Assembly (NCBI GenBank): GCA_024683455.1
Contig: JAIKYE010000036.1
Location: 1-64,000 of the forward strand
Source: Bacteroidaceae bacterium
GTDB taxonomy: Bacteria; Bacteroidota; Bacteroidia; Bacteroidales; Bacteroidaceae
DNA length: 64,000 bases
Reading direction: 5' to 3'
Under the pieces are notes generated by a model, which did no database searches, was not told where the DNA came from, and saw nothing but the letters and a program-made list of their open reading frames with translations. The position numbers and the translations under genes were made by a program. Numbering within the stretch: the first letter of the stretch is position 1; each line of letters begins with the position of its first letter. This document shows, one piece after another, positions 1-64,000 of this stretch.

Positions 1-1
1 G

Positions 2-268
2 AAGGATTACGATGTGGTCTTTCTCTATTTAGCCAACAACTCTCCTGATGAGGAATGGAAAAATGTCATCAAAATGAATGATGTAACAGGCGACAACGTT
101 GTTCACTACAATCTGCCATCCGAGCAGCAAAGTGCCATAGAGCATTTCCTTAATGTTTCAGGTTTCCCAACTTTTAAACTTATTGCCCCTGACGGCTCCA
201 TCCTAGGTGTTGACGTAAGTCCCTACGACCTAGAAGGCCTAGCAAAACTATTGGATAAAATGAAATAA
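2..268 (+). CDS. TlpA/thioredoxin-like protein, C-terminal part (5' end outside window)
   Basis: Frame is open to the window edge (KDYDVVFLYLANN...); closely resembles the C-terminus of the ORF ending at 3836 (YLANKSP...VTGDNVAHYNLPKEQQ). Confidence 0.75.
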   Translation, partial: KDYDVVFLYLANNSPDEEWKNVIKMNDVTGDNVVHYNLPSEQQSAIEHFLNVSGFPTFKLIAPDGSILGVDVSPYDLEGLAKLLDKMK

Positions 269-300
269 TAAAACGCCACCACAAACATATATAATAAGGT

Positions 301-1794
301 ATGAAAAAGACTCTTATCATCGCTTTGCTGGCACTTGTCACATTGGCTGGGCAAGCAAAAGAGAAGGTTGAGATTCCCCTGTTGACGAACTATCCGAGCG
401 CAGATATGAACACGCTTCCTCTGTATGGTGGTGATGTGCTGATAAAAGGGCGTATTGTAGCAGGAGACTCTACGAACTTCAAGCAGTACGACGGTCAAAT
501 CTATGCCCTTATGCGTAATTACATGGTGGACACAGAAAGGACAGAGCTGTTCGATGTTAAAGAGGACGGAACTTTTTCGCTCAACCTGCATGTGCCTTAC
601 CCTATGTTTGTATTAGTTTGGCCTTTTGAGAGTGTATATGCCTGTCCTGGTGATACCGTAGAATTAACGGTTGACTTCACAAAACTGAGGTCAGACGACG
701 GCGTGATAGTTGACGGAACGGGATTGAGTGGAGAAGTAAGCAAATTGGCACATAAAATGTTCCGGAAATACTGCAATTTCTCTGCAGAACATATAAAGAG
801 AACAGAACTTGCAAAACAAGTGGAACTGACTCCCGACTCTACCTTGGCGTGGAAAGACAAACAAGTGGCTCTCCTAGATGATATGGTGCGAAAGATGAAC
901 GCTGGTTTGCTAGAACTGGAGGGTTGTTCCCCTATGGCATCAGACATTATACGTACACACATCATTGCTGAATACATGAGCAACATCTGTGATTGTATCG
1001 AAACTGATGATATGTGGAGATTATACAAAGAAGAGGATTTTTGGCAAAAGTTTTTCAACTTTGTGGCGCCACGTGAGCAATACCTGCTGGACAATCCACT
1101 GCTGATGATTTCTACTGGTTGGGCATTCTTCAATCGGACAGAGACCTACCTTTTGGGTCTTAAATTTATGAATATGGAAGAAAAAGCGGCGTTGGATATG
1201 ATGCACGAAAAACTGGGGCTAAGTCCCACAGATTTCACCATTCAGGTCTGTATGGTCCGTTTCCTGAGCGCAATTTATAAATACTATGCAGCTCAACCCA
1301 ACGTCGTAGAAGAAATGGTGGCACAGAAACTCTCCTTCATAACCCATCCTCATGTAACCCGCCAAGCTGTGCAAGCATACCACAAACATATTCTGGATAA
1401 CGAGGTGAAAGCTGTAGGAGAGGAACCGAAAACTAAGGCTGATTCCATTTTCCAGCGTATCATTGAACCATATAAGGGCAATGTGCTCTTTGTGGATTTC
1501 TGGGAAATGCGTTGCGGTCCTTGTCGTGACAAGATGCTAAATATGCGCGAAGAGGTGGAGACCAACAAGGACAAACCCGTTAAGTATCTTTACATTACGG
1601 ACGACCCAGAAAGGATGTGCCGCCATTTCCTTGAGCCCAACAACATAAAAGGCGAACACATCTTCATCACCAAAAGTGAATGGGGATATATGCAAAAGAA
1701 GTTCCAATTCTCTTCCATTCCACACATAGAACTCTTTGACAAGAATGGTAAGCAACGGAAAAATACAACGGTAGAAGAATTGTTGAAAGAATAA
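301..1794 (+). CDS. TlpA-like thioredoxin-fold exported protein
   Basis: Signal peptide MKKTLIIALLALVTLAGQAKE; C-terminal VDFWEMRCGPCRDK (CxxC) thioredoxin motif. Confidence 0.8.
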   Translation: MKKTLIIALLALVTLAGQAKEKVEIPLLTNYPSADMNTLPLYGGDVLIKGRIVAGDSTNFKQYDGQIYALMRNYMVDTERTELFDVKEDGTFSLNLHVPYPMFVLVWPFESVYACPGDTVELTVDFTKLRSDDGVIVDGTGLSGEVSKLAHKMFRKYCNFSAEHIKRTELAKQVELTPDSTLAWKDKQVALLDDMVRKMNAGLLELEGCSPMASDIIRTHIIAEYMSNICDCIETDDMWRLYKEEDFWQKFFNFVAPREQYLLDNPLLMISTGWAFFNRTETYLLGLKFMNMEEKAALDMMHEKLGLSPTDFTIQVCMVRFLSAIYKYYAAQPNVVEEMVAQKLSFITHPHVTRQAVQAYHKHILDNEVKAVGEEPKTKADSIFQRIIEPYKGNVLFVDFWEMRCGPCRDKMLNMREEVETNKDKPVKYLYITDDPERMCRHFLEPNNIKGEHIFITKSEWGYMQKKFQFSSIPHIELFDKNGKQRKNTTVEELLKE

Positions 1795-1817
1795 AAGACA
1801 AACATATATAATAAGGT

Positions 1818-3836
1818 ATGAAAAAGATACTTATCATCGCTTTGCTGGCACTTGTCACATTGGCTGGGCAAGCAAAAGAGAAAACAGTTGTGTGGGAGAA
1901 TTCCACCACAGAACATGAAAGTAATAATGGAAACGAACAGCTTTTCCCTTCATACTGGAGCGATGACAAGGGCGACTGGAAGATAGCCTTCTTTGAGGAT
2001 TGTGCCATCTACGACTGCCAGTTTTGGAACTATAAGCAGAAGCAACAAAATGGTGACAAGTACACCTTTGTCTTGGAAAACAACGGCAAGGAAGTTACGG
2101 TTAGCGTAGGCAAGAACAAGAAAGGTGCCCGTCCTATGAAGATTGGCAACCAAAAGGTGGTGTACAGCATGATAACAAGTCGCTACTTGGCAGATTATCC
2201 TACAAAGGATACGCGCACAGGATTTGTGGATACAAACTACAAGGCTGATTCTGTAACCTTTGTGGGTTGGATAAAGGATATACCTGAGAAGAACAAAAAA
2301 GAGAAGACTTTTGAACTCGGATATAAGAACATCTTCACAGATGAAGAGGAAACTATCCTCGGCGATTTGGATGAGCAGGGACGATTCAGCATTAAGTTCC
2401 CTCTCCTGAACAGTACAGAAATTTTCTGCGACTGGGATTTTTTCCAAGTTCATACTATGCTGGAGCCGGGCAAGACATACTTCCTGCTTTATGACTTCAA
2501 GGAAGGTCGTCGTTACTTTATGGGCGACGACTGTCGCTTGCAGAACGAACTGTTCAAGTATCCGTTGGATTGGAAATCAATCGACATGGAGAATGGGGAC
2601 TCTGATTTCGACAGATACATAGCTACAACCGATAGTTTTATAAAAGCACAGAACGCAAAGATTGACCAGCTGTGTACAGAACACCCTACCCTCTCCACAC
2701 GCTTCAATCTGTATAGAAAAAGTAACACACTTTGGATACAGGCTTTCGCTTTCTACAAAGCACGCTTTAGATGCAAAGACAATCAGTTTCCAGAAAACGC
2801 TCGTAATTATGCATACAATACGTTCTGGATAAAAATAGAAAAGCCCTACACGCTACATTACTATCTTAATTTCTTCCTACAAAAATACCTTGGTAATGAG
2901 ATGAAACAGCGCAGCTATACTTTCAGTATGGATTATTTGGATCATCTGACAGAAATAGCAGCTAACGATGAGGAACTAGACCTATTGATGCGCTGGAAGG
3001 CTTTTTTTGAAAAGACCAATGCCCGCTGTAATGCAGCCTCCACAGAAGAAGAGAGGATACGAATTGCAGAGGAAGAAAATACGAAGAATGCCGATCTTAT
3101 AAAAAAAGCAGAAGAAATACTCAATGGTCCAAGAGCAGAAAAAATATTTGACGGGTATGCGCTTTTATCCGAAATGAGAGACCAGGAGCACAAACTGGAT
3201 TCGCTGGGAGCCGATCCGTCCCTCAAGAGCCTCTGGATTTCTCAGCAAGTTAGTGAAGAGATAGACTACGACCGCACGTCATTGCTCCCCGAAATATTGG
3301 ACACGCTAAAGGCAATGATAAACAATCCTATTGTCATTGAGATGATTGAAAAGAAAAACAACCACTATCTGGCCATAGAAAACCGTGAGTTTGACAAGTT
3401 TGCGCTAAAATCTTCCGACAATCTCAAAGATATCTCTGATGGCGAAGCGCTGCTGAAAAAGATTGTTGAGCCCTACAAGGGGAAGTTCGTCCTTCTGGAT
3501 GTTTGGGGCACATGGTGCGGCCCTTGTAAGGAGGCCCTGTCAGATAGTCAGGAGGAATATGAGCGACTGAAGGACTATGACATAGCATATCTGTATCTTG
3601 CCAACAAAAGCCCGAAGGAGCTTTGGGAGAAGATTATTAAAGAATACAATGTTACTGGTGACAATGTTGCGCACTACAACCTGCCCAAGGAACAGCAACA
3701 GGCCATCGAACGCTATCTAAATATCCATTCATGGCCCAGCTACAAACTCTTCGACCGCAACGGCAATCTGCTTGACTTGGAAGTAGATGCACGCGAAATC
3801 GACGACCTGATTCACCTATTGGATAAATTGAAATAA
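1818..3836 (+). CDS. TlpA-like thioredoxin-fold exported protein
   Basis: Signal peptide nearly identical to upstream gene; LLDVWGTWCGPCKEAL motif near C-terminus. Confidence 0.85.
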   Translation: MKKILIIALLALVTLAGQAKEKTVVWENSTTEHESNNGNEQLFPSYWSDDKGDWKIAFFEDCAIYDCQFWNYKQKQQNGDKYTFVLENNGKEVTVSVGKNKKGARPMKIGNQKVVYSMITSRYLADYPTKDTRTGFVDTNYKADSVTFVGWIKDIPEKNKKEKTFELGYKNIFTDEEETILGDLDEQGRFSIKFPLLNSTEIFCDWDFFQVHTMLEPGKTYFLLYDFKEGRRYFMGDDCRLQNELFKYPLDWKSIDMENGDSDFDRYIATTDSFIKAQNAKIDQLCTEHPTLSTRFNLYRKSNTLWIQAFAFYKARFRCKDNQFPENARNYAYNTFWIKIEKPYTLHYYLNFFLQKYLGNEMKQRSYTFSMDYLDHLTEIAANDEELDLLMRWKAFFEKTNARCNAASTEEERIRIAEEENTKNADLIKKAEEILNGPRAEKIFDGYALLSEMRDQEHKLDSLGADPSLKSLWISQQVSEEIDYDRTSLLPEILDTLKAMINNPIVIEMIEKKNNHYLAIENREFDKFALKSSDNLKDISDGEALLKKIVEPYKGKFVLLDVWGTWCGPCKEALSDSQEEYERLKDYDIAYLYLANKSPKELWEKIIKEYNVTGDNVAHYNLPKEQQQAIERYLNIHSWPSYKLFDRNGNLLDLEVDAREIDDLIHLLDKLK

Positions 3837-3892
3837 TAATATGATTACACACGAGTGGTAATTTAGTTAGTTTAAGGTTAAAAAGAAAAACG

Positions 3893-3926
3893 AGAGCCTC
3901 TGCGTTGCGAAACGCGGGGGCTTTTT
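3893..3926 (+). terminator. Rho-independent-type hairpin
   Basis: agcctctgcgttgcgaaacgcgggggct followed by ttttt. Confidence 0.6.
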
Positions 3927-3982
3927 ACATCTTTTTGAGGCAAAAGAATGAAGAAATATTGAAAATTGGCGAAGATATCTGT

Positions 3983-3990
3983 ATCTTTGC
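3983..3990 (+). promoter_or_regulatory. Bacteroidetes -7 box (TAnnTTTG) upstream of exonuclease III
   Basis: tatctttgc, about 24 nt before the ATG at 4014. Confidence 0.5.
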
Positions 3991-4013
3991 AAAAAATATA
4001 TTGCTTTAGATAT

Positions 4014-4763
4014 ATGAAATTCATTAGCTGGAATGTGAACGGCCTGAGAGCTGTTGTAGGTAAGAACTTCAAGGAAGTGTTTGAAGAGTTGGATGCCGAC
4101 TTCTTCTGTCTGCAGGAAACAAAGATGCAGGAGGGACAACTGGACCTTCAGTTCCCTGGGTATCAGTCGTACTGGAACTATGCCGAGAAGAAAGGATACT
4201 CTGGTACAGCCGTCTTTACCAAGCATCAGCCCCTGAACGTTACCTACGGCATCGGCATAGCCGAACACGATACAGAGGGACGTGTGATAACGCTGGAGAT
4301 GCAGGACTTCTATCTGGTTTGCGTCTATACGCCCAACAGTCAGGACGGGCTGAAGCGCCTTGACTATCGCATGAAGTGGGAAGATGATTTCCGTGCCTAT
4401 CTGCTGGCGCTGGATGCCAAGAAACCCGTGATTGTTTGCGGCGATATGAATGTGGCACATCAGGAGATAGACTTGAAGAATCCCAAGACCAACCACATGA
4501 ATGCAGGCTTTACCGATGAGGAGCGCGAGAAATTTACCCAGCTCCTTGCAGCCGGCTTTACTGATACGTGGCGCACGATGAATCCTGATGTCAAGGATGT
4601 TTATTCATGGTGGAGCTATCGCTTCCAGGCACGTGCCAAGAATACGGGGTGGCGTATCGACTACTGGCTGGTCAGCAATCGTCTCTTCCCTCAGGTCACC
4701 AACACCAAGATTCATACAGAAATCTTAGGCTCTGACCACTGCCCCGTGGAGATGGACTTATAA
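4014..4763 (+). CDS. xth: Exodeoxyribonuclease III
   Basis: MKFISWNVNGLRAVVGK...CLQETKMQ...GDMNVAHQEIDL...GSDHCPVEM; start moved from 3966 to 4014. Confidence 0.93.
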   Translation: MKFISWNVNGLRAVVGKNFKEVFEELDADFFCLQETKMQEGQLDLQFPGYQSYWNYAEKKGYSGTAVFTKHQPLNVTYGIGIAEHDTEGRVITLEMQDFYLVCVYTPNSQDGLKRLDYRMKWEDDFRAYLLALDAKKPVIVCGDMNVAHQEIDLKNPKTNHMNAGFTDEEREKFTQLLAAGFTDTWRTMNPDVKDVYSWWSYRFQARAKNTGWRIDYWLVSNRLFPQVTNTKIHTEILGSDHCPVEMDL

Positions 4764-5222
4764 GCTGATGCTTTCTATACGGAGTTTGATGGTCCCTACG
4801 GGAACCTTTACCTCCACAACATCACCCACCTGTTTCTTTAGCAAAGCCTGAGCTATGGGTGACTTGATGGAAATCTTTCCCTCGGGCAAGTTGGCCTCGT
4901 GCGGACTGACTACGGTGTAAGTCATCTTGGTATTATTTCCCAAATTGGTCAGCTCTACTTTACTAAGCAGACCTACCCCATCGCCTCCGAGTTTTGACTT
5001 ATCTATGACACGGGCAAACTCCAACACACGCTGCTTAAAACGGATACGGCTCAACAAGCGGCCTTGCTCACGCTTAGCTGCATGATACTCGAAGTTCTCG
5101 CTTAGGTCGCCCTTATCTCTGGCCTCAGCGATTGCCTCCTTCACTCTGGGCAATTCTACGCGCTCCAACTGGCGCAATTCCTCTACGAGCTTGTCGTAGC
5201 CTTCTTGTGACATATATTCCAT
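4758..5222 (-). CDS. greA: Transcription elongation factor GreA
   Basis: MEYMSQEGYDKLVEELRQLE...ARDKGDLSENFEYHAAKREQG...SPIAQALLKKQVGD. Confidence 0.95.
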   Translation of the reverse strand: MEYMSQEGYDKLVEELRQLERVELPRVKEAIAEARDKGDLSENFEYHAAKREQGRLLSRIRFKQRVLEFARVIDKSKLGGDGVGLLSKVELTNLGNNTKMTYTVVSPHEANLPEGKISIKSPIAQALLKKQVGDVVEVKVPVGTIKLRIESISL

Positions 5223-5374
5223 GCCGCGAAGTTACAATTATTTTCTGGAGGGGACAAAGGAAATGTCAGTTTTTGTCATTGGGGAAGTGACATTTTGTCT
5301 TGCAGCTCTTTTTGGCACGGCTTTCGTTGTATTAACAACAGAGAAAAATAAACATAAATAAAATAACAACGATT

Positions 5375-5647
5375 ATGAACGTAAAACCATTAGCAGACCG
5401 CGTGCTCATTGAGCCCGCACCCGCAGAGACAAAGACAGTAGGTGGTATCATCATTCCTGATACAGCAAAGGAGAAGCCCCTAAAGGGTACCATTGTTGCC
5501 GTTGGTAACGGAACAAAGGATGAGGAGATGGTGCTGAAAGTTGGCGACCAGGTTCTTTATGGCAAGTATGCCGGTACAGAACTGGAGTTCGAAGGCACTA
5601 AGTACCTGATTATGCGTCAGAGTGACGTAGTGGCAATCCTGGGATAA
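5375..5647 (+). CDS. groES: Co-chaperonin GroES
   Basis: [35 protein letters not shown]...GTIVAVGNG. Confidence 0.97.
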
Positions 5648-5765
5648 AAGCCCCTTCCACCTCCCCCAAAGGAGGAGTGAATTATTCAATAATAATAAAT
5701 AACAAATACCGAAAAGTGAGGGCGGAAGCAAATTCTTCATTCTTCACTCTTCACTCTTAATTTAA

Positions 5766-7415
<1,650 letters not shown>

Positions 7416-7440
7416 TTGTCTCCCCATAAAATATATACTG

Positions 7441-7482
7441 AGCCCCTGACAGTCGAATTAAGATTGTCGGGGGCTTTTTTTA
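7441..7482 (+). terminator. Rho-independent terminator after groEL
   Basis: agcccctgacagtc-gaattaa-gattgtcgggggcttttttt. Confidence 0.8.
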
Positions 7483-7514
7483 TATTATAATATGGAAAAG
7501 TGAAAAAAAAATGC

Positions 7515-7522
7515 TATCTTTG
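7515..7522 (+). promoter_or_regulatory. -7 box TAtcTTTG upstream of GH92 gene
   Basis: gctatctttgcgcc located 53 nt upstream of ATG 7576. Confidence 0.5.
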
Positions 7523-7575
7523 CGCCAACTTTTGAACCAAAATTAATAACTTTAATAGATAAAACAGTCATTTTA

Positions 7576-9735
7576 ATGAAAAGTAAATTCTTATTTGTCG
7601 GCTTGCTTCTGAGTATGACAGCCATGGCCGACAATCTTGCGAAGTACGTTGATCCCCGTATCGGTACAGGTGACCACGGTCATGTGTTTGTTGGTGCAAA
7701 TGTTCCCTTTGGTATGGTAAATGCCGGACCTACTCAGATTGAGCAGGGTTGGGACTGGTGCTCAGGCTACCATGAGAGTGGTGAGAAGATTATCGGTTTT
7801 GCACAGATGCACCTTAGCGGTACTGGTTGCGGTGACTTGGGCGATGTCTCTCTGATGCCTGCCTATGGTGACGTAGAACTCTCTCGTGAGGGACTGGCCA
7901 GCGAATACCGCCACGAGACCGAGCTAGCGGTTCCCGGTTACTATCGTGTATTATTGGATCGCTTTGCCATTCAGGCTGAGGTAACAGCCACAGAGCGTGT
8001 AGCACTGTATCGCTTTACCTATCCCAAGGGCAGCAACAACGCACGTATTATCATTGACCTTGAGAATACCGTTGGTGATGACACCCGCGAGACAAGAGCT
8101 ATTCAGATTGACGACTACACAGTAATGGGATACCGTCGTAGTGCAGGATGGGCTCCTGATCAGAGTGTATTCTTCTGCATCCGATTCAGCCATCCCATAC
8201 ACCACTGGCTTTCTGAGGGTGTAAATGCCAAGTATGGTCAAGCTACCTTCGAGGTTGGTCCTGGCGACCAGATTATGGCCAAGGTAGCTATCTCTCCCAC
8301 CAGCGAAGCTAACGCGCTGATCAATATGAATGCCGAAATGCCTGGCTTCAACTTTAACGAAATTGCTGATGCTGCTGGCATGGCATGGGACAAGCAGTTG
8401 AGCCGCATCAAGGCTACCTTCCGCACAGAGCGCGAGCGTACCATTTTCTATACCGCTATGTATCACTACATGGTAGCTCCTCAGATTTGGAACGACGTAA
8501 CAGGCGACTATATGGGTTGCGACGGTAAGGTTCACCGCGGTGCCGACTTTACCAACCTGACTACATGGAGCCTCTGGGATACCTATCGTGCTGCTCATCC
8601 TCTGGCTACTCTTATCATGCCTGACCGTATGCGCGACTACGCTCACACTATGATGAATATGTACTACGAGTGGGGTGAGCTGCCTGTATGGCACTTGGTA
8701 AGCTGCGATACTTACTGTATGGTAGGCGAGCCTGCTGTTCCTGTTTTGGCAGATATCATCCTCAAGGGTGAGTGCAACGATATCGATGCAGAGAAGATGT
8801 ACGAGGCTATCAAGGCCAGTATGTTGCCCACAGAGTTTGCCAAGAATCGTCGCGTTCCCCTGCGTGGTAAGGACTACTTGGCTGAGCTGGGTTACCTGCC
8901 CTATGACGGTCGCGAGAGCGAGACTGTTGCCAAGAGCATGGAGTACTACATTGCTGCTTGGGCTGCTGCTCAGGTTGCTGGCAGGTTGGGCCACAAGGAA
9001 GATAGCATTCGCTTCTACAACCTGAGTCAGGGTTACAAGATACTGTGGGATGCACGTGTTAAGTGCATGCGTGCCAAGGATATGAAGGGCGAGTTCCGTC
9101 CCCTGCCTGCAGATTTCAACCCCAACCGTCAGACTCGCGACTATACCGAGGGTAACCCCTGGCAGTACACATTCCTAGTTCCCCAGGATGTAAAGGGTCT
9201 GGCAGGTCTGCTTGGTGGCGACAAGGCTTTGGATGCTCATCTGGATGCCCTTTTGGCTGCCGACAGTGACCTGGGCGATGACGCAGCTCCCGATATCTCA
9301 GGTTTGATTGGTCAGTATGCTCACGGCAACGAGCCCAGCCACCACATCTTGTATATGTACAACTATGTAGGTCAGCCACGTAAGACCCAGAAGTGGGTTC
9401 GCTACGTAATGGATGAGCTTTACACCGATCAGCCTGCTGGTCTTTGCGGTAACGAGGACGTTGGTCAGATGTCAGCATGGTACATTCTCTCTGCCTTAGG
9501 TCTCTATCAGGTTGAGCCCTGCGGCGGTGTATATCAGTTGGGGTCTCCCATCGTAGAAGAGGCTGTAATCCCCGTTGGCGAAGGCAAGACCTTCACCATC
9601 CGTACACACGGTGGCAGCAAGCAGGCCATCTATGTTAAGAAGTACGTTCTGAACGGCAAGCAGTTGAAGGGCACTACCATTACTCACGACCAGATTATGG
9701 CCGGTGGTGTACTGGATGTTTATATGACAAAATAA
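7576..9735 (+). CDS. GH92 family alpha-mannosidase, exported
   Basis: Signal peptide; YVDPRIGTGDHGHVFVGANVPFGMVNAGPTQ...WDWCSGYH; GNEDVGQMSAWYILSALGLYQVEP. Confidence 0.9.
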   Translation: MKSKFLFVGLLLSMTAMADNLAKYVDPRIGTGDHGHVFVGANVPFGMVNAGPTQIEQGWDWCSGYHESGEKIIGFAQMHLSGTGCGDLGDVSLMPAYGDVELSREGLASEYRHETELAVPGYYRVLLDRFAIQAEVTATERVALYRFTYPKGSNNARIIIDLENTVGDDTRETRAIQIDDYTVMGYRRSAGWAPDQSVFFCIRFSHPIHHWLSEGVNAKYGQATFEVGPGDQIMAKVAISPTSEANALINMNAEMPGFNFNEIADAAGMAWDKQLSRIKATFRTERERTIFYTAMYHYMVAPQIWNDVTGDYMGCDGKVHRGADFTNLTTWSLWDTYRAAHPLATLIMPDRMRDYAHTMMNMYYEWGELPVWHLVSCDTYCMVGEPAVPVLADIILKGECNDIDAEKMYEAIKASMLPTEFAKNRRVPLRGKDYLAELGYLPYDGRESETVAKSMEYYIAAWAAAQVAGRLGHKEDSIRFYNLSQGYKILWDARVKCMRAKDMKGEFRPLPADFNPNRQTRDYTEGNPWQYTFLVPQDVKGLAGLLGGDKALDAHLDALLAADSDLGDDAAPDISGLIGQYAHGNEPSHHILYMYNYVGQPRKTQKWVRYVMDELYTDQPAGLCGNEDVGQMSAWYILSALGLYQVEPCGGVYQLGSPIVEEAVIPVGEGKTFTIRTHGGSKQAIYVKKYVLNGKQLKGTTITHDQIMAGGVLDVYMTK

Positions 9736-9818
9736 AAGGCCCCTCTCCAACCCCTAACCCCTCCTCCCCCAAATGGGAGGTGGGGGATTTTAAGAATAAT
9801 CTGAAACAACCAATTAAT

Positions 9819-11252
9819 ATGAAAAGAATTCTTTTAACCATGTTGCTGGGCGCTCCCATGGTGGCAAACAGCGCCAATTACTACGAGGCTCCTGCCAAGG
9901 CTAAGAAGCAGGAGGTAGCAGTGCAGTCAACCATTAAGGACCTGCGCCCTGCTCCCGAGAAGCGCCTCTTCCGTAGCGAGGCTGTGGAGAAGCAGATTCT
10001 CGCCCTCAAGTCGAAGCTTACAGCCATCGACCCCAAGCTCTACTGGATGTTCGTAAACTGTTTCCCCAACACCTTGGATACTACAGTATGGTACAGCAAT
10101 GAGAGCGGCGACGATGATACATTTGTCATCACTGGTGACATCGAGGCTATGTGGTTGCGCGACAGTGCTGCACAGGTATGGCCCTACCTGCGTTATATAA
10201 ATCAGGACGAGCCATTGCGTCACCTTATCCGTGGCGTTATCCGTCGTCAGCTTGCATGCATCCTTATAGATCCATATGCCAATGCCTTCAATATCAAAGC
10301 TATTGAAAACGGTCACTGGATGTCGGACAATACCAAGATGAAGAAGGAACTGCACGAGCGCAAATACGAGATAGACTCTCTGTGCTATCCCCTGCGCCTT
10401 GCTTATGCCTACTGGCAGCAGACAGGTGATACCAGTATCTTCGACGAGAAATGGATTCAGGCTATCCGTGAGATTCTGCATGTCTTCCAGGACCAGCAGA
10501 ACTGGAACGGTCCCATCACCAACTATCGTTTCACCCGTAAGACAGAAGCTCTGCACGACACACGTTCCAACAAGGGTTACGGTCATCCCGGCAAACCTTG
10601 TGGTTTGATTGCAAGTGCCTTCCGTCCCAGCGATGACAGTACCATCTTCCCCTACTTGGTACCCAGCAACTTCTTTGCAGTAAGCGTTCTGCGTAAGGCT
10701 GCCATCATCTTGAACGATGTAAACAAGGAGTACGGACTGGCAAGTGACTGCCGCCGCATGGCAACACAGGTAGAAGAAGCTCTTCAGAAATATGCCGTTG
10801 TAGAACATCCCAAGTACGGCAAGATTTATGCCTTCGAGGTAGATGCTTATGGCTCAGCTCTTCTGATGGACGACTCTAACGCTCCCTCTCTGCTCTGTCT
10901 GCCCTATCTCACCGATGTATCTATTGACGATCCCATCTATCAGAACACCCGTAAGTTTGTCTGGAGCGAGGATAATCCTTACTTCTTCAAGGGTAAGGCA
11001 GGCGAAGGTATCGGCGGTCCTCACTGCGGTCTGAACAAGCCTTGGCCTATGAGCTTGGTAATGAAAGCCTTCACTACCAACGACCGTGCCGAGAAGGAAT
11101 GGTGCGTTCAGCAGATTCTCAAGACCGACGGAGATACAGGCTTCATGCATGAGTCTTTCAATAAGGACGATGCGAAGGACTTTACACGTTCTTGGTTTGC
11201 ATGGGCAAATACGCTGTTTGGCGAGCTTATTGTAGATATGTACGCTCAGTAA
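9819..11252 (+). CDS. GH125 family metal-independent alpha-mannosidase, exported
   Basis: Start at internal MKRILLTMLLGAPMVANS signal peptide; FVITGDIEAMWLRDSAAQVWPYL; GGPHCGLNKPWPMSLVMKAFT. Confidence 0.85.
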   Translation: MKRILLTMLLGAPMVANSANYYEAPAKAKKQEVAVQSTIKDLRPAPEKRLFRSEAVEKQILALKSKLTAIDPKLYWMFVNCFPNTLDTTVWYSNESGDDDTFVITGDIEAMWLRDSAAQVWPYLRYINQDEPLRHLIRGVIRRQLACILIDPYANAFNIKAIENGHWMSDNTKMKKELHERKYEIDSLCYPLRLAYAYWQQTGDTSIFDEKWIQAIREILHVFQDQQNWNGPITNYRFTRKTEALHDTRSNKGYGHPGKPCGLIASAFRPSDDSTIFPYLVPSNFFAVSVLRKAAIILNDVNKEYGLASDCRRMATQVEEALQKYAVVEHPKYGKIYAFEVDAYGSALLMDDSNAPSLLCLPYLTDVSIDDPIYQNTRKFVWSEDNPYFFKGKAGEGIGGPHCGLNKPWPMSLVMKAFTTNDRAEKEWCVQQILKTDGDTGFMHESFNKDDAKDFTRSWFAWANTLFGELIVDMYAQ

Positions 11253-11262
11253 GTAATTTTTT

Positions 11263-13779
11263 ATGAAAAATAATAAGAAACATACATTATGGGGAGCCTT
11301 ATCTTTAGGGCTCCTCATGGTTTTTACAGCAGCATGTAGCGACCACTCTGAACAGCAGGTACAGGAAGCTATGAACTTCCTCTATGCCAACATGCCGCTG
11401 CCCGACAGCGTGGATTATCCCCGTGAATTCTGGGAGGCTAACGTCAAAGCTACGTTGAAAGCCCGCAAGGAGATGCCTTGGGGCGAGAAAGTCCCAGAGC
11501 GCGAATGGAAGCATTTCGTACTCCCGCTGCGTGTCAACAATGAGAACCTGGATTCTTCCCGTATTGTTTTCTACGAGGAACTCAAGAACCGCGTGAAGGA
11601 CAAGAATATGTACGATGCTGTCCTGGAGGTAAACCACTGGTGTCACGAGCATGTTACATACGCTCCTTCTGACGGCCGAACCAAATCGCCCCTTGTCACC
11701 ATGCGTTCTGCTACGGGCCGTTGTGGCGAGGAGAGCACCTTTACCGTTGCCGCCCTCAGGGCTGTAGGTATTCCTGCCCGTCAGGTTTACACCCCGCGCT
11801 GGGCACATACCGATGACAATCATGCATGGGTAGAAGCATGGGTAAACGGCCGCTGGTACTTCATGGGTGCCTGTGAGCCACAACCGGTATTGAATCTGGG
11901 TTGGTTCAACGAACCCGCCACTCGTGGTATGCTTATGCACACCAAGGTGTTTGGTAATTACGACGGACCAGAAGAGGTAGTGGGCCGCAACAAATGCTAC
12001 ACAGAGATTAATGTTACCTCCAACTACGCCAAGACAGATACCATTACAGTAAAGGTGACTGACGCCAATGGCACTCCGCTACAGGATGCAAAGGTAGATT
12101 TCCGTCTGTACAACTATGCAGAGCTTTACACGTTGGTTTCCAAGCAGTCCGATGCCAATGGCCAGACTTGGTTGGGATGCGGCAAGGGCGACCTGGTAGT
12201 ATGGGCCAGCAAAGATGGGCTGTTTGGTTTTGAGAAAGCCAGTGTCGGTAAAATGGATACAGTAACTGTGGTAGTTGACAAGAACGACCTCTATACAGGT
12301 TCCATCGACCTTGACCTTGTTCCTCCTGAATCCAAGATACAGGATTTCGATCTTTCCGACACACAGATACGTACAAACGCAGAGCGTCTGCAGCGCGAAG
12401 ACAGCCTGCGCAACAGCTATATGGAACAGGCATTCAGTAAAGAGGAGGATTTGAAGGACGCTCGCCAAAACTGGCAGGTGATAAAGGATTTCAGATCACA
12501 TAAGAACGGAAAAGAGGTGATAAAGACCTTACGCAAGAAGGACCTCTGCGATGTTTCCATTGAAGTCCTGGCAGATGCAGCAGACAACACACCCGCCTCT
12601 TCATCCACTCTTTGGGGGCAATATATTCTGGCACCGCGTATCAGTAACGAGATGCTTACCCCCTATCGCAAGGTTTTGGGGCCTGCCTTTAGCGGCATGG
12701 ATGCCGAGGCTATTGTCCAATGGGTAACAGATAGCATCAGCATAGATAATACACGCAATCCCCAGAAACTCTGCATGAGCCCCGAGGGTGTTTACCGCCA
12801 TCGTACCACAGATGCTCACAGCAGGGATATCTTCTTCGTAGCTGCTTGCCGTAGTGTAGGTATTGCAGCCCGTATAGATGAGGTAACAGGCAAAGTGCAG
12901 ATTGTGGCCTCACCCCAGCCCTCTCCCGTGGGAGAGGGAGAGCCAGAAGTCAAGGGGCAAGAGGATTGGGTGGATGTCACCTTTGGCCAGGCCGTTCAGG
13001 AAACAGCGCCTCAGGGGACACTCAGCCTTTCCTATAATGACTTTGCTATCAAGGAGAATCCCTCCTACTATTCACATTTCAGTCTGTCGCGCCTCCAAAA
13101 CGGAACACTCACACTTCAGGAATTCCCCGAGGAAGCTACCTGGAAAGACACATTTGCCGATGGTGCAAAGTTGGATGCCGGACAGTACCTGTTGGTTTCA
13201 GGTACCCGCATGGCTGATGGCAGTGTGCTGGCACATCTGGAGTTCTTTGGCGTGAGCCCCCTTGCTACACAGAAGCAGACACTCAAGTTGCGTGACAATG
13301 CCGATGAGCTGCGTGTGGTAGGTAACTTCGACTGCGAGAACTACTTTACCAATTACAAGGGAATCCATAAGACCTTGTTGGAGAGTACAGGCCGAGGCTA
13401 TTATGTGGTAGCACTGATAAAGGATAATCATGAGCCCAGCGCACACATCCTGCATGAATGCGAAGAGGCTAACATCTACCTCTCACAGTGGCCTCATCTA
13501 TTTGTCATGCTGTTCCCCTCACAGGAGGAATACCAGTCGTTCCGCTCTCACCGCAGAGACTTTGACGGTCTGCCAGACAACTTCATCTTCGGTGTTGCAG
13601 ACCCAAAGACCATCGAGGCTATGCAGATTCAGGAACTCACACACGGCAATCAGGAACTGCCCATTATGCTAATGGCCGATACCTTTAACCGCGTAGTTTG
13701 GTTCCAACAGGGATATACGATAGGAGTTGTAGATCAGATTATGAGTGTCATCCGACAGCTGATGATACACGAGAAATAG
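11263..13779 (+). CDS. Transglutaminase-like domain lipoprotein
   Basis: Lipobox MVFTAACSD; VTMRSATGRCGEESTFTVAALRAVGIPARQVYTPRWAHTDDNHAWVEAWVNGRWYFMGACEP. Confidence 0.85.
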   Translation: MKNNKKHTLWGALSLGLLMVFTAACSDHSEQQVQEAMNFLYANMPLPDSVDYPREFWEANVKATLKARKEMPWGEKVPEREWKHFVLPLRVNNENLDSSRIVFYEELKNRVKDKNMYDAVLEVNHWCHEHVTYAPSDGRTKSPLVTMRSATGRCGEESTFTVAALRAVGIPARQVYTPRWAHTDDNHAWVEAWVNGRWYFMGACEPQPVLNLGWFNEPATRGMLMHTKVFGNYDGPEEVVGRNKCYTEINVTSNYAKTDTITVKVTDANGTPLQDAKVDFRLYNYAELYTLVSKQSDANGQTWLGCGKGDLVVWASKDGLFGFEKASVGKMDTVTVVVDKNDLYTGSIDLDLVPPESKIQDFDLSDTQIRTNAERLQREDSLRNSYMEQAFSKEEDLKDARQNWQVIKDFRSHKNGKEVIKTLRKKDLCDVSIEVLADAADNTPASSSTLWGQYILAPRISNEMLTPYRKVLGPAFSGMDAEAIVQWVTDSISIDNTRNPQKLCMSPEGVYRHRTTDAHSRDIFFVAACRSVGIAARIDEVTGKVQIVASPQPSPVGEGEPEVKGQEDWVDVTFGQAVQETAPQGTLSLSYNDFAIKENPSYYSHFSLSRLQNGTLTLQEFPEEATWKDTFADGAKLDAGQYLLVSGTRMADGSVLAHLEFFGVSPLATQKQTLKLRDNADELRVVGNFDCENYFTNYKGIHKTLLESTGRGYYVVALIKDNHEPSAHILHECEEANIYLSQWPHLFVMLFPSQEEYQSFRSHRRDFDGLPDNFIFGVADPKTIEAMQIQELTHGNQELPIMLMADTFNRVVWFQQGYTIGVVDQIMSVIRQLMIHEK

Positions 13780-14461
13780 TTTCGTGAACCATCACCGCAT
13801 CGGTATGACCGTTCTTTCTAAGGGAGCCATGGATTTCTGTGGTTCCCGTTTCTTTTATTATACGGGCAGCATTCTGGGGTGTTACGCCGGCTCCCGGCAT
13901 AATATAGAAGTTGCTTTCCCTTACCCCGCAACCGCTTCTGGGCTCAAACTTCTTGGCTTCATCCACCAGTTCTTTCAGTAGGGAAATGCCTTCCTCTGCA
14001 CTGGAGGCCTGTCCGCTGGTAAGGACACGGTCGCATCCCAAGGAATAAATCTCCAGCAACGCCTCTTGTGGATTTCGGCAGACATCGAAAGCACGATGGA
14101 AGGTGATGTGCATCTTGTCTCCCGCTGCTTCCACCATACGATGGCAAGCCTGCAAATCAACGTCTCCCTTAGGGGTTAGCGCACCTATCACCACACCCTG
14201 GGCACCCAGTTCCCGAGCCATCTGTATATCGTAAATCATACAATCTACTTCATCCTCAGAATAAACAAAGTTACCTCCACGGGGGCGGATAAGCACATGC
14301 ACAGCTATGCCGCTGTTCACAGCCATTCTTATCATACCTGCCGATGGGGTAAGTCCGTCCATATCAAGGGCTTGGCACAATTCTACTCTGTGGGCTCCGC
14401 CAGCAACAGCTGCACGTAGGCTGGGCAGGTCGGCACAACATACCTCTAACTTAAAATCCAT
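13748..14461 (-). CDS. cutC: CutC family protein
   Basis: MDFKLEVCCADLPSLRAAVAGGAHRVELCQALDMDGLTPSAGMI; IHVLIRPRGGNFVYSEDEV; convergent overlap with upstream gene. Confidence 0.92.
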   Translation of the reverse strand: MDFKLEVCCADLPSLRAAVAGGAHRVELCQALDMDGLTPSAGMIRMAVNSGIAVHVLIRPRGGNFVYSEDEVDCMIYDIQMARELGAQGVVIGALTPKGDVDLQACHRMVEAAGDKMHITFHRAFDVCRNPQEALLEIYSLGCDRVLTSGQASSAEEGISLLKELVDEAKKFEPRSGCGVRESNFYIMPGAGVTPQNAARIIKETGTTEIHGSLRKNGHTDAVMVHETISRVSSAVG

Positions 14462-14483
14462 GCTCTTTTTTCTTTTTTGAATG

Positions 14484-14491
14484 CAAAATTA
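14484..14491 (-). promoter_or_regulatory. -7 box (TAatTTTG on minus) for cutC
   Basis: caaaatta on + strand, divergent from a second box for queA. Confidence 0.45.
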
Positions 14492-14504
14492 GCATTTTTA
14501 TTTG

Positions 14505-14512
14505 TAATTTTG
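14505..14512 (+). promoter_or_regulatory. -7 box TAatTTTG for queA
   Basis: tttgtaattttgcac, 18 nt before ATG at 14530. Confidence 0.5.
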
Positions 14513-14529
14513 CACAAAATTTGACGTAA

Positions 14530-15810
14530 ATGAATACTAAAGAGATACAAATTAAGGATTACAACTATCCGCTCCCCGATGAACGGATAGCCAAGTTCCC
14601 CCTTGCAGAGCGCGACAGCAGCAAACTGCTGGTATATAAAAGCGGAGAAGTATCTTCAGACACGTTCCGCTCTCTGCCTGACTATCTGCCACAGGGAGCA
14701 CTGATGGTTTTCAATAATACCAAGGTGATTCGCGCCCGCCTCCACTTCCGCAAGAGTACCCCCTCTGCCAATGTTCAATGTTCAATGATCAATGGTCAAT
14801 GTTCAACGCCGCAGGGGGCCTTAATTGAAATCTTCCTTTTGGAACCCGCTTCGCCTGTAGAGTATCAGGAGAATTTCATTGCTACCAAGGAGTGCTCCTG
14901 GTATTGTCTGGTGGGCAATTCCAAGAAGTGGAAGGAAGGTCTGCTTTACGGCGAGTTTCAAATAAACGGCACTTCGTACACCATTTCTGCCGAACGTGTG
15001 GCACCTCATGGTACCAGCTTCGAGATACGTTTCCGTTGGGAAGGCAGCTTTGCTTTCTCCGAGGTATTGGAGTCGTTGGGTGAACTTCCCATTCCACCTT
15101 ATTTGAACAGAAAGACCGAGGAGAGCGACCTACGCACCTACCAGACCGTCTATTCCAAGATCAAAGGCTCTGTAGCAGCCCCCACCGCCGGGCTCCATTT
15201 CACAGAACGTGTACTGGCCGATCTGGACAAACACGGCATAGAGCGTGAGGAACTGACCCTTCACGTAGGTGCCGGCACCTTTAAGCCCGTAAAGAGTGAG
15301 GAGATTGGCGACCATGAGATGCACACCGAGCATATTGCCGTTCGCCTGCAGACCATAGAAAAGCTGATTGCCCACGAGGGAAAAGCCATTGCCGTAGGAA
15401 CCACCAGTGTCCGCACGCTGGAGAGCCTTTACTATATGGGCATCAAGGCACAGCAACTGATGGACGCAGGAAAAGATACCGGCGACGGCGAAGAACTGCA
15501 CGTAGAACAGTGGATGCCCTATAATGTTCAATGTTCAATGTTCAATGTTCAATGTTTACAATCCCTCCGGGATTACATGCTCAAGCACAAGCTCGATGTC
15601 CTTCACAGCAGCACGCAGATAATCATTGCCCCAGGCTATCAGTTCCATATCGTACAGATGATGGTGACCAACTTCCATCAGCCACAGAGCACCCTGCTCC
15701 TTTTGGTAAGCGCTTTTGTACATGGAGACTGGCGCAAGATTTACGATTACGCTTTAGCTAACCAGTTCCGTTTCCTTAGTTACGGAGACAGTTCACTCCT
15801 TATTCCATGA
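14530..15810 (+). CDS. queA: S-adenosylmethionine:tRNA ribosyltransferase-isomerase
   Basis: DYNYPLPDERIAKFPLAERDSSKLLVY...SVAAPTAGLHFTERVL...VGAGTFKPVKSEEIGDHEMHTE...MVTNFHQPQSTLLLLVSAF; carries two heptamer-repeat-derived segments. Confidence 0.95.
   Translation: MNTKEIQIKDYNYPLPDERIAKFPLAERDSSKLLVYKSGEVSSDTFRSLPDYLPQGALMVFNNTKVIRARLHFRKSTPSANVQCSMINGQCSTPQGALIEIFLLEPASPVEYQENFIATKECSWYCLVGNSKKWKEGLLYGEFQINGTSYTISAERVAPHGTSFEIRFRWEGSFAFSEVLESLGELPIPPYLNRKTEESDLRTYQTVYSKIKGSVAAPTAGLHFTERVLADLDKHGIEREELTLHVGAGTFKPVKSEEIGDHEMHTEHIAVRLQTIEKLIAHEGKAIAVGTTSVRTLESLYYMGIKAQQLMDAGKDTGDGEELHVEQWMPYNVQCSMFNVQCLQSLRDYMLKHKLDVLHSSTQIIIAPGYQFHIVQMMVTNFHQPQSTLLLLVSAFVHGDWRKIYDYALANQFRFLSYGDSSLLIP
14770..14804 (+). 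repeat. Heptamer array (AATGTTC)x5, degenerate, inside queA
   Basis: aatgttc aatgttc aatgatc aatggtc aatgttc. Confidence 0.95.
15523..15557 (+). repeat. Heptamer array (AATGTTC)x4 + AATGTTT inside queA
   Basis: Read directly from sequence. Confidence 0.95.
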
Positions 15811-16343
15811 TAGCAGAAGGTAAAGATAATAGTCAGGAGTTGTTCCCCATAGTGGATGAAGAGGGCAACATCCTGTCAGCCGCTACACGCGGCGAGTGTC
15901 ATAGCGGCAGCATGTTGCTGCATCCCGTCGTTCACCTGCATGTTTTTAACTCAGAAGGTGAGTTGTACCTTCAGAAACGTCCGGCCTGGAAGGATATCCA
16001 GCCCGACAAGTGGGATACTGCCGTTGGCGGACACGTAGATTTGGGCGAGAGCATCCACGAGGCACTGCGCCGCGAGGTACAGGAAGAGTTGGGCATCACC
16101 GATTACGAACCGCAGCCCCTACCTCATTACGTCTTTCAGTCCGAGCGTGAGCGCGAACTGGTCTTTCCCTTCCGCACAACATACGACGGCGCCATCCATC
16201 CCAGTAAAGAGACAGATGGCGGTCGGTTTTGGTCTATCCAGGAGATAGAAGCCTCTTTAGGCAAGGGCATCTTCACTCCCAACTTCGAGAGCGAATACAA
16301 GAAAAGCCTCACCCCAGCCTCTCCCGTAAACGAGGAACACTAA
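15807..16343 (+). CDS. NUDIX hydrolase
   Basis: Nudix box GGHVDLGESIHEALRREVQEELGI. Confidence 0.92.
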   Translation: MIAEGKDNSQELFPIVDEEGNILSAATRGECHSGSMLLHPVVHLHVFNSEGELYLQKRPAWKDIQPDKWDTAVGGHVDLGESIHEALRREVQEELGITDYEPQPLPHYVFQSERERELVFPFRTTYDGAIHPSKETDGGRFWSIQEIEASLGKGIFTPNFESEYKKSLTPASPVNEEH

Positions 16344-17803
16344 GGCGTAGCGTCTAAAGCCGTCACAACGCAGTCAAGGGGACTTGGCTCTCCATGTATG
16401 AGAGTTATGGCATTAACGTAGCGAGCAGGCTTTGTGCTGAAGGATATCGTACTCTGATCCAGCAGCTTCTTCAGTTCCGCTCTACCCTGTTCCAGCGTAT
16501 ATTCATTGTAGTAGTTCCATATCTCTATGGTAAGGCCGTCGGCATATGAGTTGCGCAGGAATTTCAGCACCTCAGGAACAAGTCCCTCAGTCTTTACCTT
16601 GATACCCGTGGTCTCATAGCTTACCGTAGCCACTACCGTATGGCCATTTACGTTATACTCCGTGCGATTAGGCTGGGGGCTAACCATCTCTATATCCTCG
16701 TAGCGCGACAGGACTATTTCCATGTCGTCTGCATCGCAGTAATACGCAGGAGTTACAGGAATAAATATTTCCACATCTACTGTGTCACGTAGATGAATAG
16801 AGAGTTTCGTGAGGACAAAGTCATTCTCATCGCGCTCCCCGTTTATACTCAAGTTTACTTCCACCTCACCCTTGCGCAAGCCTGGGTCTTCGGGACATAC
16901 GGGACCGCTGGGCGTTTCATGCAAATCTGTTTCTACAGCCTCCTCACCTATCTTCTGTGCAGGTGAAACCTTCACTATCCAGTCGTTAAACACCCAGTCA
17001 CGCTCCACATCCTGATTCTTGTTGTATGGGTTCACATCCGTACCATGTGCATAGAAGTCGAATCCCATGTAGTAGGAACCGTCTATCTTCAGGATGATAT
17101 ATTCATAATGGTATTTGCTGTCCGTAGAATTGAAATAGGCAAACTGCTCATCCCTGCCATCCGTACCCACATTCTTCACCAGCATAGTACCAATATACTC
17201 CTGATGCGTCACATCATCCGTATAGGTAGTGGTGTTATTGCCGTTGTTAAAGTTCCAGATGTGCTCATACTGTCCGTCGTACTCCTCCGTTTTCTCCTCG
17301 TAGGGCCACCAACTGATGACCGTTGTCTTTAGATTGTTGAAGACCGACAACATATCCATGTGATCAGAGCCCAGTCCTATGTTCTGGCCGTAACCGTCAG
17401 TATAGGTCTGTTCACCCTTATACACCTGTTGAACCCAGAAATTGTTCCAAGTTACCGATACCGTGTTTATTTCTCCCTCTCGTTTCTGGCTGAACGCCTC
17501 CACCACCCTTTGTCGCTCGGCATCTGTCACATTGGTAGGCCGTTCCCAGTTTTGGTACCAGAGGTTTCCGCTTGCATCATTGGCACGTGTTTCATACGTA
17601 GAGCCTATGAGCGTTGTACCGGAATAGAAGATGAAATCGGCAGAATGTGTAAGGTTATAATCCGACTGTTCGGCAGGTATAACCTCGTCTCTCGAATACG
17701 TGTCAGAGCACGCAGTTAGTATTGCTCCCATCCCAATGGTGATGGGAATAACAAATAGCAGATATTTTCTTTTCATTTTCATGGCATAAATGGAAGAGAA
17801 CAC
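16340..17803 (-). CDS. Putative exported lipoprotein, function unknown
   Basis: Signal with lipobox (MGAILTACSDTYS); no recognised catalytic motif. Confidence 0.6.
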   Translation of the reverse strand: MFSSIYAMKMKRKYLLFVIPITIGMGAILTACSDTYSRDEVIPAEQSDYNLTHSADFIFYSGTTLIGSTYETRANDASGNLWYQNWERPTNVTDAERQRVVEAFSQKREGEINTVSVTWNNFWVQQVYKGEQTYTDGYGQNIGLGSDHMDMLSVFNNLKTTVISWWPYEEKTEEYDGQYEHIWNFNNGNNTTTYTDDVTHQEYIGTMLVKNVGTDGRDEQFAYFNSTDSKYHYEYIILKIDGSYYMGFDFYAHGTDVNPYNKNQDVERDWVFNDWIVKVSPAQKIGEEAVETDLHETPSGPVCPEDPGLRKGEVEVNLSINGERDENDFVLTKLSIHLRDTVDVEIFIPVTPAYYCDADDMEIVLSRYEDIEMVSPQPNRTEYNVNGHTVVATVSYETTGIKVKTEGLVPEVLKFLRNSYADGLTIEIWNYYNEYTLEQGRAELKKLLDQSTISFSTKPARYVNAITLIHGEPSPLDCVVTALDATP

Positions 17804-18012
17804 TTTCTCTCCGAAGTTTAGTTAGGTTAGTTTAAGAAATAGACGCCGTAAATGTAAGGCCTTTTTCCCGAACCAACAAATTTTCCACCACAAAAAGTAC
17901 AAAATTCTTTGTTTCTGCCAATCAAAGATAGCAAAAATGGGCTTCGAGCCCAGAGTATTCTATCTGTGTGTATTCTGCCCTGTATTTTGCAAACAGAGAA
18001 AAGACAAGAAAA

Positions 18013-18786
18013 TCAGGCCAGATGATGACTCTCTGCAATGGATATTGCTTCCGTTATTGACTTTGCTCCAAGCTTCTTGAAGATATTCTTCTTATGCGTC
18101 TTTATGGTGTTAATACTTTTGCATAGCGCTGTCGCTATCTCCGTTGATGTCTGTCCTTTTCTGGCGCGCAACAGTATCTTTTGTTCTATCTCGGACAGTC
18201 GTATTTTTTTCGTTTCATTCCTCAATGTCCCTGTTGCGAGGTCGTACTCATAGGTTTTTCCAGAATCCATAATAATCAGGCACTCCGTCTTTTTCCTCGA
18301 GGAAGGGGAAAACTGAAAAGCGCCGATTCTTATTTCACCTTTTGAATTCACCACCAGTGGGATAAACTTCTGATTGATATAGGACTCCTTCTTGTTTACT
18401 ATGATAGGATAATCTGCCGAAATAACGTGTGATTCACGATGTTGCCTGAAAAAGAAAGCGCTATCCTTGATATAGCTGTCTTTCACCTTCAATAGCGAAC
18501 CTGCCACGTCCTTATGGATGAGTGACCAATACACTACCTTACAAGGGCGCTGTATGTCAGCCTCGGTGAATTCGTTCAACGATGAAAGCGTACTTGTCCG
18601 ATACAGTATTTTTCTTTTCTCAACGTCCATAATGAAACATGTGTCTTTTTTGCCAGTAATGTAGCTAGCAAGAACTGTCAGAATCACATTCCGCAATGCG
18701 TCATCAATAGAACCGTCTATACGTAGTGGAGAACAGAGAGAACAGATATCTTCCTCTTCCTGTTGATTATTTTTTTTGTGTGCCAT
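18013..18786 (-). CDS. LuxR-type HTH regulator with N-terminal sensor-like region
   Basis: C-terminal LSEIEQKILLRARKGQTSTEIATALCKSINTIKTHKKNIFKKLGAKSITEAI. Confidence 0.85.
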   Translation of the reverse strand: MAHKKNNQQEEEDICSLCSPLRIDGSIDDALRNVILTVLASYITGKKDTCFIMDVEKRKILYRTSTLSSLNEFTEADIQRPCKVVYWSLIHKDVAGSLLKVKDSYIKDSAFFFRQHRESHVISADYPIIVNKKESYINQKFIPLVVNSKGEIRIGAFQFSPSSRKKTECLIIMDSGKTYEYDLATGTLRNETKKIRLSEIEQKILLRARKGQTSTEIATALCKSINTIKTHKKNIFKKLGAKSITEAISIAESHHLA

Positions 18787-18813
18787 CTAATGCGTGTTTT
18801 TTCTAATGCAGTA

Positions 18814-18821
18814 CAAAGTTA
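18814..18821 (-). promoter_or_regulatory. -7 box (TAacTTTG on minus) for LuxR-type gene
   Basis: caaagtta on + strand 28 nt upstream of start codon. Confidence 0.45.
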
Positions 18822-19030
18822 CAGAATCTTCTGAGAATAATCAATATTTTTGCCATAAATATTTAAAACAGCGTCAAACACTCACCCAAAAGGGTTACCC
18901 TTGTCCTCACACCAAAGGGTGATTTTTAAGTATTTGTAAAATTTTCTCCTAAAAACATTTGGGAGAGACGTTAAAATCTCCCTAAATTGGCAGTCGCAAT
19001 TCCTAAAAACGAGTACAAACACACTATCCT

Positions 19031-20506
19031 ATGCGATATAAAAGCATTGCCGTTTTTGCATATTCAATGATGGTTGGTTTACTGTCTGTTTCTCCTGCAG
19101 AGATAGTCTCTCTTAATGACGCCATTAACAAATATGTATATAATACCATATACGTAAGGACAAAACGCTTGGCCTTACAAAACAGCATATTAGAATATGA
19201 GAATTTCAAGAAGAGTTTCCTTCCTGCCTTCTCACTCAATCTGACACCCGTATCGTTTAATCACTCCATGCGCCTGCTTCAGAATTACAATACGGGAGAA
19301 TATTCAAATGTAGAGGAGTTTTCTAACACGACATCCGGAGGAATAAGCATATCTCAGAAGATTTCGGCAACTGGAGGTATTTTCACGGTAGGAAGCAGTC
19401 TAAGTTTCCTGCATGAGTTCACATGCAAGAATAATGGATTCAGCACCTCTCCCGTGTATCTCTCCTATTCCCAGTCATTATTCGGAGGAGGTAAGAACAT
19501 ATCTTTTGAGAGAGCTATATCCAAATTACAAAATGATGTAGCGTTGAAAGATTTCTGCACGTCTGTATCAACGGAGCAACAAAGGATTTTAGGACTATAT
19601 CTGAATGCTTATTCCAACAAAGTAGATATAGACTTTTACTCCAAGGCAACCTGCATGGGTGACTCGCTTCTTATGTATGCTAAGATACGTAAGGACGCAG
19701 GAAAAATAACAGAATACGAATACAATCTGGTGGAAATGCAACAACTCGATAATAAAATCGAACTGGAGAAGTCACAATATGCTTATGCATCTTCCATCCG
19801 ATTGCTGGAGAAAGAGTTACTTGTCCATGATATTGAACTAAAGACATTATCATCAACAAACTTTCCAACACGTATAGAGGAATCTGACGTAATAAGACTT
19901 GTGAATCAGAACAATCCTACCTATCAGAGTCTGGAGTTGGAACGTCTCAATGCAGAATACAGGTTGCACCAGAAGAAAACAGATAACCGATTTAATGCCA
20001 ACATCTCATTAAGCTATGGTCTCAACCAGTATGCCAATACTTTTAAAGATGCTTACCAGCACCCAGACCAGCGGCAATCAGCCTCTGTCACTCTGAGTAT
20101 TCCTGTGTTTCAGTGGGGAATTAATCGCAACAAACTGAAGATTGCCAAAAATCAATACGAGATGGCACTTCAGGAACAGGAATATGCCGTTTCCAATTTC
20201 AAGGAGGAAATTCATAATTATGTTATAGACTACAACATGAACAAAGGGCTTACAGACGCAGCAGAGAAAAAGTATAACCTGTCTGCCCAACAGTACTCTT
20301 TTGCGACTTTAAGATTCAACACGGGAAAGATTGCTGCCATAGAGCTTTCTAATGCCCACAAAGACTACTTACAAGCTAAGCAATATTACATTTCAGTAAT
20401 GAGAAGCCTGTTCGAGAGTTACTACAGAATCCGCCACCTCTCTCTCCATGATTTTGTAGAAGGCAGGGATTTGCTGGACATTGTTCAAACATCAATCAAG
20501 AAATGA
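19031..20506 (+). CDS. TolC-family outer membrane efflux protein
   Basis: Coiled-coil architecture (QNSILEYENFKKSFLPAFSLNLTP; FATLRFNTGKIAAIELSNAHKDYLQAKQYYISV); first gene of an exporter operon. Confidence 0.8.
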   Translation: MRYKSIAVFAYSMMVGLLSVSPAEIVSLNDAINKYVYNTIYVRTKRLALQNSILEYENFKKSFLPAFSLNLTPVSFNHSMRLLQNYNTGEYSNVEEFSNTTSGGISISQKISATGGIFTVGSSLSFLHEFTCKNNGFSTSPVYLSYSQSLFGGGKNISFERAISKLQNDVALKDFCTSVSTEQQRILGLYLNAYSNKVDIDFYSKATCMGDSLLMYAKIRKDAGKITEYEYNLVEMQQLDNKIELEKSQYAYASSIRLLEKELLVHDIELKTLSSTNFPTRIEESDVIRLVNQNNPTYQSLELERLNAEYRLHQKKTDNRFNANISLSYGLNQYANTFKDAYQHPDQRQSASVTLSIPVFQWGINRNKLKIAKNQYEMALQEQEYAVSNFKEEIHNYVIDYNMNKGLTDAAEKKYNLSAQQYSFATLRFNTGKIAAIELSNAHKDYLQAKQYYISVMRSLFESYYRIRHLSLHDFVEGRDLLDIVQTSIKK

Positions 20507-21828
20507 AAAAGAAAGACGACATAAAAGTTCAGGACAAAGCCTTGGAGCAAATTACAGACAAACGTTCCGAGGAAGTTGCCGACATCATAGACCGCATGCC
20601 TACAGGCTGGACCAGACTTGTGGTAGCCATCATCATGGTAATCGTTGTTACAATGGTGACATTAGGATGTATCATTAAATATCCCGATACTGTAACTGGT
20701 CAGATATCCATCACGGGAGAGGTTGCTCCTGTACGCTTGATCTCTTCCGCGTTAGGGCGTCTTCATTTGCTTGTAGAAAACAATACAGAGGTGAAGAAAG
20801 GGACTTGCTTAGGTTATATAGAATCTGGTGCAGTCTATGAGGATATACTCAGGCTGGATAGTCTTTGCAATGTGATGCCGGATTCTGATACCCAAATAGT
20901 TTTTCCTGACAATCTGGAGCTGGGAGTATTAAGCGCCTATTACAATGACTTCGTCTTATCTTATATTAAGTTTAACCAATTACGTGAGACCAAGGTGTAT
21001 GACAACATGAGAAGGACGCTGCGAAACCAGCAATTGTCAAACAGCCATGTTTCTGAGAATCTGAAAAGGGAGATTGATCTTAACAGCGAGGTGTTGGCAA
21101 ATATGCACAGGCAATACGCCTCGGACAGCATCCTGCATAAATTAGGAGCTATCAGCGATGAGGTTCTGTCACAGCAGTACAATAGTCTGCTTTCGTGTAA
21201 ACGCTCAGACATAGAACTCAAAAGTACAGAACTGATAAAACAGTCTGAGATAAAGTCCATCGACATCGAGTTGGCAAAGGTAGATGTAACAGTCAGAGAA
21301 GAAATGGTTTCTACGTACAATACGATGCTTGCCAAGTTCAATGTACTCGTTAACCAAATACGTCAGTGGAAGGAACAATACCTCTTTATTTCACCAATAA
21401 ACGGACTACTACAGTATCAGAGTTTCTGGAGAGACAATGTGTTTCTGAGCAGTACTACCGAGGTTTTCTCCATCTCCCCTGCCAAGAACAGGATGATAGG
21501 GGAGCTACTCATCCCCGCTAGCGGAGCCGGCAAGGTCAAGGTAGGGCAGGATGTCAACGTCAAACTGACAGATTATCCCTCTAATGAATATGGGTATATT
21601 CGTGGAAAGGTTGAGATGCTTTCCTCCCTGACTCATAATATGCAGACGCCAGAAGGAAATGTAAAAGCCTATCTCGTAACGGTTTCATTCCCAGACGGAA
21701 TAAAAACCAACTTCGGCAAACAACTCCGTCTAAACTTCGAGTCCGCTGGTACAGGTGAAATTATCACCGCAAAGCGTCGTTTGATACACCGTTTATTTGA
21801 TAACCTGAAAGCAAAGGAAACCAAATGA
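20503..21828 (+). CDS. HlyD-family periplasmic adaptor (membrane fusion protein)
   Basis: Single N-terminal TM; VTGQISITGEVAPVRLISSALGRL..LVENNTEVKKGTCLGYIE; ATGA overlap with upstream gene. Confidence 0.85.
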   Translation: MKKKDDIKVQDKALEQITDKRSEEVADIIDRMPTGWTRLVVAIIMVIVVTMVTLGCIIKYPDTVTGQISITGEVAPVRLISSALGRLHLLVENNTEVKKGTCLGYIESGAVYEDILRLDSLCNVMPDSDTQIVFPDNLELGVLSAYYNDFVLSYIKFNQLRETKVYDNMRRTLRNQQLSNSHVSENLKREIDLNSEVLANMHRQYASDSILHKLGAISDEVLSQQYNSLLSCKRSDIELKSTELIKQSEIKSIDIELAKVDVTVREEMVSTYNTMLAKFNVLVNQIRQWKEQYLFISPINGLLQYQSFWRDNVFLSSTTEVFSISPAKNRMIGELLIPASGAGKVKVGQDVNVKLTDYPSNEYGYIRGKVEMLSSLTHNMQTPEGNVKAYLVTVSFPDGIKTNFGKQLRLNFESAGTGEIITAKRRLIHRLFDNLKAKETK

Positions 21829-24017
21829 TACTACATAGATTCCCCACAGAATACCAGATGGATGCCAAGGACTGCGGTCCCGCATCGCTGAAGATGATTG
21901 CAAAATACTTTGGCCGATATTACTCCTTGCAGTATTTGCGAGACAAATGCGGCATTACTAAGGAAGGCGTCTCTCTACTTGGTATCAGCGCTGCTGCCGA
22001 GTCTATAGGGCTCCACACTGCCGCCTTCAAATGCACAATAGACGATGTGATAATGAAGGTTCCCTTCCCTGCTATCATATATTGGAACGAGAATCATTTT
22101 GTTGTAGTCTATCATGCCAACAAAAAACATATCTGGGTCTCAGACCCCTGCAAAGGTCACGTGAAATACACAAAGCGTGAATTTATGGAAGGCTGGTACC
22201 TCAAGAACGAAGACAAAGGTGTCCTGCTCGCTCTAGAGCCCACAGCAGACTTCAAGCTCTCCAAGCAGGAGAAGAGGCAGGAGAAGGACAGCATGATTAG
22301 CATGCTTCGCTACTTCATGCCCTATAAAAAGGAGTTCTCGCTCATATTCTTCGTGATGCTCGTAGCTACTCTCCTGCAGGGAATTCTGCCGTTTATCTCC
22401 AAATCTGTGATAGATATTGGTATCAGTACTTCTGATGTGAATTTCATCAACATGGTATTAGCAGGCAATATTTGCATTCTATTAAGCATCATGGTATTCA
22501 GTGTTGTCAGGGATTGGATTCTGATGCATATTACGGCACGTGTAAACATCGCATTGATATCTGACTACCTTATAAAACTGATGAAGCTGCCGGTAACCTT
22601 CTTCGAGAATAAACTGTTGGGCGACATTCTCCAGCGTGCAGCCGATCACGAGCGTATTCGTTCGTTCATCATGAACAATTCTTTGTCTTTAATATTCTCG
22701 ACGTTCACTTTCCTCCTGTTCTCCATAATATTGCTAGTATATAACCACGTTATCTTTTTCATTTTCTTAGGTGGTTCAATCTTGTATGTTACATGGGTGA
22801 TGCTATTCCTGAGCATCCGCAAGAAGCTGGACTGGCAATATTTTGAGCTGATATCCAAGAACCAGAGTTATTGGGTGGAAACGGTATCTGCCATCCAGGA
22901 CATCAAGATTTACAATTATGAGCGTGCGCGCCGTTGGAAGTGGGAGGAGATACAGGCACGGCTATATCATGTGAACAAACGAGTCCTGACGGTTACCAAC
23001 ATGCAGAATCTAGGAGCCCAGTTTATAGAGAGCATTAAGAACATGGCTATTACTTTCTATTGTGCTACCGCCGTTATAAATGGAGATATTACCTTTGGAG
23101 TGATGATTTCTACACAGTTTATTATAGGTATGCTGAACGGACCGCTCATTCAGTTCATTAACTTTGTGGTATCGGCTCAGTATGCCAAGATATCATTCCT
23201 GCGTATGAATGAAATCAGGCAGTTGGAGGATGAGGACGAACTGTTGTCCGTTGGCTCAACAACCATATTGCCAGAGAACAAGAGTCTGATACTGAAGAAT
23301 GTCATGTTCCAGTATGCGGCACACTTACCTTTGGTGCTTATGAGTATAAACCTGCGTATTCCAGAGAACAAGATCACGGCTATAGTGGGAAGCAGCGGCT
23401 GCGGAAAGTCAACTCTCTTGAAACTGCTTATCCGTCTTTATAAGCCAACGCATGGCACGGTAAGTATGGGGAGCATGAATGTTACGGCAATAAATCTCAG
23501 AAAATGGCGCGAGATGTGTGGTGTAGTAATGCAGGATGGCAAAATGTTCAGCGATACCATCAAGAATAACATTGTGCTTGGCGATGAGAGAGTGGACGAA
23601 GCTCAGCTAATAAAATGCTGTGAAATAGCACAAATAAAGGATGAAATAGACCATATGCCTCGTGGCTTTGATACCGTAATTGGCGAACAGGGACGCGGAC
23701 TTAGCGGAGGACAGAAACAACGTTTGCTTATTGCCCGAGCCCTATACAGAAACCCCCAATATCTATTCTTGGACGAAGCAACCAACGCCCTTGATACCGT
23801 CAACGAGCAGAAGATAGTAAAAGCTCTGAACTCCGCTTTTGAAAACAGAACGGTTGTTATCGTTGCCCATCGTCTAAGTACCATCCGTCATGCAGACCAA
23901 ATTGTTGTAATGAACAAAGGTCAGATTGTGGAAATAGGTAATCATGAGTTTTTAATGGGAATAAAAGGGTGTTATTACAACTTGGTCTCAAGTCAGAATG
24001 AAGAGTTAGTACACTAA
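21825..24017 (+). CDS. Peptidase-containing (C39) bacteriocin-type ABC exporter
   Basis: N-terminal C39 motif DAKDCGPASLKMIAKYFGRYYS and HFVVVYHANKKHIWVSDPCKG; TM domain; Walker A GSSGCGKST; signature GRGLSGGQKQR; Walker B LFLDEA. Confidence 0.95.
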   Translation: MILHRFPTEYQMDAKDCGPASLKMIAKYFGRYYSLQYLRDKCGITKEGVSLLGISAAAESIGLHTAAFKCTIDDVIMKVPFPAIIYWNENHFVVVYHANKKHIWVSDPCKGHVKYTKREFMEGWYLKNEDKGVLLALEPTADFKLSKQEKRQEKDSMISMLRYFMPYKKEFSLIFFVMLVATLLQGILPFISKSVIDIGISTSDVNFINMVLAGNICILLSIMVFSVVRDWILMHITARVNIALISDYLIKLMKLPVTFFENKLLGDILQRAADHERIRSFIMNNSLSLIFSTFTFLLFSIILLVYNHVIFFIFLGGSILYVTWVMLFLSIRKKLDWQYFELISKNQSYWVETVSAIQDIKIYNYERARRWKWEEIQARLYHVNKRVLTVTNMQNLGAQFIESIKNMAITFYCATAVINGDITFGVMISTQFIIGMLNGPLIQFINFVVSAQYAKISFLRMNEIRQLEDEDELLSVGSTTILPENKSLILKNVMFQYAAHLPLVLMSINLRIPENKITAIVGSSGCGKSTLLKLLIRLYKPTHGTVSMGSMNVTAINLRKWREMCGVVMQDGKMFSDTIKNNIVLGDERVDEAQLIKCCEIAQIKDEIDHMPRGFDTVIGEQGRGLSGGQKQRLLIARALYRNPQYLFLDEATNALDTVNEQKIVKALNSAFENRTVVIVAHRLSTIRHADQIVVMNKGQIVEIGNHEFLMGIKGCYYNLVSSQNEELVH

Positions 24018-24055
24018 TATTAATAGATATAGACAATTTTTAAAATTACAAAAAA

Positions 24056-24766
24056 ATGTCACAAAATATTTTGAATTTAACTACAGCCAAAGAAGAGCTA
24101 TCCTTTATATCCAGATACCTTATGCTAAATGGAAGTTTTACGCGTAATTTAGGACTGATGAACGGGAAGATGGGATTTGTGTTATTCTTTTATCACTATG
24201 CAAAATATTCCAAAAATAAACTTTATCGGAGATTCGCCAAGGAATTGTTGATGGAGATTTACAATGAAATCGACAATACATATCCCTGCAATTTCAGCGA
24301 CGGCTTGTGTGGAATAGCCTGGAGCATGACCTACCTTATCCGTAATGGATTTGTTTCTTCTGACGATGAACAAAACTTACTAAGCGACTTGGATGCAAAA
24401 ATCATGAAATGGAATATTCGACTGCTTTATGATACTAGCCTTGAGACTGGGATTCTTGGCTTAGGGCACTATATTCTTAGCCGATATAATCCTAAAGAAA
24501 GAAAGTTCTATTTACCCCTAGATTACCTGCAAAAATATTTCAAAGTTGCCCAGCAGAATAATCTCCATGAAATTAACCAAATCATGTTCGAAATAGAAAG
24601 TGGGCAACTTACTCATAAAGATTATTTCAACATTTTTTTTCTTTATGGCTCATTTAAAAGAAATATTGCGGGTTCAAAAAGTCAAGGAAGTGTCCTTGTC
24701 AATGGTGAAGCTGGCAGAGGGTTGAAAATTATGCTTGGAGGAGATATTGCCACAGAAAAACAATAA
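24056..24766 (+). CDS. Short LanC-like protein
   Basis: GLMNGKMGFVLFFYHYAKYSKNKLYRRFAKELL; FSDGLCGIAWSMTYLIRNGF; terminal NGEAGRGLKIML; resembles LanC-like repeat motifs but short (236 aa). Confidence 0.65.
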   Translation: MSQNILNLTTAKEELSFISRYLMLNGSFTRNLGLMNGKMGFVLFFYHYAKYSKNKLYRRFAKELLMEIYNEIDNTYPCNFSDGLCGIAWSMTYLIRNGFVSSDDEQNLLSDLDAKIMKWNIRLLYDTSLETGILGLGHYILSRYNPKERKFYLPLDYLQKYFKVAQQNNLHEINQIMFEIESGQLTHKDYFNIFFLYGSFKRNIAGSKSQGSVLVNGEAGRGLKIMLGGDIATEKQ

Positions 24767-24798
24767 AAAGGAAACAATAATTGATAGTATCGAAAATA

Positions 24799-26040
24799 AT
24801 GAAAAGGACAAAAGTATATATTTTCAACAGCCTCTGCCGCGGTTCGCTCTATGGTATAGGAACATATATACGTGAGCTTCAATCAACTCTGGATAAGGCC
24901 AAAATAGAATATGGCATTATATATATATATGGTACGGGAAAATTCGTTACCACCTCAGATGAGGCCGGCCACATAACAATAAACATACCAAAGGCGCAAT
25001 ATCTGAACAAAAATGGTTCCAAATACTATGCTCGTAACATCTCTTTTCTTCTGCGAGAATTCATTCAGGAGGAAAAGGATGTAGACCTTATATTTCATCT
25101 TAATTTCATGGGAGAACCCAACCTTGTTGCTGCTTTAAAAAAAGAATTTCCCAAAAGTAAAATTGTTCTCGTCGCACATTACACAAATTGGAGTTTCAAT
25201 CTTAAAGGAGATGAAGGTCAGTTAGGAAGAATCTTAAGAAAACCAGCAAAGTATAGAAGTGAACAAGAGCAGAACCTTTGTAAGGCATTCAAAGCAGACT
25301 TAAAAATGATAAGAAAAGTTGATCGTTTTATATGTGTTGCCCAACATACGCTCAGAACTTATCAGAAATATGGTACTATAGATACAGACAAATGTGTCGT
25401 CATTAACAATGCTTTGACAGACAGTTTTCACCACTTAGAAGATCAAGAAAAAAATGCCATCCGCGAAAAATATTACATAAGTTCCGAAGAGCAGGTCCTC
25501 CTTTATGCTGGAAGATTGGATCCAGACAAAGGTGTGGGGGCTTTGATTCAAGCATTTGGGATATTGAAAAAAAACTATCCTTGGCTTCATCTGTACCTCT
25601 TGGGAGAAGGCGACTATAATCATTGGCTGAGAATAGCTGAAGGGAATTGGTCGCAGATTACATTTACAGGAAAATTAGATAAGGAAAAAGTCCAGGACTT
25701 TTATGATATCGCAAATATAGGCGTTGTATGTTCGCTACATGAAGCATTCGGCTTGACCGCTGTAGAAATGATGATGAACCAATTGCCAATCGTAGTAAGT
25801 GACGCCGGTGGGCTAGATGAAATCGTTGAAGATGAAATTTCTGGACTCAAAGTACACGTTGAAAAAAGTGAAGATAAACGTAGTATAAGTCCTCAAAGTT
25901 TAGCATCACAAATTAGCCGTTTATTAGATGACATGTCACTCTCCCGGCGAATTGCCGAAGGTGCACGTAAAAGATTTCTTGAGAATTATGAGATTACAGA
26001 TTACTCTACCAAAATGGTAGAACTTTATCAAACAATATAA
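24799..26040 (+). CDS. Glycosyltransferase family 4-like protein
   Basis: GIGTYIRELQ; LLYAGRLDPDKGVGALIQAFGIL; VCSLHEAFGLTAVEMMMNQLPIVVSDAGGLDEIV; start set at internal ATG. Confidence 0.88.
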   Translation: MKRTKVYIFNSLCRGSLYGIGTYIRELQSTLDKAKIEYGIIYIYGTGKFVTTSDEAGHITINIPKAQYLNKNGSKYYARNISFLLREFIQEEKDVDLIFHLNFMGEPNLVAALKKEFPKSKIVLVAHYTNWSFNLKGDEGQLGRILRKPAKYRSEQEQNLCKAFKADLKMIRKVDRFICVAQHTLRTYQKYGTIDTDKCVVINNALTDSFHHLEDQEKNAIREKYYISSEEQVLLYAGRLDPDKGVGALIQAFGILKKNYPWLHLYLLGEGDYNHWLRIAEGNWSQITFTGKLDKEKVQDFYDIANIGVVCSLHEAFGLTAVEMMMNQLPIVVSDAGGLDEIVEDEISGLKVHVEKSEDKRSISPQSLASQISRLLDDMSLSRRIAEGARKRFLENYEITDYSTKMVELYQTI

Positions 26041-26052
26041 AACTACAAAAAA

Positions 26053-27063
26053 ATGAAAAAGCTAAGAAAAATGGAGCTGGCAAACAAGTGCAGTTTGCTG
26101 CAACTTACCAGTGAATTACCACTCTTGGATGTTTTAGACCAAGCTGTCATAATTGGCGGCGGAGACGGTTCGGTAACAAACCCATATTCAGAATCTGAAG
26201 CTGATAGCATGATTGATGCGGGTACATTTACTGGTGGATACGTGCAGGATGCGGATGGCACCGTTTGTTACTGGCTGGGAGTTGTTACCGTTCTTGGTAC
26301 AAGTAGTAATTATGATGACTATACACCAGGCGGATATTTTGATGATCCATTAGCTCCATATTTTATCTTACCCATAGGTGGTGTATATGGCTATGCGAGC
26401 CAATGGGGCAACCAAGATCAAGGTCAGAATTATTATGGCCAGGATAATTATGGTCAGGATAATTATGGCCAGGATAATTATGGCCAGGATAATTATGGCC
26501 AGGATAACTCTGGTCAGGGTAATTATGGCCAGGGTAATTATGGCCAGGGTAACTCTGATCAGGGTAATGTCGTCAATTTCGTGAATATGAACAATCCGGG
26601 AGGGTATGATAACGTGATGAATTCCTGGTTGAGCACATTGAATACAGGAGTTTCTACAGGTGCTGGCAACACTCGTCTCGGCACTAACTTTAAACTGTAT
26701 TTTGAAACAAAAACCGGAAGAGTTTTCTATGGCAATCAATATGTTGGGACAACATCTTTGCAAGGTTTGTCAAAAATCGTAGGTCGTACCTTGGGGCCAG
26801 CTAATTGTGCTGCTTCTGTGTATAACATTTGTAACACCTATCAAAATGAAGGAGGACATGCGGCAGCAGTGACGGCTGGTGAAGAAGCAGGATCTGCAGC
26901 CTTGTCAATATTGCTTGCAAAAGCTGGAGCAGCAGTTGGTTCCGTATGCGGTCCTGCGGGTACTCTTGTTGGCGGAATCCTGGGTGCCATTGGAGGCTCT
27001 TTGTTGGGCGAATATGGAGGTGGCTATCTTGTAGAGATTACACTTGATGGTCTTGATTATTAG
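26053..27063 (+). CDS. Putative GG-leader exported peptide/bacteriocin-like precursor with GQDNY repeats
   Basis: Leader-like MKKLRKMELANKCSLLQLTSELPLLDVLDQAVIIGG|GDGS; tandem GQDNY/GQGNY; C-terminal GAAVGSVCGPAGTLVGGILGAIGGSLLGEYGGG; adjacent to C39 ABC exporter. Confidence 0.75.
   Translation: MKKLRKMELANKCSLLQLTSELPLLDVLDQAVIIGGGDGSVTNPYSESEADSMIDAGTFTGGYVQDADGTVCYWLGVVTVLGTSSNYDDYTPGGYFDDPLAPYFILPIGGVYGYASQWGNQDQGQNYYGQDNYGQDNYGQDNYGQDNYGQDNSGQGNYGQGNYGQGNSDQGNVVNFVNMNNPGGYDNVMNSWLSTLNTGVSTGAGNTRLGTNFKLYFETKTGRVFYGNQYVGTTSLQGLSKIVGRTLGPANCAASVYNICNTYQNEGGHAAAVTAGEEAGSAALSILLAKAGAAVGSVCGPAGTLVGGILGAIGGSLLGEYGGGYLVEITLDGLDY
26422..26571 (+). repeat. 15-nt in-frame tandem repeat (ggycaggrtaattat; GQ[D/G]N[Y/S])
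   Basis: Ten consecutive 15-nt units read directly: GQNYY, 4x GQDNY, GQDNS, 2x GQGNY, GQGNS, DQGNV. Confidence 0.95.
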
Positions 27064-27460
27064 TGTCCCGTTTAAATGGGAACAAGTAAAATGTTAACAG
27101 AATAGCTCAGGAAAGAGCAATTAAGTTCATTGAAATCGTTGAATTTGGTTTTATCGAGCAGATTGTTCATATGAATTTTGTTCGCAAGTGATATACTGTG
27201 AATTACATAAGTTGAGCTATCCAATTTTATATCATGATGGGCAATAACAACGATGCAACTGGTTTTGATGGTGACTGCAACATGGACATAGACGGCATTC
27301 TTTGCAATAGTCAAGATCTTCCTAATCTTAAGATGACGTCTTTTGCCTTCTGAAGAATTGTATTGTTAATCTTTTTTTCTTGTTAATTATTAGCTTTAAG
27401 GGCTGAGAGATGCTAGGCATTGGTGAGAAAAGTGAATTAATATTCCTTTTCTCATCATGC
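27062..27460 (-). pseudogene. Degenerate IS4-family-like transposase C-terminal fragment
   Basis: Minus-strand conceptual translation with frameshift and stop: FLTNA*HLSALKLIINKKKRLTIQFFRRQKT(fs)HLKIRKILTIAKNAVYVHVAV...IVVIAHHDIKLDSSTYVIHSISLANKIHMNNLLDKTKFND, matching the RWQIELFFKWIKQHLKIKxFxGTxxNAVxxQ type motif recalled from IS4 transposases. Confidence 0.75.
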
Positions 27461-28087
27461 TTGCGAACAAGATAATTTAAGTGCTTACAGCTCTTACGAC
27501 CAACCAGCTAAGAGAAAACGTATTAAACTTGATTCATTGCAACCTACATAATTAGTTTACAAAGGCGCATACCTAAAACCGCTGGTTTTCAATAAGCTCA
27601 TAGAAGGCTGTAATTTGATTGTTTCAAAGACCGATTAGCCCAATCTAACAGAATAGCGATGATTTCCGATATACATCTATAATGAAGCAAGTTCGAAAAA
27701 AATCGCAATAAATAGTATGTCTGCTGTTTGGTGAACAGGCGCGACAAGACTGCAACATCGTTCTCCAACGCATCAAACTTTTTGTTTGAAACCACATATA
27801 AGAAATGGTGTAGAACGTCTTAAGATTGTGTTCTTTTCTGAGAGCATAAGACTGTAGTATACAAAGTCGCGTAATAGTTTCATGGTGAGCACAACCCCTT
27901 ACTTTGACAAGTTCAAATTTTGGTAGTAACGACTACTCTCCATGCTAAATGTGTATTTTGTAAGCATTGTAAAAAAAACTTGCAAAAAACGTATAAATAA
28001 AAGAAAACATTTCGTAGATTTGTCTTGCTGTACAACTAAAATTTATCGACAATATTAATATTCTATCAAATTTTACAATATAAAATC

Positions 28088-28630
28088 ATGTTGAGTTTTG
28101 TTGAATTTTGGAACAGAATTTACTATTCTATCTATAGTATTTATGTCTTCGTTGATAGGAATATTTGTGGGAAAGCTATAGAATTTCTTATTTGCAGGCC
28201 ATTATATAAGTTGGACTTTACGAAGAAAAGGTTGAAGAAATACGGGATGGACACCTATGAAAAATGGGTTGATATGATTAACGATACAACGGGTAATCCA
28301 TCTTCCCCGTTTTGTCTGTATTTCTGCAGCTCAGCAATGGCCTTAGTAACATTAGGCCCTATATTGCTTTGCGCCAATATTCTGGTAATCTTCTGTGGAG
28401 AACCTATACATTCCATCATAGTTGGACATTATGGGGCGTTTTTTGCTATATTGTGCTTTATAGAATTTCTGTTTTTATATTTTATTCTATGGAAAAATGA
28501 TTGTTACCTTAGATATTTTGCAGAATTCCAGAAAGAAGGTCGCAAAAAACGAATCATATGGGGTCTTGGGGTCTTATTTTACAGTATATGTATTACAATT
28601 GCATGGTTCAGAACTTTATTATTGACATAG
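28088..28630 (+). CDS. Small integral membrane protein, candidate immunity protein
   Basis: About three hydrophobic segments (MALVTLGPILLCANILVIFC; FFAILCFIEFLFLYFIL; IIWGLGVLFYSICITIAWF); position downstream of the putative bacteriocin. Confidence 0.55.
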   Translation: MLSFVEFWNRIYYSIYSIYVFVDRNICGKAIEFLICRPLYKLDFTKKRLKKYGMDTYEKWVDMINDTTGNPSSPFCLYFCSSAMALVTLGPILLCANILVIFCGEPIHSIIVGHYGAFFAILCFIEFLFLYFILWKNDCYLRYFAEFQKEGRKKRIIWGLGVLFYSICITIAWFRTLLLT

Positions 28631-28664
28631 TTGAATATTATGCCCGAATACGGCACTAAATGAT

Positions 28665-29591
28665 ATGGAGAAAGTAATTTTAAAATCTTCTACGCCTATA
28701 GATTACGTAATACCATTCGTAGATTGTAGCGATGAGAACTGGCTTGTGGAGTATAAGAAGCATGTTTCAGGGCCAAGCGGATGGAGCAACAACGCCACTC
28801 GCTTCCGCGACTGGGAGACACTCCGCTATCAACTGCGCAGCATAGAACGTTATATGCCATGGATAAGGAACATATATTTAGTGATGTCTATCTCTGAAAC
28901 ACAAATCCCCAAATGGCTTAACACAGAGCATGAACGTGTACACATTGTATGGGACTGGGAGATTGTGCCGCGTGAATATTTGCCTATCTTTAACTCTAAC
29001 GTCATAGACCTGTATATTCCATGCATAGAGGGATTGAGTGAACGATACCTATATGCCTGTGATGACTATATAGTTATGAGGGAACAGAAACCTGAGAATT
29101 TTTTTACGAAGGATGGGATTAGATTGCGAGTGGGGCTATGCTTATTCGGAAGCGATACCTATGCACAGACCATCTACAACTCTGACAAACTAATATGTCC
29201 CCAATATGTCATCGAAAGGAAAGATGGTTATTATCTTCTGCCCTACTGTAATCACGCCGTAGTACCGCACCTAAAGACTGAGAACCAGATTGCGCTAATA
29301 GAATATAAGACAGAGATAGAAACCTCTCTTTCCAGATTCAGGGAAGGCAAAAACCTGACATGGATTATCTATCCGCTATGCCTAATGAAGAAAGGATTAC
29401 TGCAAAAGGGTAATGTCGTTACAAACTACAATGCACTCATTGATGAAAACAGTATCCGAAATCTGAACTTCAAAGATTGTGATGTGATTGTCCTCAATGA
29501 TGAGTATCAAGATGATTTTGAAAAGGGAAAGGCGATGCTAATAAACCGCTTGGAAGAAGTTTTGCCGGGTAAATCAGAATTCGAGAAGTAA
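28665..29591 (+). CDS. Stealth-type sugar-phosphate transferase (capsular polysaccharide phosphotransferase family)
   Basis: IDYVIPFVDCSDENWLVEYKK; RFRDWETLRYQLRSIERYMPWIRNIYLV; HERVHIVWDWEIVPREYLPIFNSNVIDLYIPCIEGLSERYLYACDDYIV. Confidence 0.8.
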   Translation: MEKVILKSSTPIDYVIPFVDCSDENWLVEYKKHVSGPSGWSNNATRFRDWETLRYQLRSIERYMPWIRNIYLVMSISETQIPKWLNTEHERVHIVWDWEIVPREYLPIFNSNVIDLYIPCIEGLSERYLYACDDYIVMREQKPENFFTKDGIRLRVGLCLFGSDTYAQTIYNSDKLICPQYVIERKDGYYLLPYCNHAVVPHLKTENQIALIEYKTEIETSLSRFREGKNLTWIIYPLCLMKKGLLQKGNVVTNYNALIDENSIRNLNFKDCDVIVLNDEYQDDFEKGKAMLINRLEEVLPGKSEFEK

Positions 29592-29655
29592 TAATAGAAA
29601 TGACCATAGAAAATTACGACAATAGATTTGTTTCATTTTATTAATGTTAGTTGTT

Positions 29656-29723
29656 AAGCCTGCTACACCCTCTAATTAGTCTTTATTTAACAGGAACGAA
29701 GATGTCAAGAGGGGGGCAGGCTT
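29656..29723 (+). other. Long-stem hairpin (terminator or structured RNA candidate)
   Basis: AAGCCTGC...CCCTCT / AGAGGG...GCAGGCTT followed by tcttt. Confidence 0.5.
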
Positions 29724-29920
29724 TCTTTGATGTTGCTTTCAATCAATTTCAGTGTAATTGCTTTTTAACAATAAAGAAGTAATATAAACATTAGGTTGTT
29801 TCATTATTATTGTCTATTCATACACTATTAAGTACCGAAAATGTATAATACATACACAAATCGGCAGTTAAAAGTGTAATCTTGACTTATACTGATATAG
29901 GTAAACTCATTTATTTACCT

Positions 29921-29971
29921 GAGCTTACTCGAACAATCGTTTGAGCTTACTCGATTGATTGAGTAAGCTTA
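29921..29971. repeat. Direct plus inverted repeat of GAGCTTACTCGA
   Basis: gagcttactcga at 29921 and 29943, inverted copy gagtaagctt after gattgatt spacer. Confidence 0.75.
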
Positions 29972-30026
29972 GGGTTTTTGGGGTGCAAAATTCAGTGAAC
30001 AACAGCACCATGTCACCTTTGGTTCG

Positions 30027-30140
30027 TTCAGATAGTCTCCATGAGTCATTCCAACTATCTCCACGAGTCATTGAGATAGTCTCTTACCCCCCATAGAGAA
30101 TATCTGAACGAGTCGTGGAGACTATCTGAATGAGTCGTTA
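30027..30140. repeat. Compound intergenic repeat (AGATAGTCTCC / YGAGTCRT motifs with inverted copies)
   Basis: TTCAGATAGTCTCC (30027-30040) and exact inverse GGAGACTATCTGAA (30117-30130); four YGAGTCRT motifs. Confidence 0.8.
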
Positions 30141-30144
30141 AGTA

Positions 30145-31065
30145 CTACCCCATAAAGAAAAGGCTGACTCCAACCACGGAGATAACGGCTCCAATGATGG
30201 CACGCCAGGTGATTCTTTCATGGAAAATGAAATGAGCGGGCAGGAGAATAATAATAGGCGTCATAGCCATCAACGTGGAGGCTATGCCTGCAGCGGTGTA
30301 CTGGACAGCCATCAGTGAGAAGCCCACACCAACAAAAGGACCAAAGATGGTGGTTGCAATGGCAACCGAGAGACCTTTCCGATCATGGAGAGCCTGACTA
30401 AGAGGAGCCAAGCCTTTGCGGAAATAGAGCAATAAGGAGAAGCCTATAATACCAGCTATGCAACGATAGAAATTAGCACTGAAGGGTACCAACCACTCTG
30501 CCATACCGTCTGTGGAGACATAATGATCCATACCTATCTTGCTAAGCACAAGTCCTATTCCCTGACACAGAGCCGCTCCTGTGGCAAAAAGCACCCCTCG
30601 GAGTGGGAGGCTGAGCGAAACCCTATGATGCTCTCCCCTACCCAAGACAGATATGCCAATACCAAACAGTGTGACCAGCATGGCTACAATACTCATCCGT
30701 GTCATCTGCTGCCCCAGAGTTACCCATGCCGTCAATGCTGCGGAAAGAGGGGCAAGGGTCATAAACAACTGTCCAAAGCGTGAACCTATAATAATATAAC
30801 ACTGGAACAGGCAGAAGTCGCCAATGACATATCCTACAATTCCCGACAACAACATCCAACCGATAGCTTCTGCCGAGGCTCCGCCTGGCAGGACATTACC
30901 CGTAACAACACCAAACAAGACCAAAGAGAAAAGCAAGGTTAAGGACATACGCAACACATTAAGCGTAAGATTCCCTAAGCGTTTGCTACCAAACTCGCTC
31001 AACAATGCTGTTGCAGTCCATGAGAATGCTACACCAATAGAAATAAGTTCACCTAAATAGGACAT
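30145..31065 (-). CDS. EamA/DMT-family transporter
   Basis: About ten hydrophobic segments; duplicated EamA-like halves. Confidence 0.85.
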   Translation of the reverse strand: MSYLGELISIGVAFSWTATALLSEFGSKRLGNLTLNVLRMSLTLLFSLVLFGVVTGNVLPGGASAEAIGWMLLSGIVGYVIGDFCLFQCYIIIGSRFGQLFMTLAPLSAALTAWVTLGQQMTRMSIVAMLVTLFGIGISVLGRGEHHRVSLSLPLRGVLFATGAALCQGIGLVLSKIGMDHYVSTDGMAEWLVPFSANFYRCIAGIIGFSLLLYFRKGLAPLSQALHDRKGLSVAIATTIFGPFVGVGFSLMAVQYTAAGIASTLMAMTPIIILLPAHFIFHERITWRAIIGAVISVVGVSLFFMG

Positions 31066-31121
31066 GGGGAAATGAAAGAAAAATGGCTTTATTCTTTTGT
31101 TAATATGGATTGGTTAAAGCA

Positions 31122-31150
31122 AAATAAGAGAGGCGGCGCCTCTCTTATTT
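31122..31150 (-). terminator. Terminator hairpin after asnS
   Basis: aaataagagaggc-ggc-gcctctcttattt perfect stem. Confidence 0.75.
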
Positions 31151-31159
31151 GCATTTATA

Positions 31160-32629
31160 TTAGAACTCTGCGTTCTTGGGAGTACGTGGGAATGGAATAA
31201 CGTCACGGATGTTCTGCATGCCGGTAACGAAGAGTATCAAACGCTCGAAACCAAGGCCAAAGCCTGCATGAGGACAACTTCCGTACTTACGTGTATCAAG
31301 ATACCACCACAAGTGGGTCATATCCATCTGACGACGCTCTATCTCTCCCATCAGCTTGTCATAACTTGCCTCACGAACAGAACCGCCGATAATCTCACCT
31401 ATAGAGGGGAAGAGTACATCGGTGCCCTGCATGGTAGGACCGGGTGCTACACAACCCTTGTAACCAACAGAACCGCCATTCTCCGTTGCGGGATTCTGCT
31501 TCATATAGAATGACTTGATGGCTGTGGGATAGTCGGTCATGATGACAGGCTTCTTAAAGTGCTCCTCTACCAAGTAGCGCTCATGCTCGCTGGCCAGGTC
31601 ATCGCCCCAGTTGCAGGGGAACTCAAACTTCTTGCCATTCTTGATGGCTTCCTGCAAGATATTGATACCCTCGGTATAAGGCAGACGAACGAAATCTTCC
31701 TTCAGGACACCCTCAAGACGGGGAATCAAATCCTGATTGGGGGTGATGAATTTATTGTTGTTGATGAACTCCAAATCGTCCTTGCACTTCTCGAGTGCCC
31801 AACGAACACAATACTTGATGAAGTCTTCCTCCAGATCCATCAGTTCTTCCTGATCAAGGAAGGCAACTTCAGGCTCTACCATCCAGAACTCTGCCAAGTG
31901 GCGAGGTGTATTGCTGTTCTCTGCACGGAATGTAGGACCGAAGGTATAGATAGCACCCAGAGCTGTGGCACCCAACTCGCCCTCCAGCTGACCGCTTACG
32001 GTAAGGGAGGTCTGTTCGCCAAAGAAGTCGTCATCATAGATGATTTTACCCTGTTCGTCCTTCTTCAGGTCATACAGGTTCTTGGTAGTAACCTGGAACA
32101 TATTTCCAGCTCCCTCACAGTCTGAAGCTGTAATAAGGGGGGTATGGAAATAGAAGTATCCGTGCTCGTGGAAATAAGTATGGATAGCCATTGCCATATT
32201 GTGGCGAATGCGCAGGATAGCACCAAAGAGGTTTGTGCGGGGACGCAGATGAGCTACGGTGCGGAGGTATTCCATGGAAGCACCTTTCTTCTGCAAAGGA
32301 TAGGTATTATCGCAATCGCCCAGAATCTCTATGGCTGTAGCCTGAATCTCGCTGGCCTGACCGGCTGCGGGACTTTCCACTAACTTACCCTCAACACTGA
32401 TGCATGCGCCTGTGGTGATGCGCTTTATAGTCTCCTCGGGGAAATTAGCCTCATCGCCCACGATCTGCACACTCTTGACAGTGCTTCCGTCGTTCAGAGC
32501 AACAAAGAAGATACCCTTAGAGCCACGCTTACTGCGCACCCAACCTTTAACACAGATTGAGGCCCCCTCCTCGCTCCCCCTTTGGGGGAGTGCCATGTTG
32601 AGGACATCTATTATTTTTGTTCTTTTCAT
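31160..32629 (-). CDS. asnS: Asparaginyl-tRNA synthetase
   Basis: [69 protein letters not shown]. Confidence 0.95.
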
Positions 32630-32691
32630 CTAGTTTCCTGTTTATTCTTTGTTCGATAATTCCACTTCCCCAAGGGGGAGGCGGAGGGGGC

Positions 32692-33942
32692 TTATTCAAA
32701 CGCTCCCATACGCAGCATGTTCACTTCCTGCTCTGTGAGGTAACGCCAGTCACCACGACGAACATTCTTCTTGGTAAGACCGGCAAAGAATACGCGGTCC
32801 AACTTGATAACCTTATAACCAAGGCTCTCGAAGATACGACGAACAATACGGTTACGTCCACTGTGAATCTCGATACCTACCTGCTTGCGGTCGGTCTCGC
32901 TGGCATATTCAATAGCGTCTGCGTGGATCTCACCATCCTCCAACTGAATACCGTCTGCAATCATACGCATATCGGCAGCTGTGACATTCTTATTGAGATA
33001 TACGTGGTAAATCTTCTTCTTCATGTACTGAGGATGTGTCAGCTTGCTTGCCAATTCACCATCGTTGGTAAGCAGAAGCACACCTGTAGTGTTGCGGTCG
33101 AGACGACCTACAGGATAGATACGCTCGCGACAAGCACCCTTTACCAAGTCCATAACAGTCTTGCGGTTCTGTGGGTCATCACTGGTGGTAACATAATCCT
33201 TGGGCTTGTTGAGAAGGATATAAACCTTCTTCTCTATACTAACCAACTGATCGTGGAACAACACAGAATCAGAACGCTTAATCTTAGTACCCAATTCGGT
33301 TACAACCTGACCGTTTACCTTTACTACACCTGCCTCGATGAAGCTATCTGCCTCACGACGACTGCATACACCGGCATTAGCCAGGAACTTGTTCAGACGG
33401 ATTGGTTCATCGGGATCTACATGAGTCTCCTTGTACTCAATCTGCTTCTTCATGCTATACTTAGCATTGGGGTTGTAACCTGCTGTACGAGGACGACGGT
33501 TGAAACCACCACCCTGCTGACGGGGCTGATAGCCACCACGGTTATAACCACCTGTACGGGGGCGCTGCTGATAACCGCCTTCACCACCTGCATTGTAACG
33601 GGGACGGGGCTGATAGCCACCCTCGCCACCTGCATTATAGCGGGGACGGGGCTGATAACCACCCTCGCGAGGCTGACGGGGCTGATAACCGCCTTCGGCA
33701 TTGTAGCGGGGACGGGGCTGATAACCACCCTCACGTGACTGATAGGGACGACTGGTCTGTCCCTCAGAGTTACTACTAAACGCAGGACGGCTTATACGCG
33801 GACGCATAACACGACCCTGACTGCTATATCTAGGGGTACGATTGTTTTCACTTCCATACTGCTGAGGGCGGTAGCCATCGCGGCCTTCACTCTCATTTCT
33901 CTCAGAGAATTTTTCTCTCCAGCTTTCGTCTTCTGTAATCAT
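32692..33942 (-). CDS. rRNA pseudouridine synthase (RluB/RsuA type) with Arg/Gly/Tyr-rich N-terminal extension
   Basis: IRLNKFLANAGVCSRREAD; YPVGRLDRNTTGVLLLTNDGELA; N-terminal GGYQPRPRYNA repeats. Confidence 0.9.
   Translation of the reverse strand: MITEDESWREKFSERNESEGRDGYRPQQYGSENNRTPRYSSQGRVMRPRISRPAFSSNSEGQTSRPYQSREGGYQPRPRYNAEGGYQPRQPREGGYQPRPRYNAGGEGGYQPRPRYNAGGEGGYQQRPRTGGYNRGGYQPRQQGGGFNRRPRTAGYNPNAKYSMKKQIEYKETHVDPDEPIRLNKFLANAGVCSRREADSFIEAGVVKVNGQVVTELGTKIKRSDSVLFHDQLVSIEKKVYILLNKPKDYVTTSDDPQNRKTVMDLVKGACRERIYPVGRLDRNTTGVLLLTNDGELASKLTHPQYMKKKIYHVYLNKNVTAADMRMIADGIQLEDGEIHADAIEYASETDRKQVGIEIHSGRNRIVRRIFESLGYKVIKLDRVFFAGLTKKNVRRGDWRYLTEQEVNMLRMGAFE
33528..33738 (-). repeat. Coding tandem repeats in RluB-type N-terminal extension
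   Basis: Repeated GGYQPRPRYNAGGE units on minus strand. Confidence 0.85.
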
Positions 33943-33974
33943 AAATCTTTTTCTTTTTAAAAGTGTTTTTTTAA

Positions 33975-35321
33975 CTAAATACCTATATATGTATGAGGAG
34001 TTATTGCGCGCAGCTCTTCCTTCACAGATTCACTGACATTAAGCTCCTCAATAAAGTTCTTGATTGTAGCCTCATCAATACCCTTTCCTGTACGGGTAAG
34101 AGCCTTAAGTGCTTCATAAGGATGAGGATATGCCTCGCGGCGAAGGATGGTCTGAATAGCCTCGGCACAAACAGCCCAACAGTTATCCAGATCACGATTG
34201 ATTGCCTCTTGGTTCAATACCAACTTACGCAGTCCCTTCAGGGTACTATTGATACTGATAAGCATGTGTCCCATGGGAACACCGATGTTACGTAAAACAG
34301 TACTATCGGTAAGGTCGCGCTGCAAACGGCTTACAGGCAACTTCTGGCTCAGGTGCAACAAGATGGCATTGGCAATACCCAAATTACCTTCTGAGTTCTC
34401 GAAATCGATAGGATTCACCTTGTGAGGCATGGCACTGGACCCAACCTCACCGGCCTTTATCTTCTGACGGAAGTACTCCATAGAGACGTACTGCCAGAAG
34501 TCACGGTCGAGGTCAATAATAATAGTATTGATACGCTTCATTGCGTCGAAGATGGCACCCAAACAGTCGTAATTACTGATCTGAGTGGTATATTCTTCAC
34601 GCTCCAAGCCAAGTTTCTCGGAAACAAACTTTGCACCGAACTGACGCCAGTCATACTGAGGGTATGCTACATGGTGAGCATTAAAGTTACCTGTAGCACC
34701 ACCGAACTTAGCTGTTACCGGACACTGACGCAACATCTCCAACTGGCGCTGCAAGCGATATACAAACACCATCACCTCCTTACCCAGACGGGTAGGACTG
34801 GCTGGCTGTCCGTGCGTCTTAGCCAGCATAGGAACATCTTTCCACTCCTCGGCATAAGCAGCCAACTGGTCTATCAGTTCCTGAATGAGAGGATAGTAAA
34901 CCTGCTCCAGCGATTCCTTTACGCTCAAAGGCACACTGGTGTTGTTGATATCCTGTGAAGTAAGTCCAAAGTGGATAAACTCCTTGTATGGCTCCAAACC
35001 ACCAATAGCATCAAACTGCTCTTTTATGAAATACTCTACAGCTTTAACGTCGTGGTTGGTAACCTTCTCTATGTCCTTTACACGCTGTGCATCTTTTTCA
35101 GAAAAGTCCATATAGATTTTTCTCAGCACCACAAACAGGTTCTGAGGAAATGAAGCCAACTGAGGCAATGGCAACTCACAAAGTGTAATGAAATACTCTA
35201 TTTCAACTCTTACGCGATAGCGGATAAGAGCAAACTCTGAAAAATAACCAGCTAAGGTTTCTGTTTTTCCACGATAGCGACCATCTACGGGGGATATGGC
35301 CGTCAACAAATCTAATTCCAT
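33975..35321 (-). CDS. purB: Adenylosuccinate lyase
   Basis: MELDLLTAISPVDGRYRGKTETL...HGQPASPTRLGKE...GSSAMPHKVNPIDFENSEGN; start moved to internal MELDLL. Confidence 0.95.
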   Translation of the reverse strand: MELDLLTAISPVDGRYRGKTETLAGYFSEFALIRYRVRVEIEYFITLCELPLPQLASFPQNLFVVLRKIYMDFSEKDAQRVKDIEKVTNHDVKAVEYFIKEQFDAIGGLEPYKEFIHFGLTSQDINNTSVPLSVKESLEQVYYPLIQELIDQLAAYAEEWKDVPMLAKTHGQPASPTRLGKEVMVFVYRLQRQLEMLRQCPVTAKFGGATGNFNAHHVAYPQYDWRQFGAKFVSEKLGLEREEYTTQISNYDCLGAIFDAMKRINTIIIDLDRDFWQYVSMEYFRQKIKAGEVGSSAMPHKVNPIDFENSEGNLGIANAILLHLSQKLPVSRLQRDLTDSTVLRNIGVPMGHMLISINSTLKGLRKLVLNQEAINRDLDNCWAVCAEAIQTILRREAYPHPYEALKALTRTGKGIDEATIKNFIEELNVSESVKEELRAITPHTYIGI

Positions 35322-35369
35322 AGCGTTACAACTAATACGTGCGTCAAAATATACTCTCTTGTGCAAAAG

Positions 35370-35447
35370 TGGTGGGCGTTGACGGATTCGAACCGCCGAC
35401 CCTCTGCTTGTAAGGCAGATGCTCTGAACCAGCTGAGCTAAACGCCC
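35370..35447 (-). tRNA. tRNA-Val (UAC), with encoded CCA
   Basis: Minus strand gggcgtttagctcagctggttcagagcatctgccttacaagcagagggtcggcggttcgaatccgtcaacgcccacca. Confidence 0.95.
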
Positions 35448-35477
35448 ATTCTAAAGGAGGCTTGCGGGAAATGTTTG

Positions 35478-35552
35478 TGGGCGTTGACGGATTCGAACCG
35501 CCGACCCTCTGCTTGTAAGGCAGATGCTCTGAACCAGCTGAGCTAAACGCCC
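35478..35552 (-). tRNA. tRNA-Val (UAC), CCA not encoded
   Basis: Identical tRNA body; followed by acaaa rather than acca. Confidence 0.95.
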
Positions 35553-35583
35553 GCTCACAATACCCCCTTCAAGAAATGCGGAG

Positions 35584-35591
35584 CAAAGGTA
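35584..35591 (-). promoter_or_regulatory. -7 box (TAccTTTG on minus) for tRNA-Val pair
   Basis: caaaggta on + strand 32 nt upstream of tRNA 5' end. Confidence 0.5.
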
Positions 35592-35632
35592 TTACTTTTC
35601 TGCGGACTTACAAAATATTTCCTTAAATAATT

Positions 35633-36733
35633 TTATTTAGATGCGAATCGACGCGACTGCTCTTCAATCAGTGCTTGATCCTGGAAGTAGTTAATCTTCA
35701 TCGCGCGACGGACTTCGTCCATTGTCTGACATGCCGTCTCGCGGGCAACCTCACATCCTTTCCTGAGAATTTCATACACTTGTGGGATATCCTTCTCGAA
35801 CTCAGCACGACGCTGACGGATAGGTTCCAAGGTCTCCTGCAGGACACTCATCAAAAGCTTCTTACACTTCATATCACCCAAACCGCCACGTGTATAATGA
35901 TCCTTCATCTCCTGAAGGGTCTGGTAATCTGTGGTCATAGCAGCCACCATCTCATCTGTTGCGAAGGCATCCAGATATGTAAAGACGGTATTGCCCTCAA
36001 GATGACCGGGATCACTAACCTGAAGATGGGTGGGGTCTGTGTACATGCCCTTTACCTTCTTATTAACCTCATCGGCAGAATCGGAAAGATAAATACAGTT
36101 ACCAAGACTCTTGCTCATCTTAGCCTTACCATCGGTACCGGGAAGACGAAGACAGGCTGCATTCTCTGGCAACAGGATATTGGGTTCAACCAACGTATCT
36201 CCATAAATATTGTTGAATTTGCGAACAATCTCGCGGCACTGCTCCAACATAGGCTCCTGATCCTCACCGGCAGGTACAGTTGTAGCTTTGAACATGGTGA
36301 TATCTGCAGCCTGAGAGATAGGATAAGTAAAGAAACCGACAGGAATACTCTCGCCACTGAAACCACGCATCTGCACCTCGGTCTTAACTGTCGGGTTGCG
36401 CTGCAGACGGCTTACGCTGACCATATCCATAAAGTAGAAAGACAACTCACAGAGTTCGGGAATCTGACTCTGAATAAACAAGGTACTCTTTGCGGGATCC
36501 AGACCAGCGGCCAGATAATCAAGAGCAACCTCTATAACATTCTGACGTACTTTCTCAGGATTCTCTATATTGTCGGTCAATGCCTGCGCATCTGCCTCGA
36601 AGATGAATATCTTATCGTACAGACCAGAATTCTGCAGTTCCACTCTACGACGGAGTGAGCCTACATAATGGCCGATGTGAAGTTTTCCGGTTGGGCGGTC
36701 GCCCGTAAGAATAATCTTTTCTTTTGGTTCCAT
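35633..36733 (-). CDS. trpS: Tryptophanyl-tRNA synthetase
   Basis: [35 protein letters not shown]. Confidence 0.95.
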
Positions 36734-36770
36734 TGTATATTTTGTAATTAATCAATTTTCATTTTTTTCA

Positions 36771-38603
36771 TCAACGTCCGAACATTTTCTCAATCTGAGT
36801 ATGCTCTAACACAGAGATGATGGTTTTACCTGTCGGGGTGAGGTTTGGGTTCTGGCATTGGAAGAGCTCGCCCAACAGCGACTCCATCTCTTGATTACTT
36901 AACGCCTGCCCTGTGACAATAGCTGCATTGCGTGCCATCACCAAAGCTATACGATGCTGCAATTCATTGTCAATTCCTGTCTCTTTTTCCTTAACAGCCT
37001 CCACCATTTGAGTCAACACAAGGACAGGATTAGCTCCTTCCAAATCAGCAGGAGCGCCATTTACAGAAAAACTGCCACCACCAAGTGATTCAATATCAAA
37101 TCCAAGTGAACGCAGTTCATCCGTCATATCCTGAAACAATATAGCATCAGAGGGAGCCAATTGCAGCATCTCTGGAAAAAGAAGCCCCTGTGAGGAAGCT
37201 TTCTGTCCCTCTATCTGCCTAAGGAATTTTTCGTACAAAATACGTATATGAGCTCTGTGTTGGTCAACCATCATAAGACCCGTTTGTACGGGGGTAAGAA
37301 TATACTGACCCCGATACTGGAAATGGCTGTTGCTCATCTCCAGGCCACCTTGAGCCTGACTGGCAAAGAGATCGTCCGGTTCTGCTATCTGCTCGTCTAT
37401 ATGATAATCTTCTGCAGGTTCTGCCTTCTTGACATCTGCATAGAGTTTTTCCCAATCAACGGGTGTCTGTCGCTGACGTTTCCCCTCATCGGAACGGAAG
37501 GGATTGTAGTTGTTGTCAACCTGTACATGAGGCGCATGAACCTCTGCACCGCTATGGAAGTCAAAAGCAGGAATATCGGGACGGCCTTCTACGTCAAAAT
37601 CAATGGTAGGCACAGCGTTGAACTTGCCCAGCGAATCCTTAATAGCGGCAACCAGAATCTGCCAGATGGCTGAATCATTCTCGAACTTTATCTCTGTCTT
37701 AGTAGGATGGATGTTGACATCTATGTTTGAAGGATCTACTTCGAAATAGAGGAAGTATGGAATCTGCTCCCCCTCGGGGATAAGATGAGCATACGCCTCC
37801 AGAACCGCTTTATGAAAATAAGGATGGCGCATATAACGACCATTCACGAAGAAATACTGGTTGGTATTCTTCTTACGTGCAGCCTCGGGCTTACCCACAA
37901 AACCCGTGATGCGGGCAAGTGTAGTATCAACATCTACCGATAGTAATTGCTCATTCAGCTTTTTCCCAAATACATTGACAATACGCTGTCTGAGATTACT
38001 GGCAGGAAGTTTTGTTATTAACGTGCCATTGTGAGAAAGGGAAAAACCTACAGTGGGATTCACCAATACAATACGTTCAAACTCCTGAATAATATTATTC
38101 AGCTCGGTCTGGTTGGATTTCAGGAATTTACGTCGCGCAGGCACATTAAAGAAGAGGTTGCGAACCTCGATATTCGCCCCCACAGGACAGGAGCAAACTT
38201 CCTGACTGGTGATACGCGACCCCTCGATGGTAAGATCCGTGCCCAACTCGTTGTCTATGGTCCTGGTAAGAAGATGGACTTGAGCCACGGCAGCAATAGA
38301 CGGAAGGGCTTCTCCCCTGAATCCCATGGTATGCAGCGAGAACAGGTCTTCTGCTTTCTGAATCTTAGAGGTAGCATGACGTTCGAAAGCCATTCGGGCA
38401 TCCTGTTCACTCATTCCCTTTCCATCGTCTATTACCTGGATAGACGTACGTCCGGCATCCACGACAAGCACATCAACCGTAGAAGCGCCAGCATCAACAG
38501 CATTCTCCATCAGTTCTTTAATAACTGAGGAGGGGCGTTGTACAACCTCACCTGCTGCAATTTGATTGGCAACCGAATCCGGAAGGAGATGAATAATATC
38601 CAT
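36771..38603 (-). CDS. mutL: DNA mismatch repair protein MutL
   Basis: LPDSVANQIAAGEVVQRPSSVIKELMENAVDAGA; GFRGEALPSIAAV. Confidence 0.96.
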   Translation of the reverse strand: MDIIHLLPDSVANQIAAGEVVQRPSSVIKELMENAVDAGASTVDVLVVDAGRTSIQVIDDGKGMSEQDARMAFERHATSKIQKAEDLFSLHTMGFRGEALPSIAAVAQVHLLTRTIDNELGTDLTIEGSRITSQEVCSCPVGANIEVRNLFFNVPARRKFLKSNQTELNNIIQEFERIVLVNPTVGFSLSHNGTLITKLPASNLRQRIVNVFGKKLNEQLLSVDVDTTLARITGFVGKPEAARKKNTNQYFFVNGRYMRHPYFHKAVLEAYAHLIPEGEQIPYFLYFEVDPSNIDVNIHPTKTEIKFENDSAIWQILVAAIKDSLGKFNAVPTIDFDVEGRPDIPAFDFHSGAEVHAPHVQVDNNYNPFRSDEGKRQRQTPVDWEKLYADVKKAEPAEDYHIDEQIAEPDDLFASQAQGGLEMSNSHFQYRGQYILTPVQTGLMMVDQHRAHIRILYEKFLRQIEGQKASSQGLLFPEMLQLAPSDAILFQDMTDELRSLGFDIESLGGGSFSVNGAPADLEGANPVLVLTQMVEAVKEKETGIDNELQHRIALVMARNAAIVTGQALSNQEMESLLGELFQCQNPNLTPTGKTIISVLEHTQIEKMFGR

Positions 38604-38606
38604 ATT

Positions 38607-38900
38607 TTATCTTGTGCCTGTCATTATAAATTTCCAAATAATCAGCAAAACAATAATAAGTATGACTGCCAAAGGCCATCCTATACGAGCACCATTCTCC
38701 TTGTAGCGCTGAGCGCGCGGTGTATAATTAATAAAGGTACCCGTGAACTTATCTGCCTGATAAGTTTGGTCTTCGGACGCAGCTTCACCTTTCTCACGCA
38801 TAGTCTGTTCGACCAACTTCTGCAACTTTTCCTTACGCTCGTCGGTATAAATGCTCACTCGTCTGAACTTGCGAGGCTGTCTGGTGCTGAACAATCCCAT
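38607..38900 (-). CDS. Small conserved membrane protein of unknown function
   Basis: 97 aa, C-terminal TM LAVILIIVLLIIWKFIM; between mutL and the OstA-like gene. Confidence 0.6.
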   Translation of the reverse strand: MGLFSTRQPRKFRRVSIYTDERKEKLQKLVEQTMREKGEAASEDQTYQADKFTGTFINYTPRAQRYKENGARIGWPLAVILIIVLLIIWKFIMTGTR

Positions 38901-38912
38901 AACCTTATTGTT

Positions 38913-40577
38913 TTAATCTTGTTTAATATCCGATAACTTCTGCTTTGGCGCTACACGCTGGACACTCTTCTTCAGTTCGCTTCCAGCTTTTTTGCCACGC
39001 CAATTGAACACATCCATCTTATCTACAGGACGAATATAATCAAACCATGCAAAGTTTTCCAGATACAACTCATTGGGTGGAATCAACGGCACAGGATACA
39101 TCGTACCCGTTGCTGCCGGCATCCACACATAATTGACCTTACGGTTCTCTATATATAACTTCAAGAGTGTAGTTTCTGTATGATTCATCTCAACCATCAC
39201 GCTATCTTCATTAAAGGGATAATAGTTGAAATACACATTACCATGTGTGGTGGAAAGGTACATCTCCCCTTCCTTGAAATAGAAATGCATTTCTTTACCA
39301 GCCACCTGATTATAATGGATACTGTCAATCATCTCAACAGAAAGCGCCTGACGCAGAACCTGTACACTGTCCAAGGTGCTATCATTAAAGAAGGCTTTTA
39401 TCTCTTCGCCCAACATCTGCTGCCCTTCCTGCCACAAGATGGGATCGTAATACATGACAAGACAAGAATCCTTGGAGTTATAAACCATAGAATCACAGAC
39501 CGCCTGCATATCTTCCCTAAAAGCACGCACATGGCGATATGCATGCAGAACCCTGTACATGCTATCTGTATCTATATAGTATGTAAACACCTTAAAGGTA
39601 TCTGCATGAGCGAACAATGTATCCTTCTGAGAGAAATCTATTACCATGGCACTGTCATACGCCTCGCAATATCCTATACTATCGACATAATAACAGTAAT
39701 TGCCTGTAAGCATATTCTTATTCTCTTCATCCGTATAGACAAAGTTTCCAAAGGCTTCACCAATCTTTGTCTCTCCATTCCAGACGACACTATCCCCTAC
39801 CAGGCGCTTTCTCTCATTCACCAAGATGCTTCTGTCAAGCATATAAGATTCGTCCGTCTTGGTATTGTAATAACCAAGTTCGGAATAGATGTGGCTATCT
39901 CCATTCTCTATATTGGAAGGACCTACCACATGCGCAATGGCCGTATTGGTGTTATAATACAATGTGTCCGAAAGAAGAATGGTCTTGGGAGGTTCGGGAG
40001 GTTCGGGATTTACCAGTCTGACATTATAATTAAAAACAGCCTGACGAGTTGACGGCTGGTACTGCCCCCAGTCACTGGTCAATTCGTTGCCCTGATCCAG
40101 CAAACGCCCTCCTTCAAAAAAATACCCGAGGTCATAAATGCGGTCGTAATCAAGACTGTCTGTATAGAGGATAGTTTTCAGATGCTTCAGAACAACATTA
40201 TAACGGGCACGGGCCAACTTATCCGTTCCGTTATAATACAAGACATCACTCGTAAGCGAGAGCGTATCTCCCTGCACCATACGTACATTCCCGAATGCAT
40301 CAAAGGAGTTTGTGGCCTCGTAGAAAAGAGCGCTGTCACAATACATGAGGGTTCCCTCATGATTAAACTTGACATTTCCAACAAGAAACTGAGCCGTCAG
40401 ATGAAGGTGGTCATCATAATATAGTTTGTCTGCATGTAACAAATGTACACGGCTATCCTTATTCGACGTTTTTGCTCTATTGTTATTTGCTGTATTTCTG
40501 ACTGGAGTAATAGCAAATAAAAGACAAACGCCAAACAAGATAAGTGTACATATTACAGACAGACGATGATTCATCAC
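38913..40577 (-). CDS. OstA/LptA-like organic solvent tolerance domain protein
   Basis: HLLHADKLYYDDHLHLTAQFLVGNVKFNHEGTLMYCDSALFYEATNSFDAFGNVRMVQGDTLSLTSDVLYYNG. Confidence 0.8.
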   Translation of the reverse strand: MMNHRLSVICTLILFGVCLLFAITPVRNTANNNRAKTSNKDSRVHLLHADKLYYDDHLHLTAQFLVGNVKFNHEGTLMYCDSALFYEATNSFDAFGNVRMVQGDTLSLTSDVLYYNGTDKLARARYNVVLKHLKTILYTDSLDYDRIYDLGYFFEGGRLLDQGNELTSDWGQYQPSTRQAVFNYNVRLVNPEPPEPPKTILLSDTLYYNTNTAIAHVVGPSNIENGDSHIYSELGYYNTKTDESYMLDRSILVNERKRLVGDSVVWNGETKIGEAFGNFVYTDEENKNMLTGNYCYYVDSIGYCEAYDSAMVIDFSQKDTLFAHADTFKVFTYYIDTDSMYRVLHAYRHVRAFREDMQAVCDSMVYNSKDSCLVMYYDPILWQEGQQMLGEEIKAFFNDSTLDSVQVLRQALSVEMIDSIHYNQVAGKEMHFYFKEGEMYLSTTHGNVYFNYYPFNEDSVMVEMNHTETTLLKLYIENRKVNYVWMPAATGTMYPVPLIPPNELYLENFAWFDYIRPVDKMDVFNWRGKKAGSELKKSVQRVAPKQKLSDIKQD

Positions 40578-41953
40578 TTAATCCAACCGGGGTATTGGAA
40601 CTCACAGGTACTCCAATCTGGGTTAATCCTAATGTATGTCGTACGCTGTTTTTCCTTTATCCAATCAAGAATAACCTTCTCTTTTTTCTCACCCTCGACC
40701 TGAGATTTCAGAATCTGATAATCCTCTGAAATACTTGCTCTGTGGGAATTTATACGATTCTTCAGCTTTGCAATGGCACAAACAGTCTTACCCTTGCTGT
40801 TTATCATTGTAAAAGGCTTGGATATCTCGCCAATCTCCATGGTGCTAATTACGCGAGCCAGTTCAGGAGAATACGTAGAGAGCTCGCTCATCTCAAATCT
40901 TGTGGTAGTAATACGCTCGCCATCCGACACCTTCAGATTTGAAAGGATACCATGGTTGTTGCGTGTCTCTTTGTCGTCTGAAACAATACTCACAGCCTCA
41001 TCAAAAGTAACCTTTTCTCTACGGATAGCCTCGGCAATTGAGTCCAGGTGAACCATTGCCGTATCAATATCTTCCTGTAAAATCTCAGGACGCTTCAGGA
41101 TATGCCGGCACTTAACCTTATCTCCACGTTTGTCTATCAACTGAATGATATGAAAGCCAAACTCACTCTGTGCAATTTTACTAACCTTGCCTGGGTCTGT
41201 CATACTAAACACAACACCTGCAAAGCCCGGATCCAACTCGGCACGTCCCATATAAGGCATCTCGCCTCCCTGACGGGCAGAAGCCGTATCCTCTGAATAC
41301 AAACGTGCTAAAGTGGAAAATGAGGTGGTTCCCGAATTAACACGCTCGGCATATTCGCGAAGCGTATTCTTGACCCTGTCTATCTCCTCTTGATGAACAC
41401 GTGGCTGCTGTACCAACAACTGCACTTCAACCTGAGTAGGAATCAAAGGCAGGCTGTCTTCAGGCAGATCCTTAAAATAACGGCGGACTTCCGCAGGGGT
41501 AGCCTTCACATCAGAAGTCAACTTCTCACGCATCTTGAGCATTGTCATCTCATTTTTGTATTGATCGAAATACTCCTCGCGTATCTGCGTCATTGTCATC
41601 TGCATGTATTCCTCCAGCTTCTCCTTGGAACCTGCCAACAGGATATTCTCATTAACCTTCTGCTCTACGTACTGGTTAATCTCAGCATCACTCACCTCGA
41701 TACTGTCAATGGCAGCCTGATGAATGAAGAGCTTCTGGATTGCCAACTGCTCAGGAATGATACAATATGGATTACCTGGGACAGAACTGCCAAATTGCAG
41801 CCTTTGTTTCTCGACGTCTGATTTCAAAATAGCGTCGTCACCAACTACCCATACTACTTCATCTATCACATTGTTCAGAGCCGTCTGCGCAAGAGTAGAA
41901 ATGCTGTAGAGAGACAAACATACAAGATATATGTATCTGCCGTAGAACTTCAT
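40574..41953 (-). CDS. SurA-like peptidylprolyl isomerase/chaperone
   Basis: VDEVVWVVGDDAILKSDVEKQRL; parvulin motif ARQGGEMPYMGRAELDPGFAGVVFSM..GKVSKIAQSEFGFHIIQLIDKRGDKV. Confidence 0.88.
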   Translation of the reverse strand: MKFYGRYIYLVCLSLYSISTLAQTALNNVIDEVVWVVGDDAILKSDVEKQRLQFGSSVPGNPYCIIPEQLAIQKLFIHQAAIDSIEVSDAEINQYVEQKVNENILLAGSKEKLEEYMQMTMTQIREEYFDQYKNEMTMLKMREKLTSDVKATPAEVRRYFKDLPEDSLPLIPTQVEVQLLVQQPRVHQEEIDRVKNTLREYAERVNSGTTSFSTLARLYSEDTASARQGGEMPYMGRAELDPGFAGVVFSMTDPGKVSKIAQSEFGFHIIQLIDKRGDKVKCRHILKRPEILQEDIDTAMVHLDSIAEAIRREKVTFDEAVSIVSDDKETRNNHGILSNLKVSDGERITTTRFEMSELSTYSPELARVISTMEIGEISKPFTMINSKGKTVCAIAKLKNRINSHRASISEDYQILKSQVEGEKKEKVILDWIKEKQRTTYIRINPDWSTCEFQYPGWIK

Positions 41954-41960
41954 ATGATAA

Positions 41961-43385
41961 TTAATGATTATTTACTGTTTTCAAGACATCATCATGAATC
42001 TCAAAAGTATAACGCTTACGTAATGCAGCAACATACTCGTCCTCGCGAAGACGCTGGTAGTCTGTAACAACCTGATTACTTACGTCCGTCCATTTTGCAG
42101 GACCTTTCTTAAGGACTTTTCCCACAACTGCTGCGTACGGAAAATCTTTCAGGGGATTCAACTTGGCTCCCTTATCTTTCAGAGCCAACACATCCACATT
42201 CGCATTTTCGCCTTTGGTGAAAAGACGACGCTCCATACGAACCATTACACTGTCTTTATTGAACTTTTCACGGATCGTAGCTGTCCACTTATCCTCGGGG
42301 ACACCCTTCAGAGCCTTCTTTACAGCCTTGATGTCAGCCTGATTCTTGCAATAATATACAAGTCCGCGGAAATGAGGTTCCTTCCACGCATATTTCTTCT
42401 TGTTTGCCTTGAAATAAGAAGCTAAACCAACTGTATCTTTGCTGGCAGGCTCCCAGACATTCCGGCTGCACTCCTCAAAAAGCAAAAGGCCGTCGTGATA
42501 CTCCTGCACCAGGTATTTCAACTCATTATCCTGAGCACAGAGACGTTCGGTTTCTTCATCAAGAATCTCTTCAACAGTCTTCTGAGGCGAGGATTGCTGA
42601 GCCATAGAATCCAACACCTGAGTGGCGAGTTGGTTCTCTAAGCCCTGACTCTCAAGATAACGGCGGATGTTTGCCTTCAGCTCATCATAACTCTCCAAAG
42701 GCTTCTTACCCAGCAACTTAACAATATGGTATCCTACAGTTGAGAGGAAAGGTTCTGAGACCTGATTCACTTCCAAATTGTAGGCAACATCCTCAAACTC
42801 TTTCAGAGTCTGGTTGGGACCAATCCAAGGAAGCATACCACCACGGGCTGCAGACCCGAAGTCCTGCGAAACCTTCTTTGCCAATTCAGCAAAGTCTGCT
42901 CCATTTTTTATTTCCTGATAAACAGAATCGATGCGTGCCTTGGCAGCAGCTTGCACATCCTCCGTGACTGCCTGCGGTACACGTAAGAAGATGTGTGCCG
43001 GTTGTATAAGTTCCTTGCCTTGCAAACTTTCCAGCATCTGTGCATAATACTTCTGGCACTCCTCCTCCATTGCATTCTGAGGAATCAGCAAAGGACGGAT
43101 TTGCTGGTCGCGATACTGACGAAACTCCTTCTGATAACTTGAGAGTGTATCCAGATGGTTATCCAAGGCTGCCAACACCTTCAGCTTGTAATTGACAAAA
43201 AGCTGTGCATATTCCTCTACATTCTTCTTGTCTAATACACCTTCAGAATTATTCTTATTGTAGTTGTATTCAAACTCGCTACGAGGAACAGGCTGACCGT
43301 TTACATGCATTACGATAGGGTCATCCTGAGCTTTGGTACCAAATGCTACAGCAAGAAACAATAATGAACACAGAATCTTCTTCAT
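41961..43385 (-). CDS. PpiC-type peptidylprolyl isomerase
   Basis: AARGGMLPWIGPNQTLKEFEDVAYNLEVNQVSEPFLSTVGYHIVKLLGKKP. Confidence 0.88.
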   Translation of the reverse strand: MKKILCSLLFLAVAFGTKAQDDPIVMHVNGQPVPRSEFEYNYNKNNSEGVLDKKNVEEYAQLFVNYKLKVLAALDNHLDTLSSYQKEFRQYRDQQIRPLLIPQNAMEEECQKYYAQMLESLQGKELIQPAHIFLRVPQAVTEDVQAAAKARIDSVYQEIKNGADFAELAKKVSQDFGSAARGGMLPWIGPNQTLKEFEDVAYNLEVNQVSEPFLSTVGYHIVKLLGKKPLESYDELKANIRRYLESQGLENQLATQVLDSMAQQSSPQKTVEEILDEETERLCAQDNELKYLVQEYHDGLLLFEECSRNVWEPASKDTVGLASYFKANKKKYAWKEPHFRGLVYYCKNQADIKAVKKALKGVPEDKWTATIREKFNKDSVMVRMERRLFTKGENANVDVLALKDKGAKLNPLKDFPYAAVVGKVLKKGPAKWTDVSNQVVTDYQRLREDEYVAALRKRYTFEIHDDVLKTVNNH

Positions 43386-43398
43386 ACCTTAATTATAA

Positions 43399-44880
<1,482 letters not shown>

Positions 44881-44901
44881 TTATATAGAATTTATTGCGT
44901 G

Positions 44902-44909
44902 CAAAAGTA
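44902..44909 (-). promoter_or_regulatory. -7 box (TActTTTG on minus) for guaB
   Basis: caaaagta on + strand, 25 nt upstream of start. Confidence 0.5.
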
Positions 44910-44953
44910 CAAAAAAAAACTGATTATTCCGACACAAAAAATGCCAAATTTTC

Positions 44954-47125
44954 TTAATTAGCCATTTCCGACAGGAACTTGATGCGAACCAGCCTGATTT
45001 CTGTCTCTGTATAGTCTTCTCCCAAAGCATCCAGAGCCTCATCTAAATCATCAGTCTCAGACTCTTCCATAAAGTAGTCATAGATGTCAAGCATATCATC
45101 TTCATCCATTACATCCTCGATGTAATAGTCGATGTTCAACTTGGTTCCACTATAGACTATCGTTTCTATTTCATCCAGCAGCTCTTCAAGGGTAAGACCT
45201 TTCGCTTTTGCAATATCTTCAAAAGCTTGCTTTCTGTCAATACCCTCAATGATGCTCACCTTATTCTTACTCTTATTAGGCAATGTACGAACACGCAAAT
45301 CCTCGAGACGCTCTATTTCGTTCTCCTCGCAGTACTTAGCTATCAGTTCACAGAATTCCTTACCATAACGGGCAGCCTTTCCATCGCCGACACCCCTTAT
45401 ATTCTTCAGCTCATCCATTGAGATAGGATATGTTGTAGCCATATCCTCCAAGGAAGGATCCTGGAAAATCACATATGGGGGTACACCTTTCTTTTCTGCT
45501 ATACTCTTGCGCAAAGATTTTAGCATACTGAAAAGGACTTCATCCAAAACAGCAGATTCGCCAACCATGGGTTCTTCGTACTCGTCGAACTCATTGTCCT
45601 TGGAAATCCAGAACTCGACAGGATTACGCATAAAGCTCCTTCCCTCTGCAGTAATCTTCAGCAGTCCGTAGTTTTCCACTTCTTTTTCTATATAGCCGGA
45701 TATCATTCCCTGACGAATGACTGCATTCCAGAAACTTGCTTCATAATCATCACCACAGCCGAAACAATCCAAGTCTTCATGCCTGTGTGCTACGACCTCT
45801 TCTGTTTCGCGTCCTACGAGAACATCAATCACATGATTGACCTTGAAGTTTTCCTTCACGGCATCTATAACCTGAAGTGCCAACCTGAGTTCTTTTGAAG
45901 CCTCTTGTTTTTCCTTGGGGTGTCTACAGTTATCGCAATTACCGCAATTATCTGGCTCATATTCTTCTCCGAAGTAGTGAAGGAGGAACTTTCTACGACA
46001 AATAGAAGTTTCAGCATATGCTGAGGTTTCCTGCAACAACTGACGACCAATATCCTGCTCGGCTACAGGCTTACCTTCCATAAACTTCTCGAGTTTTCGC
46101 AAGTCCTTGGGAGAATAGAAAGTTAGGCAATAACCTTCACCTCCATCACGACCTGCACGGCCTGTTTCCTGATAATAACCCTCCAAGCTCTTGGGAATAT
46201 CATAATGGATAACGAAACGCACATCCGGCTTGTCTATTCCCATACCGAACGCAATGGTTGCTACAATGACATCCAGGCGCTCCATAAGGAAATCATCCTG
46301 AGTCTCGCTTCTAACGGCAGACTCCATACCAGCATGATAAGCCCGGGCATTAATCTGATTGGCACGCAAGACTTCTGCCAGCTCTTCCACTTTCTTACGG
46401 CTCAAGCAATAAATAATACCGCTTTTACCTTTATGCTGCATGATAAACCGAATGATGTCCTTATCTACATCCTTCGTCTTAGGCCTTACTTCGTAATATA
46501 AGTTGGGACGATTGAATGAACTTTTGAATTCTGTCGCATCCATCATCCCCAAGTTCTTCTTGATATCACCGCGAACCTTATCGGTAGCCGTAGCAGTCAG
46601 GGCAATGATAGGAGCCTGCCCTATCTGATTTACAATAGGACGGATTCGCCTGTACTCAGGACGGAAATCGTGCCCCCATTCTGAAATACAATGTGCCTCA
46701 TCTACTGCATAGAAAGATATTTTGACACTTGTCAAGAAACTGACATTATCTTCTTTTGTCAAAGATTCCGGAGCCACATACAACAACTTGGTACGGCCAG
46801 CCTTTACATCACGCTTAACAATATCTGTTTGCGTCTTTGTAAGAGATGAGTTTAAGAAATGGGCAATACCATCATCCTCACTCACCTGACGAATGGCATC
46901 TACCTGATTCTTCATCAAGGCGATAAGCGGAGAAATAACAATTGCTGTTCCCTCCATCAACAAGGCCGGCAACTGATAGCACAGAGACTTACCTCCGCCT
47001 GTGGGCATCAACACAAAAGTGTCACGTCCTGCAAGCACATTGCGGATAATGGCTTCTTGATCGCCCTTGAAGCAATCAAAGCCGAAGTAATGTTTCAGTT
47101 GCTCTATCAGATTCCAGTCTTCCAT
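44954..47125 (-). CDS. recQ: ATP-dependent DNA helicase RecQ
   Basis: LMPTGGGKSLCYQLPAL; DEAHCISEWGHDFRPEYRR; RQC and HRDC-like C-terminus. Confidence 0.95.
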   Translation of the reverse strand: MEDWNLIEQLKHYFGFDCFKGDQEAIIRNVLAGRDTFVLMPTGGGKSLCYQLPALLMEGTAIVISPLIALMKNQVDAIRQVSEDDGIAHFLNSSLTKTQTDIVKRDVKAGRTKLLYVAPESLTKEDNVSFLTSVKISFYAVDEAHCISEWGHDFRPEYRRIRPIVNQIGQAPIIALTATATDKVRGDIKKNLGMMDATEFKSSFNRPNLYYEVRPKTKDVDKDIIRFIMQHKGKSGIIYCLSRKKVEELAEVLRANQINARAYHAGMESAVRSETQDDFLMERLDVIVATIAFGMGIDKPDVRFVIHYDIPKSLEGYYQETGRAGRDGGEGYCLTFYSPKDLRKLEKFMEGKPVAEQDIGRQLLQETSAYAETSICRRKFLLHYFGEEYEPDNCGNCDNCRHPKEKQEASKELRLALQVIDAVKENFKVNHVIDVLVGRETEEVVAHRHEDLDCFGCGDDYEASFWNAVIRQGMISGYIEKEVENYGLLKITAEGRSFMRNPVEFWISKDNEFDEYEEPMVGESAVLDEVLFSMLKSLRKSIAEKKGVPPYVIFQDPSLEDMATTYPISMDELKNIRGVGDGKAARYGKEFCELIAKYCEENEIERLEDLRVRTLPNKSKNKVSIIEGIDRKQAFEDIAKAKGLTLEELLDEIETIVYSGTKLNIDYYIEDVMDEDDMLDIYDYFMEESETDDLDEALDALGEDYTETEIRLVRIKFLSEMAN

Positions 47126-47216
47126 ACAGGCATTCTAAGTATTCCTTTACAAAGTTATATTAATTTTTCAATATAAAACAAGTTTTTGTACAACATTTTG
47201 TTGTAAACAATAAAAA

Positions 47217-47250
47217 AAATGGAAGGAACTTTTCCATTCCTTCCATTTTA
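47217..47250. terminator. Hairpin between clpX and recQ
   Basis: aaatggaaggaac...attccttccatttt. Confidence 0.6.
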
Positions 47251-47266
47251 AATACAATTCTTTATT

Positions 47267-48496
47267 TTATGCTGTAAGTCGTTGCGACTTTTCAATCTGC
47301 TGACGTGCATAATCCACTGTCACAACAAATTTCTTTTCCTTCCCAGAAGGGGCATCATACTGCGCATCTATCATTACAGCCTCCATGATACTACGTAAGC
47401 CTCTGGCACCCAACTTATATTCCACGGCCTTATCTACCATGTATTCAAGGGCATCCGGTTCGAACGTCAATTCAATACCATCCATCTCAAAAAGTTTCAC
47501 CTGTTGTTTTACAAGCGAGTTCTTGGGCTCAGTAAGGATGTTACGTAATGCCGTTCGATCCAAAGGATCCAGATAAGTCAGCACCGGAAGACGGCCTATA
47601 ATCTCAGGGATAAGACCAAAACTCTTCAAATCCTGTGGTACGATGTACTTCATGAGGTTCTTTGAGTCAATCTTCTTCTGATTCTGAACACTGTTATATC
47701 CTACGACATGAGTATTCAAACGCTGGGCAATCTTTTTCTCAATCCCGTCAAAGGCACCACCACAGATAAAGAGAATATTTCTGGTATCCACCTCTATATA
47801 GTCCTGATCAGGATGCTTCCTTCCACCCTTAGGCGGAACATTTACCTTTGAGCCTTCAAGCAACTTCAGCAAACCTTGCTGAACGCCTTCGCCACTAACA
47901 TCACGTGTAATACTTGGGTTATCGCTCTTACGGGCAATCTTATCAATTTCGTCTATAAAGACTATACCACGTTCTGCAGCTTTTACGTCGTAATTGGCAA
48001 CCTGAAGCAGTCGGCTCAAGATGCTTTCAACATCTTCGCCCACATAGCCAGCCTCTGTGAATACCGTAGCATCCACAATAGTAAAAGGAACCTTCAGCAA
48101 ATTGGCAATAGTCCTGGCAAGCAAGGTTTTTCCTGTACCTGTAGAACCTACCATAATGACATTGCTCTTTTCAATCTCTACGCCGTCATCTCCTTTTTTC
48201 TGCCCCAACCTCTTATAATGATTGTAAACCGAAACAGAAAGATAACGCTTCGCATCATCCTGCCCAATCACATACTGGTCAAGATATTCCTTAATCTGCT
48301 TAGGCTTTGGAACATCATTCAATCCAAAATCGCCAAAAGATGAAGAAGACTTGGTAGCTATATTATCCTGAACAATGCGATATGCCTGCATAGCACAATC
48401 ACTACAGATATAGCCATCAATTCCAGACAGCAACAATGGAACATCCCTTTCCGGACGTCCGCAGAAAGAACAAATATTTTGTTTTCGATTTGCCAT
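47267..48496 (-). CDS. clpX: ATP-dependent Clp protease ATP-binding subunit ClpX
   Basis: [26 protein letters not shown] zinc finger; [24 protein letters not shown]. Confidence 0.97.
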
Positions 48497-48498
48497 CC

Positions 48499-49167
48499 TT
48501 ACTGTTTCTTAGCCAATACCTGATCAATCATGCCATACTCCAGAGCCTCCTGGGCAGTCATCCAATAGTCACGATCGCTATCCGCCCAGACCTTATCAAA
48601 GTCGGTATGCGAATGATTGGCAATAATAGTATAAAGTTCCTTCTTCAACTTCTGAATCTCACGCGCAGTAATCTCGATATCACTGGCTTGTCCCTGAGCA
48701 CCGCCCATTGGCTGGTGAATCATAACCCTGCTATGTGTCAAAGCACTGCGTTTACCCTCAGCTCCAGCCACCAATAATACTGCTGCCATACTTGCTGCCA
48801 TACCAGTACAAATGGTAGCGACATCACTGCTAATAAACTGCATGGTGTCATAAATGCCCAATCCGGCATAAACACTACCGCCAGGACTATTAACATAAAT
48901 GCTGATATCCTTACCAGGATCTACACTGTCAAGATACAACAACTGTGCTTGCAGGGTATTGGCGGTATAGTCGTCAATCTGAGTACCAAGAAAAATGATA
49001 CGATCCATCATCAAGCGGCTGAACACATCCATCTGTGTAACATTCAACTGACGTTCCTCCAGAATGTATGGATTAAGATACTGGTTCTGTGAACTAATCA
49101 CGTCATCCAATACCATGCTATTCATACCCAGGTGACGGGTAGCAAATTTTTTAAAGTCGTTGTTCAT
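48499..49167 (-). CDS. clpP: ATP-dependent Clp protease proteolytic subunit
   Basis: [58 protein letters not shown]; start moved to [15 protein letters not shown]. Confidence 0.95.
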
Positions 49168-49207
49168 TATGCTATCATTAATTACGTGCACGCGCACAAG
49201 AACAGAA

Positions 49208-50629
49208 TTACTTCTTGCTCTTGGTTGTCTTGGTAGTCTTGCTGCTCTTAGCCTCCTTGGTTTCTTTGTTTTCCTTCTCAAAGAGTTTATTAAACTCCTC
49301 CAAAGAAACAGCCTTCTCTGTCAACTTAACAGTTTCCTTAGCCTTAGCAACAATCTTATTCTCTACGGTGCGAGCTACCAAGCCCTCTGCCTGCTGCTGA
49401 TTCTTGAGCATCTCGTTGGCATAGTTGGTTAGTACATCGTCGGGCAGGTTTGTCATACCATACTGAGCAAACTGCATACGTGTAGCGGCCTTAGCGGTCT
49501 CAAGGACATCAGCCTGCTCAACCTTAACCTCGAACTGATCAGAAAGCTGCTCCTTAACAAGGTGCCATGTCAACTCATCAAGACTGGGCTTGAAGTTCTC
49601 CTCGATATATGCATCGTCCTTGTCCGTATTATTCTGCTTCATAATACGCTTGAGCATAGCCTCGGGATATTCCAACTCACCAATTCGCTTAACCAAGTAA
49701 GCACGCAAATCCTGAAGGAACTTGTAGTCGCTGTCAGCAACAAAGCTCTGCTTCATATCCTCTGCAATGTGAGCACGGAATTCCTTCTCGTTCTTCACAA
49801 CGCCCTCACCCAATACCTGGTCAAAGAGTGCCTTGTCAAGAGCAGCGGGCTCAAAACGTGTAATCTCTGTTACCTGGAAGCTAAAGTCTGCCTTCATCTT
49901 AGCAGCCTCTTCCTTGCTAATCTTCAACAAGCTTGACAACTCAACGTCGCTGCCATTGTATGCCTTGTAAGGATTCAGGGTAATTACATCGTTTACCTTA
50001 GCACCCTCGAACTTAGCTTTCTCATCATCGTTCTTCATGTAGTTGGGCAGCATAACGGCATTCTCAACCTGAATACCACCTTCTACAGTGTTACCCTTCT
50101 TATCCAACTGAGCAAGAAGACCCTTTACCATATCGTTGTTCTGGTAGCTGTCAACCTTCTGGTACTGACCGCCACGCTGGCAGTAAGCCTGAACCTGCTG
50201 GTCAACCATAGCGTCATCAACGTTGATGGTGTAGTAGTTCAACTTATCCTTTGCTGAAAGCTTGGCATCGAACTCGGGAGCCAATGCTATATCAAATGCG
50301 AAAGTAAACTCCTCCTGAGAAGCAAAATCAATGGCGGGAGTCTTCTCCTCATTTGCCATAGGCTCACCCAGAATGTTAACTTTATTCTCGCGAATATACT
50401 TGTAAAGTTCCTGACTTAAAATCTTATTAATCTCCTCTGCAAGAATCTCTGTACCAAAGCGCTTCTTCAGCAGGCCCATGGGAACCTGACCTGGGCGGAA
50501 ACCTGGCATGTTTGCTTTCTTGCGAAAATCTTTCAGTGCTTTTTCTACCTTTTCTGCGTAATCTGATTTCTCAATCTTCATGGTGAGCAAAGCGCTCACT
50601 TTGTCTACGTTTTCGAATGAAATATTCAT
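49208..50629 (-). CDS. tig: Trigger factor
   Basis: FRKKANMPGFRPGQVPMGLLKKRFGTEILAEEIN; Lys/Thr/Ser-rich C-terminal tail. Confidence 0.93.
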   Translation of the reverse strand: MNISFENVDKVSALLTMKIEKSDYAEKVEKALKDFRKKANMPGFRPGQVPMGLLKKRFGTEILAEEINKILSQELYKYIRENKVNILGEPMANEEKTPAIDFASQEEFTFAFDIALAPEFDAKLSAKDKLNYYTINVDDAMVDQQVQAYCQRGGQYQKVDSYQNNDMVKGLLAQLDKKGNTVEGGIQVENAVMLPNYMKNDDEKAKFEGAKVNDVITLNPYKAYNGSDVELSSLLKISKEEAAKMKADFSFQVTEITRFEPAALDKALFDQVLGEGVVKNEKEFRAHIAEDMKQSFVADSDYKFLQDLRAYLVKRIGELEYPEAMLKRIMKQNNTDKDDAYIEENFKPSLDELTWHLVKEQLSDQFEVKVEQADVLETAKAATRMQFAQYGMTNLPDDVLTNYANEMLKNQQQAEGLVARTVENKIVAKAKETVKLTEKAVSLEEFNKLFEKENKETKEAKSSKTTKTTKSKK

Positions 50630-50673
50630 TGCTTATTCTTTAATAAAATTATACCTCTTTCTAAAATTGCGTG

Positions 50674-50681
50674 CAAAGGTA
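50674..50681 (-). promoter_or_regulatory. -7 box (TAccTTTG on minus) for tig
   Basis: caaaggta on + strand. Confidence 0.45.
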
Positions 50682-50756
50682 TGAAAAAAAAATCACATAC
50701 CACCACTACAACGCATAATTATATTTGTTAATATACCTTATTTATAATAAGATAGC

Positions 50757-51539
50757 CTATTCTACCAAGTTACGTTCCTTGTCCATTGCCTCAAAATCTT
50801 TCATTCTGAGAACAAAGCTATTGGTCAGATATTTCTCTTTTACAATAGGATTGGCAGCCAATTCGTCGGGTCTTCCCTTAAACAAGATCTGCCCCTCGAA
50901 AAGCATATAGGCACGGTCTGTTATACAAAGCGTTTCTTCTACATTATGGTCAGTTATCAACACGCCGATATTGCGTTGTTTCAACTTCCACACAATATAC
51001 TGAATATCCTCTACCGCAATAGGGTCAACGCCCGCAAAAGGTTCATCCAACATAATAAACTTGGGATCGATTGCCAAACAACGGGCAATCTCTGTACGTC
51101 TGCGCTCGCCTCCCGAGAGTCGGTCACCCAAGTTTTTGCGTACCTTTTCCAAACGGAACTCGCTGATCAGGCTCTCCAACTTCTCTTTCTGATAGCTCCG
51201 CGGCTTGCCTGTCATCTCCAGAACACTGGCAATATTATCCTCAACACTCATCTTACGGAAGACGCTGGCCTCCTGAGCCAGATAACCTATTCCCAAACGA
51301 GCGCGCTGATATACGGGCAGTTTCGTTATTTCCTGATCTCCCAGATAGATATGTCCGTCATTGGGGAGCACCAGGCCTGTAGTCATATAGAACGATGTGG
51401 TCTTACCTGCTCCGTTAGGACCAAGGAGACCAACAATCTCACCCTGCCTTACGCTAAAAGTGACATTGTTGACCACCATTCGCTTGCCATATATCTTAAC
51501 AAGCCCCTCGCTTCTCAGTTCCAATTTTTCATTTTTCAT
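50757..51539 (-). CDS. lptB: LPS export ABC transporter ATP-binding protein LptB
   Basis: LGPNGAGKTTSFYMTTGLVLPNDGHIYLGDQEITKLPVYQRARLGIGYLAQEASVFRKMSVEDNI; LSGGERRRTEIARCL. Confidence 0.95.
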   Translation of the reverse strand: MKNEKLELRSEGLVKIYGKRMVVNNVTFSVRQGEIVGLLGPNGAGKTTSFYMTTGLVLPNDGHIYLGDQEITKLPVYQRARLGIGYLAQEASVFRKMSVEDNIASVLEMTGKPRSYQKEKLESLISEFRLEKVRKNLGDRLSGGERRRTEIARCLAIDPKFIMLDEPFAGVDPIAVEDIQYIVWKLKQRNIGVLITDHNVEETLCITDRAYMLFEGQILFKGRPDELAANPIVKEKYLTNSFVLRMKDFEAMDKERNLVE

Positions 51540-51648
51540 TGAACATTGAATGATATTTGAGCCTACTTCGAAGGTTCATTTTGACTGCAAAAGTACGAAA
51601 AAAGAGAAAAACAACAATTCCGAATAACGTTTTTTAGGATAAAATGCA

Positions 51649-51656
51649 TAATTTTG
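51649..51656 (+). promoter_or_regulatory. -7 box TAatTTTG for MlaE-like gene
   Basis: gcataattttgtgac, inside the longest-ORF N-terminus. Confidence 0.5.
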
Positions 51657-51670
51657 TGACGCAAAAAGAA

Positions 51671-52423
51671 ATGATATATATGTTTATCGTCAATTTTCTA
51701 TCTGCTTTCGGACGCTACCTCATGCTCATGGGACGCACATTCAGTATCCCTGAAAGGTGGCGCATGTTCCTAAAGCAGTACATAAAGGAACTCACTCAAC
51801 TGGGAGTAGATTCCATAGGCATCGTTCTACTTATCTCCTTCTTTATTGGAGCGGTTATCTGTATTCAGATTAAGTTGAACATTGCCAGCCCTTGGATGCC
51901 CAACTTCACCACAGGATATACCACACGTGAAATTATGGTATTGGAGTTCTCCAGCAGTATTATGTGTCTTATTCTCTCTGGAAAGGTGGGCAGCAATATT
52001 GCCAGCGAAATTGGCACCATGCGTGTAACCCAGCAGATTGATGCTCTGGAAATTATGGGCGTCAACTCAGCTTCCTTCCTGATTCTGCCAAAGATTATGG
52101 GGCTCATGACTATGATTCCATGTCTGGTGGTCTTCAGTATGGCTGCAGGCTTTGTAGGCGCATACGCAAGTGCTTTGGTAGGCATTGTGTCTGTTGACGA
52201 TTTGACCATTGGTCTGCAACACGACTTTCGCCAATGGTTTATCTGGATGTCCATGATTAAGAGTTTTGTCTTTGCATTTATTATAGCCAGCGTCAGTTCT
52301 TTTTACGGCTATACCGTGGAGGGAGGCTCCTTTGATGTAGGTAAGGCCAGCACCGATGCCGTGGTGCGTAGCAGCATGCTTATCCTCTTTGCCGATATAT
52401 TCTTAACGCCATTGCTATCATGA
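51671..52423 (+). CDS. MlaE-family ABC transporter permease
   Basis: GVDSIGIVLLISFFIGAVICIQ; GTMRVTQQIDALEIMGVNS; start moved downstream of promoter box. Confidence 0.9.
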   Translation: MIYMFIVNFLSAFGRYLMLMGRTFSIPERWRMFLKQYIKELTQLGVDSIGIVLLISFFIGAVICIQIKLNIASPWMPNFTTGYTTREIMVLEFSSSIMCLILSGKVGSNIASEIGTMRVTQQIDALEIMGVNSASFLILPKIMGLMTMIPCLVVFSMAAGFVGAYASALVGIVSVDDLTIGLQHDFRQWFIWMSMIKSFVFAFIIASVSSFYGYTVEGGSFDVGKASTDAVVRSSMLILFADIFLTPLLS

Positions 52424-53175
52424 TAGAAATCAAACATCTATACAAGTCATTTGAAGACAGAGAAGTCCTAAAGGATATCAATGCTGTGTTTGAAGAGGGC
52501 AAAACCAATCTTATCATTGGTCAGAGTGGTAGCGGTAAGACAGTACTGATGAAGAATATTGTAGGGCTATTTGAACCCGACAAGGGCGAGATTCTCTACG
52601 ATGGCCGCGATTTCGTAAAAATGACAAAGCGCGAAAAGGTGCTTATTCGTCGCGAAATGGGAATGATCTTCCAGAGCGCAGCTTTATTCGACTCTATGTC
52701 GGTACTGGAGAATGTTATGTTCCCCCTGGATATGTTTTCGGACAAAAACGAGGCCGACCGAATCAAGCGTGCCAAATTCTGCCTGGACCGCGTGAACTTA
52801 GCTGGCGCCGAAGAGAAGTTCCCCGGTGAAATAAGCGGCGGTATGCAGAAGCGTGTAGCTATTGCACGTGCCATTGCGCTCAACCCCAAATATCTTTTCT
52901 GCGACGAGCCTAACTCTGGTCTCGATCCCAAGACCAGTCTTGTCATCGACGATCTTATCCACAGCATCACAGAGGAGTACAAGATGACAACTATCATCAA
53001 CACCCACGATATGAACTCTGTAATGGGTATTGGCGAGAATATAATTTATATCTGTGAGGGACGCATGGAATGGCAAGGCAACAAAGACCAGATTATGACC
53101 AGCACCAACGAGCGTCTCAACTCCTTTATCTTTGCCAGTGACCTATTCCGCAAAGTTAAGGAGGCTAATAGTTGA
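52420..53175 (+). CDS. MlaF-family ABC transporter ATP-binding protein
   Basis: IIGQSGSGKTVLMKNIVGLFEPDKGEI; ISGGMQKRVAIARAIALNPKYLFCDEPNSGLDP. Confidence 0.92.
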   Translation: MIEIKHLYKSFEDREVLKDINAVFEEGKTNLIIGQSGSGKTVLMKNIVGLFEPDKGEILYDGRDFVKMTKREKVLIRREMGMIFQSAALFDSMSVLENVMFPLDMFSDKNEADRIKRAKFCLDRVNLAGAEEKFPGEISGGMQKRVAIARAIALNPKYLFCDEPNSGLDPKTSLVIDDLIHSITEEYKMTTIINTHDMNSVMGIGENIIYICEGRMEWQGNKDQIMTSTNERLNSFIFASDLFRKVKEANS

Positions 53176-53230
53176 CATAGTCCGAGCCTTGCAGACAAAA
53201 GGCAACGACACGAATTATGAATAGAATTAG

Positions 53231-53266
53231 AAAAAGGGAAGCTGCAGTTTACAACTTCCCTTTTTT
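53231..53266. terminator. Hairpin between MlaF-like and M16 peptidase genes
   Basis: aaaaagggaagctg...caacttccctttttt. Confidence 0.65.
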
Positions 53267-53286
53267 CTGTATATCTAACAGGGTTA

Positions 53287-56094
53287 TTACTTCTGTGAAG
53301 TCTTCATACCTACAACCAGACGGTTACCGCTCTTGAATATTTTCTGAGCCAGTTCCTTCAGGTCGGCGGTAGTGATGCTCTGGACTACATCGTCATAACC
53401 TGTCACATAGTCTTCCTTATAACGGGTCAAATTTATCATCTGCCTCATCCAGTAGCCATTCTGCTTGAGGTTCTCTGCATGAGAACGAATCATGTATTCC
53501 TTAATTTTCTTCAGATAATCCTCTGAGGGCCCCTCGGCGCAAACCTTATCTACGCCGTCATATACAACCTGAATCATACGCTCCATCTTGTCTGGTGCGG
53601 TAGGAAGCTGGATCTTAACAATAGCTATCTCCTCGGGATAATCACTCAATGAGGAGTTTACAGGTACACCATAGGCTCCGCCCTCATCCTCACGAACGGT
53701 CTCAGTATAAAGCATGTGCATTGCTTGCTCCAGCATATCAACCATGATATCATTGCGCAAATTATCCTTAAGGGGAGCATGATAAACAAAATTCACTGTG
53801 GCATTGGGGGTATCCTGCTCCTTTTCAAAAATACAAGTACGTTCACCCTTGGTTAGACGACGATCAATAACCTTGTACTTCTCAGCCTTCTTGCTTACAG
53901 GAAGTGCGCCCAAGTACTTTGCCAACAGAGGAGCAACAGAATCTGCGTTCAGGTCACCAACGAAGTAGAAGTCGAAATCGGCAGCATTGGCATAACGCTC
54001 TTTGTAGATTTCAAGAATACGATCGTATGAAATACCATCAAGATCCTCTGCACGGAATCGCTTTGCACGGATATTGTTGTTATAATAGATACTAGCCACA
54101 CTGTCCTGCAGAGCAGTATTGGGATCCATGTCTTGGTTCTTAAGCGCATCACGCAGGCGAGCCATAGTACTCTGGAAAGCTTCATCATCACGATGAGGAG
54201 CGGTAAAGCATAGATAGGTAAGCTGGAGAAGGGTCTCAAAGTCCTTTTTAACACAACTGCCAGACAAGCTTTCTGTGCGGTCGCCGACACTAGGAGAAAC
54301 GGAAGCCTGTATGCCAGAAAGTTTCTTGTTCAACTGGGTTGCAGTAAAGGTTCCCCAGCCACCCAGGCCAACCATATCTACATTACCAGCGCAGAAATAT
54401 TCTTCGTTGGGATAAAGACCATTTCCACCCCAACTGGTTGCATTCATAGAGATGCGGTTGGGTGAATAATCTGTCTGTTTCACACGAATCTTTATACCAT
54501 TGCTCAGCGTAATCAGCTTAGATCCGAAGACATCGTCCTTAATGCTCTTAACCTTTGCCTTTGACGATAACTCAGGAACCAATGGGTCTGTATTTACCTC
54601 TTCCTTAAAGACCTCAATGTCCTCGGCATCCACATCGGCCAGTGTCTTCAAGATTTCCTCCTTGGCGGGATACTGAAGTCCCTCCTTATCGGGCATAAAG
54701 AGAACGATAGCACGATTCTTATCCTTTATAAGTTCGGGGAAAGCCTGATTGATAGCCTCCAGCGGAAGCATGGAAACGATGCTCTTCATATTCTGATGCT
54801 CCCACTCGATACCTGGAGCTGGTTCATTATCCAGGAAGTAACGCACATAATCATTTACATAGCTTGTATTCTGTACTTTATTACGTGCTTCATACTGAGC
54901 ATCAAGACGTGAAAGGAATTCCTGCTTGAAACGTTCATACTCTGCTTCTGTAAAGCCACCACGTTTAGCACGCAGCAACTCGCGATACACAGCAGCAATA
55001 CCATCAAGATACTTGCCTTCCTTCATAACAATGCTGGCCTGAACGCAGTCTTTCGACTTGGCCACCAGATAAGAACTGAAGTTTATACCCGCCTGAACAT
55101 AAGGACAATCAGGTTTTCGAGACAATTCGTGCAGACGCTCAGCAAACATACTGGCAACGGCCCCCATCATAAACTGCTGGAAGAGGTATGGCATGGTACT
55201 CTTAAACTCACGTGGAGTAGCATCATGCTTGAACATAAGCAGAGCATAGGCTACAGTCTGCTCTTTGTCCTTCTGAATGGAAACCAAAGGTTCATCATTG
55301 TCGGGCACAGGAATAATCTCACGCTTTGCTGCATCGGCAGGAGCAGGAGCAATGTCGGCAAACATCGTCTTTATCTTCTGTTCTATCTCATCTGGGTTTA
55401 CATCACCCACAATAACAAGACCTTGCAAATCAGGACGATACCAACGACGATAGTATGAGCGTAAGTCCTCATAAGGGAAATTCATAACAATGTCCATAGT
55501 ACCAATAGGCATACGGTCGGAATAGCGACTGCCTACAAAAAGATCCTTGAAGGCTGTCTCCTGCATACGCATCATGGAAGAACGGCGCATACGCCATTCC
55601 TCATTGATAACACCACGCTCTTTATCTATCTCTTTATCCTCGAGCAAAAGGTCGTGGCTCCAGTCGTGCAAAATCAGCAAGCAAGAATCAACAGCGCCTG
55701 CTGTCTCCACATTTACATTGTTTATGTTATATACAGTCTCATCAAAGGCAGTATAGGCATTCAGATTCTCGCCGAACTTCACGCCAATACGCTCCAGGTA
55801 CTGCTTCAAGGCATCACCGGGAAAGTGAGTTGTTCCATTAAAACACATGTGCTCCAAGAAGTGAGCCAAACCGCGCTGGTTCTCTTCTTCCAGAATAGAG
55901 CCCACCTTTTGGGCTATATAGAAATCAGCGCGCTTCTCGGGCCACTCGTTGTGACGAATGTAATAAGTCAAGCCATTAGGCAAAACACCAACCCTGACAG
56001 CAGGATCAAGGGGTACATTGGGCATCTGCTGTGCGTTCATGCCCATTGCTGTTGCAAACAAAGCAACGATGACAACAAGGATTTTCTTTTTCAT
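53287..56094 (-). CDS. M16 family zinc metallopeptidase (two-domain), exported
   Basis: Signal peptide; HFLEHMCFNGTTHFPGD (HxxEH) motif; second insulinase-like half. Confidence 0.93.
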   Translation of the reverse strand: MKKKILVVIVALFATAMGMNAQQMPNVPLDPAVRVGVLPNGLTYYIRHNEWPEKRADFYIAQKVGSILEEENQRGLAHFLEHMCFNGTTHFPGDALKQYLERIGVKFGENLNAYTAFDETVYNINNVNVETAGAVDSCLLILHDWSHDLLLEDKEIDKERGVINEEWRMRRSSMMRMQETAFKDLFVGSRYSDRMPIGTMDIVMNFPYEDLRSYYRRWYRPDLQGLVIVGDVNPDEIEQKIKTMFADIAPAPADAAKREIIPVPDNDEPLVSIQKDKEQTVAYALLMFKHDATPREFKSTMPYLFQQFMMGAVASMFAERLHELSRKPDCPYVQAGINFSSYLVAKSKDCVQASIVMKEGKYLDGIAAVYRELLRAKRGGFTEAEYERFKQEFLSRLDAQYEARNKVQNTSYVNDYVRYFLDNEPAPGIEWEHQNMKSIVSMLPLEAINQAFPELIKDKNRAIVLFMPDKEGLQYPAKEEILKTLADVDAEDIEVFKEEVNTDPLVPELSSKAKVKSIKDDVFGSKLITLSNGIKIRVKQTDYSPNRISMNATSWGGNGLYPNEEYFCAGNVDMVGLGGWGTFTATQLNKKLSGIQASVSPSVGDRTESLSGSCVKKDFETLLQLTYLCFTAPHRDDEAFQSTMARLRDALKNQDMDPNTALQDSVASIYYNNNIRAKRFRAEDLDGISYDRILEIYKERYANAADFDFYFVGDLNADSVAPLLAKYLGALPVSKKAEKYKVIDRRLTKGERTCIFEKEQDTPNATVNFVYHAPLKDNLRNDIMVDMLEQAMHMLYTETVREDEGGAYGVPVNSSLSDYPEEIAIVKIQLPTAPDKMERMIQVVYDGVDKVCAEGPSEDYLKKIKEYMIRSHAENLKQNGYWMRQMINLTRYKEDYVTGYDDVVQSITTADLKELAQKIFKSGNRLVVGMKTSQK

Positions 56095-56170
56095 AATATT
56101 ATTATATTTAGACTTTAGGCCCTATATGTAATAGGAAGTTTTATGGCTGTTGCCACGAAGACTAAAGACA

Positions 56171-56569
56171 TTACTTCATTCTCCACTTACTCTTCTGAAA
56201 TATCATCGGCAAGCCCACCTGCTCATGAACGCTATCTGGGTATACCAAATCCAAAAAGACATAAGCTGTAGAATCGGCAGCGTAAAGGCTGTCCGAAAGT
56301 GCTTCCACACGCACTACTCCACCCTTACGGGCAAGTTCCTCTGCTGCGTGTACAACAACATTTTGCATCTGAAGGGAGTAATCCTCTGGGAAGGATTCCA
56401 CATCAGCCATTCCTTCCACAAACTGCTTGGCATCGCCATTTATGAAATATGTATAGTAACGCTGGGCAGCCTGCTGGACCGACTCATGGGAAAAAGTATC
56501 AGAATCAGTCTTTGTGCAACTTGCAAGAAATGCTACAAGCGAAAGTAAAAGAATTCTTGAACGCTTCAT
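56171..56569 (-). CDS. Putative lipoprotein (small exported protein)
   Basis: Lipobox LVAFLASCTK; 132 aa. Confidence 0.6.
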   Translation of the reverse strand: MKRSRILLLSLVAFLASCTKTDSDTFSHESVQQAAQRYYTYFINGDAKQFVEGMADVESFPEDYSLQMQNVVVHAAEELARKGGVVRVEALSDSLYAADSTAYVFLDLVYPDSVHEQVGLPMIFQKSKWRMK

Positions 56570-57880
56570 TTACTTCTGACGAATAAACACATTAATGGGC
56601 GTACCGTTAAAGTTCCAACGCTCACGAATCTTATTCTCCAGGAAACGACGATAAGGTTCCTTTACGTACTGTGGCAAGTTGGCATAGAACACGAAAGTAG
56701 GTACATGTGTATCTGGCACTTGCATACAATACTTAATCTTGATATATTTGCCCTTCATGGATGGTGGCGGATAAGCCTCTATCAGCGGGAGCATCTCCTC
56801 ATTTAGCTTAGCAGTAGAAACACGTCGGCATCTATTGCCATACACATCCTTTGCAGTCTCCAATACCTTGAAGATACGCTGTTTGGTCAGCGCAGAAGCA
56901 AAAATAATGGGGAAATCAACAAACGGGGCCATGCGGTCACGAATAGCATCCTCCATAGTCTTCATAACCTTGGTATCTTTATTAGGTACCAAATCCCACT
57001 TGTTCACCACAACAACCAGACTCTTCTGATTCTTCTGTATAAGTTGGAAGATATTCAGGTCCTGGCTTTCAATACCACGCGTTGCATCTATCATCAAAAC
57101 GCAAACATCGCTGTTCTCTATGGCACGGATGGAGCGCATAACGCTATAAAACTCCAAGTCCTCATTAACCTTACTTTTCTTACGGATTCCAGCTGTATCA
57201 ACCAGATAGAAGTCGAACCCGAACTTATCGTAACGTGTATAAATACTGTCGCGAGTAGTTCCAGCAATATCAGTAACGATATTACGATCCTCACCAATAA
57301 AGGCATTTATGAGTGAGCTTTTTCCTGCATTAGGACGTCCCACCACAGCAAAACGGGGAATATTCTCGTCCGGCAGTTCATTACCCTCTTTAGGGAACAG
57401 GCTGACAACCAAGTCCAGCAAATCGCCTGTACCGCCACCTGTAGCAGCAGAGATACACTGAGGGTCACCCAAACCTAATGAGTAAAACTCGGCAGAAAGA
57501 TACGTCTCATTATTATCCGTCTTGTTACATACCAGCACAACGGGCTTCTTGGTACGACGCAAGATGCTGGCAACAGCCTCATCAAGGTCTGTGACTCCAT
57601 TATGTACATCAACAAGAAACAGGATAACATCAGCCTCGTCTGTAGCCAGTGTTACCTGCTTGCGGATTTCCTCCTCAAATATATCATCGCTATTTACGAC
57701 CCATCCGCCTGTATCGATAACAGAGAACTCTCTTTGTCCCCATTCGCACTTGCCATACTGGCGGTCACGCGTAGTACCAGCCTCATCACTCACAATGGCG
57801 TGACGGGTTTGTGTAAGACGGTTAAAAAGGGTACTCTTTCCCACGTTGGGACGACCCACAATAGCTACAATGTTACTCAT
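56570..57880 (-). CDS. der: Ribosome-associated GTPase Der (EngA)
   Basis: Two G domains: [14 protein letters not shown] and [14 protein letters not shown]. Confidence 0.96.
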
Positions 57881-57885
57881 GTTTA

Positions 57886-58767
57886 TTAATCTAACTGATA
57901 ACCGTATGACTTCATAGCGCGTTCACTCTGACGCCAGTCCTTATCGACCTTAACAAAGATCTCCAAGAAGATGCTCTTGCCAAAGAACTTCTCCAAACTC
58001 TTGCGAGCCTCGGTACTGACACGCTTCAGCGCTACACCCTGATGACCTATGATGATACCTTTCTGGCTGTCGCGCTCCACGTAGATAACGGCATTTATGT
58101 GGATGTTCTTATCTGTCTCCTTAAACTGCTCTACCACCACCTCTACGCTATAGGGAATCTCCTTATCGTAATAGAGGAGAATCTTCTCGCGGATAATCTC
58201 CGTTACGAAGAAGCGAGCTGGCTTATCGGTCCACTGGTCCTTGTCGAAGTAGGCAGGACTCTCGGGCAGAAGTTCCTGAATGCGCTTAAGTACAACATCT
58301 ACATTGAACTTATGCAAGGCGCTGATGGGAATGATCTCAGCCTTGGGCAGAACAGCATGCCACTCCTCCACCTTCTGGGTAAGAACCTTCTGGTCCGAGA
58401 TATCAATCTTGTTGATAAGTACCAGAACGGGGCAAGTCATACGCTGCACCTTCTCCAGGAACTCGGCATTCTTGTCGGGTGTCTCCACCATATCTGTAAC
58501 ATACAATAGGACATCGGCATCTTGCAAGGCGCTCTCGCTGAACTGGAGCATCTGCTCCTGCAACTTATAGTTGGGCTTCAATACGCCAGGAGTATCAGAA
58601 AAACAAATCTGCATCTCAGGCGTATTAAGGATACCCATAATACGATGGCGAGTGGTCTGCGCCTTGAATGTGGCAATACTGATACGCTCGCCCACCAAAA
58701 GGTTCATGAGCGTACTCTTACCCACGTTGGGATTACCTACTATATTTACAAATCCGGCTTTATGCAT
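57886..58767 (-). CDS. era: GTPase Era
   Basis: [41 protein letters not shown] domain [24 protein letters not shown]; start moved to MHKAGF. Confidence 0.95.
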
Positions 58768-59842
58768 TCCTCTTATTATACCACTCCTCGCGGGTGATTT
58801 CTCCTTCCTTATAGAACTCGGCGGGTTCCTTGGCTGCCTCGGCAGCACCATCATAACCCCATATCATGTAACTGGCTCCCCAGGTAAAACCGGCGCCAAA
58901 GGCAGTGAATACCAATTTGTCACCCTTCTTGAGCTTGGGCTCATACTCCCAAAGGCAAAGGGGAAGGGTTCCACCTGATGTATTGGCCATGTGATCTATG
59001 TTGATCATGATGTGATCCTTCTCAATACCGATACGCTGGGCCACAGAGACCTCGATATTGATATTAGCCTGATGAGGAATCACCCAATCGATATTGTCTT
59101 TATTGAGTCCGTTACGCTCGGTAAGCGTCTTTACTGCACTACTCATATCCAAGACGGCATGCTTGTAAACAGCACGACCTTCTTGATATACAAAGTGCTC
59201 GCGGGCATCTACCGTCTCGTGGCTAGGCATTTTAGCCGAACCACCGGCAGCCATATGAAGGTTCTGATAACCCTTGCCGTCAACTCTGTAGAATCCATCC
59301 ATCAAGCCAATCTTTTCTGTAGTTGCCTCCATCATAACGCAAGCAGCTCCATCACCAAAGATGGGACAAGTATTGCGATCCTCATAATTGGTCATACTGC
59401 TCATATGGTCGCCACCACAGATTACAATACGCTTGTAACGTCCACTACGAATATAAGAAGCACCAGCCTCCATTGCATAGAGGAATCCGGCACAGGCAGC
59501 CTCCATATCAAAGCCAAAGGCGCTCTTCAGTCCGCAATTGCCTATTACCAGAGAGGCCGTAGAGGGAAAATGATAGTCAGGCGTTGTAGTCGCACAGATT
59601 ACCAACTCTATGCTATCAGGGTCTGCACCAGTCTTGCGCAAAAGTTGCTGTACGGCACGGGTCATCATATAAGAGGTGCCACTACCCTGCTCAGGTTTCA
59701 AGATGTGACGAGTTTTCACACCTATGCGTTCCATAATCCACTCGTCAGAGGTATCAACGATAGTCGACATCTCCTCATTATCCAAAATGTAATTAGGAAC
59801 ATATCCTCCAACGCCTGTTATAACGGCATTAATCTCTTCCAT
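58760..59842 (-). CDS. fabH: 3-oxoacyl-ACP synthase III
   Basis: AVITGVGGYVPNYILDNEEM; DMEAACAGFLYAMEAG; WVIPHQANINI; NTSGGTLPLCLWEYE. Confidence 0.94.
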   Translation of the reverse strand: MEEINAVITGVGGYVPNYILDNEEMSTIVDTSDEWIMERIGVKTRHILKPEQGSGTSYMMTRAVQQLLRKTGADPDSIELVICATTTPDYHFPSTASLVIGNCGLKSAFGFDMEAACAGFLYAMEAGASYIRSGRYKRIVICGGDHMSSMTNYEDRNTCPIFGDGAACVMMEATTEKIGLMDGFYRVDGKGYQNLHMAAGGSAKMPSHETVDAREHFVYQEGRAVYKHAVLDMSSAVKTLTERNGLNKDNIDWVIPHQANINIEVSVAQRIGIEKDHIMINIDHMANTSGGTLPLCLWEYEPKLKKGDKLVFTAFGAGFTWGASYMIWGYDGAAEAAKEPAEFYKEGEITREEWYNKRNA

Positions 59843-59867
59843 TACTTATCAATATATTTACAATAAA

Positions 59868-59914
59868 AAATAAAGCCGCATTAGCCCTAGCTAAGGGGCC
59901 GTAGCGGCTTATTT
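59868..59914 (-). terminator. Hairpin between rpmF and fabH
   Basis: aaataaagccgc...gcggcttattt. Confidence 0.6.
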
Positions 59915-59929
59915 CTTTACCTTAGAAGA

Positions 59930-60109
59930 TTAAGCTTCCTTCTCAATAGCAACCTTGCCGCGATAGTATCCGCATGCAGGGCATACTGTGTGATAAATGT
60001 GGAACTCTCCGCAGTTAGGACATACTGCCAATGCAGGAGCTACAGCCTTATCATGAGTTCTTCTTTTAAGGGTTCTAGTCTTGGACTGTCTTCTTTTAGG
60101 ATGTGCCAT
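59930..60109 (-). CDS. rpmF: 50S ribosomal protein L32 (absent from supplied ORF track, 59 aa)
   Basis: Minus translation MAHPKRRQSKTRTLKRRTHDKAVAPALAVCPNCGEFHIYHTVCPACGYYRGKVAIEKEA; two CxxC zinc-ribbon pairs. Confidence 0.96.
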   Translation of the reverse strand: MAHPKRRQSKTRTLKRRTHDKAVAPALAVCPNCGEFHIYHTVCPACGYYRGKVAIEKEA

Positions 60110-60115
60110 TTTCTC

Positions 60116-60637
60116 TTATTTTTTATTGTTATCTAATATTTTCTTCAATTCGTTCCAGCGAGGATCGATAGGTTTGTCCTCTTCCTCTGCCGGATTTAGG
60201 GATTCTAAAGCTTCTGTCAACTGCTGGTTGCATGCTCCATCAGGATGAACGTGACGCAATGGAATTTCCAGAGCAGCAAACTCATAAATATTCCATGCAA
60301 CATTTAGTACACCATCCTCTTCTGGAACAACAATCAACTCACCATCATCAACAAACTCATCTCCCAGCTTTGCACGTAAAACATGCTCTGCACTGATGGG
60401 ACAATCCATCCAATCCAGACATCGGTCGCACAAGACTTTAACCGTACCTTCCAACTGAAACTTCAGTTCGTAGGCACCAGCTGTCCGCTTCACCCGTAAT
60501 GCGACATCCAGCTGACCTTGCTGAATTTCAGGACCCTGAACAGCGGAGAAGAAGTCGTCTTCTACATGCCAGTTGTACGACACAGTACCTTCCGACATGC
60601 CTTTCAGATCCACTTTATAGCTATCCAGTTTCTCCAT
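60116..60637 (-). CDS. DUF177/YceD family protein
   Basis: CDRCLDWMDCPI motif; immediately upstream of rpmF. Confidence 0.88.
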   Translation of the reverse strand: MEKLDSYKVDLKGMSEGTVSYNWHVEDDFFSAVQGPEIQQGQLDVALRVKRTAGAYELKFQLEGTVKVLCDRCLDWMDCPISAEHVLRAKLGDEFVDDGELIVVPEEDGVLNVAWNIYEFAALEIPLRHVHPDGACNQQLTEALESLNPAEEEDKPIDPRWNELKKILDNNKK

Positions 60638-60644
60638 CGGGCTG

Positions 60645-60652
60645 CAAAATTA
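60645..60652 (-). promoter_or_regulatory. -7 box (TAatTTTG on minus) for yceD-rpmF
   Basis: caaaatta on + strand only 7 nt before start codon. Confidence 0.5.
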
Positions 60653-60701
60653 CAAAAAAAACAAATAACGACGCAAGAAATTACTCTAAAAAATGGGCAA
60701 T

Positions 60702-61859
60702 TTAATGTTTTTTGAGTTCAATACGGAACGTAGTACCTTTTCCTATCTCAGAATTTTTCACAAAAATACGTCCATTATGATACTCTTCCACGATTCTCTT
60801 GGCTAACGAAAGTCCCAGCCCCCAACCACGTTTCTTGGTAGTAAAACCTGGAGTAAAAACTGTACGAAAATGATTCTTGGGAATACCCTTGCCCGTATCC
60901 GTAATCTCCACGGAGAAACAATTGGGTTCTTCGCGAGCCACCAAGGTAATACTTCCACTGCCATCCATGGCATCTATGGCATTCTTACATAGATTCTCAA
61001 TTACCCATTCAAAAAGCGGAGCACAGATGTTTACAATAAGAGGTACCTGTGGCAATTGGCACGTCATACTTACGCGGTTGCTGGTACGACGATTAATATA
61101 CTGTACCACCTGCTCTATCACATCATTCAGGCTCTCGGGTTTAGGCTCTGGCTGTGAACCTATCTTACTGAAACGTTCGGCTATACGTTGCAGGCGCTGT
61201 ACATCCTTTCCCATCTCAGGCAGCAATTCATCATCGGGATAGGTTTCACGCAACACTTCGTGCCAAGCCATCAAACTGCTGATAGGCGTCCCCAACTGAT
61301 GGGCAGTCTCCTTGCTAAGCCCTACCCAAACTTTATTCTGCTCAGCTTTTTTGCTACTCAAAAGAGCAAAGATAGCTACTACAACAAATATTAGCACAAT
61401 ACCCAGCTGCACATAGGGCCACCAGGCAAGTCGCCACAGTATCAAACTATCATCGTAGCAGATTTCCATATAATCGGTGGACGAAAGATTGATACGAATG
61501 ACCCTACCCGACTGACGCATATGTATGGATTTGGCCTTTACTACCTCCATTTCATTCTGACGTTCACGTTCGGAAATAGGTATATTACGATAGTCCTGCA
61601 CCTTGCCTTCACGATCAAGCACAACCACAGGAATGGTATTATTGCTATTCAGCACCGTCCAGACAAGGGTTAAATCGGTATTCTCATCGGCATTATTAAG
61701 ACTCCGCATAGCCTCGGCCCATATCTCCATCTTGCGCTGCTCCTCCTGTTTGAGGTCGCGCACAAGGAAATTGGACACCACCAGCGAGGCAACACTCAGC
61801 ACAACTGCGGCCACCACTAGCAGAATCTTCACCTGACGAATTCTGTTTATCCACTGCAT
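60702..61859 (-). CDS. Membrane sensor histidine kinase
   Basis: Two TM segments; GLSKETAHQLGTPISSLMAW (H box); NLCKNAIDAMDGSG; ITDTGKGIP; GWGLGLSLAKRI. Confidence 0.9.
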   Translation of the reverse strand: MQWINRIRQVKILLVVAAVVLSVASLVVSNFLVRDLKQEEQRKMEIWAEAMRSLNNADENTDLTLVWTVLNSNNTIPVVVLDREGKVQDYRNIPISERERQNEMEVVKAKSIHMRQSGRVIRINLSSTDYMEICYDDSLILWRLAWWPYVQLGIVLIFVVVAIFALLSSKKAEQNKVWVGLSKETAHQLGTPISSLMAWHEVLRETYPDDELLPEMGKDVQRLQRIAERFSKIGSQPEPKPESLNDVIEQVVQYINRRTSNRVSMTCQLPQVPLIVNICAPLFEWVIENLCKNAIDAMDGSGSITLVAREEPNCFSVEITDTGKGIPKNHFRTVFTPGFTTKKRGWGLGLSLAKRIVEEYHNGRIFVKNSEIGKGTTFRIELKKH

Positions 61860-61938
61860 ATCATATATATAACGTATAGAAATGTCATCTTATTGTATAA
61901 TTATGAATTATGAATTATGAATTATGAACTAAAAGTAG

Positions 61939-61946
61939 TATCTTTG
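61939..61946 (+). promoter_or_regulatory. -7 box TAtcTTTG abutting C11 peptidase start codon
   Basis: agtagtatctttgcacgcATG. Confidence 0.55.
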
Positions 61947-61951
61947 CACGC

Positions 61952-63121
61952 ATGAAATCAAAAATTATATACCTAATTATATATATAGGGATTACGCTTG
62001 CCTTCTCTGCATGCATTGACAATATAGACTTCCCAGATGAACCAGACACATATGAGAATATTGCCATCGTTTACTGGATGGGGGATAACAGTCTTAGCGG
62101 TGCAGCAGTACGTGACATCAAAGAACTTGTCCAAGGCAAAGACAAAATTCCCACAAATAGCAAGATTATCATCTATGCTGACACAGCAAGCGCATTCCCT
62201 GTAATCTATCAATTGGATGCAAAGAATGGGCTAAAGGTATGGAAAAAATATACTAAAGAAGAGGACTGCACTGATTCGCTAACCCTTCTGAACAACCTCA
62301 AGACTATAGTCAAGAACTTCCATGCAAAAAATTATGGACTAACTTTTGGGGCACACGGAACAGGATGGTCATGGCGACAACGTAGAGCCTTAGGCCCTGA
62401 TGACAACGATAGAAGTGCCGACAAATGGTTAAATGTCCCAACGTTGCGAGGTGTGTTGCAAGAACTACCCCATTTCAAATATATTTTCTTTGACGTCTGC
62501 TTTATGCAAAGCATTGAGGTTGCATACGAACTGCGTAACGTTACAGATTGGGTAGTAGGTTCTCCTGCCGAGATTCCCGGCCCAGGCGCCCCTTATAACC
62601 TCATTACAGACGCGCTATGCAAGGGAGATGCCTACGGAATAGTTGAAGGGTATGACAGCTACTATCCCAACAACAGATATAAGGGAGTAGTACTCTCTGC
62701 GGTAAATTGCAACGAGTTAGAGAACTTTACAGCCGCAACAAGTACATACATCAAAACTTTCTTTGCTGACTGTCATACAGTTTCCGGCACCGTTGCCCAA
62801 AATATTCAGAAGTATTCTTCAGAGTTCAGTTCCTTCACTTATTGTTACGACATGAATTCTATCATGCCTTACATTCTTTCCGATGAGGAATACCAGCAAT
62901 GGGTCGAGGCATTTGACAAAGCCGTTCCCTTGCGTAAAGCTAGTAGCGGTGAGTGGACGACTTCCGGACATTGCAACAACCCCTACATTTATGATTCCGA
63001 TCACTTTGGAGGCATCTCTATGTATATTCCTCAGGAAGGCGCAGATGGCAACGCCAAGAACAATGAGCTGAAACACTATCAGTGGTATAAAGATGTCGGA
63101 TGGAACGAGACTGGATGGTAA
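61952..63121 (+). CDS. Clostripain (C11)-family cysteine peptidase lipoprotein
   Basis: Lipobox LAFSAC; catalytic-like LTFGAHGTGWSW and YIFFDVCFMQSIEVAYELR. Confidence 0.85.
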   Translation: MKSKIIYLIIYIGITLAFSACIDNIDFPDEPDTYENIAIVYWMGDNSLSGAAVRDIKELVQGKDKIPTNSKIIIYADTASAFPVIYQLDAKNGLKVWKKYTKEEDCTDSLTLLNNLKTIVKNFHAKNYGLTFGAHGTGWSWRQRRALGPDDNDRSADKWLNVPTLRGVLQELPHFKYIFFDVCFMQSIEVAYELRNVTDWVVGSPAEIPGPGAPYNLITDALCKGDAYGIVEGYDSYYPNNRYKGVVLSAVNCNELENFTAATSTYIKTFFADCHTVSGTVAQNIQKYSSEFSSFTYCYDMNSIMPYILSDEEYQQWVEAFDKAVPLRKASSGEWTTSGHCNNPYIYDSDHFGGISMYIPQEGADGNAKNNELKHYQWYKDVGWNETGW

Positions 63122-63151
63122 AAAGAAAAAGATAATAAAATTACAAAACAT

Positions 63152-64000
63152 ATGTTATTTGACAAACAAACATACGTACAACGCCGTACCGTACTAAAAG
63201 AGCAGGTAGGCTCAGGCATTATCCTGCTGACAGGCAATAACGACTCGCCTGCCAACTATCCCTCTAACGCTTACCGATTCCGTCAGGACAGTTCATTCCT
63301 GTACTATTTCGGTCAGCACCGCGAAGGTCTGGCTGGCATCATAGATATTGACAACAACCGTGAGTATCTGGTGGGCAACGATATAGACATAGAGGATATT
63401 GTCTGGTTTGGCAGCGTGGACAGTGTAGCAGATATGGCAGCCCAAAGTGGTGTAGCTAACACTCTTACGATGGCACAGATGGCCGACTTCCTGAAGAAGG
63501 CAAAGAGCGAAGGTCGTACCATCCATTTCCTGCCCCCATACCGTCACGATCTGATGATTCAGTTGATGGACATTCTGGGTATCCATCCCAGCCAGCAAAA
63601 GGCTCAAGCCTCAGTAAAACTGATTATGGCAGTAGTCAACCAGCGTGCTGTTAAAACGGCCGAGGAGATTGCAGAGATAGAACGTGCTTGCGCCATTGGC
63701 TACGAGATGCACACCACAGCCATGAAGATGTGTCGTCCCGGTGTTACAGAACAGGAGATAAGCGGTCGCATCAGTGGCATTGCCAGCAGCAAAGGTTGCA
63801 TGGTATCTTTCCAAAGTATTGTCAGCATGCATGGTGAAATCATGCACGGATACCCAAGCCCACGCCCATTGGAGGCTGGGCGTCTGTTGCTTTGCGATGC
63901 AGGAGCAGAAACCAATGAGAACTACTGTAGTGACAACACACGTACCACCCCCATCAGTGGAAAGTTCACACAACGTCAGAAAGAGATTTACAGCATTGTA
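63152..64000 (+). CDS. Xaa-Pro aminopeptidase (M24B), 3' end outside window
   Basis: Open frame from ATG 63152 to the window end: MLFDKQTYVQRRTVLKEQVGSGIILLTGNNDSPANYPSNAYRFRQDSSFLYYFGQ...LLLCDAGAETNENYCSDNTRTTPISGKF; missing from ORF track because no stop is in the window. Confidence 0.9.
   Translation, partial: MLFDKQTYVQRRTVLKEQVGSGIILLTGNNDSPANYPSNAYRFRQDSSFLYYFGQHREGLAGIIDIDNNREYLVGNDIDIEDIVWFGSVDSVADMAAQSGVANTLTMAQMADFLKKAKSEGRTIHFLPPYRHDLMIQLMDILGIHPSQQKAQASVKLIMAVVNQRAVKTAEEIAEIERACAIGYEMHTTAMKMCRPGVTEQEISGRISGIASSKGCMVSFQSIVSMHGEIMHGYPSPRPLEAGRLLLCDAGAETNENYCSDNTRTTPISGKFTQRQKEIYSIV

What the first reader, a model, noticed from the sequence alone, without database searches (positions are those of the whole stretch)
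18013..29591. Candidate undescribed exported-peptide/bacteriocin system: LuxR - TolC/HlyD/C39-ABC - LanC-like - GT4 - repeat-containing GG precursor - membrane protein - Stealth
Seen: tightly packed co-directional genes (4-nt ATGA overlaps TolC/HlyD and HlyD/ABC) followed by a short LanC-like protein, a glycosyltransferase and a GG-leader protein, with a LuxR-type regulator divergent. Known: C39 peptidase ABC exporters cleave double-glycine leaders, and GG-leader loci with LanC-like and glycosyltransferase genes occur in Bacteroidetes, often with radical SAM enzymes. Here no radical SAM gene is visible and the precursor is unusually large (336 aa), with a Q/N/G/Y repeat array and a glycine-zipper tail. 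Inference: a type I-like secreted, possibly glycosylated, antibacterial or adhesive peptide system.
Basis: partly seen in the sequence, partly recalled or inferred. Interest (0 to 1): 0.85.

Follow-up and report, generated by a model that had tools for sequence, protein, structure and literature searches.

The report
Type I-secreted polymorphic toxin with immunity gene
This gut-type bacterium carries a small gene cluster that appears to build, export and protect itself from a modular protein toxin for killing rival bacteria; the toxin's business end is borrowed from other known weapon systems but is fitted here with a bacteriocin-style export tag, a combination for which I found no earlier description in the papers I could search.

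Summary
The genes are as described: LuxR | TolC-HlyD-C39 ABC-LanC-like-GT4-336-aa GG protein-membrane protein-Stealth. The 336-aa protein is not a peptide precursor or adhesin. It is a modular toxin: GG leader, short 'NPYS...GGYV' domain, 15-nt-repeat Q/N/G/Y linker, and a C-terminal module with a glycine-zipper tail. The same module sits at the C-terminus of Rhs proteins (Chryseobacterium, Apibacter, Epilithonimonas, Flavobacterium) and of a Bfe1-type T6SS effector (Phocaeicola massiliensis). The 180-aa membrane protein downstream is homologous to the protein immediately downstream of that module in those Rhs/T6SS loci, so it is the likely immunity protein. The exporter belongs to a clade (63-83% identical) whose loci carry large (165-460 aa) GG proteins with different C-termini (Toxin-JAB1, CHAP, DUF6973, HExxH-type) and adjacent exported proteins; sister exporters carry GG peptides under 110 aa. 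One relative has tandem cassettes, first ~120 aa identical, then divergent C-termini and divergent downstream proteins: the polymorphic-toxin signature. Best reading: a polymorphic-toxin class delivered by a peptidase-containing type I system. The LanC-like protein lacks the C-terminal, zinc-binding half. Killing, cleavage and glycosylation are untested.

The parts
18013..18786 (-). LuxR-type (GerE HTH) regulator, divergent
   Evidence: Pfam GerE 46.8 bits; a 36% homologue sits next to the second C39 locus of the same genome, L070
19031..20506 (+). TolC-family outer-membrane channel
   Evidence: Pfam OEP 90 bits; 65% id in L100, 46% in L101
20503..21828 (+). HlyD-type periplasmic adaptor
   Evidence: TIGR01843 71 bits; one TM helix 40-58
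21825..24017 (+). peptidase-containing ABC exporter (PCAT): C39 domain 21840-22196 with intact Q/C/H/D, then TMD and NBD
   Evidence: Pfam C39 120 bits; catalytic residues read from sequence; clade with large-GG-protein exporters
24056..24766 (+). short LanC-like protein without the C-terminal zinc-binding half; role unknown
   Evidence: LANC_like 27.3 bits over profile 4-133 of 350; paired with GT4 in most related loci
24781..26040 (+). GT4 glycosyltransferase, TIGR04157-like
   Evidence: 387 bits vs cut-off 400
26053..26160 (+). GG leader (36 codons, VIIGG|G) of the toxin
   Evidence: sequence; aligns with leaders of L061, L062, L065
26161..26277 (+). conserved N-terminal domain GGxGSxxNPYSxxExxxMIxxGTFxGGYV
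   Evidence: shared with other effector-like proteins
26425..26568 (+). 15-nt tandem array coding the Q/N/G/Y linker
   Evidence: TRF, 8-9 copies, 89-91%
26590..27063 (+). C-terminal toxin module (NFKLYFxTxxGRVFYGNQYVxTxSL, then glycine-zipper tail)
   Evidence: homologous to C-termini of Rhs and Bfe1-type T6SS proteins
28088..28630 (+). cognate immunity protein candidate: membrane protein with 3-4 hydrophobic helices
   Evidence: homologous to proteins immediately downstream of the same toxin module in L076, L079, L080; family HMM finds L125 4741-5253, also directly downstream of the module
28665..29591 (+). Stealth-family (CR2) protein; accessory, membership in the system uncertain
   Evidence: Pfam Stealth_CR2 117 bits; diverse glycosyltransferase families recur in related loci

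Best explanation
The locus encodes a type I-secreted polymorphic toxin with its immunity protein. Mechanism: (1) the LuxR regulator controls the operon [inferred]. (2) The C39 domain of the ABC exporter recognises the GG leader of the 336-aa protein, cuts after Gly36 and threads the rest through the ABC/HlyD/TolC channel [inferred from intact C39 catalytic residues, leader and synteny]. (3) The short NPYS...GGYV domain, the part most often shared among related effectors, together with the repeat linker, presents the toxin at the producer surface or docks it on targets [inferred, weakest step]. (4) The C-terminal module, borrowed from the Rhs/T6SS toxin pool, enters target membranes through its glycine-zipper hydrophobic helices and probably depolarises them [module homology shown; activity inferred]. 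(5) The multi-helix membrane protein at 28088-28630 protects the producer [homology and repeated synteny with the module shown; neutralisation inferred]. LanC-like + GT4 (perhaps Stealth) may glycosylate the effector [inferred].
For: C-terminal module: tblastn/HMM matches at the C-termini of Rhs proteins in six genomes (Chryseobacterium, Apibacter, Weeksellaceae, Epilithonimonas, Flavobacterium) and of a T6SS-linked protein in P. massiliensis; their upstream parts are TIGR03696 Rhs core (44-79 bits) and NF053698 Bfe1-family T6SS effector (82 bits, below its full-length cut-off), with TssD 69 bits and gp25 48 bits next door. Immunity: among 204 ORFs of 100-260 aa in the fetched loci, the five best non-self matches to the window membrane protein are the proteins downstream of the module in L076 (145), L079 (99), L080 and its duplicate L047 (83), and L078's copy right behind an Rhs protein carrying the module (78); the best other ORF scores 53. 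A family HMM then found a further case not used to build it, L125, 58 bits, E 9e-18, directly behind the module. Delivery class: exporters 63-83% identical to the window's form a well-supported clade (98/97) apart from exporters with small GG peptides; by an automated rule 6 of 12 have GG proteins of at least 150 aa nearby against 1 of 20 of the rest, and small GG peptides go the other way, 1 of 12 against 10 of 20. Sister effectors: same-genus L101 (exporter 82.5% id) GG + Toxin-JAB1 above cut-off; L063 CHAP 42 bits; L105 DUF6973 76 bits; L104 CHAP-like; HExxH motifs in L061, L102, L117. Polymorphism: L117 tandem effectors nearly identical for ~120 aa (DNA identical for 300 nt), then 23-50% identity, with diverged downstream exported proteins; a third cassette shares the first ~120 nt and switches to the NPYT domain. 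Genomes G569 and G575, in other families, with such effectors also hold exporters of this clade (74% over a fragment, 63%).
Against: No experiment. The immunity candidate lies 1 kb from the toxin across a non-coding gap, unlike the directly abutting pairs elsewhere. The AlphaFold model of the toxin module is poor (pLDDT 46), so pore formation rests on sequence alone. Several relatives (L069, L073, L074) carry the NPYT domain without a GG leader, so the domain is not strictly tied to this exporter. Some clade members (L062, L063, L105, L106, L107, L108) were not caught by the automated GG rule, and several loci were fetched because they matched the 336-aa protein, which inflates the association; L101 and L105-L108 were fetched by the adaptor alone.
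Confidence: 0.82

Rival explanations
1. A RiPP / glycopeptide locus of the GG-Bacteroidales type: the 336-aa protein is an oversized precursor modified by the LanC-like protein and GT4 and trimmed to a small product.
For: TIGR04157-type GT4 and short LanC-like genes also sit with small GG peptides in sister loci; RiPP surveys file such clusters under rSAM+LanC(+GlyS) (PMC10352776).
Against: No NCBIfam precursor family matches the 336-aa protein. No radical SAM gene was recognised near it. The LanC-like protein lacks the zinc-binding half; PMC10352776 likewise reports absent C-CH motifs in Bacteroidales LanC-like proteins. The C-terminus is a ~140-aa module shared with Rhs/T6SS proteins, not a core peptide.
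Confidence: 0.06
2. The toxin module and immunity gene are real but the 336-aa protein reaches targets by another route (T6SS, T9SS or lysis), the C39 exporter serving another substrate.
For: The same module is delivered by Rhs and Bfe1-type proteins elsewhere; NPYT-domain proteins without GG leaders exist (L069, L073, L074).
Against: GG leader, operon position and exporter-clade association; no other GG ORF found in the locus. I did not test the window genome for T6SS or T9SS genes.
Confidence: 0.06
3. A secreted adhesin or biofilm protein: the Q/N/G/Y repeats and glycine zipper give an amyloid-like surface fibre.
For: Repeat array and zipper; Cdz proteins of Caulobacter aggregate through glycine zippers (PMC5380434).
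Against: The zipper region belongs to a module found on Rhs/T6SS proteins with a matching downstream membrane protein; other effectors of the class carry CHAP or JAB domains instead.
Confidence: 0.03
4. A decaying toxin island: once functional, now partly inactive.
For: 1-kb low-GC non-coding gap between toxin and immunity genes, single-copy in the genome.
Against: All nine ORFs are intact, including the slippage-prone repeat array.
Confidence: 0.03

Closest known systems
Polymorphic toxin systems (CdiA, Rhs, T6SS effectors, TANFOR; PMC3482391, PMC7073777)
   Same: Constant N-terminal part plus exchangeable C-terminal toxin and adjacent immunity gene; the very same C-terminal module and immunity family occur on Rhs and Bfe1-type T6SS proteins.
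   Different: Delivery part is a GG leader plus a ~40-aa NPYS...GGYV domain with a C39 type I exporter. In the 2012 survey I found no mention of double-glycine leaders or type I secretion in the held main text.
Cdz system of Caulobacter (PMC5380434)
   Same: Type I-exported bacteriocin with leader, glycine zipper and inner-membrane immunity protein.
   Different: CdzC/D are 84-86 aa two-peptide proteins without a modular toxin domain; sequence homology to Cdz was not tested here.
Class II microcins and bacteroidetocins
   Same: GG leader, C39 ABC exporter, HlyD-type adaptor, small immunity protein (own knowledge and PMC6671954, PMC10233263 as listed).
   Different: Products there are small peptides; here a ~300-aa multidomain protein related to Rhs/T6SS toxins.
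Bfe1-family T6SS effector (NF053698)
   Same: In P. massiliensis a Bfe1-type N-terminus carries the same C-terminal module, with a related downstream membrane protein.
   Different: The window protein has no Bfe1-type N-terminus and no T6SS genes beside it.
GG-Bacteroidales rSAM/LanC/GT RiPP clusters (PMC10352776)
   Same: GT, short LanC-like protein, PCAT exporter.
   Different: Large toxin instead of a peptide; no radical SAM recognised.

Membership tests
Polymorphic toxin | C-terminal toxin module shared across different N-terminal delivery parts | tested here: met
   Same module on Rhs (six genomes), Bfe1-type T6SS and GG-leader proteins
Polymorphic toxin | Constant N-terminus with variable C-termini | tested here: met
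   NPYS/GG N-termini with unrelated C-termini; L117 tandem cassettes
Polymorphic toxin | Cognate immunity gene next to the module | tested here: met
   MEM family follows the module in L076, L079, L080, L081, L125; in the window it is 1 kb away
Polymorphic toxin | Toxic activity neutralised by immunity protein | not testable with these tools
   needs expression experiments
C39 PCAT type I secretion | C39 peptidase with Q/C/H/D, TMD, NBD, plus HlyD and TolC partners | tested here: met
C39 PCAT type I secretion | Substrate with GG leader encoded in the operon | tested here: met
   VIIGG|G at 32-37; cleavage itself not testable
Class II microcin / bacteroidetocin | Small (under ~120 aa) GG peptide | tested here: not met
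   336 aa; no small GG peptide found within 9 kb on the same strand
Lanthipeptide LanC cyclase | Full LanC barrel with zinc ligands | tested here: not met
   match covers profile 4-133 of 350 only
GG-Bacteroidales natural product precursor (rSAM type) | Precursor-family match and radical SAM neighbour | tested here: not met
   no NCBIfam precursor hit for the 336-aa protein and no radical SAM hit among the ten proteins scanned; other neighbouring ORFs were not HMM-scanned
T6SS effector | Linked T6SS genes or T6SS N-terminus | tested here: not met
   none among the proteins of the locus; the module homologue L080 has both
Pore-forming / glycine-zipper toxin | Membrane insertion via GxxxG helices | tested here: inconclusive
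   GxxxG enrichment P 0.02, tail zipper P 0.007; fold model unusable

The most novel reading that the evidence does not exclude
A distinct class of polymorphic toxins in Bacteroidales whose delivery module is a double-glycine leader plus a short NPYT/GGYV domain served by a dedicated clade of C39 type I exporters: large modular enzymatic or membrane-active effectors sent out by a machine best known for small peptides, sharing toxin and immunity cassettes with Rhs and T6SS.
Probability: 0.72. Interest if true: 0.78.

Novelty: new variant of a known kind. Interest (0 to 1): 0.72.

Why it matters
It would add type I secretion with GG leaders to the delivery routes of polymorphic toxins, and explain why a clade of Bacteroidales C39 exporters sits next to 'oversized' GG proteins that RiPP miners may treat as odd precursors. 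It gives a sequence handle (GG leader + NPY[ST]...GGYV) for finding toxin-immunity pairs in gut genomes, points to one toxin/immunity family not matched in the Pfam or NCBIfam copies searched, and raises a testable question: how a protein released by type I secretion enters other Gram-negative cells.

Tried and rejected
Viral contigs: no relative of the 336-aa protein. Plasmids: no match to the toxin module. AlphaFold of the toxin module: pLDDT 46, no fold search made; immunity protein: pLDDT 59, all-helical, not used for a fold search. PDB sequence searches: only a tape-measure stretch (E 0.004) and a weak channel match (E 0.065), read as composition; PHROG tail/tape-measure hits likewise. 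Lanthipeptide reading rejected: the LanC-like protein is a partial match. Adhesin reading rejected on module homology. Literature searches for a GG/C39-delivered polymorphic toxin class found none, but only openly licensed full texts are held. The 1-kb gap was tested for repeats in the genome: none.

Full report
OBSERVATION. Family matches: LuxR-type HTH, TolC, C39-ABC, a partial LANC_like, GT4 and Stealth_CR2, HlyD-type adaptor and TIGR04157-like GT4 at 387 bits against a cut-off of 400. The C39 domain keeps its glutamine, cysteine, histidine and aspartate (sequence). The 336-aa protein has a GG motif at 35-36, a Q/N/G/Y linker coded by 8-9 copies of a 15-nt unit and a GxxxG-enriched C-terminus. 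The block is AT-rich relative to its flanks, consistent with an acquired island. A 1-kb stretch without genes (27064-28087, not repeated elsewhere in the genome) separates the 336-aa gene from the membrane-protein gene.

THE C-TERMINAL MODULE IS A SHARED TOXIN MODULE. In the family sample one relative matched residues 202-326 rather than the leader end. That protein (348 aa, P. massiliensis) lies beside TssD, gp25-like, a weakly TssF-like and ClpB-like AAA genes, and its own N-terminus matches NCBIfam 'Bfe1 family T6SS effector' at 82 bits over residues 13-165, below that model's full-length cut-off. A scan of 84,980 species with the two-sequence alignment returned seven loci. Six are C-termini of Rhs proteins in Chryseobacterium, Apibacter, a Weeksellaceae bin, Epilithonimonas and Flavobacterium: their upstream parts score 44-79 bits to TIGR03696. 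The shared part reads (N)xKLYFxTxxGRVFYGNQYVxTxSL followed by a glycine-zipper tail. One toxin module on Rhs, T6SS and GG-leader proteins is what defines a polymorphic toxin.

THE MEMBRANE PROTEIN IS THE LIKELY IMMUNITY PROTEIN. The window protein at 28088-28630 was compared with 204 ORFs of 100-260 aa from all fetched loci. The best non-self scores were L076 (145), L079 (99), L080 and its duplicate L047 (83) and L078's copy (78); the best other ORF scored 53. L076, L079 and L080 sit directly behind the module, and L078's copy sits behind another Rhs protein that carries the module. An HMM of this family then found a protein not used in building it, L125 4741-5253 (58 bits, E 9e-18), again directly behind an Rhs-type copy of the module. 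Other copies of the module are followed by a different small protein family (L075, L077, L078, L126, L127), as expected if module subtypes have different immunity families.

THE EXPORTER BELONGS TO A CLADE WITH LARGE GG EFFECTORS. A tree of 32 C39 exporters puts the window with eleven others at 63-83% identity, apart from nineteen at 35-45%; the exporter of the second locus of the same genome (L070, 39%) is a long branch of unsure place. With an automated GG rule, GG proteins of at least 150 aa lie near 6 of 12 of the first group and 1 of 20 of the rest; GG peptides under 150 aa lie near 1 of 12 and 10 of 20 (Fisher one-sided about 0.006 for the first contrast, worked by hand). Caveat: several first-group loci were fetched because they matched the 336-aa protein; L101 and L105-L108 were fetched by the adaptor alone, and of these L101, L105, L107 and L108 carry large effector-like proteins, though those of L105 and L108 have no GG pair in the leader. 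The nearest relative (L101, same genus, exporter 82.5% identical) carries a GG protein with Toxin-JAB1 above cut-off. Others have CHAP (L063), DUF6973 (L105) and CHAP-like (L104) domains, and HExxH-type motifs (L061, L102, L117). Many are followed by a small exported protein.

CASSETTE SWAPPING IS VISIBLE. In L117 (a genome of another family) two tandem effectors are nearly identical over the first ~120 aa (DNA identical for 300 nt) and then fall to 23-50% identity, as do the exported proteins behind them. A third cassette shares the first ~120 nt and then switches to a 'VGGGDGSAGNPYT...GGYV' domain of the window type. That genome and G575 both hold exporters of the window clade (74% over a fragment, 63%).

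MECHANISM. Shown: gene content, module homology, immunity-family synteny, exporter clade, N-/C-terminal modularity. Inferred: cleavage after Gly36, export through HlyD/TolC, display or docking through the NPYS domain and linker, membrane insertion of the zipper helices, protection by the membrane protein, glycosylation by GT4 with the LanC-like protein as helper. The LanC-like match ends at profile position 133 of 350, so a cyclase role is unlikely. Glycosyltransferases of several families (GT2, GT4, Core-2/I-branching, galactosyltransferase-type, DUF4422) recur near such effectors, but GT4/LanC-like pairs also sit near small GG peptides, so they are not specific to this class.

NOVELTY. Related published systems are Cdz (type I, glycine-zipper, small proteins), microcins and bacteroidetocins (small peptides), TANFOR toxins (linked to T9SS) and the 2012 polymorphic-toxin survey, whose held main text has no mention of double-glycine leaders or type I secretion. 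One archaeal review mentions a C39 locus with many GG-leader proteins as bacteriocin-like or quorum sensing. I found no paper describing GG/C39-delivered polymorphic toxins in Bacteroidota, with the limit that only openly licensed texts were searched. I rate it a new variant of a known kind: known parts (polymorphic toxins, C39 type I export) in a combination I could not find described.

LIMITS. No activity data; poor structure models; genome 83% complete and in 107 contigs; relatives are mostly unnamed assemblies.

Noticed in passing
L070 (G000:C46:40000-56691), 2345-3169 (-): The same genome has a second C39/HlyD/TolC locus with a LuxR homologue (36% id) and a 274-aa GG protein ending in an HELGH metallopeptidase-like domain: probably a second large effector, with a much diverged exporter.
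   Followed up: partly
L117 (G569:C42), 3109-7233: Tandem GG effector cassettes with near-identical first ~120 aa and diverged C-termini and downstream proteins; the third cassette switches to the NPYT domain after ~120 nt.
   Followed up: yes
L069 8914-9545, L073 1-482, L074 9748-10557: Proteins with the NPYT/GGYV domain but no GG leader (MTK...APKGT..NPYT), two of them with hydrolase-like C-termini (C39_2-like; amidase-like by eye); L069 appears split over two overlapping ORFs. Their export route is unknown.
   Followed up: no
L075 3554-4087, L077 2428-2973, L078 9054-9590, L126 3930-4517, L127 5215-5760: A second small membrane-protein family follows other copies of the toxin module: a probable alternative immunity family.
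   Followed up: no
window 27064-28087: 1-kb low-GC (0.34) non-coding gap inside the cassette, single-copy in the genome; possibly the remains of a lost gene.
   Followed up: partly
window 32692-33942 (-): An apparent pseudouridine synthase (by eye) with a long N-terminal R/G/Y/Q-rich repeat extension (REGGYQPRPRYNA...).
   Followed up: no
L107 3709-7722 and L045 2692-10245: LanC-like segments inside very long ORFs (1337 and 2517 aa), the first next to a C39 exporter locus.
   Followed up: no
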